A DNA stretch of 34,508 nt, taken from contig JAJZVO010000046.1 of assembly GCA_021845665.1 (NCBI GenBank), positions 1 to 34,508 on the forward strand, in the 5' to 3' direction. Source of the stretch: Bacteroidota bacterium (lineage in GTDB: Bacteria; Bacteroidota; Ignavibacteria; Kryptoniales; JAKASW01). Both the position numbers and the translations under genes were made by a program. Shown in pieces: positions 1-34,508 of this stretch. The notes under the pieces are model-generated. The model worked only from the letters and a program-made list of their open reading frames with translations. It had not been told where the DNA came from and did no database searches. Every line of letters begins with the position of its first letter. Positions within the stretch are counted from its first letter, which is position 1.

Positions 1-102
1 GAAAGGGCGCAAAGAGCACAAAGAAAGAGCGATAAATGAATAGATCCCTTCGTGTCCTTCGTGAAAAATCTTCGTGCTCTCGTGGTTGGACTTTTCGGCC
101 GC
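1..102. repeat. Partial snap-back intergenic repeat built from reiterated words
   Basis: The left part repeats CGCAAAGAGCACAAAGAAAG-type words. The right part (about 52-96) repeats CTTCGTGTCC / CTTCGTGAAA / CTTCGTGCTC words, which are approximately the reverse complement of the left arm. The stretch could therefore fold back on itself as a long imperfect hairpin. The left arm is cut by the window edge, so the full size is unknown. Two other elements of the same design but different words lie at 4844-4981 and 7534-7655. No coding potential is seen. Confidence 0.45.
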
Positions 103-122
103 GTCTCTAGCGTCCAATTTTG

Positions 123-154
123 GCAGTCCCGTCGTGAGGCGGGACTGCTCTTTT
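123..154 (+). terminator. Strong hairpin with pyrimidine-rich tail
   Basis: GCAGTCCCG (123-131) pairs perfectly with CGGGACTGC (140-148), and the stem can extend to 11 bp with a GTGA loop. On the plus strand it is followed by CTCTTTTCT, so it could end a plus-strand transcript from outside the window. It also lies 46 bases beyond the stop of the minus-strand glycosidase gene, where it could protect the mRNA 3' end, though the minus-strand side has no U tract. The GTCCCG/CGGGAC core recurs in the palindrome at 2531-2549, so it may instead be a dispersed palindromic repeat. Confidence 0.5.
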
Positions 155-193
155 CTCTCGGATAGCTCCAACCCGCGCGGGGCGGTTGACCAG

Positions 194-2239
194 CTATTTC
201 GAGGGGGCTCCTCGTATACCTTCCACAATTGTCGGAAAAACCGAGATCCGCAACCTCGCGCATCCCATCGGCACGAGGGTAATCTTCTCGACAGGCTCAT
301 CCGATTTCACCGGACTCTCCTGCAATTCTCCGACCATACCGTTGCTCTCCAGTTTCCATTGAGGTATGAGTTTTCCTTCGGCTGTCAATTCAATCGGAGC
401 ACTGTCCAGATCGAACGGCTGTTTCGCCAACGAACCGGTCTTCTCCTCAACTTTGAATGAGCGGGAAGGATCTTCAAGATCTACTACGAGCCCGTAATTC
501 CATTTCGTCGTCGGGAAGACCTCGTATGCCGGCCACTTCTCCGTCCCGCCGTACTTCACCCATTTTTCTCCTATCTTCAGCGAGTAAGCAAGAGGGCCGC
601 GCATCACGGATACGGAGTTCATATCCTTCGTCCAGACCTTCACGGAAATTTCCATCGGAAGTGTAAGCGTAACGACGTCGCTGTTTTTCCATTCTCTCTC
701 GAGAGAAATCCAGCTATCGGGGGACGCGCCGACCTCAACATCTTTCCCGTTAATTTTGACACCCGCGTGCTTGCACCAGCCGGGAACTCGAAGCATCAAT
801 GGAAATTTCACGGGAGAGGATGCGGGGATTTTGAATTCAATCGCTCCCCTGAACGGATAGTCGGTAGCCTCTTCGATCTTCACGCGTGTACCATTTCCAA
901 CCTTCACATCGACACTGCTCGGTGCGTAGAGAACCGCGGCGACACCGTTGCCGCCGGTTGCCATCCAGAGATTTTCGGCGAAGTACGGCCAGCCGAACGC
1001 GACGTTGTGCTGGCAGCATCTGTAATCCCACGGGTCGTACGAGAACATGTCTCCGTCGTTTTCGATCATCGGTGCCTTGTTGGCGGTGTCGAGCTGAACC
1101 TGGTTTGGGGCGGTGAAGTAATGGAGCCCCCTGAGGTCGGGAGTCATGGAAGCGGGAAGAGAATTGAACGCGACGGTCTCGCATCGGTCTGCCCAGATCG
1201 ACTTTCCCGTGACACGCGTGAGCATCTCCGTGCTGTGCATCATCTCGACCATGGTGCACGTTTCGGTAGCCTGTCTCGCGCCGGTGTAACCCACCCGGCA
1301 ATCTTCGTCGGCTCCGTAGAGGCCGCCCGGCACCTGGCCGTATGTATCGATCACAGAATCGTAATTGTCGATCGTAGACTGGAGATATCGTCTGTCTCCA
1401 GTTAACTGGTAATATTCGGCCGGCTCCCTGAATCCTTCGGCGAGATTCACGCCGTGCCATGTCGGGATCCCGCCCTCCCAGTCCGCGGTCCTCTCATGGT
1501 TAACTCGTGCGACATCAAGAAGCCACTTTTCGCCGGTCTGGTTGTACAGCCAGATTATGTGCTCGAGGTTATCGCCGCCGCGCCATTTCTGCCAGCTACC
1601 GGGAAGTATGTTCGCGAGAGGCTGCCTGCTTATCCAGCGGAAGTAATTCGTCATGAACGGGATTACACGCTTGTCGCCTGTCGCCTCGTAATAGCTTCTC
1701 ATCACAAAGAGCATCAGCATGTTCGGCCAGATGTCGTGGTTGGCAAGATTCACGCGGGGTCCGAACCATCCGCTGGAATCCTGGCTCGCGAGCGTCGAGT
1801 CGATCCACTTTGTTGACTCGTCAATGATGCGCTTATTATGAAGTATATAGCCGAGGTCGGTGTATCCTCTCAACCAGTACGGCAGCTCTTCCCAGCCGTA
1901 GTCTCCCTCGCCCTCGCCGTTTGCCCAGGCGCTCACCTTTATGTTGCACCATTTGCTAATCTCGTCGAGGTGTCCCGTGAATCCGTCAGCCATGTAATCG
2001 AGCTGAGTCTTCAACCAGCCTTCCGGTTGGATCGCGCCTATCGGGAGTTTATAAAGCGGGCTTGGGATAAGCGGTTGCCTGTTTCCCTGGTAGAACGCGT
2101 TTGGGACAGCGACGGATGGCGTCTTCAGTACCTTCACGCTCACCTCGTCGCCGCCTGGTTGCTGTTGTCCAGCGGCGACCGAAATGACCGATAGGAAAAG
2201 AAGCATGAATGACGTGACCAGATGATTCCGGTTTTTCAT
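194..2239 (-). CDS. Secreted GH127-family beta-L-arabinofuranosidase (DUF1680)
   Basis: A 681-residue glycoside hydrolase. Residues 1-24 form a Sec signal peptide (positive start, hydrophobic core, cleavage near VAAG/QQ). The rest matches the (alpha/alpha)6-barrel DUF1680/GH127 family, whose characterised members cut terminal beta-L-arabinofuranose with a zinc-bound cysteine nucleophile. The zinc set is visible: Glu326 and Cys328 in ATETC, and Cys408-Cys409 in YRCCQHN. Acidic residues at 311-312 are placed like the family's acid/base. A beta-sandwich region follows from about residue 460. The ATG at 2239 has GAGGAG 7 bases upstream. The gene stands alone, with no SusCD pair or other sugar genes beside it here. 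The likely substrate is plant arabinan, arabinoxylan or hydroxyproline-linked arabinosides; the exact linkage is not readable from sequence. Family call is firm, substrate is inferred. Confidence 0.85.
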   Translation of the reverse strand: MKNRNHLVTSFMLLFLSVISVAAGQQQPGGDEVSVKVLKTPSVAVPNAFYQGNRQPLIPSPLYKLPIGAIQPEGWLKTQLDYMADGFTGHLDEISKWCNIKVSAWANGEGEGDYGWEELPYWLRGYTDLGYILHNKRIIDESTKWIDSTLASQDSSGWFGPRVNLANHDIWPNMLMLFVMRSYYEATGDKRVIPFMTNYFRWISRQPLANILPGSWQKWRGGDNLEHIIWLYNQTGEKWLLDVARVNHERTADWEGGIPTWHGVNLAEGFREPAEYYQLTGDRRYLQSTIDNYDSVIDTYGQVPGGLYGADEDCRVGYTGARQATETCTMVEMMHSTEMLTRVTGKSIWADRCETVAFNSLPASMTPDLRGLHYFTAPNQVQLDTANKAPMIENDGDMFSYDPWDYRCCQHNVAFGWPYFAENLWMATGGNGVAAVLYAPSSVDVKVGNGTRVKIEEATDYPFRGAIEFKIPASSPVKFPLMLRVPGWCKHAGVKINGKDVEVGASPDSWISLEREWKNSDVVTLTLPMEISVKVWTKDMNSVSVMRGPLAYSLKIGEKWVKYGGTEKWPAYEVFPTTKWNYGLVVDLEDPSRSFKVEEKTGSLAKQPFDLDSAPIELTAEGKLIPQWKLESNGMVGELQESPVKSDEPVEKITLVPMGCARLRISVFPTIVEGIRGAPSK

Positions 2240-2559
2240 GAGCTCACTCCTCGTTGGCAGGCTTCTGCGGACTGAATAGTCGAATAGTGGTTAAATCTAT
2301 TCCATAAACAGAGAGCAATTATTTGTCAGAGACATAAAAGCTTCTTCACACTTCACGCCGAAGGTCCGGCCTCGACGATCACAAATCTGACTGCCCGGCC
2401 GGGGAGCAGTGTCTCTTGAACAAGCGCTCCTCCAACTATCATTTGCTAATTCCATCAAGGAAGAAACCGGCGAAGTGCTCATTCCAATCCGCAGGATCCT
2501 TCGGACAATAATCTTGGCTGCACTTTGTTTGTCCCGCCTGGGGCGGGATTGGAATGGCA
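2240..2559. other. Intergenic stretch with a GTCCCGCC palindrome, no supported gene
   Basis: It holds the glycosidase ribosome-binding site and presumably its promoter, near 2240-2300. At 2531-2549 a GTCCCGCC-TGG-GGCGGGAT palindrome lies just beyond the end of the broken DUF5615 gene and resembles the core of the 123-148 hairpin. An 87-codon minus-strand frame crosses the region but has no recognisable domain and no good start, so I do not call it a gene. Confidence 0.4.
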
Positions 2560-2922
2560 CTAGCTTTCCTTTCCTCGAATGCGAATAGTCTCCTCTTCAA
2601 CTATCCACAGACGTTGGTCGACCGGTTCGGCTTCGATCGCCGAGAGAACCCTGGTGAACACCTTCACGACATGCGTTTTCCCCTGATTCCTGACTCTGAG
2701 GACGATGATTCCACTGGATTCTTCCGGCGGGTAAGCGCCGATATTCGAGAAATCTGTATCCAGACTGACAAGAACGCGATTCTCTTCCTTGCACAACCTC
2801 ACAAGGCTTCGATCATCAATGCCCTTGAGTTGCTAGCCGGCTACCGTTTTAGCATCGTGTCCCTTGTCAAGCAGGGACTGTGCGATTTCGACGGGCAGAT
2901 TTTCATCAATCTTGAATCGCAC
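2560..2922 (-). pseudogene. DUF5615 PIN-like toxin, broken by an in-frame TAG
   Basis: Reading from GTG at 2922 gives 120 residues that cover a full DUF5615 (PIN-like) protein, except that codon 30 (2833-2835) is TAG where the family has a sense codon. Before the stop are the N-terminal strand with the acidic motif FKIDENLP and the first helix. After it come IDDRSLVRLC, the conserved LVSLDTDFSN acidic motif, SSGIIVLR, and the C-terminal WIVEEETIRIR. DUF5615 proteins are putative ribonuclease toxins usually encoded beside a DUF433 partner, and a DUF433 remnant lies directly upstream in the same direction. The stop makes the toxin inactive unless it is read through or re-initiated at GTG 2802. 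A sequencing error is a possible alternative. Confidence 0.75.
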
Positions 2923-2928
2923 TTGTCA

Positions 2929-3099
<171 letters not shown>

Positions 3100-3138
3100 T
3101 TATCATGATTCCAATTGTTCCTCGGCAATCAATCGATA

Positions 3139-3164
3139 ATTCCACTATTCCAGCATTCCATTCC
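3139..3164. repeat. Short degenerate ATTCCA word repeat
   Basis: ATTCCACT-ATTCCAGC-ATTCCATTCC is an 8-base word repeated about three times just beyond the stop of the aldehyde dehydrogenase gene. It resembles one arm of the word-repeat hairpins elsewhere in the window, but no matching second arm is seen. Confidence 0.4.
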
Positions 3165-3171
3165 TCCGTCT

Positions 3172-4806
3172 CTACTTCTCTTGCATAAACGGATACCGGT
3201 AGTTCTTTGGAGGAACGAGGTTCTCCTTCGTGCTTCTTGGCGACATCCACCGCACCATGTTGAGGAAGCTGCCGGCCTTGTCGTTCGTCCCGCTCGCACG
3301 CGCGCCGCCGAACGGCTGCTGCCCGACGACTGCGCCGGTCGGTTTGTCGTTGATGTAGAAGTTGCCCGACGCATTGATAAGTATCCTGTTCGCGGTCGCG
3401 ACCGCGTACCTGTCGTGCGCGAAAACCGCTCCTGTCAGCGCGTAAGGCGAGGTCTCGTCGCAGAGATGGAGCGTCTCCTCGTACTTGTCGTCGTCATAAA
3501 CGTATATAGTCATGACAGGTCCGAAGATCTCCTCTTCCATCGTCTTGAAGTGCGGGTTCTTCGCGCGTACGATCGTCGGCTCGATGAAATATCCCTTCGA
3601 GTCGTCGTAGTTTCCGCCGGAGACGATTTCCGCGTCGCTCGACTTCTTCGCGTAATCGATGTACCCGGTTATGGTCGTGAAGGCGCCTTTGTCGATCACC
3701 GCGTTCATGAAGTTGCTGAAGTCGCGCGGGTCGCCCATCTTCACTGTTTTCAGTTCCTTCACCATGTAATCCTTCAGATCGGCCCAGAGCGATTTCGGAA
3801 TGTACGAGCGCGACGCGGCCGAACATTTCTGTCCCTGGTACTCGAACGCGCCGCGGATGATTGCGACGCCGAGCTCTTCAATGTCGGCGCTCTTGTGGGC
3901 GAAGATGAAGTCTTTGCCGCCAGTCTCGCCGACGATCCTCGGATAAGACTTGTAATTCGCGATGTTCGTCCCGACGGTCTTCCACATATCCTGGAACACT
4001 GATGTGCTTCCGGTGAAGTGGATTCCGGCGAGGTAAGGCGAGGTCATTGCCGGCCGTCCGACGGCTCCGCCCGGACCCGGTACAAAGTTGATCACTCCGG
4101 GCGGGACTCCGGCTTCTTTAAGTATCTGCATGATATGGTATGCCGAATAGACCGCACTCGAAGCGGGCTTGGAGAGGACGACGTTCCCGACCATCGCGGG
4201 CGCAGTCGGCAGATTGCCTGCGATCGATGTGAAATTAAAAGGCGATACCGCGAAGATAAATCCTTCGAGCGCACGGTATTCCATCTTGTTTCGCACGTCC
4301 ATCGGGGAGTGGGGCGGCTGCTGCTCGAAGAGCTGCATCGCGTAGTAGGCATTGAAGCGGAAGAAGTCGGTCAGCTCCGCCGCGGCGTCTATCTCTGCCT
4401 GGAATACATTCTTGCTCTGGCCGAGCATCGTTGCCGCGTTAAGTGTGTCGCGCCACGGTCCGGAGAGAAGCGCGGCGGCCTTCATGAATATCGAGAGCCG
4501 CTCTTCCCAGTCGAGCGCCGCCCATGCCGTCCGCGCGGCGAGGGCCGCCTGGATCGCCATGTTGACTTCCTTCTCGCCAGCCTGGTGATAAGTGGCAATG
4601 ACCGTTTTGTGGTCGTGCGGAAGAACACACTTCGCGATCTTACCGGTTTTAGTTTCTTCGCCGCCAATTATCAGCGGGATCTCGATCTGCTTGCCCTGCA
4701 TCTCTTCAAGTTTTGCTTTCAGAGACGCCCGCTCGGGTGAACCGGGGAGATAATTCTTCACCGGCTCGTTGGGCGGCATCGGTATTTCGTACTTTGCGTT
4801 TGGCAT
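3172..4806 (-). CDS. L-glutamate gamma-semialdehyde (P5C / 3-hydroxy-P5C) dehydrogenase, ALDH4 type
   Basis: A 544-residue NAD-dependent aldehyde dehydrogenase, close in length and motif order to mitochondrial ALDH4A1 rather than to the dehydrogenase half of PutA. The general-base Glu294 is in VGETGGKDF and the nucleophile Cys328 is in GQKCSAASRS. Cofactor-side motifs FAVSPFNFTSIAGN (about 185-198) and FTGSTSVF (264-271) are present, as is EEIFGPVMTIYVY near the C-terminal part. It oxidises glutamate semialdehyde to glutamate; ALDH4 enzymes also turn 4-hydroxyglutamate semialdehyde, from hydroxyproline, into 4-hydroxyglutamate. AAGGAG lies 10 bases before the ATG. It is the last of four same-strand genes (PRODH, HOGA-like, aminotransferase, this one), which suggests a combined proline/hydroxyproline breakdown role. 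Confidence 0.92.
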   Translation of the reverse strand: MPNAKYEIPMPPNEPVKNYLPGSPERASLKAKLEEMQGKQIEIPLIIGGEETKTGKIAKCVLPHDHKTVIATYHQAGEKEVNMAIQAALAARTAWAALDWEERLSIFMKAAALLSGPWRDTLNAATMLGQSKNVFQAEIDAAAELTDFFRFNAYYAMQLFEQQPPHSPMDVRNKMEYRALEGFIFAVSPFNFTSIAGNLPTAPAMVGNVVLSKPASSAVYSAYHIMQILKEAGVPPGVINFVPGPGGAVGRPAMTSPYLAGIHFTGSTSVFQDMWKTVGTNIANYKSYPRIVGETGGKDFIFAHKSADIEELGVAIIRGAFEYQGQKCSAASRSYIPKSLWADLKDYMVKELKTVKMGDPRDFSNFMNAVIDKGAFTTITGYIDYAKKSSDAEIVSGGNYDDSKGYFIEPTIVRAKNPHFKTMEEEIFGPVMTIYVYDDDKYEETLHLCDETSPYALTGAVFAHDRYAVATANRILINASGNFYINDKPTGAVVGQQPFGGARASGTNDKAGSFLNMVRWMSPRSTKENLVPPKNYRYPFMQEK

Positions 4807-4843
4807 TTCTGACTTTCTCCTTGTTTAATCCTCAGCGAAACTA

Positions 4844-4981
4844 AGTTCCAAACACCAAATTCCAAGTTCCAAACATACGTCAAGTTCCAAAATCAAAATC
4901 TGGAATAATTGCTACCCGTACAGAATTAGCCTTTAATTCTTGGCTATTTGGAACTTCCTTAGAGCTTGGTGTTTGGAAGTT
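4844..4981. repeat. Long imperfect inverted repeat of CCAAATTCC words
   Basis: The left arm (about 4844-4873) reads TTCCAAACACCAA... AAGTTCCAAA. The right arm (about 4947-4981), reverse-complemented, reads TTCCAAACACCAA... AAGTTCCAAA, with a few mismatched bases between. About 73 bases separate the arms, and these contain another CAAGTTCCAAAATC copy. The element fills the 188-base gap between the aminotransferase and aldehyde dehydrogenase genes. It could form an RNA or DNA stem in the operon transcript, acting on attenuation or mRNA stability, or be a dispersed repeat. No coding content is seen. Confidence 0.7.
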
Positions 4982-4994
4982 GGAGCTTACTGTT

Positions 4995-6107
4995 TCAGAG
5001 TGCATCTTTGAGAGCCTTGAGACACAATTTAATATTCTTCTCATTTGAAGTGTAGCCCATCAAACCGATCCGCCAGATTTTCCCGGCAAGCTGCCCGAGC
5101 CCGGCGCCGATCTCGATATTATACTTGTTAAGAAGGTGGTCTCTCACCGCAGCTTCGTTGACTCCATCCGGAACGGTGACAATCGCGAGTTCCGGGAGGC
5201 TCGACTCGCCGGTGACAAAGCTTTTGAGTCCGATCTTCTCGAGTCCCGCGCGGAACATCGCGGCGTTCTTTTCGTGACGCGCCCACGCTTTATCGAGTCC
5301 TTCCTCCTGCACGAGAAGAAGCGCCTCGTGAAGGCCGTACAGCGCGTTGATGGGAGCGGTGTGGTGGTACGTCCGTTTCGCGCCGCTCCAGTAACTCAGA
5401 ATGAGGCTGACATCCATGAACCAGCTGCTGACTTTTGTCTTTCTTTTCTTCACATAGTCCACCGCCCGATCGTTGAAAGTGATCGGCGAAAGACCGGGCG
5501 GGCACGACAGGCACTTCTGGCTTCCTGAATAAACGACGTCCAGCTCCCAGTCATCCACCTTAACGGGTATTCCGCCGAACGAAGTTACGGTGTCGGCAAT
5601 CGTGAGACATCCGTACTTGTGCGCGACCTTCGAGAGCGCAGCTATATCCGAGCGAGCGCCGGTCGAAGTCTCTGCGTGAACGAAGGCGACGACTTTCACA
5701 TCTTTGTTCTTGGACAGCGTGTCCTCGAGTTTTGCCGGATCGATCGGCTGGCCCCATGGGGCATCGACGACGACCGGGATTCCGCCGTGGCGTTCGACCA
5801 TTTCACGTATGCGTCCCCCGAAGGCGCCGTTCACGCAGACGGCGACTTTCATTCCGGGTTCAACCATGTTGGCAACGGCCGCCTCCATGCCGAGCGAGCC
5901 CGGACCTGAGATCGGGAACGTCACTTCGTTCTTCGTCAGGAACGTGTCCCTGAGGAGAACCTTCAGCTCGTCCATCATGCGTATGAATTCCGGGTCGAGG
6001 TGGCCGATTGTCGGACGCGCCATTGCCTGCAGAACTCTTGGATGAACGTTCGATGGGCCGGGCCCCATGAGGATCCTGTCGGGAGGACGAAAGGAATTAA
6101 TTTTCAT
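4995..6107 (-). CDS. Class V alanine/serine-glyoxylate aminotransferase
   Basis: A 370-residue PLP enzyme of the AGXT/serine-glyoxylate family. It starts with the family hallmark LMGPGPSNVHP. SGPGSLGMEAA near residue 68-77 binds the PLP phosphate, Asp172 in IADTVTSFGG contacts the ring nitrogen, and Lys198 in YSGSQKCLSCPPG forms the internal aldimine. An Arg near the C-terminus (KIWRIGLMG) is placed to hold the substrate carboxylate. It would convert glyoxylate plus alanine or serine to glycine plus pyruvate or hydroxypyruvate. I chose ATG 6107 because AGGAG sits 6 bases upstream; an in-frame start at 6155 adds 16 residues that overlap the DUF559 remnant and look unrelated. Its place beside a HOGA-like aldolase, which would make glyoxylate, supports glyoxylate as the amino acceptor. 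Confidence 0.88.
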   Translation of the reverse strand: MKINSFRPPDRILMGPGPSNVHPRVLQAMARPTIGHLDPEFIRMMDELKVLLRDTFLTKNEVTFPISGPGSLGMEAAVANMVEPGMKVAVCVNGAFGGRIREMVERHGGIPVVVDAPWGQPIDPAKLEDTLSKNKDVKVVAFVHAETSTGARSDIAALSKVAHKYGCLTIADTVTSFGGIPVKVDDWELDVVYSGSQKCLSCPPGLSPITFNDRAVDYVKKRKTKVSSWFMDVSLILSYWSGAKRTYHHTAPINALYGLHEALLLVQEEGLDKAWARHEKNAAMFRAGLEKIGLKSFVTGESSLPELAIVTVPDGVNEAAVRDHLLNKYNIEIGAGLGQLAGKIWRIGLMGYTSNEKNIKLCLKALKDAL

Positions 6108-6132
6108 GTGCATCTCCTGGTCTTTTTCAGCT

Positions 6133-6552
6133 TTAGAGACAGCCGTCAACATCACCCTCTCCCAAACCCTCTCCGTTCAAGGGAGAGGGGGCTTGCGACG
6201 CAGACAACCGAGCGGAAGCGTGTTCGAGTATATTCAGAATAACACCATCGGTGCTCGACATGATTTCATTATTGCTGAATCTCAAAACTTCGAATCCATG
6301 TTCACGCAGCCAACTGTCTCTATCGGCGTCTTTCTTCTTTTGTTCACCTTCATAGTGCTGGCGGCCGTCGGCTTCAACGATCAGCTTTTTTTCAAAGCAG
6401 ACAAAGTCGGCGATGAAAGGCCCGATTCGCTGCTGTCTTCTAAACTTCAGACCTTCCACTTGTTTACCTCAAAGAACTTTCCACAACTTCTTCTCCGAGT
6501 CGGTCATGCGCTTCCGGAGACCGCGAGCGATAGGAGTCAGTCGGCTCTTCAT
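6133..6552 (-). pseudogene. DUF559 endonuclease-like gene, broken by an in-frame TGA
   Basis: From ATG 6552, with GGAGGA 8 bases upstream, the frame encodes 139 residues of a DUF559 protein, a small restriction-like (Vsr-related) nuclease fold. Codon 28 (6469-6471) is TGA where an Arg (CGA) is likely. Before the stop is MTDSEKKLWKVL; after it come EGLKFRRQQRIGPFIADFVC, KLIVEADGRQH (catalytic-type E-x-D region), and the helix DRDSWLREHGFEVLRF. The C-terminus ends in PSPLNGEGLGEG, encoded by a palindrome. Re-initiation at GTG 6459 would give a 108-residue piece lacking the N-terminal helix. The gene sits between inverted GGGAGAGG-type palindromes (6151-6190 and 6562-6587) and interrupts an otherwise metabolic operon, which suggests insertion. 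Confidence 0.75.
6151..6190. repeat. Palindromic left end of the DUF559 cassette
   Basis: ATCACCCTCTCCC (6151-6163) leads into CCCTCTCC-GTTCAAG-GGAGAGGG (6167-6189), an 8-bp hairpin. It encodes the PSPLNGEG tail of the DUF559 protein on the other strand. The same motif, ATCACCCTCCC with a smaller hairpin, appears in opposite orientation at 6562-6587, so the pair resembles terminal inverted repeats. Confidence 0.55.
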
Positions 6553-6561
6553 TCCGATGAT

Positions 6562-6587
6562 CCTCCTTCAATTAAAGGGAGGGTGAT
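6562..6587. repeat. Palindromic right end of the DUF559 cassette
   Basis: CCTCCTT (6562-6568) pairs with AAGGGAGG (6575-6582), and the minus strand from 6587 reads ATCACCCTCCCTTTAATT. This is the inverted counterpart of the 6151-6190 end. It also contains the GGAGGA ribosome-binding site of the DUF559 gene. I see no clear target-site duplication just outside either end. Confidence 0.5.
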
Positions 6588-6617
6588 TACTGCCAGGAAG
6601 CATTTCCAACCACCGAC

Positions 6618-7499
6618 CTATTCAAGCAGTCCGGCAGTCTTTAGAATCGATTTCATATTCTCCCGTTCCCGGTCGCCGAGCGGCGCAAGCGGGCTTCTCG
6701 GCTCACCGCCGAAATAACCGAGCATATCCATGGCGGCCTTCAAGCCCGGTACGCCGTACTTTGAAGTCACTGCTTTGTTGACGGGAATCAGCTTCTTTTG
6801 AAGTGCCGAAGCCTCCTGATGCCGGCCGGCTTCAAAGAGCCGCTGAACCTCCACGCATTCTTCCGCCGCGATGTTGGCGAGCGCAAGTATGCCGGCCGTT
6901 GCACCAGCCGCAAGCCCGGGGTATAAGACGGATGCTGTGCCGACGATGACGGAGAAATCTTTGGGAACGGATGCGATCATCTCGGCGGTCTGTGCCGCAT
7001 TCTCAGAGCTGTTCTTGAGTCCGGCGATGTTCCCGTGTTTCGCGAGTTCAGCAACCGCGTCTGCTTGAATATCAACACCCGTAAACTTCGGCACGTTATA
7101 AATGACAATAGGAATCTTCGTTTTGTCTGCCACTTCAGTGAAGTATCTCACGAATGCAGCACCGTTCATCTGTCCCTTGTAGAAAGATGGAGTCAGAACC
7201 AGCGCGTAATCGGCACCGCGATCCGCAGCGTCGTTAGAAAGCGCAACGGCCTCCTTAATCGAATCCGATCCTGTCCCGGCGAGGAGCGACATTCCTGAAG
7301 CAAGACTCTTCTTTGCCGCCTCGACCAATTTCAATTTCTCGTCACGCGTGAGGTACGCGCTCTCGCCGTTGGAACCCATGACGACGTAGCCGCTGAGACC
7401 GCTCTTGTTCCAGCGTTTGATATTGTCCGCAAGTTTGTCGTAGGCCACCTCTCCACTAAAGAAAGGAGTGGTGACGGGAGGCATTATACCTTTGATCAT
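6618..7499 (-). CDS. 4-hydroxy-2-oxoglutarate aldolase-like (DHDPS/NAL superfamily)
   Basis: A 293-residue TIM-barrel class I aldolase. The Schiff-base Lys162 is in IAGLKNSSEN, the catalytic Tyr134 in IVIYNVPKFTG, and the carboxylate-binding loop is GSNGE (42-46). Among superfamily members it resembles animal HOGA1 most: PVTTPF near the start, TPSFYKGQM around 103-111, and the C-terminal KYGVPGLKAAMDMLGYFGG with R-x-PL. HOGA splits 4-hydroxy-2-oxoglutarate into pyruvate and glyoxylate, the last step of hydroxyproline breakdown in mitochondria. The neighbours (PRODH upstream, glyoxylate aminotransferase and ALDH4 downstream) fit that job far better than lysine biosynthesis. GAGGAAA precedes the ATG by 7 bases. 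The superfamily is certain; HOGA activity is inferred from motif similarity and context. Confidence 0.8.
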   Translation of the reverse strand: MIKGIMPPVTTPFFSGEVAYDKLADNIKRWNKSGLSGYVVMGSNGESAYLTRDEKLKLVEAAKKSLASGMSLLAGTGSDSIKEAVALSNDAADRGADYALVLTPSFYKGQMNGAAFVRYFTEVADKTKIPIVIYNVPKFTGVDIQADAVAELAKHGNIAGLKNSSENAAQTAEMIASVPKDFSVIVGTASVLYPGLAAGATAGILALANIAAEECVEVQRLFEAGRHQEASALQKKLIPVNKAVTSKYGVPGLKAAMDMLGYFGGEPRSPLAPLGDRERENMKSILKTAGLLE

Positions 7500-7533
7500 T
7501 TTTTCGTTTCCTCAAAGCAATAAGACAAAATCC

Positions 7534-7655
7534 TAAATTCGAATCCCTAAATCCTAAACAAATCCAAAATACAAATTCTAAAACCAACAATTCGGCCATT
7601 CGGGTTGGCGATTTTGAATTTTGAAAATTGTTTAGAGTTTCGGATTTCGAATTTA
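7534..7655. repeat. Long imperfect inverted repeat of AAATTCGAATCC words
   Basis: The left arm (7534-7588) begins TAAATTCGAATCCCTAAATC and ends ACCAAC. The right arm (7604-7655), reverse-complemented, begins TAAATTCGAAATCCGAAACT and ends GCCAAC, aligning along about 52 bases with scattered mismatches. The 15-base centre is AATTCGGCCATTCGG. It fills most of the 195-base gap between the proline dehydrogenase and HOGA-like genes, so it would lie in their shared transcript. Same architecture as 4844-4981 but different sequence. Confidence 0.7.
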
Positions 7656-7694
7656 GTGATTGATAGACATTCAAAGCTAACGTTAAAATTCCGG

Positions 7695-8624
7695 CTAACT
7701 GGAAAAGATATTCCTTACCACAAATCCCACGTTCGCCGGTCTCTCGGCGAGACGGCGGACATACCATTTGTACCACGCCTTGCCGTAACTGATGAGGACA
7801 CGAATGTTGTAGCCTTCACCAGCGAGACGCTTCTGCTCGTTCGGCTTGATCCCGTAGAGCATCTGTATCTCGACCTTCTCCTTCGGCACGCTTAAGTCGC
7901 CGGCTACTTTCATAATCTTTCTGTGCAGATCAGTATCATGAGTCCCGAACGCTGCCCGGACACCGTTATCTTGTATTCCCTTCAAAAGACGAGTTGAAAG
8001 CTCGAAGTAATATTTGTCCACATCTTCCTTGTCCGGGTACGCGATAGACGCAGGCTCGTTGTACGCTCCCTTCACCAATCTTACAAGCGGCGACATTTCG
8101 ATGAGACTTTCGAGATCCTTCTTCGTTCGCCGAAGATACGACTGCAAACAGACCCCCGCGTTCGAATAATCTTTCCTCACCTTCCTGTAAAGATCGAGAG
8201 TGGCGTCCACATAACTGCTTCGCTCCATGTCGATCCAAACGACGTTGTTGAGTTCCTTCGCCTTGATGGCGAGGGCCTTAAAGTTCTCGTAAGCATGATC
8301 GGTGGAGAGATCAAGACCGAGCTGAGTGAGCTTAACGGAAACTTCGATGTCAAGCTTCTCCCTCGCGATCCGTTCCAGCAGGCCGATGTAATGATCGCGG
8401 ACCTTAACGGCTTCGGAGAGGTCGATGATGCTTTCACCGAGGAATGTAAAAACCGTTGGGATGCCGTCACCCTGGAAAGTCTTCGCGGCCCCGATCGCGT
8501 CGTCGAGTTCCTCTCCAGGCATGAACCTCTTCAACGCCCTGCGGACGAACCGGTAGTTGGGAACGTGTTCGAGCAGATATTGATTTTCCGAAGCCCACAA
8601 AAGGATATTCCGCGAAAGTTCCAT
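7695..8624 (-). CDS. Monofunctional proline (possibly hydroxyproline) dehydrogenase
   Basis: A 309-residue FAD-dependent (beta/alpha)8 PRODH of the short bacterial type. Family motifs in order: VSVKLTQLGLD with Lys98, WIDMERSSYVDATL (130-143), CLQSYLRRT (159-167), VRLVKGAYNEP (181-191), FGTHD (226-230), IQMLYG (253-258) and the substrate pair Arg290-Arg291 in VRRLAERPANV. It oxidises proline to P5C, passing electrons to quinone at the inner membrane. The Tyr of the usual AYVPYG/VYVPYG motif, which packs on the substrate ring and disfavours hydroxyproline, is Leu277 here (RVLISYG). I chose ATG 8624 because AGGAG lies 5 bases upstream; the in-frame start at 8642 lacks such a site. It is the first gene of the minus-strand cluster. 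The leader region 8625-8923 is shared with a divergent AraC-MGMT gene. Confidence 0.9.
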   Translation of the reverse strand: MELSRNILLWASENQYLLEHVPNYRFVRRALKRFMPGEELDDAIGAAKTFQGDGIPTVFTFLGESIIDLSEAVKVRDHYIGLLERIAREKLDIEVSVKLTQLGLDLSTDHAYENFKALAIKAKELNNVVWIDMERSSYVDATLDLYRKVRKDYSNAGVCLQSYLRRTKKDLESLIEMSPLVRLVKGAYNEPASIAYPDKEDVDKYYFELSTRLLKGIQDNGVRAAFGTHDTDLHRKIMKVAGDLSVPKEKVEIQMLYGIKPNEQKRLAGEGYNIRVLISYGKAWYKWYVRRLAERPANVGFVVRNIFSS

Positions 8625-8923
8625 TCGTGCTCCTGTTTTCATGAAACATAATCTAAGAAATTGAGGAGGCGATTCCCGCTTTCACACCGTTCAATCTGCG
8701 CGCGATGGTATACAAGCGCCAATCGTCGACAGCAACGGGGCACGCGACACCGGGTCGAACGAACGAATCTAACACCCTGGAATGAATTTTTCGACCCTCG
8801 CCTTGGCCGTTCCTTTAAAATCACAGAAGCCCGGGGTTTCGACGAGTAATTCTCGGCAAAGATAAGCAAGAATCGGGTTTGCTGCGGGAGAGATTCGTAA
8901 TAAATTCTTGTTGAGGAAAGAAA
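8625..8923. other. Divergent intergenic region, no supported gene
   Basis: It separates proline dehydrogenase (minus) from the AraC-MGMT gene (plus) and must hold both promoters. I see no convincing paired -35/-10 boxes. A plus-strand frame at 8661-8849 ends in the plausible peptide WNEFFDPRLGRSFKITEARG, but nothing upstream in that frame looks coding and I recognise no family; at most it is a gene remnant. Confidence 0.3.
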
Positions 8924-9772
8924 ATGAACGATTACGAAAGAGTAGCAAAGGCAATATCATACATCGGCACGCATTTCCACCAGCAGCCGGATCTCGAAAG
9001 GGTCGCCGGAGAGATTCACTTGAGCCCCTTTCACTTCCAGCGGCTGTTCAAGAAATGGGCGGGAGTCAGCCCGAAAAAGTTTCTCGAATACATAAGCATC
9101 GAACACGCAAAGTCGCTCCTGAAGAAGCAGGCTTCCCTGTCGGAGGCAAGTTTCGAAACCGGACTTTCCGGAACCGGGCGGCTACACGATCTCTTCATCA
9201 AAATAGAAGGGATGACTCCAGGGGAGTTCAAGAACGGCGGAGAGAACCTGGTCATAAACTACAGCTTTTCCAAAACGCCTTTCGGCAACATAATAGCTGC
9301 ATCGACGGCAAGAGGAATCTGCCACCTCTCATTCGCGGATGACGAAGAGATTGCTTTGCGGCGATCGCGTGACAGATTTCCGAAAGCCACGTTCGTTAAG
9401 AAACGCGACGTGCTCCAGACCGATGCCCTGCGAATATTCGAGGATGACTGGAGTAATCTCCCGAGGGTCAGGCTTCACCTGAAAGGTACTCCGTTCCAGA
9501 TAAAAGTCTGGGAGGCTCTTCTGAAAATACCTTTCGGCCGCATCACCACTTACGCTCGTATTGCAGAGACGATCGGGCAACCAACTGCAACGCGCGCGGT
9601 CGGAACGGCTATCGGCAGCAATCCCGTCGCGTACTTGATTCCATGTCACCGCGTGATCAGGTCGACGGGGGCAATCGGCCATTATCACTGGGGGAACGCA
9701 CGCAAAGTGGTAATTGTCGGATGGGAAGCAGCGAGACTGGAGCGCAGGTCGAGCCCGGATCGGTGCGAATGA
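8924..9772 (+). CDS. AraC-type regulator fused to O6-methylguanine-DNA methyltransferase (Ada-like)
   Basis: A 282-residue two-domain protein. Residues 1-103 are an AraC helix-turn-helix pair (DLERVAGEIHLSPFHFQRLF, then the second helix pair ending GMTPGEFKNGG). Residues 110-275 are an MGMT domain, with FQIKVWEALLKIPFGRITTY (191-210), the Arg-finger region RAVGTAIGSNP (224-234) and the alkyl-acceptor Cys241 in IPCHRVI. It repairs O6-alkylguanine by irreversible transfer to Cys241. Unlike E. coli Ada it has no N-terminal zinc methylphosphotriester domain, so the usual switch to activator by Cys methylation is absent; how it would sense damage is unclear. The ATG at 8924 follows GAGG at 7 bases. 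Confidence 0.9.
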   Translation: MNDYERVAKAISYIGTHFHQQPDLERVAGEIHLSPFHFQRLFKKWAGVSPKKFLEYISIEHAKSLLKKQASLSEASFETGLSGTGRLHDLFIKIEGMTPGEFKNGGENLVINYSFSKTPFGNIIAASTARGICHLSFADDEEIALRRSRDRFPKATFVKKRDVLQTDALRIFEDDWSNLPRVRLHLKGTPFQIKVWEALLKIPFGRITTYARIAETIGQPTATRAVGTAIGSNPVAYLIPCHRVIRSTGAIGHYHWGNARKVVIVGWEAARLERRSSPDRCE

Positions 9773-9851
9773 CTTTCCGTCCAGGCGATTGCGAGAACCC
9801 ATCATGATCATTTTATTACATCAGCACTTTGACAAGATAAAGAGGACAACG

Positions 9852-10325
9852 ATGTCAACAAATTTTCGTTTCGAAGCACTCCCAAAACAACGGTTCGACA
9901 ACCTGCTACGAATGAGCGACGAAGAACTGCAGTCGCGCCATGCGAAGTGGGTTGAAGTAGATGCTGAGCCGGGATACCCCTGCCGCGTATCTCTGGAGGA
10001 TGCCAAAATCGGGGAAAGGGTGCTGCTGGTTCCGTACACTCATCATGACGCCGATTCGCCTTACAGGGCATCGGGGCCGATTTTTGTACGGGAACATTGC
10101 GAGACGGCTCAACCGGCAATCAATGAAATCCCGAAGATGCTCCATCACCGGCTTCTGTCCGTGAGAGGATACGATGCCATGGGATATCTCATCTCTGCGG
10201 AAGTCGTTCAAGGCAGCGAGCTCCGGGCCATAATCGAGAACGTGTTTGGGAATGATTCCGTTGAATACATTCACATCCATAATGCGAGACCCGGCTGCTT
10301 CAACTGCGCAGTTTATCGCACATGA
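9852..10325 (+). CDS. DUF1203 family protein
   Basis: A 157-residue protein matching the DUF1203 pattern: an early LPKQRFDNLLRMSDEEL, then EPGYPCRVSLEDAKIGERVL, LVPYTHHDADSPYRASGPIF, RAYD-like VRGYDAMGY, and the C-terminal IHIHNARPGCFNCAVYR. The biochemical role of the family is unknown to me; it is often described as a small conserved cytoplasmic protein. The start at 9852 has AAGAGG 6 bases upstream; the longer frame from 9714 overlaps the MGMT gene and is not supported. It follows the MGMT gene by 79 bases on the same strand and may be co-transcribed. Confidence 0.75.
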   Translation: MSTNFRFEALPKQRFDNLLRMSDEELQSRHAKWVEVDAEPGYPCRVSLEDAKIGERVLLVPYTHHDADSPYRASGPIFVREHCETAQPAINEIPKMLHHRLLSVRGYDAMGYLISAEVVQGSELRAIIENVFGNDSVEYIHIHNARPGCFNCAVYRT

Positions 10326-10456
10326 TGCTCTGCTTGACGCATCTCTATCCGTAAAGCTGTTTCCACTATTTGCGATTACTTGTAAACGAGGAGAATTTCT
10401 GACTAACTTGTGTGCGAGCAGGACGTCGTAAAGAAATATAGCAAGGATACCATGCT

Positions 10457-11080
10457 ATGTACGTTCCGAAATTCTTTGAAATAAAAGACTGGCCGGAAAT
10501 ATCACGATTTGTGACGGACAACCCGCTTGCAACGCTCATCAGCCGGGCAGACGAGTATCCGGTCGCGACTCATGTTCCCCTGGAATTGGAAGAAGACGAG
10601 CATGGCGAGATGGTTCTTTCCGGTCACGTCGCGAAAGCAAACCGTCACCGGACGCTATTCGAATCGCAGCCGGACGTCCTCGCGATTTTCCTGTCGCCGA
10701 TCCAGCATTACATTTCATCTTCATGGTACCACCACCCGAACGTGCCGACGTGGAATTACATGAGTGTTCACGTTTACGGTCATCTCAGAACGGTTGAAGG
10801 CGAGCGGTTGAGGCAATCGCTGGAGAAGATGACGCGTTACCACGAACAAATCTCGTCGCATCCTGTGACAGAGGAGGTTCTGCAGAGCGAGATCGAAAAA
10901 CAGATCGGCGGGATCGTCGGATTCGAAATAGACATCGAAAAAGTCGAAGCCGCGTGCAAGATGAGCCAGAACAGGGACGAAGAAGATTACAGGAACATTG
11001 TCGCAGAGCTCGAGAAGCTCGAAGACTATAACGCGAAGATGGTCGCGAAGAAGATGTCCGAGATAAGAAGGATTGACTAG
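10457..11080 (+). CDS. PaiB-family FMN-binding protein
   Basis: A 207-residue member of the PaiB/flavin split-barrel family. Visible motifs are the N-terminal MYVPKFFE, THVPLELEE, LSGHVAKANRH (54-64), ISSSWYHHPNVPTWNY and the SVHVYGHLRTVE strand. In Bacillus PaiB is linked to repression of sporulation and protease genes with PaiA, but most homologues are uncharacterised FMN-binding proteins. No PaiA acetyltransferase lies beside it. AAGGA stands 9 bases before the ATG. The stop is 11 bases before the SemiSWEET start, so the two are probably one operon. The family call is strong; the function is uncertain. Confidence 0.85.
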   Translation: MYVPKFFEIKDWPEISRFVTDNPLATLISRADEYPVATHVPLELEEDEHGEMVLSGHVAKANRHRTLFESQPDVLAIFLSPIQHYISSSWYHHPNVPTWNYMSVHVYGHLRTVEGERLRQSLEKMTRYHEQISSHPVTEEVLQSEIEKQIGGIVGFEIDIEKVEAACKMSQNRDEEDYRNIVAELEKLEDYNAKMVAKKMSEIRRID

Positions 11081-11091
11081 AAGAGCACACG

Positions 11092-11346
11092 ATGAAATTC
11101 ACCGAAATTATAGGCTTCGCGGCCGCGATACTCACGACTGCAGCATATATTCCGCAGTTCGTCAAAGTATGGAAGACACGCTCAACCAAAGACATAAGTC
11201 TAAGAATGTACCTGATGATGTGCTCAGGAGTTTTCCTGTGGCTTGTCTTCGGGATCCGGCTCAGATCGCTGCCGATCATCCTGGCGAACGGAATTACTTT
11301 CATCCTCACGGCCGCAATATTAGGCATGAAAATAAGACACAAGTGA
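11092..11346 (+). CDS. SemiSWEET / PQ-loop membrane transporter
   Basis: An 84-residue three-helix membrane protein. Helix 1 (about 5-22) carries the PQ motif AAYIPQF, helix 2 spans about 39-55 (LMMCSGVFLWLVFGI) and helix 3 about 61-79 (LPIILANGITFILTAAIL). SemiSWEETs work as homodimers that move sugars or other small solutes across the inner membrane. The length is typical. It lies 11 bases after paiB and 44 bases before the PLP decarboxylase, suggesting a joint operon, though the transported solute cannot be read from the sequence. Confidence 0.88.
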   Translation: MKFTEIIGFAAAILTTAAYIPQFVKVWKTRSTKDISLRMYLMMCSGVFLWLVFGIRLRSLPIILANGITFILTAAILGMKIRHK

Positions 11347-11390
11347 ACCATCGCCGCGCGGCAATCGACTGAAACCAGATAAGAAAAGAA

Positions 11391-12860
11391 ATGAAGGATT
11401 ATCACAAACTTCTTTCCGACGAAATCTCGCTCGACCCGCCGGACTGGGAAGAGATGCGAACGCTCGGTCACAAAATGATCGACGACATGACGGACCATCT
11501 CCAGAACATACGGCAAGAACCATCGTGGCGGAAAATACCAGGCGAGACGAAGGAATCCTTGAAAATGAATCTTCCGCAGGAGCCGCAGGCCATTACCGAT
11601 ATCTACGAAGAGTTCAGGCAACGCATCCTTCCCTATCCGAGCGGGAACATTCACCCGCGTTTCTGGGCATGGGTACAGGGAACCGGCACTCCGTTCGGGA
11701 TGCTTGCGGAAATGCTCGCGGCGGGAATGAATCCGAACACGGCACTCGGCGAACACTCGGCGATGTACGTCGAGCGGCAAGTCCTGAGCTGGTGCAAGGA
11801 GATGATGAATTATCCGCAATCATCGTCGGGAATTCTCGTCAGCGGCGGCTCGATGGCAAACATAACGGCGCTCATGGTAGCGAGAAATCACCAGACCGGG
11901 AAGGACGTCCGAAAAGAAGGCGTCAGAGCTGCGACAGGTAATATGACGCTCTATTGTTCCGCCGAGACGCACAGTTGCGTCGAAAAGGCGGTCGAGGTGA
12001 TGGGTATCGGATCGAATTCGTTGAGGAAAATTGAGGTCGACAACCATTACCGTATCAGAACCGATGAGCTTGAGCGGGCGATCAAACTTGATATCGGTGC
12101 CGGCAACACGCCCTTCTGTCTGATCGGAAACGCCGGAACCGTGAACACCGGCGCGATCGATCCGCTCGAAGAGCTGCTTTCAATCTCCAGAAAATACCGA
12201 CTTTGGTTTCACATCGACGGCGCGTTCGGCGCGCTTGCTAAGATGGTCCCCGAATATTCCGACGAGCTCGGTCCAACCGAAGAAGCCGACAGCGTGGCTT
12301 TCGATCTGCACAAGTGGATGTACATGCCGTTCGAGGTCGGATGCGTGCTTATTAAAGATTCAGCCGCTCATAGGGAAGCATTCGCAAGCGAGCCGAATTA
12401 CCTGATGAACCACGAAAGAGGACTCGCCGCCGGACCCGACCCGATGGGTAATTACGGACTCGAACTGTCGCGGGGATTCAAGGCGCTCAAAGTGTGGATG
12501 TCTCTGAAAGAGCACGGTATCCGGAAATATGCCGCTGCCATCAGGCAGAACATCGCCCAGGCTTTCTATCTGGGAGAACTCATTGAACGGGAAGCGCGTC
12601 TCGAACTTCTGACGCCTGTAAGCATGAACGTGGTCTGTTTCAGGTATAAGAGAAACGATGTCTCAAATGAAGGGCTTAACAAGCTCAACAAAGAGATTGT
12701 GATGTCACTCCAGGAAGATGGGATCGCCTCACCGTCTTCGACGATACTCGATGGTAAATACGCGATACGCGTCGCGAATACGAACCACCGGAGCCGGAAG
12801 GAGGATTTCGACGAACTCGTCAGGGAAACGGTAAGAATGGGAGACAAACTGCTTACTTAG
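11391..12860 (+). CDS. PLP-dependent group II (aromatic-amino-acid type) decarboxylase
   Basis: A 489-residue fold-type I decarboxylase of the DDC/TDC/GAD group II family. HPRFWAWVQGTGTPFGMLAE (88-107) is the typical substrate-side segment. SGGSMANITAL (151-161) binds the PLP phosphate, His194 in SAETHSC stacks on the cofactor, Asp276 in HIDGAFGA contacts the ring nitrogen, and Lys308 in FDLHKWMYMPF forms the aldimine. Group II enzymes decarboxylate aromatic amino acids, glutamate, aspartate or diaminobutyrate; the N-terminal DWEEMRTLGHKMIDDM and the length resemble aromatic decarboxylases, but substrate is not certain. It follows the SemiSWEET gene on the same strand and ends the cluster. 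The ribosome-binding site is weak (AAGAAAAG). Confidence 0.85.
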   Translation: MKDYHKLLSDEISLDPPDWEEMRTLGHKMIDDMTDHLQNIRQEPSWRKIPGETKESLKMNLPQEPQAITDIYEEFRQRILPYPSGNIHPRFWAWVQGTGTPFGMLAEMLAAGMNPNTALGEHSAMYVERQVLSWCKEMMNYPQSSSGILVSGGSMANITALMVARNHQTGKDVRKEGVRAATGNMTLYCSAETHSCVEKAVEVMGIGSNSLRKIEVDNHYRIRTDELERAIKLDIGAGNTPFCLIGNAGTVNTGAIDPLEELLSISRKYRLWFHIDGAFGALAKMVPEYSDELGPTEEADSVAFDLHKWMYMPFEVGCVLIKDSAAHREAFASEPNYLMNHERGLAAGPDPMGNYGLELSRGFKALKVWMSLKEHGIRKYAAAIRQNIAQAFYLGELIEREARLELLTPVSMNVVCFRYKRNDVSNEGLNKLNKEIVMSLQEDGIASPSSTILDGKYAIRVANTNHRSRKEDFDELVRETVRMGDKLLT

Positions 12861-13028
12861 GGTACTCACCGCGGTCGTTTCTCAGGCTAATCATGGTGAC
12901 ATGGATATCGCATAGATCCACCTGGCATGTAAAGACTCGGGTGAGAAGAACGTGCATACGGCTGAGAACGCAATCAGAGCCTTCACAGCATCCTCCGGAA
13001 GCTATAACCCCGCGGAGAGGGCGGTTGG

Positions 13029-13190
13029 CTACTTAAGGAGCCCGCTGAGTGCCGATCCGAGATAGTACGGCCAAATTAGGATTGCCAATACTCCCTGCCA
13101 GAATAAAAGTTTGAGAAAACCGATGGTAAACAGCCAACCGATTACCCAGATAATTCCGAAGCATGAGTTTTCGACTTTGACTTTTTCCAT
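13029..13190 (-). CDS. Small 53-residue membrane protein of unknown function
   Basis: A short protein with a charged start (MEKVKVENS) and one or two hydrophobic helices (about 10-27 FGIIWVIGWLFTIGFL and 30-50 FWQGVLAILIWPYYLGSAL). I chose ATG 13190 because GGAAGG lies 7 bases upstream; a longer in-frame start at 13265 adds 25 mostly polar residues with no ribosome-binding site. The WVIGWLFTIGFLKLLFW pattern looks like a real membrane protein rather than chance, but I cannot name a family. It is isolated between convergent neighbours. The region 12861-13028 before it holds nothing I can identify. Confidence 0.5.
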   Translation of the reverse strand: MEKVKVENSCFGIIWVIGWLFTIGFLKLLFWQGVLAILIWPYYLGSALSGLLK

Positions 13191-13442
13191 GACTAGCCCT
13201 TCCGACAATTTTCCAGATTGGAAAGAATCCTTAATGGCAGATCGCCACGAATCAATGGGCTTCATCGCAACCGCCCGACCCCGCTAAATTATCCGCAACA
13301 ACTTTCAAATGCAATCGTTTCGATCGGAACACGGATCACGCGGTAGAAGATGGACCCTGACGGGGTAATCGTGTGGAGCAATGAATTCACTGGCTGTCGA
13401 TCCGCGAGATCCATGTTCAACAAACGGCCGTGGACAGGTAAA

Positions 13443-14030
13443 TCAAATACCGGTAGCGAGGTGAGACATCACAAATATGATCGCGATTTGCATGGCACCC
13501 TGAATCGCCACGGTTCGGAAATAACTCTTCATCAGCCTTTGTATCTTCTCGCCGTCCGGTTTTTCCTTCCTCATTTCAAAATATACTCTGAGGTTCGTCG
13601 GCAGAAGAATGCCGAGACCCTGTATTGTGAGAACGGCAAGTATAAAATATACAGCGATCATCCACCAGTACTGCGGAAAGCCGACATTGAGATAGCCCAT
13701 CATGGACGCGAGATAGAAACCGGCTGTCGGCGTAATGATCGCAAGTGTAGGCATGTAGAAAATCATTTTCGGTATCAGGCGCAAAATCATACCCCTGCGT
13801 GCCTGCAGGTCAAGCCTTCGCAATATAGGACCGATTACGAATCCCATGAACAAATCCGTGCCCGTCCATGAAAGTCCCGCCAGCACGTGTATGAAATTGA
13901 GCAAACGGAAATCACGGATGACAATTACCACTACCATAGCTCCGATGGCAACCAACGTCCAAATGATGTTTCGCCATCTTATTTCAGGTATATCGGCGGG
14001 TTGGTTCACGGGTATAGCCGCATCACTCAT
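13443..14030 (-). CDS. Integral membrane protein of unknown function
   Basis: A 195-residue protein with about five predicted helices: 22-40 (NIIWTLVAIGAMVVVIVI), 43-67, 85-108 (LIPKMIFYMPTLAIITPTAG), 121-142 (YWWMIAVYFILAVLTIQGLG) and 172-190. The second helix carries NFIHVLAGLSWTGTDLFMG, a His/Trp pattern seen in small membrane proteins of the CopD/DUF2269 sort, but the match is too weak to name. GAGGAAT stands just before the ATG at 14030. The 167-base gap to the next gene (14031-14197) holds no recognised feature. Confidence 0.65.
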   Translation of the reverse strand: MSDAAIPVNQPADIPEIRWRNIIWTLVAIGAMVVVIVIRDFRLLNFIHVLAGLSWTGTDLFMGFVIGPILRRLDLQARRGMILRLIPKMIFYMPTLAIITPTAGFYLASMMGYLNVGFPQYWWMIAVYFILAVLTIQGLGILLPTNLRVYFEMRKEKPDGEKIQRLMKSYFRTVAIQGAMQIAIIFVMSHLATGI

Positions 14031-14197
14031 TATTCCTCTTCCTGTAATGTGATGTTTGAACTGCTACGAAAAACGATTTCGTCCTGCAATAAATGGTGCC
14101 GTCATGGTCTCGACGGTGGCATTGCGGTAATCCGATGTGCGCGGGACGACCTTCAGGGAGAGCCCGGAAGAAACTCCGGACTACCCGATAAATCTCG

Positions 14198-16051
14198 TTA
14201 CGGTGCCTGGACTATGGTGATCTCATAAGGCTGTAATGTCAACGAGACGTTGCTGAAAACCGGTCCGTGAAAATCAGGGTAGCCGGGGAAGTGGGCAAGG
14301 GATGAGTCGACCGTTGCCTTCACCTGCTCGTTACGGACAAGCTCTCTCCATCCTTGCGTCTGAATTGTTCTGTCGAATCTCAGGGAGACGGGCTCTATCC
14401 TGTTGCTCATGTTGTAAAGGACATACTGCTTTTCGCCGAAGAGGTACATTGCTATATGACCCGGTCCATCGAGTTGCACTCCCAATTCCTTCTCGAATGG
14501 CTGACGAATGGCGTCGAGAACGGGAACCGGCAGACGGAGAAGGTCATAAAAATTGCTCGGCATGTTGAGGATGTAAATCGTTCCGTTAAGGTAGGGCACT
14601 CGCATGAGGACGGGAAAGTCAAAGTCTTCCCGGGAAAGCGTAACGTCTCGTGTTTCCGGCCAGGTAGTCACCTCAATACCGGGGAATGTGAATTTCCTGT
14701 CCGCCTTGACGGTCGTTTCGCGGAACCCCTGGAGAAGCCCGAATGTCGAGCCGCTCACCTGGCCGCTGTATGGGAGGAGATTGAGGACGTTCTTAAATTC
14801 AGTTCCCTCTTCGGCAAGCTTCTTCCAAAGGCCGTAAGTGATGAATATGTTTTTGCCGTCGGTAAGCTGTCCGAGGAGCTCAGAAGCCAGGTTGGAGTCT
14901 TTCGCGGAATTCAGACAGAACATGGATATTGGGCTCTCTTTCGGAAACGTCGTCACCGGATCGAGCGGTATCCCTGCCATGCCGAAATATCCAGCTATGT
15001 TGTACTCCCCCGTAGATCCGAACGGCATGTATATCGGCACGCCGCGGGCTTTGCCGTTCAACAGCCCCGCAACACGGTTGAACTCCGGAAGTTTAGCGAC
15101 GAAGTCGGGGTAGACGTTGCTGGAAGGATTTGTTGGCCAGAGCTGACCTGCGCACCAGAGTATGATCTCGGGTGTTCGTGCGAGGACCGCCTGCCACACC
15201 TGCGCGTTGTAGTCGTTCGACTGGCCTTCCATCCCATAGTTATCGAGCCACGATCCGACCCACTTCGCGGGATCGGCGCTCGATTCCCATTTCTGAAGAA
15301 AGTAACCCGTGTAAATCGGAATATGCTGGTGCTGTGTCTCCGGCACGCGGGTCTCGATCCCAATCGCCATCTTGTCGAACTGCTTGACCTCATCTTTCAC
15401 ATCGTAGCCGTTCTCGGCAAACCCTTCGTACCAGTTGGGGAATTTTATGATTACCTGGACTTTCGGGTTAACCTCCTTCGCGGCATCGATGATATACTTC
15501 TTAGACTGTTCGAGGATCAATTTTGTCCGGTACTCGGCCCAGGTCATGTTGCCTCTTTCGGCAACGCTCTTAGGATCTGTCGCATTTGTGAAAAGCCAGT
15601 CGTCAAGTATGATCTTATTGAATACCTGCGCCAGCCCCTGCATCCTTTCTTTGAGGGATGCGAGGTCCTCCGGATTGTTGTACGCAGAAGGTCCGCCGCG
15701 GAGTGAAGTCGCGACCATGGCGCCGTCCGCCTTTATTCCCATCGCGCGGAACCTTGCAGCTATCTTCTTGAGAAGCGGGACATCTACCTTTCCGCCGCGG
15801 CCGACTCCGTCAATGTATACCCTGTCCGGCATCACGGGAGCAAAGTATTCCATAGTCTTTTTGAACTGGACCGGATCGGCAAGAAGGTTCTCCATATCAT
15901 ACGAGGTGAAAAAGATCGCATACTTGAGGTGGTTCCATCCGTGATGACTTTCGGCCGGCGTCTGGGCTGATAGCGAACCGGCACCGAGTAATATCGAAAT
16001 AAGCAGCGCGGTAATGGCTGCCTTAAGACCGTAGCGAACTGAGTGATCCAT
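14198..16051 (-). CDS. Secreted TIM-barrel glycosidase-like protein of unknown activity
   Basis: A 617-residue exported protein. Residues 1-29 are a signal peptide (hydrophobic ALLISILLGAGSLSA, cleavage before QTPAE). The first ~330 residues read like a (beta/alpha)8 barrel: PDRVYIDGVGRGG (75-87), IKADGAMVATSLRGG, FNKIILDDWLFTNATD, VQVIIKFPNWYEG and PEIILWCAGQLW, with acidic residues on strand ends (the ILDD pair and a later FDKMAIGIETR) where glycosidase catalysts usually sit. A second region (about 340-470) has GYFGMAGIPLDP and KNIFITYGLWKKL, and the C-terminus is beta-rich and ends SLTLQPYEITIVQ, as in sugar-hydrolase accessory domains. I cannot assign a CAZy family. GGAGGA precedes the ATG. 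It may work with other carbohydrate genes such as the GH127 enzyme far upstream, but no direct link is seen. Confidence 0.6.
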   Translation of the reverse strand: MDHSVRYGLKAAITALLISILLGAGSLSAQTPAESHHGWNHLKYAIFFTSYDMENLLADPVQFKKTMEYFAPVMPDRVYIDGVGRGGKVDVPLLKKIAARFRAMGIKADGAMVATSLRGGPSAYNNPEDLASLKERMQGLAQVFNKIILDDWLFTNATDPKSVAERGNMTWAEYRTKLILEQSKKYIIDAAKEVNPKVQVIIKFPNWYEGFAENGYDVKDEVKQFDKMAIGIETRVPETQHQHIPIYTGYFLQKWESSADPAKWVGSWLDNYGMEGQSNDYNAQVWQAVLARTPEIILWCAGQLWPTNPSSNVYPDFVAKLPEFNRVAGLLNGKARGVPIYMPFGSTGEYNIAGYFGMAGIPLDPVTTFPKESPISMFCLNSAKDSNLASELLGQLTDGKNIFITYGLWKKLAEEGTEFKNVLNLLPYSGQVSGSTFGLLQGFRETTVKADRKFTFPGIEVTTWPETRDVTLSREDFDFPVLMRVPYLNGTIYILNMPSNFYDLLRLPVPVLDAIRQPFEKELGVQLDGPGHIAMYLFGEKQYVLYNMSNRIEPVSLRFDRTIQTQGWRELVRNEQVKATVDSSLAHFPGYPDFHGPVFSNVSLTLQPYEITIVQAP

Positions 16052-16128
16052 CTATTCCTCCAACGATTTAAATTACTTCACTAGATGTTCCGACGAATTG
16101 CGCTTCGAGGCGAGCGGCCGGTGACATC

Positions 16129-16166
16129 AAAAAGGCCTCCGGCAGAAACTTCTGAAGCATAGGCCT
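16129..16166 (-). terminator. Rho-independent terminator candidate after the racemase gene
   Basis: On the minus strand, AGGCCT (16161-16166) pairs with AGGCCT (16133-16138), with an inner CAGAA/TTCTG stem, and is followed by a run of five T. It lies about 140 bases beyond the racemase stop. The rest of 16052-16303 holds no recognised feature. Confidence 0.5.
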
Positions 16167-16303
16167 CGAAATTTATCGGCCCAATCCCGCAAGTGCAAAC
16201 AGCATAAGCATCTGGTCGATCTAACGGTCAATCGCGACGTCAAACGCATTGCCTGCGCTTCCTGTCTTGCCGCGATCCACAGACCTATGCAGGCTCAGCG
16301 TGA

Positions 16304-17011
16304 TCATTGTGCCATCTTTTCATCCGAAAGTACGAACGCTACAGCCGCCATAGCATGCAGCGCCGTAGTGTCGAAGACGGGGACTTGACAATCCGATTGC
16401 CTGATGAGCAGCGGGATCTCCGTGCAGCCGAGTATGATCCCTTCCGCGCCTTTGGCAACAAGACTATCAATTATCTCCAGATACCTCTTTCTCGTTTCGT
16501 CTTTAAGCACGGCAAGTTCGAGCTCGGTCATGATGGTCCTGTTTATGTACTCGCGCTGAGGCTGATCAGGAACTAATGTAGTAATACCGAACTTCTTCAG
16601 CCGGTCTTTATAGAAAGCATGTTCCATGGTAATCTTGGTGCCCAGTAGGCCGACGGTCCTCATGTTCTGATCGAGAATTGCCTTCCCTGTTGCGTCGGCG
16701 ATGTGGATTATGGGAATGCCGATATTCTTCTGAACGATGTCGGCCACGAGGTGTACGGTGTTCGCACATAGAACCAGACATTCTGCCTCCGCGCTTTCAA
16801 GACGTTTCGCAATGTCAGTTATGTAAGAGGCGAATTCGCTCAATCCCGGCTCATCGGTTGCAGGCCTTAGTTCCTGCTGGTTGACAGAGTAGAGAATCAT
16901 CTTCGCGGAGCTGAGTCCCCCGAGACGTGCGTTTACTTCTTCGTTGATAATCCTATAATAATCGACCGTCGAAACCCAGCCGGTGCCGCCGATAAGTCCA
17001 AGTGTTTTCAT
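16304..17011 (-). CDS. Aspartate/glutamate racemase family protein
   Basis: A 235-residue two-domain racemase. The N-terminus has the typical LGLIGGTGWVSTVDYY. Both acid/base cysteines are present, Cys82 in VLCANTVH and Cys196 in ILGCTEIPLL, which indicates a PLP-independent two-base amino acid racemase rather than a one-Cys relative. DTTALHA near the C-terminus is also standard. Likely substrates are aspartate or broad amino acids for D-amino acid production or use; glutamate for peptidoglycan is less likely, as MurI has different flanking motifs. GAGAGGA precedes the ATG. It stands alone on the minus strand, divergent from the efflux operon; the 261-base gap 17012-17272 must hold both promoters (TATAAT at 17248-17253 is a possible -10 without a clear -35). 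Confidence 0.88.
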   Translation of the reverse strand: MKTLGLIGGTGWVSTVDYYRIINEEVNARLGGLSSAKMILYSVNQQELRPATDEPGLSEFASYITDIAKRLESAEAECLVLCANTVHLVADIVQKNIGIPIIHIADATGKAILDQNMRTVGLLGTKITMEHAFYKDRLKKFGITTLVPDQPQREYINRTIMTELELAVLKDETRKRYLEIIDSLVAKGAEGIILGCTEIPLLIRQSDCQVPVFDTTALHAMAAVAFVLSDEKMAQ

Positions 17012-17272
17012 ATCTGTCCTCTCCTCCGCCGTGAATGTTGATACTCGAAGATATTCCGCCGCCAGAGGAAGTGCAAACTAACTACCCCATGCCCACCTTG
17101 AATCTCACTTCTCCCCCGTTTAGCTTGTAGATCGATAGTCGTAACACGGAAATCGTGCTTCCGTATGAAAGACTGTTGTTTCTAAATTTCAGGGCGGCTA
17201 ATCAGTCATTGTCAGGTGGCTTAGGTCCCGGATTTCACAATACGTTATATAATCATATCAAAATTCCAGGGC

Positions 17273-18628
17273 ATGCGGACTATGATATTATGTTATGACA
17301 GGAGAATTGTCGCCGCGCTTGCGGCTGTCATCCTTTTTTCTGGCAGAGCCACGGCGCAGGACACGCTGCATCTATCTCTCGACAAAGCGATATCCATAGC
17401 GCTGGCTCAAAACAGAGACGTCCTCATATCCGATCAGGATCGATCGAGGGCGGAAGCCCAGATCGCTGAAGCAAGGTCGCGAGCCTTTCCGCAACTCTCC
17501 TTCTCGGGCCAATACATGAGGAACATACAACTTCCCGTGCTGTTCCTGCCAGCAAACTCTGCCTTCAACCCGACCCCGAACGTGCAGACATTTCCGATCG
17601 GTTCCAATAATTCATACCAGTGGGGCGGCCAGCTCACTCAGGCATTGTACAGCAGGCAGGTGGGTGTCGCACTCGAAATCGCAAGCACCTATAAAGACTT
17701 TTCCGAAGCGGGACTGGCCGCGACAAAATCGGGCGTCGTTGTTCAGGTGAAGAAAGCATTCTACAGCGTTCTTCTCATGAAGAAGCTTGTTGAGGCAAAC
17801 CGACAGGGGCTCGAAGTCGTGAAGGCAAATCTTGTTAACGTGCGGTCGCTTTATAAACACGGCAACGCAGCGGAGTTCGATTTGCTCCGCGCCGAGGTAC
17901 AGGTTGCAAACACTGAGCCCGTCCTCATCTCAGTCGAAAACAATCTGGTCCTCGCTAAGAACGGCCTCAAGTCGCTTCTCGCGATTCCACTCGACAGAGA
18001 GATCGACCTGGAAGGTGATTTCACATTCACCGAAGTACCTCAGTCGGTTCTCGACGCCGGTTCTATTAACGCCATCGAGACAAACCCCGGCCTTCAGCAG
18101 CTGGCTCTCCAGCAGTCGATGCTCGATAAGAACATCAGCATAGAACAGTCGGGCTACTTCCCTTCTGTCTACGCATTCGGAGCGTATCAGTGGCAGACTC
18201 AGGACAACACGTTTCAATTCAACAACTATTACTGGGCGAAGATACTGAACGTAGGCGTGACTCTATCCTGGAATTTGTTCGACGGCCTGCGCACGCAGGC
18301 CCGCGTGGAGGAGGCACGGATAGATCTCAGGAAAACGAAGCTGACGAGGCTGAAGGCGGAAGAGGGATTGACGATACAACTCCAATCGGCCCGCCTTAAG
18401 ATGAACGAAGCCAAACAGCGGGTCCAGGGACAGGAGAAAAACATAGAGCAGGCGAAGAGAGCGGTGGCCATTTCTGAGACGAGATTCAAGAGCGGCGTAG
18501 GCACCCAGCTCGAACTGCTCGACGCGCAGGTGGCGATGACTCTCGCTCAGACAAATTACGCCCTGGCCATCTACGATTACCTCGTTGCCAAAGCCGACTG
18601 GGAGTACGCCATAGGGAGAGAGAAATGA
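17273..18628 (+). CDS. TolC-family outer membrane efflux channel
   Basis: A 451-residue outer membrane factor. A signal peptide covers about 1-28 (AALAAVILFSGRATA, cleavage before QDT). Two internally related halves of long helices follow, each opening with a family motif (LSLDKAISIALAQNRDVLIS at 33-52, and a second copy after about residue 265). The beta-strand segment LNVGVTLSWNLFDGLRTQAR is the classic OEP motif, and FKSGVGTQLELLDAQVAM lies near the end. It forms the trimeric exit duct for the pump encoded downstream. The start could be ATG 17273 or the in-frame ATG 17282, which is better spaced from AGGG; the difference is three residues. First gene of the four-gene pump operon; its stop is followed by the adaptor. 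Confidence 0.93.
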   Translation: MRTMILCYDRRIVAALAAVILFSGRATAQDTLHLSLDKAISIALAQNRDVLISDQDRSRAEAQIAEARSRAFPQLSFSGQYMRNIQLPVLFLPANSAFNPTPNVQTFPIGSNNSYQWGGQLTQALYSRQVGVALEIASTYKDFSEAGLAATKSGVVVQVKKAFYSVLLMKKLVEANRQGLEVVKANLVNVRSLYKHGNAAEFDLLRAEVQVANTEPVLISVENNLVLAKNGLKSLLAIPLDREIDLEGDFTFTEVPQSVLDAGSINAIETNPGLQQLALQQSMLDKNISIEQSGYFPSVYAFGAYQWQTQDNTFQFNNYYWAKILNVGVTLSWNLFDGLRTQARVEEARIDLRKTKLTRLKAEEGLTIQLQSARLKMNEAKQRVQGQEKNIEQAKRAVAISETRFKSGVGTQLELLDAQVAMTLAQTNYALAIYDYLVAKADWEYAIGREK

Positions 18629-18714
18629 AGACAGATGCGCAATTTCGGACGCAAACATATACTTTCAAAGGACGATTCTTGGAGTTTGATTCATCAACAC
18701 TAGGGAGGCTGAAC

Positions 18715-19785
18715 TTGAGGATCATATTTTTCTCTGTGCTGATAATTGTCATCACAAGTTCGATTGGTGTGCTGGTGAGCGGCTGCGGGCGAACGCCCAA
18801 CGCCGAAAAGAAGGCGGGGACACTGGCATTCTCTACAGTCCCCGTCGAGATAGCAATCGCACACAGACAAAGGCTTTCGGTCACCAGGCAATTCTCTGGT
18901 ACGCTCGAGGGCGAAGAGCAGGCGAACATTGTCGCGAAAATATCGGAGCGCATAACGGCTATCAAAGCTCAGGTCGGGCAGCCTGTGAAGGCAGGTCAGG
19001 TACTGGTCGTTCTCGACAGGAGAGGTGCGACCTCGCAATACTATCAGGCACAGGCCGCCTTCATCAATGCGCAGAAGACTTTCGAGAGGATGAGAGCTCT
19101 GTTCACCGAAGGGGCAATTTCTCAGCAATCGCTCGACGGTGCCCAGACCGCTTACGAGGTCGCTAAGGCGAATTTCGACGCCGCGAAGAGCGCCGTGGAA
19201 CTCACCACACCGATTCAAGGCGTAGTCACTGCTGTCAACGTCAGCGTCGGCGACCTCGCTTCACCGGGAGGTGTACTCATGACAGTGGCCAGGATCGGAA
19301 AGATGAAAGTCGACTTCGATGTGAACGAGACCGATCTCGGTAGCCTGTCCATCGGTCAGAAGGTGCAGGTATACTCCGAGGCACGGCCGGACGTGAAGAT
19401 AACCGGCAATATTGTTCAGCTTTCCAAATCTGCAGAGGTCAGATCGCGTACGTTCCAGATCAAGGCGCTGTTCGACAACACGCCTGACAATTGGTTCAGG
19501 CCCGGGATGTTCTGCAGGGTCAACGTACCTGTCTCGTTACACAACATGCCTATCGTCGTCCCCGCGATCGCGATACAGAGCGACGGGATCACAAGCCGCG
19601 TCTTCATCGTGAGGGACGGCCGCTCGTTTCTGAAATCAGTACAGACCGGGCTCACTGACGGACAATTCATAGAGATACTCGATGGCCTGCAGGAACGCGA
19701 CACCATCATCACGACCGGTGCGACAAGCGCCCGCGACAGCGGTTATGTAAGCATCGCAAACACCGGCAGACAAAATGGCGACTGA
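18715..19785 (+). CDS. RND efflux periplasmic adaptor (membrane fusion lipoprotein)
   Basis: The adaptor that bridges pump and TolC. Domains in order: lipoyl half motif ERITAIKAQVGQPVKAGQVL, a short alpha-hairpin (YYQAQAAFINAQKTF... AISQQSLDGAQTAYE), the second lipoyl half TPIQGVVTAVNVSVGDLASP, a beta-barrel, and a membrane-proximal domain ending in a GLTDGQFIEILDGL segment. I prefer TTG 18715, because AGGGAGG lies 6 bases upstream and the protein then begins with a 23-residue lipoprotein signal (RIIFFSVLIIVITSSIG, lipobox VSGC, lipid-bearing Cys24). A longer frame from ATG 18625 overlaps the TolC stop by ATGA and gives a 53-residue leader, unusual for a lipoprotein. The 3' end overlaps the ORF6N remnant. 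Confidence 0.9.
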   Translation: MRIIFFSVLIIVITSSIGVLVSGCGRTPNAEKKAGTLAFSTVPVEIAIAHRQRLSVTRQFSGTLEGEEQANIVAKISERITAIKAQVGQPVKAGQVLVVLDRRGATSQYYQAQAAFINAQKTFERMRALFTEGAISQQSLDGAQTAYEVAKANFDAAKSAVELTTPIQGVVTAVNVSVGDLASPGGVLMTVARIGKMKVDFDVNETDLGSLSIGQKVQVYSEARPDVKITGNIVQLSKSAEVRSRTFQIKALFDNTPDNWFRPGMFCRVNVPVSLHNMPIVVPAIAIQSDGITSRVFIVRDGRSFLKSVQTGLTDGQFIEILDGLQERDTIITTGATSARDSGYVSIANTGRQNGD

Positions 19786-20142
19786 CGGATCCCTCGTGCC
19801 TGCCGACCGAATCGAGAGCGCGATTCTCTTCATTCGCGGGGAGAAGCTAATGCTCGAAATGGAGTACTGATGATTTCGAGCGTGCTTAGAAGCAGGCGGG
19901 CGATTGACGTCAACATTGCCATCATGCACACCTTCGTGATCATGAAAGGGATGCTTGCGTCAAACGCGGAGCTGACACGCATACTCGATGCGCCCGAGCG
20001 CAAGTACGATGCCCGGTTCATGGTCGTATTCGAAGCTATTCGTGAAATATTCAAACCGCCCGACAAACCGCAGAGACCGAAGGGATTTCAGATCAGAGAG
20101 ACGAACATTTCCCGTTCGGTCCGGAGGAGAAACAAGAAATGA
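19775..20142 (+). pseudogene. ORF6N-domain gene with its middle deleted
   Basis: Two pieces of one family are juxtaposed. From ATG 19775 a 31-residue piece reads SLVPADRIESAILFIRGEKL then MLEMEY and TGA, which is the start of ORF6N proteins (IE..I..IRG.KVMLD.DLA). In another frame, 19870-20142 (90 residues) starts MISSVLRSRRAIDVNIAIM and continues TFVIMKGMLASNAEL to KKYDA-like residues, FMVVFEAIREIF and PPDKPQRPKGF, which is the family's C-terminal half. The central part of about 60-80 residues is missing and the frame differs. ORF6N proteins are phage/island-associated DNA-binding proteins. The remnant fills the gap between adaptor and pump: it overlaps the adaptor stop, and its own stop overlaps the pump ATG (ATGA), so translation through it may still couple pump expression. 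Confidence 0.72.
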
Positions 20143-23100
20143 AACTTGCCGATACATCAATCGAGCGCCCGGTATTCGCGACAATGATGATTCTCGCGCT
20201 CATCGTGCTCGGATTGTTCTCGTTCATGAAGCTCAACATCGACCAGTTCCCCGACATCGATTTTCCCTACGTCACGGTCACGAGTGTACTTCCCGGCGCC
20301 GGGCCTGAACAGATGGAGACGGACGTGACGAAGAAGATCGAAGACGCGGTGAACACAATCGGCGGCATCGAGCACATCACTTCGATATCTCGTGAAGGCG
20401 TGTCATTCGTGATTGTCCAGTTCAAGCTTGAGGTGGAGGGAAGGCAGGCGGCGCAGGAGGTCCGGGAGAAGATCGCCGCGGTCCGGGCAGATCTTCCGAC
20501 GGACCTTGAGGAGCCCGTCGTCCAACGCATCGACCCCGCAAGTACTCCGATGTTCACGCTTACGGTTTCCGGGCCGCGGCCAGACAAGGAAATCACGGCC
20601 TTCGCCAAGAACGTTATCAGGAAAAGACTCGAGAATGTACCTGGCGTCGGTCGCGTCGACCTGGTCGGCGGCGCCGAAAGGGAGATCCGGATATCGGTGG
20701 ACGCTTCGAAACTAAAGGCGTACGACCTCTCCATAAACGACGTCATACAGGCCGTGGCCGCCTCAAATATGGAAGTACCCGCAGGCAACCTTACGCACGG
20801 ACCGCGCCAGATACTCCTCCGTACAATGGGAAAATATTCGAATGTCAGCGACTTCAACAGGGTGATAGTAGCGACTCCTGGCGGCAAACCGGTATATCTG
20901 TCCGACGTGGCACAGGTCATCGATGGGGTGAAGGAACAGACAAGTCTCACGCGCGTGAACGGCAAACCGGCAGTCGGTCTCAGCATATTGAAACAGTCTG
21001 GCAGCAACACTGTCCGTGTCGCGGAGGGAATCCAGCATCAGCTGGCCGCATTAGAGAAGGAGATTCCACCGGACCTCAAAATCACGGTGGCACAGGACAA
21101 CAGCACCTTCATTGTCGAGGAGGTAAACGATGTCCTTTTTGATATCTTTTACGGCGGCCTGCTTGCGGTTATAGTAGTATTCCTCTTCCTCGCAAATATG
21201 CGTTCCACGATAATTAGCGCGATCGCCCTCCCGACGTCCATCATCGCAAGCTTCATCATAATGTACGCGCTCAACTTCACCCTGAATATGGTCTCGCTTC
21301 TCGCGCTTTCACTCGCGGTCGGCCTCCTGATCGACGATGCGATAGTGGTTATCGAAAACATTTTCAGACACATGCAGCAGGGCGAGTCGCCCATGGAAGC
21401 CGCAAAGGCGGCCACTGCGGAAATCGGCCTCGCCGTAATGGCGACGACCTTCACTATTGTCGCGGTGTTCGTGCCGATAGCCTTTACGCCCGGAATAGTC
21501 GGACGGTTCTTCTACCAGTTCGGACTCACCGTGTCCGTCGCCGTGCTCGTCTCGCTTTTTGTTGCATTCACGCTCACCCCCATGCTCTCCTCGCGCTGGC
21601 TCACGACCGCCGATGAGGAGCTCGAAAACAGAGGCTCTCCCCTGCGCCGCGGACTCTACTACTTCAATCACTTCTTCCAGCTCCTCAGCCGGAAATACAG
21701 GAAGGCGATCGGCTGGTCGCTGCATCACCGGAAGACCGTTATCTTCGGTTCGATCGCGGTGTTCTTTTCGAGTTTTTTACTGATGGGACTTCTCGGAACG
21801 TCCTTCTTCCCCGACACTGACGAAAGCGAATTCAACATCGGCATTCACGCGGCTCCCGGAAGCTCATTGGAACAGACTGCAGCAATCGGATCATATGTTG
21901 AAAACGCTCTCGAGAAGCAGCCCGAAGTTACGACCACCCTTCTGACGATTGGAGCAGGAAACGATCCGGTCACCACAGGGAATATCCTGGTGAAACTCGT
22001 GAAGAAGAACGAGCGCACGCGGAGTATCTGGCAAATCATGAACTATCTCCGGGAGAATCTTCGGAACACGCCCGGTGTGAACATCTCCTACGGAACCCAG
22101 GGCGGCCCCGGTGGAAATCAGAAACCAGTAGTGATGAGCGTTCGCGGCGAAAACATGACTACACTTAAGACTATCGCCGACAGGGTCGAGAACATAGTGA
22201 GGACAACCCCGGGCGCCGTCGACATTGAGAATAGCCTCGAGACCTCCAAGCCGGAAGTCAGGATAAGAATCGACCGCGAGAAGGCGTCGGATCTTGGAGT
22301 GAACGTCGCGCAGATCGCCACGACAGCGAGAGCATTGGTTGACGGGTACGTTGCTACGAAATACCAGGAAGGTGATGAACAGTATGACGTCCGTGTGCAG
22401 CTCCGCAAGGAAGACAGGACTTCTTTTGAAAATGTGAATAACCTCTCGATCAAGAGCAATAAGGCGAACGGAAACGGCGAAAATCTCCTGGTGCCCGTAA
22501 GCTACGTGGCCGACATCCGGCAGAGCTCCGGTCCATCGCAGATTAACCGGTTCGACCGCCAGCGCGAAATTCGGGTTGACGCCAACCTCTCCGGCAGACT
22601 TCTCGGAGAGGTTCTCGGAGATATTCAAAACAGAGCCAACAGGCTTGCTATGCCGCCGGGTTACAATGTCGCGGTTGTCGGGCAGGGACAGATGCAGTCG
22701 GAGTCGTTCATGAACATACTGCTTTCGCTAGCCCTTGCCGTCATCTTCGTCTACATCGTGCTCGCCGCTCAGTTTGAGAGTTTCACTTACCCGTTCGCGA
22801 TCATGCTCGCTCTCCCGATGTCGCTCATAGGTGCCGTCCTGGGTCTCCTTGCTTTCAACAGCGCTATTTCCATGATGTCGATGATCGGGATAATAATGCT
22901 TATGGGTCTTGTCACGAAGAACGGAATTTTGCTTGTCGATTACGCCAACGTGCTTCGGGACAGGGGGCAGGAACGGACCGAAGCGCTCATCAACGCGGGC
23001 GCGACGAGGCTCCGCCCTATTCTCATGACGACTTTCGCGATGATATTCGGAATGATCCCCGTCGCGTTTGCCGTGAGCGAAGGAAGCGAGTTCCGCGCTC

Positions 23101-23237
23101 CTATGGGACAGGCGGTCATCGGCGGGCTGATAACTTCGACACTCCTGACGCTCTTCGTCGTGCCGGTAGTCTATTCCGTCCTCGACGATCTCTCCTTTAG
23201 AAAGGTGTTCGGCTTCCTCCGTCGTCGCAAAGAATAG
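20139..23237 (+). CDS. RND multidrug efflux pump, HAE1/AcrB type
   Basis: A 1032-residue inner-membrane proton-driven pump of normal length. It opens IERPVFATMMILALIVLGLF (first helix) and has the PLPxxDFP-like DQFPDIDFPYVTV motif. The proton relay acids Asp399-Asp400 are in GLLIDDAIVVIEN, matching AcrB Asp407/408, and the partner Lys is in GLVTKNGILLVDY. Two large periplasmic loops and 12 helices are laid out as usual. The LIDDAIVVIEN form points to organic substrates (HAE1) rather than metal pumps. It sits with TolC and adaptor genes upstream and a PG0541-type protein downstream, the arrangement seen in Bacteroidota. The ATG overlaps the ORF6N remnant stop. No regulator gene is adjacent. 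Confidence 0.94.
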   Translation: MKLADTSIERPVFATMMILALIVLGLFSFMKLNIDQFPDIDFPYVTVTSVLPGAGPEQMETDVTKKIEDAVNTIGGIEHITSISREGVSFVIVQFKLEVEGRQAAQEVREKIAAVRADLPTDLEEPVVQRIDPASTPMFTLTVSGPRPDKEITAFAKNVIRKRLENVPGVGRVDLVGGAEREIRISVDASKLKAYDLSINDVIQAVAASNMEVPAGNLTHGPRQILLRTMGKYSNVSDFNRVIVATPGGKPVYLSDVAQVIDGVKEQTSLTRVNGKPAVGLSILKQSGSNTVRVAEGIQHQLAALEKEIPPDLKITVAQDNSTFIVEEVNDVLFDIFYGGLLAVIVVFLFLANMRSTIISAIALPTSIIASFIIMYALNFTLNMVSLLALSLAVGLLIDDAIVVIENIFRHMQQGESPMEAAKAATAEIGLAVMATTFTIVAVFVPIAFTPGIVGRFFYQFGLTVSVAVLVSLFVAFTLTPMLSSRWLTTADEELENRGSPLRRGLYYFNHFFQLLSRKYRKAIGWSLHHRKTVIFGSIAVFFSSFLLMGLLGTSFFPDTDESEFNIGIHAAPGSSLEQTAAIGSYVENALEKQPEVTTTLLTIGAGNDPVTTGNILVKLVKKNERTRSIWQIMNYLRENLRNTPGVNISYGTQGGPGGNQKPVVMSVRGENMTTLKTIADRVENIVRTTPGAVDIENSLETSKPEVRIRIDREKASDLGVNVAQIATTARALVDGYVATKYQEGDEQYDVRVQLRKEDRTSFENVNNLSIKSNKANGNGENLLVPVSYVADIRQSSGPSQINRFDRQREIRVDANLSGRLLGEVLGDIQNRANRLAMPPGYNVAVVGQGQMQSESFMNILLSLALAVIFVYIVLAAQFESFTYPFAIMLALPMSLIGAVLGLLAFNSAISMMSMIGIIMLMGLVTKNGILLVDYANVLRDRGQERTEALINAGATRLRPILMTTFAMIFGMIPVAFAVSEGSEFRAPMGQAVIGGLITSTLLTLFVVPVVYSVLDDLSFRKVFGFLRRRKE

Positions 23238-23304
23238 CGATACGGATCAGAAGTAAACATGATTCACGAATGAATGCGTGCCGAATTGCTGAGCGGGAGG
23301 CTAA

Positions 23305-23604
23305 ATGAAAATAGTATTCGTCGTCTGCAACGACGTCGTTTCACCGCGGGTGATGAAGCTCCTCAAAGCGGCGGGCATCGATTACTACACCCGCTGGGAA
23401 CACGTTAAGGGGAAAGGCCATGGCACAGACCCCCACCTCGACACGCGAAGCTTCCCCGGGACCAACGCGGTATTCATGATAGCGTTCGAGGAAGAATCGA
23501 CGCTCGAGACGCTCGTTCAGGAAATCAGTGCGGCCAACAAAAATATTCCGAGATCTGACAATCATATCAGGCTCTTCCAGGTACCGCTCGAAAGAATTGT
23601 GTAG
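23305..23604 (+). CDS. PG0541-type transporter-associated PII-like protein
   Basis: A 99-residue protein with a ferredoxin-like alpha/beta layout: MKIVFVVCNDVVSPRVMKLL (strand-helix), IDYYTRWEHVKGKGHG (the loop and strand that resembles a PII T-loop), FPGTNAVFMIAFEEES and a final RLFQVPLERIV strand. It matches the small family encoded directly after RND pumps in Bacteroidota (named after Porphyromonas PG0541). The role is presumed to be pump regulation or sensing by analogy to PII proteins, but this is not established. GGGAGG precedes the ATG, 67 bases after the pump stop. It completes a four-gene efflux operon. Confidence 0.8.
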   Translation: MKIVFVVCNDVVSPRVMKLLKAAGIDYYTRWEHVKGKGHGTDPHLDTRSFPGTNAVFMIAFEEESTLETLVQEISAANKNIPRSDNHIRLFQVPLERIV

Positions 23605-23627
23605 GGTCCCCCGCCGGCCTTGACAAA

Positions 23628-24152
23628 CTACCACCCCATCCGCTTCCGCAGCGAAGTAATGTGTGCTACGTGGTGCCTGCCGTGCCAGGCATACATCTGC
23701 AGTGTCTCGTCGAGTCTCTGAACGCCACTTTCCGGATGACGGAATGTGCGCCTGAAATCTTCCGGCTTCATGCTCCTTAATAGAAAGACCCACCTGTGAT
23801 GGAGATTCTCGAAAAGTTTCAGAGAAATCTCCACGTCCGCAGATGTCGCATCGGGGAGATTGGCCCACCCAGCCTGGTTGTAAGGTTTGATTGTCGGTTC
23901 GTCTTCAGTTAGAGCCAGCCTGAAACGTACGTACGCGTTCATGTGGCTGTCGGGGAGATGATGAACCACCTGTCGTACCGTCCAACCGCCCGGACGATAC
24001 GGTGTGTCAAGCTGCGCCTTGGTCATTCCATGTACCGCTTCTCGAAGAGCCGCAGGTGCTGCTGTTATGTCGTTTATTAGTGCGATGCGCCTTCCCTCGG
24101 TCAATTCCGGTTCGGGGGTGAAGCGTCCTATAGGAAAACTCAAATCTTCCAT
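23628..24152 (-). CDS. DinB/YfiT-like putative metal-dependent thiol transferase
   Basis: A 174-residue four-helix-bundle protein of the DinB superfamily, YfiT/BstA branch. It starts LSFPIGRFTPEPELTEG and carries GGWTVRQVVHHLPDSHMN with His64/65 and AWHGRHHVAHITSLR with His157, His160, His161 and His164. The family's metal triad is one His from the first motif and two from the second, spaced by four residues. Relatives are bacillithiol S-transferases or uncharacterised hydrolases; whether this organism makes bacillithiol cannot be told here. The ATG at 24152 has AAGGTGA just upstream. It converges with the efflux operon, with only 23 bases between stops. Confidence 0.85.
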   Translation of the reverse strand: MEDLSFPIGRFTPEPELTEGRRIALINDITAAPAALREAVHGMTKAQLDTPYRPGGWTVRQVVHHLPDSHMNAYVRFRLALTEDEPTIKPYNQAGWANLPDATSADVEISLKLFENLHHRWVFLLRSMKPEDFRRTFRHPESGVQRLDETLQMYAWHGRHHVAHITSLRKRMGW

Positions 24153-24280
24153 CGGTCACCTTCTGTTTGCTTCTATTTAACATACCAACACAAGACATAA
24201 ATTCCCTATCGTGCCTCTATATGCAGGCTCGTGAAAAATCATTTGCTGAATCAGGCGAAGAACATAACTGCCGCAAACCA

Positions 24281-24313
24281 ACAAAAGAAAGGCACGCATT
24301 CGAAGAGCGTGCC
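24281..24313 (-). terminator. Intrinsic terminator
   Basis: On the minus strand GGCACGC (24307-24313) pairs with GCGTGCC (24291-24297) across a 9-base loop and is followed by TTTCTTTTG. It would end the transcript carrying the 25-residue microprotein gene at 24491-24568. The stem is symmetrical, so it may also act on the plus strand. Confidence 0.7.
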
Positions 24314-24490
24314 CTTCTGTCGTAGAGCCGCCAAGCTCCCCTGTAGCCCGGCATGCGGTCTTACCCCATCGAAACCAACCCGGCCTTGCGATCAGAATCG
24401 CTAATACCGGCGAGCGTTGGTCAACCCGTGCACCGACCATCAACTGTTCAAGTACCCTCTTTCAGATCGTATTTGTCTCCTGAGGAGCAG
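24314..24490 (-). other. GC-rich possibly structured RNA between microprotein and terminator
   Basis: About 177 bases lie between the microprotein stop and the terminator, much longer than a normal 3' UTR. The proximal part is ordinary. The distal part (24314-24385 on the minus strand) contains GGTTTCGATGGGG, GCCGGGCTACAGGGG, a GAGC-TTGGCG-GCTC hairpin and CTACGAC, all before the terminator. I could not match it to a riboswitch class I know. It could be a small RNA, a 3' UTR-derived RNA or an attenuator. Confidence 0.25.
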
Positions 24491-24568
24491 TCATCTCCAG
24501 ATACGGTAGGCTATCAGTGCCGCTCCGGCGAGCGTGCAAGCTGCGACAATCCAGACCTTCTTCTCCAT
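24491..24568 (-). CDS. 25-residue membrane microprotein
   Basis: ATG 24568 opens a 25-codon frame encoding MEKKVWIVAACTLAGAALIA then YRIWR and TGA at 24491. A consensus AGGAGG (24577-24582) lies exactly 8 bases upstream, one of the best ribosome-binding sites in the window. The peptide has a positive start, one transmembrane helix (about 5-21) and a positive end, like known single-pass bacterial microproteins. It lies between the DinB-like gene and the hybrid kinase, all on the minus strand, and is followed by a possible structured RNA and a strong terminator. The function is unknown. Confidence 0.55.
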   Translation of the reverse strand: MEKKVWIVAACTLAGAALIAYRIWR

Positions 24569-24765
24569 CGCCCTAACCTCCTTTTTGTTCGTTCCTACCG
24601 AATTAGTTTATCGACTCGCTGCAAACTTGCCGCTGAATTGCCAGCTGCAAGTTCCGATACAAAATTATGAAGTATGAACGGGCGATGGGTAACAAAATTG
24701 TATCATTTAATGCAACAAATGTTACATCGGAGGATTTATTGCCCGAATGCGGAATCTACCCGCCG

Positions 24766-26928
24766 TTAACCCTTCCTGTACTCGGACGGGGATTTGCCGT
24801 ATAATACCCTGAAACACTTTGCAAAATACGAAGGGTTGTCGAATCCGACCGAGTACGCGATCTCCGCTACGTTCCCGCCGCGCATTTTCAGCAGGTTTGC
24901 GGCTCTCTTAAGCCGCATCGTCTGTATAAACTCGTTCACAGTCTGATCCGTCAAAGCCCTTGTCTTCCTATACATTTGTATGCGGCTCATACCCATTTCA
25001 CTGCTCAGAATCTCGACCCCGAAGTTAATGTCCGCAATGTTCTCATCGACAAGACTCGCAAGCCTGTCAAGGAATTTCGCATCGACGGGGGTAACCGCAA
25101 GGTCCCGCGGCTCCAGCACCTCCTGCCTGCTGAACCGTTCCCTCAGCTTCTTCCGCTGTTCAATAAGATTGCCGATCCGGGCTACAAGCTCACGCGGATC
25201 AAATGGCTTGGCTAAATAGTCATCCGCTCCTGTCTCAAGCCCGGCTATCTTATCGCCGACAGATGCCCATGCGGTAAGAAGCACAACCGGTATGTGGCTC
25301 GTCCTCTCGTCGGACTTCAGTGTTCGGCACAGCTCGAATCCATCCATCCCAGGCATCATCACATCGCTCAATACGAGGTCCGGCACGTTCTCCAGTGCGT
25401 CCTGCAATCCGTCCTCTCCACTGTATGCCGAAAGCGTCCTGTAATGTTGCGAGATGCATTTCCTGATGTAACGCATCATGTCCTTGTTGTCCTCAATGAT
25501 TAGAACGGAAGGCTTATCTTTCCTTTCCCCATCATCAGAAAAAACTGAAGAATAGTTCTGTCCGCTTTCCTGAAATATTGATTCGACTGCAATTGAGCGC
25601 TGGTGCCAATGCGCGAATACCCATTCGGCAAGCTCATCCTTTTCATACGCTTCCTGTTCTGCGGGGAACCGCACTTTGAATGATGTTCTATTTCCCGGCA
25701 TGCTTGTGACTTGTACTTCTCCATGATGAAGTTCAACCAACTCCTTCACAAGCGATAGCCCGATCCCGCAACCATCGCTCGACCTCAAAACATTGTCTGC
25801 CCGATAGAACCTGTCAAAGATCTTATCGATTTGATTTTGAGGTATTCCGATGCCGTTGTCCGAGACAACTATTTCAATGAAATTGAAAGGAGCCGGTGGA
25901 GATGTCCCGTCGAGGGCAGGACGCTTCCTCGAATCCGCGACTGACGAAAGCGAAACGGAGACTTCTCCTCCTGACGGCGTGAATTTGAACGCATTCGAAA
26001 GAAGATTATTCAGGACCTTCTCCACTTTTTCAGGATCGAAATAAACGTTCGGCTCCGTCAAGGATTCAATTAAATGAAGCGATAAACTCATCTGCTCCGC
26101 CATCGGTCGAAAGCTATCCATAATGTTTGATACAAACTTTGTAATGTCGCCTCGGGTTACCGAAAGACTCACTTTGCCTTCGTCGAGCCTGGATAGATCG
26201 AGGAGCTCATCTATCAGTCTCATCAGCCGTTCGGCATTCCTGCAAATGAGCCCAAGCTCTTCTCTCCCCTCGCCCGAAGAACGAGCCAGCATTTCCCTTA
26301 GCGGCCCAATCATGAGTGTGAGCGGCGTTCGAAGGTCGTGTGATATATTTGCAATGAACCTTGACTTCTGCTCGTTAAGCTCGTGCAGCTTTTCCGATTC
26401 CGCTCTCGCCCTCTCGGCTTCCAATCTTTTTGCAGAAGATTCCTGCTGAAGTTGTTTGATCCTAATCAGCTGGCCGGACTGCGACGCGACGATATTCAGA
26501 AATCCAAAGTCTTCGTCGGTAAAGATGCCACCTCCCGCTTTGTTTATCACCTGTAGCACGCCGATCAGCTCACCCTTTATGACGACGGGTATGCACAGCA
26601 AGGACCTGATAAGCTCCTCCTCTTCCTTCGAGGCATGGAACCTTTTGTCTCTCGAGAGATCCTCTATTCTGACGGACTCACGGTTCAGGAGCACCCACCC
26701 CGTCACATAGTCCCCGATCCTGCATCTTCTCCTCAGCTTACTGTTCTCGTCCTGCCTCACGAGAGTCTTAAGAGGTAGCGACGGGTCGTCCGTTATCAGG
26801 GAAACGGTCCCTTGTTCTGCCTTGACGGCTCTGGTCGCACCACGAACGACGGCATCCAACGCCTCATCCAGGTCCTCTTCAATCGCAACAGAGACCGCCA
26901 GGTCGTTGAGAAGCGCCAGCTCGCGCAC
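24766..26928 (-). CDS. Hybrid GAF-histidine kinase-receiver-AraC regulator
   Basis: A 720-residue one-protein two-component system without membrane helices. Domains: GAF sensor (about 5-155), HisKA with phospho-acceptor His197 in FIANISHDLRTPLT, HATPase with N-box LLSNAFKF (Asn312), DNGIGIP (357-363) and GCGIGLSLVKEL, receiver (about 474-590) with Asp480, phospho-Asp522 in LVLSDVMMPGMDG and Lys574, then an AraC helix-turn-helix pair (about 625-720) ending YFAKCFRVLYGKSPSEYRKG. The output is DNA binding, as in HTCS regulators, but the sensor is a cytosolic GAF. GTG 26928 is the only standard start. However, the frame stays open and coding-like upstream (AEDEAERLRSAV), matching the N-terminal linker of the GAF-SpoIIE gene next door, and AAAGGAG lies near 27041 without an ATG. 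The real start may be further upstream. Confidence 0.9.
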   Translation of the reverse strand: MRELALLNDLAVSVAIEEDLDEALDAVVRGATRAVKAEQGTVSLITDDPSLPLKTLVRQDENSKLRRRCRIGDYVTGWVLLNRESVRIEDLSRDKRFHASKEEEELIRSLLCIPVVIKGELIGVLQVINKAGGGIFTDEDFGFLNIVASQSGQLIRIKQLQQESSAKRLEAERARAESEKLHELNEQKSRFIANISHDLRTPLTLMIGPLREMLARSSGEGREELGLICRNAERLMRLIDELLDLSRLDEGKVSLSVTRGDITKFVSNIMDSFRPMAEQMSLSLHLIESLTEPNVYFDPEKVEKVLNNLLSNAFKFTPSGGEVSVSLSSVADSRKRPALDGTSPPAPFNFIEIVVSDNGIGIPQNQIDKIFDRFYRADNVLRSSDGCGIGLSLVKELVELHHGEVQVTSMPGNRTSFKVRFPAEQEAYEKDELAEWVFAHWHQRSIAVESIFQESGQNYSSVFSDDGERKDKPSVLIIEDNKDMMRYIRKCISQHYRTLSAYSGEDGLQDALENVPDLVLSDVMMPGMDGFELCRTLKSDERTSHIPVVLLTAWASVGDKIAGLETGADDYLAKPFDPRELVARIGNLIEQRKKLRERFSRQEVLEPRDLAVTPVDAKFLDRLASLVDENIADINFGVEILSSEMGMSRIQMYRKTRALTDQTVNEFIQTMRLKRAANLLKMRGGNVAEIAYSVGFDNPSYFAKCFRVLYGKSPSEYRKG

Positions 26929-27156
26929 AGCAGACCTGAGTCGCTCCGCTTCATCCTCCGCATGCCCGGCGTGGTCAGTCGACCCCGGCTTGTTTTCAGT
27001 CCCCCGGTTCTTTCCTAGGATATGTGAAATGCTCCTTTCACAACGCCCAGGATAGCTCCTGAGATTCTCCTTTCTCCTGAAGAAAATATGGCTTTGCCGC
27101 GTTCATTGAAGCCGGCATGGCCGCGATGCGCAGCGTCCGGTTTGCTCATCGAGACT

Positions 27157-27777
27157 TCAACGACGATTCCGCCCTCCCCTCTTTTTCAATCTCTTTCTGT
27201 ACAAGGGGTCACTCCGAAGTCCTTTCATTTCGGGTGAGTTTTCTATCTCCGTCGGTGAATAGCCGTTCCTGAACGCTCTGGCAAGAAGCATAAGCGCCTC
27301 ATGACGATCCGCTGCCTGCTCGTAGACCATCGCGGCCATCCCCATGAGGACGACATTGTCCGGCGAAACAGACACCGCTCTTTCGATCATTGGCTTTACT
27401 TTGTCCTTGTTCCCCCGCCCGGCATACATGCTTGCCAGTGAAACAAGTAATGTCGGATCGTTCGGGTCAAGTCTCAGGTTATCCTCGGCCCGTTTCAAAG
27501 CCAAATCGGATACTTGCCTTGACCGCAGAGTGTCTCCGGCTTGCCGGTATGCTTCGGCCAAATTAGACCACACCTGCTGATTGTGATCGTCGATCCTCAA
27601 TGCGCTTTCGTATGCCCGGGCGGCCTCCTCGTAATGTCCCTGGTAATAAAGAAGCGTACCCAAATTGGAATACGCCGGATAGTTGGGTTGTATCTCCAAC
27701 GATCTGTCGAACTCTTTTCGGGCGTCCGCCCAGCGATTCATGTAGAAGTACATCGCACCGATTTCTGAAGGAATCAC
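27157..27777 (-). pseudogene. TPR C-terminal part of a Ser/Thr kinase, out of frame
   Basis: About 206 residues of tetratricopeptide repeats: IGAMYFYMNRWADARKEFDR, NYPAYSNLGTLLYYQGHYEE, VWSNLAEAYRQAGD, and a C-terminal GYSPTEIENSPEMKGLRSDP. This is the usual periplasmic or cytoplasmic tail of large bacterial kinase-TPR proteins. It overlaps the end of the kinase frame in another reading frame, with TGA just upstream of the only possible start (GTG 27777) and no ribosome-binding site. The natural protein would have several hundred residues between the kinase transmembrane helix and this tail, so an internal deletion with frame loss is the best reading. Confidence 0.65.
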
Positions 27778-28747
27778 CGCCCGGGCTAATCAGGCCGACC
27801 ATCAAATCGCTGCCGGAGAGCAGAGCCAGAAGCACTATGGCAGCGAGCGAAGTTCCGAGAACAGCGGCAAGCCTGTGCCGACGGACCGGGCGAGTCATCC
27901 GCCTCGCAAGAAGTCGTGGCCTCCACATCCGTGTTCCCGTTCCTAAGGATTCGAGCGCACCGATTAGTTCGCCGCATGATTGAAATCTTTTCTCCGGATC
28001 CTTCTCGAGAAGCGTCGTTACGATCCGGCAGATTCCATCGTTTATTTCAGGACGGAGGTTTGTCGGAGGATCGGGCTCGTTGTTAACAATGGAATAGAAA
28101 AGCGAGGCTTCATGTTCACCCGCGAAAGGTCTCACACCCGTCAGCATTTCATACATTACCACCCCGACTGAAAAGAGGTCGCTGCGTGCGTCAGTGATTC
28201 CATTCTGTATCTGTTCCGGCGCCATGTAAGCGGCCGTGCCTGCGCATGAGGCTTTCGTCGCACCTCGCGTTTCCGCGCCCGGCTTCGCAAGCCCGAAGTC
28301 GACTATCTTGACGAGGCCGTCTGCCGTTACTATTATGTTGGCTGGTTTTCTGTCACGGTGGATTATCCCGCAGTCGTGCGCTTTCCGTAATCCAGTTGCG
28401 ACTTGCTTAATAATCCCCAGTGCTTCCCCGATATCGAGTGGGCCACATGCGATCTTCTGCTTTAGAGTCTCCCCATCGTATAGTGCCATGGAGATGAACG
28501 ACCGCCCGTCCTCGCTTTCATCCACTTCGTGTACGGCCCCTATGTTAGGATGATCCAGCGCGGATGCCGCCCGTGCCTCGTGCACAAAGCTCGCCTTCGC
28601 TGCCGCGTCCGAAGTCAAATCTGCAGGCGGAAATTTCAAAGCCACAGCACGCTTGAGTACCGTATCCTCCGCTTTGTATACCTCACCCATTTCCCCCTCG
28701 CCCAGCTTGCTGAGAATCCTATGGTGAGATACCGTTTCACCTACCAT
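27563..28747 (-). CDS. PknB-type Ser/Thr protein kinase, C-terminally frameshifted
   Basis: The kinase domain (about 9-270) appears complete. It has the glycine loop GEGEMGEVYKA, Lys38 in AVALKFPP, HEARAASALDHPNI, the catalytic loop HRDRKPANII (Asp, Lys and Asn all kept, but Arg replaces the usual Leu after HRD), DFGLAKP and GTAAYMAPEQ. A juxtamembrane region rich in Arg leads to one transmembrane helix (about 294-311, LAAVLGTSLAAIVLLALL). After SPGGD at about residue 327 the frame runs into sequence belonging to the TPR part in another frame, so the last ~68 residues are nonsense. GGAGGG sits 7 bases before the ATG, and the ATG overlaps the stop of the GAF-SpoIIE remnant. It may still yield a membrane kinase without its sensor/partner domain. 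Confidence 0.7.
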   Translation of the reverse strand: MVGETVSHHRILSKLGEGEMGEVYKAEDTVLKRAVALKFPPADLTSDAAAKASFVHEARAASALDHPNIGAVHEVDESEDGRSFISMALYDGETLKQKIACGPLDIGEALGIIKQVATGLRKAHDCGIIHRDRKPANIIVTADGLVKIVDFGLAKPGAETRGATKASCAGTAAYMAPEQIQNGITDARSDLFSVGVVMYEMLTGVRPFAGEHEASLFYSIVNNEPDPPTNLRPEINDGICRIVTTLLEKDPEKRFQSCGELIGALESLGTGTRMWRPRLLARRMTRPVRRHRLAAVLGTSLAAIVLLALLSGSDLMVGLISPGGDSFRNRCDVLLHESLGGRPKRVRQIVGDTTQLSGVFQFGYASLLPGTLRGGRPGIRKRIEDRRSQSAGVV

Positions 28748-29348
28748 TCCGATTCCCTCCGGAAAATCGACCCGCTATGCGGCCGAAGATATTCAGCAAA
28801 GATCATAACCATAATAAATAACGGAGGTCCCTTTCCGGAGACGTCACCGACGCAAAGTGCGAGCTTTCTCTCCTCAATCGCGATAAGATCGAAAAAATCT
28901 CCGCCCACGGATCTTGCCGGAAATGTCGCACCGGCTATGTCGTACCCCGGCATTTCAGGTTCCCCTCTCGGCAGAAGATCACTCTGTATCAGAGATACAA
29001 ATTCGAGTTCTCGCTGAATCTTCATCAGCGCACCTCCCTCCTCATAATACCTGGCGCTTTCAATCATTTGCGCCGATTGCGCTCCTATTATGGACAGAAG
29101 CCGTTGGTCGTCCCCCGTAAATTTCTCACGGTTCCTTTTGTCGTAAACCATGAAAATTCCTTAAGGAGAGTAACGACACCTTGCTCCGCATTCAAAGCAC
29201 CGAGAGCACGGCTCAGTATCTTTCTAACCACTTCCTCTGAATTGTTCAGTAGTCCGATCGCGGCTGCGACCTCGTTCAGGATCGAAAGCTCCTCGACCGC
29301 CCCTTTCAGGCAGCGGTTCTCTTCACGCAGTTGACCGTCTTCTTCCAT
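28741..29348 (-). pseudogene. GAF-SpoIIE (PP2C) phosphatase gene, split and truncated
   Basis: Two pieces of one regulator. From 29348 an 86-residue frame gives the start of a GAF domain (EELSILNEVAAAIGLL, ILSRALGALNAEQGVVTLL) and then loses frame. From 29151, in another frame, come the GAF end (FTGDDQRLLSIIGAQSAQMI), the linker ELEFVSLIQSDLLPRGEPEM and the start of a SpoIIE/PP2C phosphatase (GGDFFDLIAIEERKLALCVG, DVSGKG). It ends abruptly at 28741, lacking the rest of the phosphatase. The middle ~80 residues of GAF and the phosphatase C-terminus are gone. Intact relatives dephosphorylate anti-sigma antagonists or similar targets. The remaining GAF start resembles that of the hybrid kinase at 24766-26928, so the two once had related sensors. 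Confidence 0.7.
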
Positions 29349-29592
29349 TCAGAATCCATTTCGACCTGGCCGGGCAACACGCCCTCGTTCGAGACGAAGA
29401 TCAGCCTGAAGGAATCGACGCCCGGTCCTTAACCGATCTATTTGCGTCGATCAATTATCTAATGGTCCAATAGCCGCGTGAAATGCAAAAACAGGAAGGT
29501 TCTTACGTACCTCTTCGGGAACACCAGCTCCCGCCAGATGGTAGTTCATCGCATGCAATTCTTGGCTCGCGATGAACGTATGTGAGTACCGA

Positions 29593-29621
29593 AATCTAAA
29601 GTGGAACACAGGAAAAGTCAA
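29593..29621 (-). promoter_or_regulatory. Sigma-70-like promoter candidate
   Basis: On the minus strand TTGACT (29616-29621) and TAGATT (29593-29598) are separated by exactly 17 bases. It would drive the degraded GAF-SpoIIE/kinase locus about 245 bases downstream. The spacing and -35 box are good, but many Bacteroidota use a different consensus, so this is only a candidate. Confidence 0.35.
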
Positions 29622-29756
29622 GCTCATTAGCGCATAGGCGTACGATCGGCGGAAACTTACGTGACCCCGCTTCGGCGAACTCCATTATCGAGATATTGTC
29701 GATTACCCCCGGATCGCCGGGCATTCTGCCAGCGAGTCAGATCGGATGGCTCAGTA

Positions 29757-29786
29757 CAAGAAAGCCGCCTCAGCTTTGAGGCGGCT
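29757..29786 (-). terminator. Intrinsic terminator of the rpmH-rnpA-yidD-yidC operon
   Basis: A perfect 10-bp stem, AGCCGCCTCA (29763-29772) with TGAGGCGGCT (29777-29786) and a 4-base loop, followed on the minus strand by TTTCTTG. It lies 74 bases beyond the yidC stop. Confidence 0.8.
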
Positions 29787-29859
29787 GCATTGGTATTCTT
29801 GAGTCCGGATTCTCAAACTCGACCGAACCCGTGCCCCGCAACAGAATGCGGAAATAGCA

Positions 29860-31698
29860 TCAGGAGCTTCTTCTCATCGCCCTGTTACCCATAGGCGGCC
29901 TCGTGGGGCGAGTAGGCTTATTCTTCTTCTGTTTTGGAGTGGCCTTTACGAGCATCTCTTCCATAGGCTTTCGGTTCAGCATGTATTGCTGCCCGATCGC
30001 CAGGAGGTTATAGACGAAATAGTAAAGGTTCAGACCTGCCGGGAAATTATTGAAGATCAGCCACATCATTATCGGCATGAAGTAGACAATGAACTTCTGC
30101 CTCGGATCAGTCGTCGTCATCTTAGTCTGGATGAACTGCGTGACCGCCATCAATGTGGCGAGGCCGCTGATCTGGTTCATTCCAAAAAACGGCAGCGTGA
30201 ATGGAAGTCTGAGAATGGTGTCCGGAATAGAAAGGTCTTTGATCCACCAGATGAAGTTCGATTGGCGAAGGACGATGTCGCTCCGGAAGATGGCCCATAG
30301 CGAGTAAAGGATCGGGAGCTGGAGGAACATCGGAAGACATCCGCCAAGCGGGTTGATCTTGTACTCCTTATACAAGTTCATGATCGCCTGGTTCATCTTC
30401 TGCTGGTCTTCCTTGTACTTTTCCTTGATCTCTTCCATCATCGGCTGAAGCGCCTGCATCTTCCTCATCGACTTCATACTGGATATAGTCAACGGGTTCA
30501 GGAGAAGCTTAAGGAGAATAGCGAAGATGATGATGACAAGGCCGTAGTTCGGGACATACCTGTGAATGAACTGGAAGGCGGGGAGCATGACGTACTCCGC
30601 AATCGGACGGATGACCCACTTCCATCCGAGGCCGACTATCTGCTCGAGCCCTATGTGGTAAGATTTCAGAAGGTTATACTCGAGCGGCCCAATGTAAACC
30701 ATGAACGAATCGGACTGAACAGGCCTCCCTTCGAACCTCATCTCAAGCGCCGTATAATACTTCCTGTAAAGACCGTTGTTGGGAAGGTGAAGTTCGGTTC
30801 CTCGGAGATACGCACCGTCGGCTGGCCGCGTTTCCGGAACGATCGCTGCCGTAAAATACTTGGTCGTCTGGGCTACCCACTTCGTGTTACCGCTCACCTG
30901 CTGCTTCACCTGCTCGCCCGGCTTGGTAGCATCCAGCGTCACAGCCTCGCCTCCGCTGTATGCATATGCCGTCGAGAAGCTCGATTCGTCTACGCTGTTT
31001 TCTTCGGTATAGTTCAGTCCGTGCTCCCACGTCACCTGGTACTGGTAGTTGGCGATGTACCTCGACATGTGGTCGAAAAGAACGATCGACCCGAAATTAT
31101 AGACGCCTCCCCTGAAAGTATACTCGCGTACTATCTTCGACGAATCGTTAACGTTCAGCGTAAATGCCAGGTTGAATGTCTGCCCATTCTTCAACTTCAC
31201 AATTTCCCCGTTTGTGAACGGAGATGTGAAAAACAGATCTTTTGTGTCGACGAGCTTCCCGCTCATCGACTGGAAGAGCAAGCTGTAGTCACCGGCGTGC
31301 TTGTAGTTGATCAGCTCAAGTGGACCGCCGTTCCATGTCTTATACTTTGTCAGCGTCCAGTCCTTGATCATCCCACCTTGCGTGGTGAGGACGGCAGTAT
31401 AAAGACTCGTCTCGACCGTAATAGTCTTCTCTGTCCCTGAAGCGAGACGTGCGAATGCCGTTCCGTACCGATTAATGGCGGCTGTGTCTGCCGTTCCGCC
31501 AGCAGTCTCTTCATTCGAAGTCTGTGCCATCGTTTGCCGGGATACTGGCTCGCTGGCGGTTGTGTTCGTATCCACAGACTGCTCGCTCGTCGCCTTCGAC
31601 TGCGGTGTCTGCACGGGAGCCTTCGGCGTGTTGAAGTACATCCACACGAACAGCACCAGCGTTATGAGCACAATTCCTATTGTTTCTTTCTTCCCCAT
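29860..31698 (-). CDS. yidC: YidC membrane protein insertase
   Basis: A 612-residue Gram-negative YidC. The first helix is about 6-22 (GIVLITLVLFVWMYF). A large periplasmic beta domain follows to about 370. The conserved insertase core then has IIIFAILLKLLLNPLTISSM, the cytoplasmic coiled-coil hairpin (MQALQPMMEEIKEKYKEDQQ), NPLGGCLPMFLQLPILYSLW, and the last helices ending LNLYYFVYNLLAIGQQYML. The groove residue that is Arg in E. coli is Lys here (LLKLLLNPL), as in Bacteroidota. The C-terminal tail is short and basic, suited to ribosome contact. It inserts membrane proteins with or without SecYEG. The ATG follows directly on the yidD TAG. Last gene of the rpmH-rnpA-yidD-yidC operon. Confidence 0.96.
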   Translation of the reverse strand: MGKKETIGIVLITLVLFVWMYFNTPKAPVQTPQSKATSEQSVDTNTTASEPVSRQTMAQTSNEETAGGTADTAAINRYGTAFARLASGTEKTITVETSLYTAVLTTQGGMIKDWTLTKYKTWNGGPLELINYKHAGDYSLLFQSMSGKLVDTKDLFFTSPFTNGEIVKLKNGQTFNLAFTLNVNDSSKIVREYTFRGGVYNFGSIVLFDHMSRYIANYQYQVTWEHGLNYTEENSVDESSFSTAYAYSGGEAVTLDATKPGEQVKQQVSGNTKWVAQTTKYFTAAIVPETRPADGAYLRGTELHLPNNGLYRKYYTALEMRFEGRPVQSDSFMVYIGPLEYNLLKSYHIGLEQIVGLGWKWVIRPIAEYVMLPAFQFIHRYVPNYGLVIIIFAILLKLLLNPLTISSMKSMRKMQALQPMMEEIKEKYKEDQQKMNQAIMNLYKEYKINPLGGCLPMFLQLPILYSLWAIFRSDIVLRQSNFIWWIKDLSIPDTILRLPFTLPFFGMNQISGLATLMAVTQFIQTKMTTTDPRQKFIVYFMPIMMWLIFNNFPAGLNLYYFVYNLLAIGQQYMLNRKPMEEMLVKATPKQKKNKPTRPTRPPMGNRAMRRSS

Positions 31699-31944
31699 CT
31701 ATATTCCTCTGCTTCTCCGGAAGGGATGCGTTTCCTGAACAGGGTCATATCCGCCCGCGTTGAACGGGTTACAGCGAAGAACTCTCCAGATGCTCAGAAG
31801 CACCCCTTTGAAGAATCCATGCATGCGAAAGGCATCTATCGAATACGACGAACAACTCGGATAGAACCTGCATGACGGCGGAAAAAGTGGCGAGATGAAT
31901 TTCTTGTAGAGTCTTACAATCGCGATGGCCGCATCAGCCGGCAA
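31699..31944 (-). CDS. yidD: YidD membrane insertion efficiency factor
   Basis: A small protein of the YidD (DUF37) family with the hallmark [20 protein letters not shown] and three conserved cysteines, then [32 protein letters not shown]. It has an N-terminal amphipathic helix and is thought to help YidC-dependent insertion. No ATG is available. TTG 31944 overlaps the rnpA stop region and gives 81 residues, the usual length; TTG 31989 would give 96 residues and overlap rnpA by 56 bases. I favour 31944, but the start is uncertain. The stop abuts the yidC ATG. Confidence 0.85.
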
Positions 31945-32320
31945 TGTCGACGCTGATTCTACGCAGAAACTGTTTGAAATCTTCTTCAATATCTTTCAGG
32001 GATATAGCTGCAGTGCGGACTTCATAACCGCAGCTCATTACAACACTAGGACTCAGGCCACCCGCCCCGAAGATGGAGATCACATTCTCCTTGTTGATCC
32101 TGTAAACTTCTCTCATCAGGCGCTTGAGCCGGTTGCGATCCGCCGCACTGCGGACTCTCTTCGATACGGTGAACGCAACTCTTATCTTTGTACCCGCTTC
32201 GGGCAACGGGCTCGATTCATAAAACACATAAAGGTGTCTCCCGGTAAAGCGTTTTCCTACTCTTATAACTTCGCCGATCTCTCTGGATGACTTTATTATG
32301 TCACTTTTCGGGAGAGTCAA
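31934..32320 (-). CDS. rnpA: Ribonuclease P protein component
   Basis: A 128-residue basic protein that binds RNase P RNA for tRNA 5' processing. The family signature [18 protein letters not shown] (about 77-94) is present, preceded by [11 protein letters not shown] and [10 protein letters not shown] and followed by the last strand with [20 protein letters not shown]. The first codon is TTG at 32320 with GGAGGG 13 bases upstream, a long spacing, and no ATG is available nearby. It follows rpmH by 39 bases and overlaps yidD slightly, the standard arrangement. Confidence 0.93.
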
Positions 32321-32359
32321 ACGTCGGATAAAGCCCTCCGGGATAGGAACGCTTGGATA

Positions 32360-32506
32360 TTACTTCTCGTCGCTGACAGTCAGGCGCCACCGACCCTTTG
32401 CTCGTCTACGGGCCAAAACCTTTCTCCCCGTCTTGCTCTTCATTTTCGAGCGAAACCCGTGCGTTCTCCTTCTTCTCGTGTTGTGAGGCTGAAATGTCCT
32501 CTTCAT
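32360..32506 (-). CDS. rpmH: 50S ribosomal protein L34
   Basis: A 48-residue, highly basic protein: [20 protein letters not shown], then [20 protein letters not shown] and RLTVSDEK. This is L34 in full. AGAGGAG lies 6 bases before the ATG at 32506. It is the first gene of the leftward operon next to the replication origin; its promoter should lie within the oriC region to the right. Confidence 0.97.
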
Positions 32507-32599
32507 CAAAAACTCCTCTGATTTTATATTTTGCCCGATAAGTTACTTTCAATACCAACAAAATTCAAGGATCATTGACCTTTTTGATATTTGAGACTG

Positions 32600-33060
32600 C
32601 CATTATTGTTGTTCCACAACAGCCCAAACCTATTTCAACATATATTGCCGTGTTTTCCACAAAATTGTTCAACTTTTCCACATCGCCAGAAAAACATCTC
32701 AAATACAACGTGTTTTCACCGGGTTTCGACTCTTTTCATGGTTTTCCACACGACACAAAAAAGCCACCGTAACAACCTACCAGATAATGACTTGCGAGAT
32801 TATCCGCATTGGACCGCCAGCTTGTTTTTCCACAGTTGCTTTATTAATATTGACCGCCAGCCGAACGGCTGACATGGTGTGGATAACTTGTGCAAAACGC
32901 CTGATTTTTCGCCAAAACTCGAATTTGCCTCATTACTTTACACTTACTTGTTTTCCACAAGTGTGTTAAGTGTATGTTACTTCGCGTTTTAAGTGACTGA
33001 TTTTTAAGGGATTATCTAATCAGTCGTTGTGTTAATAACTCTGTTGGAAATGTGGAGAAA
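32600..33060. other. oriC: Probable chromosomal replication origin (oriC) with DnaA boxes
   Basis: The rpmH-dnaA intergenic region carries many DnaA boxes. TTTTCCACA occurs on the plus strand at 32653, 32674, 32742, 32826 and 32951. The canonical box TTATCCACA lies on the minus strand (TGTGGATAA, 32878-32886). Variants are TGTTCCACA (32610), TTATCCGCA (32800) and TGTGGAGAA (33051, minus). GACCGCCAGC repeats at 32812 and 32852, 40 bases apart. TTAAGTG occurs twice near 32966-32995, followed by an AT-rich stretch at 32996-33042 that could be the unwinding element beside dnaA. The rpmH/dnaA location is a classic origin site. Promoters of both flanking operons must also lie here. Confidence 0.85.
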
Positions 33061-33088
33061 ATCCTGAATATCTCAAGGGAGCCTGTTA

Positions 33089-34483
33089 ATGGAAACTCTT
33101 ACTGATGCCAAGGGGGCCTGGCTGGAATGCATGAAACATATTCAGGGGCGGGTAAACAATCTAAGCTACAAGACCTGGTTCGAACCCGTCGTGCCTGTGA
33201 GCCTGGACAGCGAAAGCCTGATCGTAAAGGTCCCAAGTCAATTCTTTCACGATTGGCTGGAGGAACATTACTCGAGCGTCGTCACTGAATCTGTCAAACT
33301 GGTCATGGGCGAAAACGCCCGAGTGGAGTATACGATCTCAGACGAAGACGTGTCTGAGTCGGAACCGCAATTCTACAGACCACCGCAGCCAGTCCAGCTG
33401 AACCAGCGGCAACATTTCACGACGACGAGGCTAAGTGCGAAACCGCCATTCGAAAGCAACATAAACCCTCGTTATACGTTCGACAACTTTATCAAAGGAG
33501 ACAGCAACCAGTTCGCACGTGCTGCTGCCTATGCGGTGGCAAACAACCCCGCGGGTACCTCATTCAATCCGCTTGTCGTATATGGAGGAGTCGGACTCGG
33601 CAAGACTCACCTCATTCAGGCCATCGGGAACTTTGCGAGACAAACAGGGAAGGCTGAAAGAGTGCTGTACGCTTCCAGCGAGCGGTTCACCGTAGACTTC
33701 GTGGATGCCATCCAGAAAGATCGCGCTAACGAGTTCTCTAACTTTTACAGAAGTATGGATATACTCATCGTCGACGATATCCAGTTCTTCGCGGGAAAGG
33801 AAAAGACCCAGGACAATTTCTTCCATACCTTCAATGCGCTGCACCAATCGGGAAAACAAATCATACTGTCATCGGACAGGCCGCCGAAAGAGTTGAAGGG
33901 CGTAGATGATCGTCTCGTCAGCAGATTCACATGGGGATTGACAGTGGATGTCCAGCCGCCTGACCTCGAGACCCGCATAGCTATCCTCCGGAAGAAAAGC
34001 GAGGACGACGGCATACACATGCCGGAGGATGTGATCGAATATGTCGCAGCGAACGTTACCTCCAACATCCGCGAGCTCGAAGGAAGTCTCATCAGCATAC
34101 TCGCGAAGGCCAGCCTCAATAACAGGGAAATATCTGTCGAACTCGCCAAAGAAGTCGTCCGGAGCCTGGCAGTCAGCAGGAAGACGGCAGTAACGGTTGA
34201 AGACATTCAGAAAATTGTCGCGGATGTATTTGACGTCACCGAAGAGCAACTCCGCGGAAAGACCCGCAAGGCGGAGATCGTTATCGCCAGACAGACGGCA
34301 ATGTACCTTACGAAAGAGATGACCCGGCTCCCCCTGAAAACTATCGGGAGTCAGTTCGGTGGCCGTGACCACTCAACCGTCATATATGCTTGCCAGATAA
34401 TTTCTGACCAACTCGCTACCGACGATCGGTTCCGCGAAAAGTACGACAGGATCAAGAAAAAAATTGAAATGATAGGAATGTGA
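33089..34483 (+). CDS. dnaA: Chromosomal replication initiator DnaA
   Basis: A 464-residue DnaA with all four domains. Domain I (about 1-85) has WLECMKHIQGRVNNLSYKTW. The linker (about 86-125) is Gln/Pro-rich. The AAA+ domain (about 126-345) starts NPRYTFDNFIKGDSNQFARA and has Walker A GGVGLGKTH, Walker B ILIVDDIQF, and sensor/arginine-finger segments LSSDRPPKEL and VSRFTWGL. The C-terminal DNA-binding domain has the signature FGGRDHSTVIYA that reads DnaA boxes. It binds the boxes just upstream to open the origin, and may autoregulate its promoter there. AGGGAG lies 7 bases before the ATG. dnaN is expected next but lies outside the window. Confidence 0.98.
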   Translation: METLTDAKGAWLECMKHIQGRVNNLSYKTWFEPVVPVSLDSESLIVKVPSQFFHDWLEEHYSSVVTESVKLVMGENARVEYTISDEDVSESEPQFYRPPQPVQLNQRQHFTTTRLSAKPPFESNINPRYTFDNFIKGDSNQFARAAAYAVANNPAGTSFNPLVVYGGVGLGKTHLIQAIGNFARQTGKAERVLYASSERFTVDFVDAIQKDRANEFSNFYRSMDILIVDDIQFFAGKEKTQDNFFHTFNALHQSGKQIILSSDRPPKELKGVDDRLVSRFTWGLTVDVQPPDLETRIAILRKKSEDDGIHMPEDVIEYVAANVTSNIRELEGSLISILAKASLNNREISVELAKEVVRSLAVSRKTAVTVEDIQKIVADVFDVTEEQLRGKTRKAEIVIARQTAMYLTKEMTRLPLKTIGSQFGGRDHSTVIYACQIISDQLATDDRFREKYDRIKKKIEMIGM

Positions 34484-34508
34484 AAAACTTGTTGGCGTCA
34501 GATCGGAA

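Follow-up and report, generated by a model that had tools for sequence, protein, structure and literature searches.

A gene cluster from a bacterium of the Ignavibacteria predicted to degrade hydroxyproline by a mammalian-type route

Hydroxyproline is an abundant amino acid in collagen, and mammalian mitochondria degrade it by the successive action of PRODH2/HYPDH, ALDH4A1, GOT2, HOGA1, and finally AGXT. Can a bacterium follow the same route? This question is raised by a group of genes in a stretch of 34,508 nucleotides (the window) from a Bacteroidota bacterium of the order Kryptoniales. The earlier note had interpreted four genes of the same strand as coding for a PRODH, a HOGA1-like aldolase, an AGXT-type aminotransferase, and an ALDH4A1-like dehydrogenase; the open reading frames and families were confirmed. 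Together with a neighbour, the genes are:

7695-8642, minus strand: PRODH paralogue, predicted 4-hydroxyproline dehydrogenase (PF01619, 109 bits)
6618-7499, minus strand: HOGA1-type class I aldolase, predicted to convert 4-hydroxy-2-oxoglutarate to pyruvate and glyoxylate (PF00701, DHDPS family, 197 bits)
4995-6107, minus strand: AGXT-like class V aminotransferase, predicted to convert glyoxylate to glycine (PF00266, 99 bits)
3172-4806, minus strand: ALDH4A1-type P5CDH, L-glutamate-gamma-semialdehyde dehydrogenase (TIGR01236, 798 bits)
194-2239, minus strand: GH127-family protein (PF07944 and PF20736), whose N-terminus looks signal-like by eye

The PRODH gene starts at 8642 or 8624; for the AGXT-like gene, the ATG at 6107, which lies behind an AGGAG motif, is the likeliest start and the GTG at 6155 less so. 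The gaps are 195 bp between PRODH and aldolase, 462 bp between aldolase and AGXT (510 bp if counted from the ATG), and 188 bp between AGXT and P5CDH. With gaps of 188-510 bp, co-transcription, which we infer for the cluster, is not obvious in the window. PRODH, aldolase, and AGXT each score below the NCBIfam equivalog cut-offs. The cluster is, with high probability, a dedicated hydroxyproline-catabolic operon, which would constitute a bacterial variant of the mammalian-type route; this reading is based on which genes are present, on the conservation of their linkage, on diagnostic residues, on the second PRODH of the genome, and on hydroxyproline-specific neighbours in relatives.

Conserved linkage and the substrate pocket of the PRODH

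Related loci were retrieved by similarity to the HOGA protein; of 167 loci, the best 80 were compared, including L063 of the strain Stygiobacter electus 09-Me. Among these, 57 loci offer sufficient room and possess an aldolase of at least 50% identity; in 48 of them a PRODH gene of the same orientation lies directly upstream of the aldolase, with a median spacing of 40 bp over the 48 pairs. AGXT is located downstream of the aldolase in 33 of 51 loci, and all four genes occur together in 15 of 58. For aldolases of less than 50% identity, PRODH was upstream in none of 22 loci; four of these (L088, L089, L099, L102) contain a weak AGXT-family match of 30-32% identity, which is below the score used for the linkage counts. 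In one genome (G004) the locus contains HOGA alone of the four genes, and in another (G011) AGXT is broken into two frames. As the adjacency of PRODH and HOGA recurs in 48 of 57 loci, their co-location is not due to chance; the linkage is conserved in Kryptoniota/Ignavibacteria. A search for co-location of the four families in relatives, which the earlier note had proposed as a check, thus gave a positive result.

The best NCBIfam match of the PRODH is NF045947 (ProDh_Thermus) with 256 bits, which is below the cut-off of 500, and the closest relatives are the enzymes from Thermus and Deinococcus. An AF2 model (pLDDT 89.1) superimposes on 2g37 with a Z-score of 38.1 and an rmsd of 2.1 for 295 aligned residues; the underlying alignment comprised 18 of the 30 listed PRODHs, and three of the 12 sequences left out had a stop in the chosen range. 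Besides the barrel fold characteristic of PF01619, the protein retains the seven residues that go with it in E. coli PutA: K104, D138, Y194, L262, R296, R297, and E300 correspond to PutA K329, D370, Y437, L513, R555, R556, and E559.

The differences are found around the substrate. According to an excerpt of PMC10651016, the proline in PutA is enclosed by FAD plus Tyr540, Tyr552, and Leu513. Tyr540 has been linked to the preference for proline over hydroxyproline, and PDB entry 3e2q is, judging by its title, the PutA variant Y540S with trans-4-hydroxy-L-proline. In the cluster PRODH, PutA Tyr540 is replaced by L283, so that the tyrosine expected of a proline-specific enzyme is lacking, Tyr552 by W293, and Asp285 by T66. 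The same exchanges characterize the HOGA-adjacent PRODHs in general: leucine and tryptophan occupy the positions of Tyr540 and Tyr552 in 51 of 51 readable sequences, and threonine that of Asp285 in 50 of 50. The other PRODHs examined have kept Tyr540, Tyr552, and Asp285 in 39 of 39 cases. The catalytic residues do not differ. Note that the 51 Leu-type sequences are related and hence do not represent independent observations, and that the association of leucine with HOGA is partly by construction in this set, because HOGA itself served to retrieve the loci and their genomes overlap with the genome set. A less biased test is the search of 41 genomes with PF01619, which gave 50 matches (10 Leu-type, 39 Tyr-type, and one fragment without the key column): all 10 readable Leu-type enzymes are encoded beside HOGA and none of the 39 Tyr-type ones. 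A Leu-type PRODH was not found in three (G001, G003, G004) of the 12 genomes with a linked-clade HOGA. In a tree with PutA as the sole outgroup, the Tyr set forms a clade with a support of 0.98, and support for the node that unites the Leu set is 0.086, so that leucine may have arisen once or repeatedly. The alteration of the pocket affects the residue that has been associated with the exclusion of hydroxyproline and hints at a hydroxyproline dehydrogenase, a finding that is suggestive only.

Could the locus simply serve proline catabolism, with PRODH and P5CDH placed by chance beside an unrelated glyoxylate/pyruvate aldolase and an aminotransferase? PRODH and P5CDH commonly act together on proline, the P5CDH is the sole copy found, and one relative (G006) has only a Leu-type PRODH, which means that the Leu-type enzyme may also use proline. 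However, two PRODHs were found in the window's genome, the second being of Tyr-type and located on another contig (C10); moreover, two of the three residues surrounding the substrate are changed in every readable cluster PRODH, and the adjacency to HOGA described above is preserved. Plain proline catabolism was rejected on account of the second copy and the changed pocket, and we consider it improbable.

Neighbouring genes in relatives and other hydroxyproline routes

Among the best 80 of 167 loci, 12 contain HypD (a representative scores 1320 bits with NF043068, above the cut-off of 1100) and 11 a trans-3-hydroxyproline-dehydratase-like protein of PF05544. By best match, an Xaa-Pro aminopeptidase is encoded in 19 of these 80 loci, an S37 peptidase in eight, and a POT transporter in six; an earlier count of neighbours within 7 kb, based on loosely linked clusters from 82 loci, gave 26 loci with an Xaa-Pro aminopeptidase, and the figure of 19 is preferred. 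HypD, PF05544, and the peptidases occur in none of the loci from the same genus (L030-L038) and are present in more distant relatives; in three genomes of the window's genus (G005, G008, G011), HypD is encoded away from the cluster. The window's genome gave no match to HypD (NF043068, E≤1e-100), which was found in seven of the 41 genomes, once as a fragment, and none to the 4-hydroxyproline epimerase family PF05544 (E≤1e-10), of which one of the 41 genomes has a member. As the draft genome is 95.6% complete, these absences are not certain; as far as this draft shows, the classical Lhp pathway and HypD were rejected for this organism.

These neighbours bear on a further explanation, namely that the same enzymes process another 4-substituted or isomeric proline, such as cis-4-hydroxy-L-proline or a hydroxyproline from peptide antibiotics, and that trans-4-hydroxy-L-proline is left to HypD where present. 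At the 12 loci where HypD accompanies HOGA-type genes, two routes for one substrate would be redundant. On the other hand, glycyl radical enzymes such as HypD are oxygen-sensitive, and the HypD and HOGA routes may therefore serve different conditions; HypD was not found in the window's genome at the threshold given, and the Xaa-Pro peptidases and peptide transporters of the relatives point to peptides. PMC5144071 contributes to both sides: peptide antibiotics, not collagen, may supply nature's free hydroxyprolines, but trans-4-hydroxy-L-proline is the most common isomer. Altogether, we give little credence to a different isomer as the true substrate. For the preferred hydroxyproline operon, the source would be collagen-like or other hydroxyproline-containing peptides.

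Aldolase, aminotransferase, and P5CDH

The top PDB match of the aldolase is human HOGA1 with 231 bits; the next molecule, a DapA, follows with 152 bits, which is a margin of about 79 bits. The residues that PMC3188589 names as binding 4-hydroxy-2-oxoglutarate (HOG) or as catalytic were located in the alignment: S43, N44, Y107, Y134, K162, S164, and G187 correspond to S77, N78, Y140, Y168, K196, S198, and G222 of the human enzyme. These include the Schiff-base lysine of a class I aldolase (Lys196, K162), the proton relay Tyr168/Ser77 (Y134/S43), and the HOG-binding residues Asn78 and Ser198 (N44 and S164), which are absent from DHDPS; human Asn173 is replaced by phenylalanine. Within the HOGA clade, Ser77 and Asn78 are present in 83 of 83 sequences and Ser198 in 82 (threonine in L096); Tyr140 is exchanged for phenylalanine in 10 sequences and Lys196 for arginine in one (L102). 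Members of the DapA clade have arginine at the Arg138 position and threonine at the Asn78 position in 27 of 27 cases, and alanine at the Ser198 position in 26 of 27 (serine in L183). The earlier note had asked whether the aldolase might be a DapA. This identity was ruled out on the basis of residues and scores: F139 takes the place of Arg138, GSNGE that of the G-X-X-G-E motif with Thr-Thr, and the TIGR00674 score of 192.5 is below the cut-off of 206.15; a separate DapA possessing the arginine is encoded elsewhere in the genome (C119). The aldolase is predicted to cleave HOG. The HOGA residues also occur in homologues that lack a PRODH and are consequently, by themselves, no proof of hydroxyproline metabolism. 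Human HOGA1 groups within the unlinked homologues of bacteria and not beside the window's clade. A KDPG/KHG-family aldolase is also present in the window's genome.

That the substrate of the aldolase is a sugar acid, or some other 2-keto-4-hydroxy acid, and that the linkage reflects general pyruvate/glyoxylate metabolism, is the least credible explanation and very improbable: PF00701 is diverse in function, no equivalog cut-off is reached, and unlinked homologues with the same residues occur in records titled Chloroflexi and Desulfobacterales, but sequence and residues favour HOGA over the KDG, NanA, and DapA members compared, and the partner is specifically a modified PRODH, HOG being the known metabolite that joins both families.

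The AGXT-like protein belongs to the class V family, and its nearest solved relatives are AGTs: the best PDB match is the alanine-glyoxylate aminotransferase 1vjo with 376 bits, and serine-pyruvate aminotransferase 1h0c scores 258 bits. The enzyme is predicted to use glyoxylate as amino acceptor. P5CDH exceeds the TIGR01236 equivalog cut-off (798 versus 613.6 bits) and scores 604 bits with 4idm and 577 bits with the mitochondrial P5CDH. As a single copy was found in the window's genome (E≤1e-100), it is probably common to the proline and hydroxyproline routes.

The locus offers candidates for four of the five activities of the mammalian-type route. A 4-hydroxyglutamate transaminase, which the earlier note had recognized as the gap in the cluster, is not encoded in the locus. 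Class-I aminotransferases occur elsewhere in the genome; six aminotransferases were scanned over their matched stretches, and for the two of greatest relevance the scan was repeated with the complete ORF. The best candidate, an AspAT-like protein (C36), scored 333 with NF041091 (cut-off 550) in the latter scan and stayed below all NCBIfam cut-offs.

The protein at 194-2239 had been noted as an arabinofuranosidase in keeping with plant glycoproteins as a substrate source. The GH127 family assignment stands, but the protein is a distant member: its best PDB match, 4qjy, gave 64.6 bits, and it is remote from the solved beta-L-arabinofuranosidases. The fit with plant glycoproteins is weak. Among 13 loci of relatives, only L020 and L022 have the gene beside P5CDH. 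We regard it as a neighbour that is not clearly part of the system.

Proposed route and comparison with known systems

In the proposed route, the PRODH with its remodelled pocket would oxidize trans-4-hydroxy-L-proline to 3-hydroxy-pyrroline-5-carboxylate, which would hydrolyze spontaneously; the ALDH4A1-type dehydrogenase, common to ordinary proline catabolism, would then yield 4-hydroxyglutamate. Either the AGXT-like enzyme or a transaminase encoded elsewhere may convert the latter to 4-hydroxy-2-oxoglutarate, from which the HOGA1-type aldolase would generate pyruvate and glyoxylate. Finally, the AGXT-like enzyme would convert glyoxylate to glycine. Each catalytic step as well as the stereochemistry of the substrate is deduced from enzyme family and residues. 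The hydroxyproline reading of the earlier note gains support from linkage, HOGA residues, and the altered PRODH pocket. Its term "animal-type" is appropriate for the route and for membership in the HOGA family, but not for the origin of the genes: the PRODH is Thermus/Deinococcus-like, AGXT is nearest to 1vjo, and P5CDH has a slightly better score with 4idm than with the mitochondrial enzymes.

On a broader scale, Kryptoniota/Ignavibacteria likely own a distinct hydroxyproline dehydrogenase subfamily, which is marked by Thr/Leu/Trp at PutA positions 285/540/552 in every copy examined and is co-operonic with a HOGA1-type aldolase. In that case, bacteria would have assembled the mammalian hydroxyproline-to-glyoxylate route with a dehydrogenase of their own, and in many relatives this route would belong to an island for the utilization of hydroxyproline/collagen peptides that also comprises HypD, prolyl peptidases, and a trans-3-hydroxyproline dehydratase. 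Among the matches listed in the openly licensed literature, none described a PRODH-HOGA operon in a bacterium, which is weak evidence of absence. The excerpt of PMC5144071 states that mammals degrade trans-4-hydroxy-L-proline to pyruvate and glyoxylate and that a number of bacteria convert it to alpha-ketoglutarate; an operon for the mammalian-type route throughout a bacterial lineage would, if true, break this division. With the cluster PRODH, the Tyr540 hypothesis of PRODH specificity could be tested on a natural enzyme, and the cluster could supply bacterial models for PRODH2, HOGA1, and AGXT, which are target enzymes in primary hyperoxaluria. Furthermore, hydroxyproline-containing peptides are indicated as a carbon source of poorly cultured environmental bacteria, and the residue signature could correct annotations as "proline dehydrogenase" and "dihydrodipicolinate synthase".

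The cluster shares with the mammalian route the enzyme families, their inferred order, the HOG-binding residues of the human enzyme, and a TIGR01236 P5CDH. It differs in that the genes are grouped, the dehydrogenase is nearest to Thermus/Deinococcus PRODH, and a 4-hydroxyglutamate transaminase is absent from the locus; an animal origin of the genes is not indicated. The classical bacterial Lhp pathway (epimerase, D-hydroxyproline dehydrogenase, deaminase, and KGSA dehydrogenase) likewise uses trans-4-hydroxy-L-proline, but its product is alpha-ketoglutarate according to the same excerpt of PMC5144071, and its epimerase family was not found in the window's genome. HypD, the cluster's neighbour in the 12 loci mentioned, performs a glycyl radical dehydration, unlike the PRODH/HOGA chemistry. 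The engineered E. coli PutA Y540S (3e2q) also lacks the tyrosine of the pocket that has been associated with telling hydroxyproline from proline; compared with this variant, the cluster PRODH is natural and combines leucine at position 540 with tryptophan at 552 and threonine at 285.

The four-gene cluster and its setting

An animal-type hydroxyproline catabolic cluster had been claimed for the window, which is contig C40 of the draft genome G000 (4.64 Mb, 95.6% complete). The four same-strand genes were all found on the minus strand at 3172-8642; in cluster order, these are:

8642-7695, minus strand: proline dehydrogenase family (PRODH), first
7499-6618, minus strand: DHDPS-family aldolase, second
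6107-4995, minus strand: class V aminotransferase, similar to glyoxylate aminotransferase (AGXT), third
4806-3172, minus strand: P5C dehydrogenase (P5CDH), fourth

A GGAG motif precedes the ATG of both AGXT and P5CDH. The aldolase and aminotransferase genes are separated by a broken ORF with an in-frame TGA (6156-6617, minus strand), which we take to resemble a DUF559/Vsr-like endonuclease domain; in the same interval of the relative locus L033, a similar ORF and a 539-aa transposase-like ORF were seen by eye. Between P5CDH and the GH127 gene lie ORF remnants with in-frame stops (2240-3171, minus strand), resembling a DUF433 antitoxin/DUF5615 toxin pair. Divergent from PRODH, an Ada-like gene (8924-9772, plus strand) joins an AraC-type regulator domain to an O6-methylguanine methyltransferase domain; this fusion is also located upstream of the cluster in four of 13 relative loci (L017, L018, L023, L026). 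The link to plant glycoproteins, which the earlier note had drawn from an 'arabinofuranosidase', is weakened: A GH127 protein is encoded, but it is only remotely related to enzymes of solved structure (64.6 bits with its best PDB match, over part of the chain), and besides the window its gene adjoins the cluster in only 2 of the 13 relative loci examined.

Aldolase and proline dehydrogenase

Among all PDB sequences, human 4-hydroxy-2-oxoglutarate aldolase (HOGA1; 3s5n, 3s5o) is the best match of the window aldolase with 231 bits, followed by a dihydrodipicolinate synthase with 152 bits. The key residues of the human enzyme are, according to PMC3188589, Lys196, Tyr168, Tyr140, Ser77, Asn78, Ser198, and Gly222; all seven are matched (K162, Y134, Y107, S43, N44, S164, and G187), which agrees with the proposed HOGA1-like aldolase, and a departure is Phe139 (human Asn173). 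In the HOGA clade (n=83, human among them), Ser77, Asn78, Tyr168, and Gly222 occur in 83/83, Lys196 and Ser198 in 82/83 each; Tyr140 is kept in 73 and replaced by Phe in 10. The DapA clade (n=27, support 0.991 in a FastTree phylogeny), which takes in E. coli DapA and G000's own DapA, carries Arg138 and has Thr in place of Asn78 in 27/27; the residue corresponding to Ser198 is Ala in 26 and Ser in one (L183). Judged from its residues, the window aldolase is HOGA-type; a DapA identity is contradicted by these residues and by the separate DapA on contig C119.

In the same phylogeny, human HOGA1 was placed within the bacterial HOGA-like clade (support 0.98), a placement which is provisional because sequences were picked by similarity to the window aldolase. 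It is not adjacent to the PRODH-linked HOGA clade (55 sequences, support 0.927); its neighbours (0.82-0.905) are PRODH-unlinked sequences whose records bear the titles Chloroflexi, Anaerolineae, Thermoflexales, and Deltaproteobacteria. HOGA active-site residues without a PRODH link were observed at L081, L083, L085-L090, L092-L099, and L101-L109, apart from one deviating residue each in L096 and L102; records of such homologues, to some of which human HOGA1 nests nearer, are titled Chloroflexi, Desulfobacterales, Deltaproteobacteria, Clostridia, and some Ignavibacteria.

G000 encodes two PRODHs, the cluster copy and C10:66208-66966. Residues were mapped on E. coli PutA (from NC_000913.3) in 91 aligned rows, one fragment being unreadable. 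The checked catalytic and flavin-site residues of the cluster PRODH are the same as in PutA; Leu283, Trp293, and Thr66 replace Tyr540, Tyr552, and Asp285. HOGA-adjacent PRODHs carry Leu (540) and Trp (552) in 51/51 and Thr (285) in 50/50 readable cases, the remaining PRODHs Tyr, Tyr, and Asp in 39/39. In the sample of 41 genomes, chosen without regard to HOGA, the Leu-type (residue 540) stands beside HOGA in 10/10 readable cases, the Tyr-type in 0/39. Tyr540 has been linked to favouring proline over hydroxyproline (cited in PMC3718742), and proline in the PutA pocket is enclosed by FAD, Tyr540, Tyr552, and Leu513 (PMC10651016); by its title, PDB entry 3e2q is the Y540S mutant with trans-4-hydroxy-L-proline. 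An AlphaFold2 model of the cluster PRODH (pLDDT 89.1) superimposes on Thermus PRODH with Z 38.1 and rmsd 2.1 over 295 residues. A PRODH tree groups the Tyr-type sequences in one clade (support 0.98); with PutA as sole outgroup, the Leu-set node reaches just 0.086. On this sequence basis, the cluster PRODH is a second copy with a remodelled pocket. The Leu-type is the only PRODH of G006 (rated 100% complete); therefore, some proline activity may remain in it.

Conservation in relatives

HOGA relatives with at least 66% identity are encoded by 12 genomes of the 41-genome sample: G000 itself, 10 of the 12 other genus members, and one of another family. Co-occurrence in relatives, proposed earlier as a check, was confirmed: Nine of the 12 (G000, G005, G006, G008, G009, G010, G011, G012, G036) have all four genes adjoining in the same order, with identities as low as 55-72% in G036 and AGXT broken into two frames in G011. 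G001 has HOGA-AGXT-P5CDH without PRODH, G003 HOGA and P5CDH at a contig end, and in G004 HOGA is the sole member at its locus; G021 has a HOGA relative at 45% identity and lacks the other three genes. In G002, of the same genus and without HOGA, P5CDH adjoins a truncated PRODH (G002:C4:59820-62424, L151), which looks like a decayed copy of the cluster.

In public genomes (records titled Bacteroidetes, Ignavibacteria, Melioribacter, and Stygiobacter, among others), the best 80 of 167 loci were compared. Where the aldolase has at least 50% identity (58 of these 80), a same-strand PRODH is immediately upstream in 48 of 57 loci with room (median spacing 40 bp, 48 pairs), AGXT within 4 kb downstream in 33/51, and P5CDH no more than 6 kb downstream in 19; all four genes are present in 15/58. 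Below 50% (22 of the 80), PRODH, AGXT, and P5CDH were found in none of those positions (0/22 at the scores used); 4/22 have a weak AGXT-family match somewhere in the locus.

Hydroxyproline-related neighbours in the best 80 of 167 loci (all; with PRODH; without PRODH)
Xaa-Pro aminopeptidase: 19/80; 19/48; 0/32
Glycyl radical enzyme HypD: 12/80; 11/48; 1/32
HypD radical-SAM activase: 9/80; 8/48; 1/32
PF05544 protein: 11/80; 10/48; 1/32
S37 peptidase: 8/80; 7/48; 1/32
POT peptide transporter: 6/80; 4/48; 2/32

The HypD representative scores 1320 (cut-off 1100), the activase representative 310, below its cut-off of 425; that of the aminopeptidase falls short of equivalog cut-offs and passes those of the Pfam families PF00557 and PF05195. 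In 11/11 PF05544 proteins, the two catalytic positions are occupied by Cys and Thr, in this order, a pair which we take to mark trans-3-hydroxyproline dehydratases. All six neighbours are absent from the same-genus loci L030-L038, and HypD and PF05544 were not found in the 95.6% complete G000 draft; HypD occurs away from the cluster in three genus members (G005, G008, G011). In the class relative G040, genes of the PF05544 epimerase family and of the DHDPS family are about 2.5 kb apart (G040:C40:147820-152138) and may form a classical Lhp-type hydroxyproline cluster.

Predicted route and known pathways

We infer each catalytic step as follows. The cluster PRODH would convert trans-4-hydroxy-L-proline with FAD to 3-hydroxy-P5C, which P5CDH would oxidize with NAD to 4-hydroxyglutamate; a putative transaminase would yield 4-hydroxy-2-oxoglutarate, to be cleaved by HOGA to pyruvate and glyoxylate, and the AGXT-like enzyme would form glycine from the latter. 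Among 15 PF00155 matches in G000, six were typed; the most aspartate-aminotransferase-like, C36:15093-16142, is below every cut-off. G000 also encodes a KDPG/KHG-family aldolase; cleavage may therefore not rest on HOGA alone. P5CDH is a single copy at E <= 1e-100 and therefore would handle both proline and hydroxyproline, like ALDH4A1 in mammals.

No description of a PRODH-HOGA operon was found in the openly licensed full-text literature, the only kind covered. The contrast usually drawn is that hydroxyproline is degraded to pyruvate and glyoxylate in mammals and to alpha-ketoglutarate in a number of bacteria (PMC5144071). The products predicted for the window cluster are those of the mammalian pathway; we rate the cluster as probably an undescribed version of an established pathway, not as a different sort of system.

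Follow-up and report, generated by a model that had tools for sequence, protein, structure and literature searches.

DUF559 nuclease genes are linked to intrastrand triplex motifs across bacterial phyla

The window (the whole 34,508-nt stretch of Bacteroidota DNA analysed here) carries a DUF559 nuclease gene on the minus strand at positions 6133–6552, which runs for 140 codons, including the stop, from an ATG at 6552–6550 to position 6133. The gene is broken, as the initial annotation had stated: codon 28 is a single in-frame TGA (6469–6471 on the plus strand), downstream of which the frame is open again from a GTG at 6459. With the TGA read through or masked, the product matches PF04480 (E = 6e-38), and the masked protein scores 129.5 bits against a curated cut-off of 20.6. 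Two congeneric species (G009 and G010) have an intact nuclease at the same site, and because dN/dS between the window copy and these copies is still about 0.08–0.09, the stop looks recent.

On the side of a neighbouring aminotransferase gene lies a palindrome at 6149–6191 (minus strand), with arms at 6179–6189 and 6167–6177 and an additional G-rich third block that faces outward at 6153–6163. It is the sole strong match in the window to a cross-phylum repeat model (covariance model R1; 42.4 bits, E = 1.3e-9), and it encodes the tail of the protein, PSPLNGEGLGEG, as had been proposed. The opposite end, CCTCCTTCAATTAAAGGGAGGGTGAT (6562–6587, plus strand), is a degenerate motif whose outer block also faces outward and pairs with 6151–6159 as an inverted 9-mer; the scan of the window gave no covariance-model match there. 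The whole cassette (6151–6587, without strand) is thereby bounded by perfect inverted 9-mers, ATCACCCTC at 6151–6159 and GAGGGTGAT at 6579–6587. We rejected the 9-mers as evidence on their own, because the same scan yields other 9-nt pairs, within chance in 1 kb, whereas the 6149–6191 end exceeds chance by the covariance model. The two inverted palindromic ends described at the outset are accordingly one strong end, one degenerate end and a real pair of 9-mers, but not two matching full-length ends.

Both host genes that flank the cassette lie on the minus strand and were named from reading their sequences: a class V aminotransferase-like gene downstream (4995–6113), for which the listed ORF, with its start at 6155, extends into the palindrome, and a dihydrodipicolinate synthase/aldolase-like gene upstream (6618–7499). 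They are 504 bp apart in the filled allele. In seven relatives that have neither DUF559 nor the cassette at this site, six of the genus and one of the class, the two genes are adjacent and 92–202 bp apart, so the empty sites that the initial annotation proposed looking for do exist in close relatives. The insertion is intergenic; it separates genes that are neighbours in relatives, as the phrase ‘interrupted metabolic operon’ had implied, but breaks neither of them. One empty site (G012; L040, ~1330–1495) contains another repeat-like stretch, AAGCTCCAAGTTCCAAAC ... TTGGAGCTT, which is unlike the palindrome family described below. Further copies of the cassette had also been anticipated; a search of its own genome returned no near-identical second copy. 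The original observation, a DUF559 gene in a cassette with palindromic ends, is confirmed, and its weight comes from the family rather than from the window copy alone.

The palindrome is a known repeat, variously called BoxC, the PIT element or the intrastrand triplex motif (TM). Such repeats, on record since the 1990s, are widespread and mark unstable loci. A TM consists of a C/T arm, a loop, a G/A arm and a third, G-rich block, and the 6149–6191 end has the pyrimidine arm, the purine arm and a third block of the G.GC and T/A.AT type. The same three blocks, CCCTCTCCC - GGGAGAGGG - GGGTGAGGG, make up the TMECO repeats of Holder et al. (2015, PMC4666352), and E. coli TMs have been shown by others to form a triplex in vitro (PMC4666352). 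At the loci studied here, the third block obeys the triplex code, with C facing G and T facing T or A, rather than copying the stem. It matches its own stem at 0.903, compared with 0.790 ± 0.008 when stems are swapped between loci (0 of 1,000 reach the observed value), and among asymmetric stems the mirror (triplex) direction prevails by 66 to 1, on which ground we rejected a direct duplication of the stem. A reading as a terminator is not supported either, because it cannot explain the match between third block and stem and because the ends often lie within reading frames. Across phyla, variation in the stem is tracked by the third block, which suggests that the three-block structure is maintained as such. 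Kinship between sequences can inflate covariation counts, although the size of the effect makes it unlikely that kinship explains all of it.

Such ends recur at DUF559 genes elsewhere. All four DUF559 genes in the genome of the window have palindromes on both sides, with different stems (one side being degenerate in the window copy). Across 89 DUF559 loci from Kryptoniota relatives, Nitrospirota, Omnitrophota, Chloroflexi, Rickettsiales, Bacteroidota, Patescibacteria and others, a C/T-arm hairpin was present in at least one 160-bp flank of 79, compared with 25 of 1,279 control windows (2.0%), and the best flank hairpin was far stronger at the 89 loci than in the control windows. The peptide GEGDVDGC, which served as a query for L068–L127, is partly TM-encoded, a possible bias, and for this reason the sets fetched by Pfam give the cleaner numbers: 32 of the 33 loci obtained by Pfam profile only have a C/T-arm hairpin, and a replication in 200 Pseudomonadota genomes found one at 27 of 29 DUF559 loci and in 3 of 261 control windows (1.1%; P = 3e-33). 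Two Pseudomonadota loci (2/29) fail the hairpin test, and a copy on a Pseudomonas plasmid has no palindrome by eye. We have next to no doubt that the linkage between DUF559 and TMs is real, and the idea of a small selfish unit of nuclease and palindromes, perhaps homing-like, holds far beyond the window, for most DUF559 genes across phyla. Each component was already known, and our reading of the open-licence literature found no report that joins them. Local arrangements vary: one DUF559 gene sits amid several near-identical tandem TMs (L003, 1200–2100; G000:C97), and another is directly flanked by near-perfect inverted repeats of about 50 bp (L300; G307:C31).

Not all cassettes are intergenic. 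The reading frame extends at least 100 residues beyond the nuclease domain in 16 of the 89 loci, and the Pfam hosts of in-frame DUF559 are HsdR, UvrC, HsdM, MetH and MmeI-type enzymes, together with a GHMP kinase (which, from reading its sequence, we take to be IspE), an M14/AstE-like enzyme and a solute-binding protein. Roughly half of the genes that host DUF559 in frame encode restriction–modification subunits. TMs that lie in frame are translated as a PSPLNGEGLGEG-like peptide. We rejected an identity as inteins, because Pfam searches of ten fused ORFs returned only host and DUF559-type nuclease domains, with no self-splicing domain around the nuclease. A solo TM also lies in frame in a type III Mod-like methylase gene (L008, 1485–1530; G000:C117), where it encodes HPDPLRKGEG and has no DUF559 near it.

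Three allele states occur at one place in uvrC within a single genus: empty, one TM pair, and TM pair–DUF559–TM pair, all of them in frame. UvrC proteins that carry the nuclease are 96–98% identical to those that lack it, and TM-only forms are 99% identical to empty ones. In metH, the linker ahead of the B12 domain is occupied by DUF559 in 2 of 38 genomes and by a TM remnant in 1; both kinds have genus mates with an empty linker, and the empty alleles that were inspected have 39 residues there. At both genes, the linkers of filled and empty alleles are too different to place an exact junction or target-site duplication, and the patchiness in uvrC could reflect many losses of one old insertion rather than gains. 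On Azospirillum plasmids, the DUF559 locus is present in 7 of 7, with no empty site.

Twelve residues are invariant in 61 copies of the enzyme (T14, E17, W21, F34, Q37, D46, F47, E57, D59, G60, H63 and D72). A structural prediction (pLDDT 89) matched NGO0050 of N. gonorrhoeae (3hrl), itself a DUF559 structure, best among PDB entries, followed by I-Bth0305I (3r3p, E = 9e-5), with 1vsr at E = 0.02; the model and the alignment display the fold and catalytic residues of the EDxHD and Vsr enzymes, and DUF559 is predicted to be a stand-alone nuclease of the Vsr/EDxHD homing-endonuclease fold. A DUF559/Vsr-like fold is also common to mitoribosomal proteins of Toxoplasma and Tetrahymena (PDB 9i05, 9g6k and 6z1p). 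Five comparisons gave dN/dS values of 0.08–0.12 (a sixth, between copies that hardly differ, was uninformative), and judged by these substitution patterns the nuclease is under purifying selection. A Vsr-like active site and fold would also suit a host enzyme for repair or for particular DNA structures, beneficial rather than selfish and kept near the unstable DNA that it processes. Caulobacter VsrA, a DUF559 protein, has a Vsr-like active site with spacing close to that of the invariant residues and has been linked to the DNA-damage response (PMC12907096). Such a host role is nevertheless very improbable in view of the patchy presence of the gene among species with 96–98% identical host proteins, its in-frame residence in unrelated genes and the divergence of the copies within each genome.

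Same-site copies in different species are 67–94% identical (77–80% among three species at the window site, 67% in metH and 94% in ispE), and the next DUF559 in the genus after the window-site copies stands at 56%. Copies within one genome are mostly 28–50% identical (38–50% for the four in G000), the exceptions being a pair at 82% in one genome and at 64% in another; near-identical copies at several sites per genome, as in insertion sequences and MITEs, were not found. DUF559 lineages thus appear to stay at their site, and because same-site copies are alike and within-genome copies mostly distant, a site-resident, homing-like selfish gene fits better than an insertion sequence. A true transposon, with DUF559 carrying the TM–nuclease–TM unit to new locations and TM pairs serving as its MITEs, would account for the many insertion sites in unrelated genes and for closely spaced inverted TM pairs, one of which has a nuclease remnant in its spacer. 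We consider it distinctly improbable, however: of the six genomes compared, five contain no pair of copies more than 64% identical, target-site duplications were not seen (filled and empty linkers differ strongly), and the enzyme folds like a hydrolytic nuclease rather than one that transfers strands. PD-(D/E)XK enzymes alone do not join strands. The initial interpretation is therefore borne out for a nuclease gene with its own palindromic ends, and is weaker in its version of a transposon or a MITE carrying its own nuclease, with intragenomic copying invisible in most genomes.

Genome content points the same way as position. A covariance-model survey of 61 relatives found TMs in 36 of 37 genomes with DUF559 and in 11 of 24 without it (P = 4e-6), an excess that holds up under within-family permutation (P = 4e-4). 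Among the 110 TMs listed in DUF559-bearing genomes, 21 have a DUF559 gene at most 500 bp away, against an expectation of about 0.1%. Most TMs in the genomes of relatives have no DUF559 nearby, and none of 56 TM loci on viral contigs does, so TMs may also spread by other means. Palindromes that occur without DUF559, which the initial annotation had held to count against it, are hence the majority. The link withstands this, since TMs and DUF559 are associated many times more strongly than expected by chance, by position as well as by genome content. TMs might instead be independent repeats in which DUF559 lands as a passenger or parasite, without any role for the nuclease at TMs, and is gained and lost by ordinary recombination between direct TM repeats. 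The solo TMs fit this account, as do the TM-only alleles of uvrC and metH and the direct repeats of about 35–230 bp, containing TMs, that lie on both sides of DUF559 in 28 of 83 loci. It leaves unexplained why one nuclease family is consistently flanked across phyla, why TM-rich genomes are those with DUF559 and why the nuclease is under purifying selection, and we regard it as unlikely.

E. coli K-12 has a DUF559 gene, ycjD, which occurs in 3,365 of 5,426 E. coli genomes, nearly always singly. In MG1655, TMECO 9 (PMC4666352) lies 168 bp downstream of ycjD. The spacer between the TM pair beside the gene matches the ycjD 3′ end at 35 of 39 positions (score 58, compared with a shuffled maximum of 24), and on this similarity it holds a putative truncated second copy of ycjD, that is, a scar. 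Elsewhere in K-12, TM pairs are inverted and their spacers short; in four of five inspected away from ycjD in MG1655 (L157–L161), the third blocks face inward and the spacers are short, and the spacers of L159 and L160 clearly resemble each other. The ycjD site between sapF and fabI (L152 and L153) offers no clean empty site in strains without ycjD, because these carry the eefRABC efflux operon there. The exchange of ycjD and eefRABC is described in PMC12817139, in passages that do not mention TMs.

The best explanation, to which we give a probability of roughly 0.6, is a selfish, homing-like nuclease that resides at its site and whose TM ends can remain without it. Linkage, triplex-code covariation, co-occurrence, in-frame residence, three allele states and purifying selection were each observed, and from them we infer how the element might behave. 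The nuclease would recognise or act at TM DNA, and repair of the break from a cassette-bearing allele would let the cassette keep its place and spread among alleles. New sites would be founded only rarely, and deletion of the nuclease would leave TMs as scars or MITE-like pairs. Loss could follow simply from the TM-containing direct repeats and would leave a single TM unit, the state found in uvrC of G062. DUF559-bearing segments are among the recombination hotspots in a study of Legionella evolution (PMC12308824), which is compatible with the homing-like model. The window cassette would then probably be a single, decaying representative of an element that is widespread and has two parts, a nuclease and triplex palindromes. 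More tentatively, and with the balance of our judgement against it, these elements could form a bacteria-wide selfish class in which a homing-type nuclease uses H-DNA palindromes as recognition ends and homes into alleles of ordinary genes with neither intron nor intein, because the insert keeps the frame and can be translated, with the BoxC/PIT repeats of E. coli and others as its scars.

DUF559 becomes a candidate partner enzyme for the decades-old orphan BoxC/PIT/TM family, and a partner in K-12, ycjD, makes the origin and instability of TMs testable in the laboratory. The link would also give DUF559 a function and would show nuclease cassettes living inside essential genes without splicing. 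Holder et al. never found mobility genes near TMs, and ycjD and DUF559 go unmentioned there (PMC4666352); the open-licence literature on TMs likewise ties no enzyme to these repeats and reports neither the nuclease link nor in-frame cassettes nor cross-phylum covariation of stem and third block. The REP/RAYT system (REPINs and BIMEs) resembles the present one in having few enzyme genes between palindromes and many solo or paired palindromes elsewhere. Its enzyme is an HUH (Y1) transposase between GTAG-tagged palindromes, whereas here the enzyme is DUF559, a PD-(D/E)XK nuclease, and the repeats have a triplex third block, a consensus without GTAG and often an in-frame position inside proteins. 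EDxHD homing endonucleases such as I-Bth0305I, and Vsr, share the fold and active-site pattern of DUF559, and one DUF559 gene has already been placed in the EDxHD homing-endonuclease family (PMC9403480); unlike those homing endonucleases, DUF559 lies outside introns and inteins, is flanked by triplex palindromes and would home only on the model proposed above. Rickettsia palindromic elements are likewise palindromic repeats in frame within protein genes, but, as described, their product is a short conserved peptide and no nuclease (PMC10969869), whereas the TMs described here bracket a nuclease gene.
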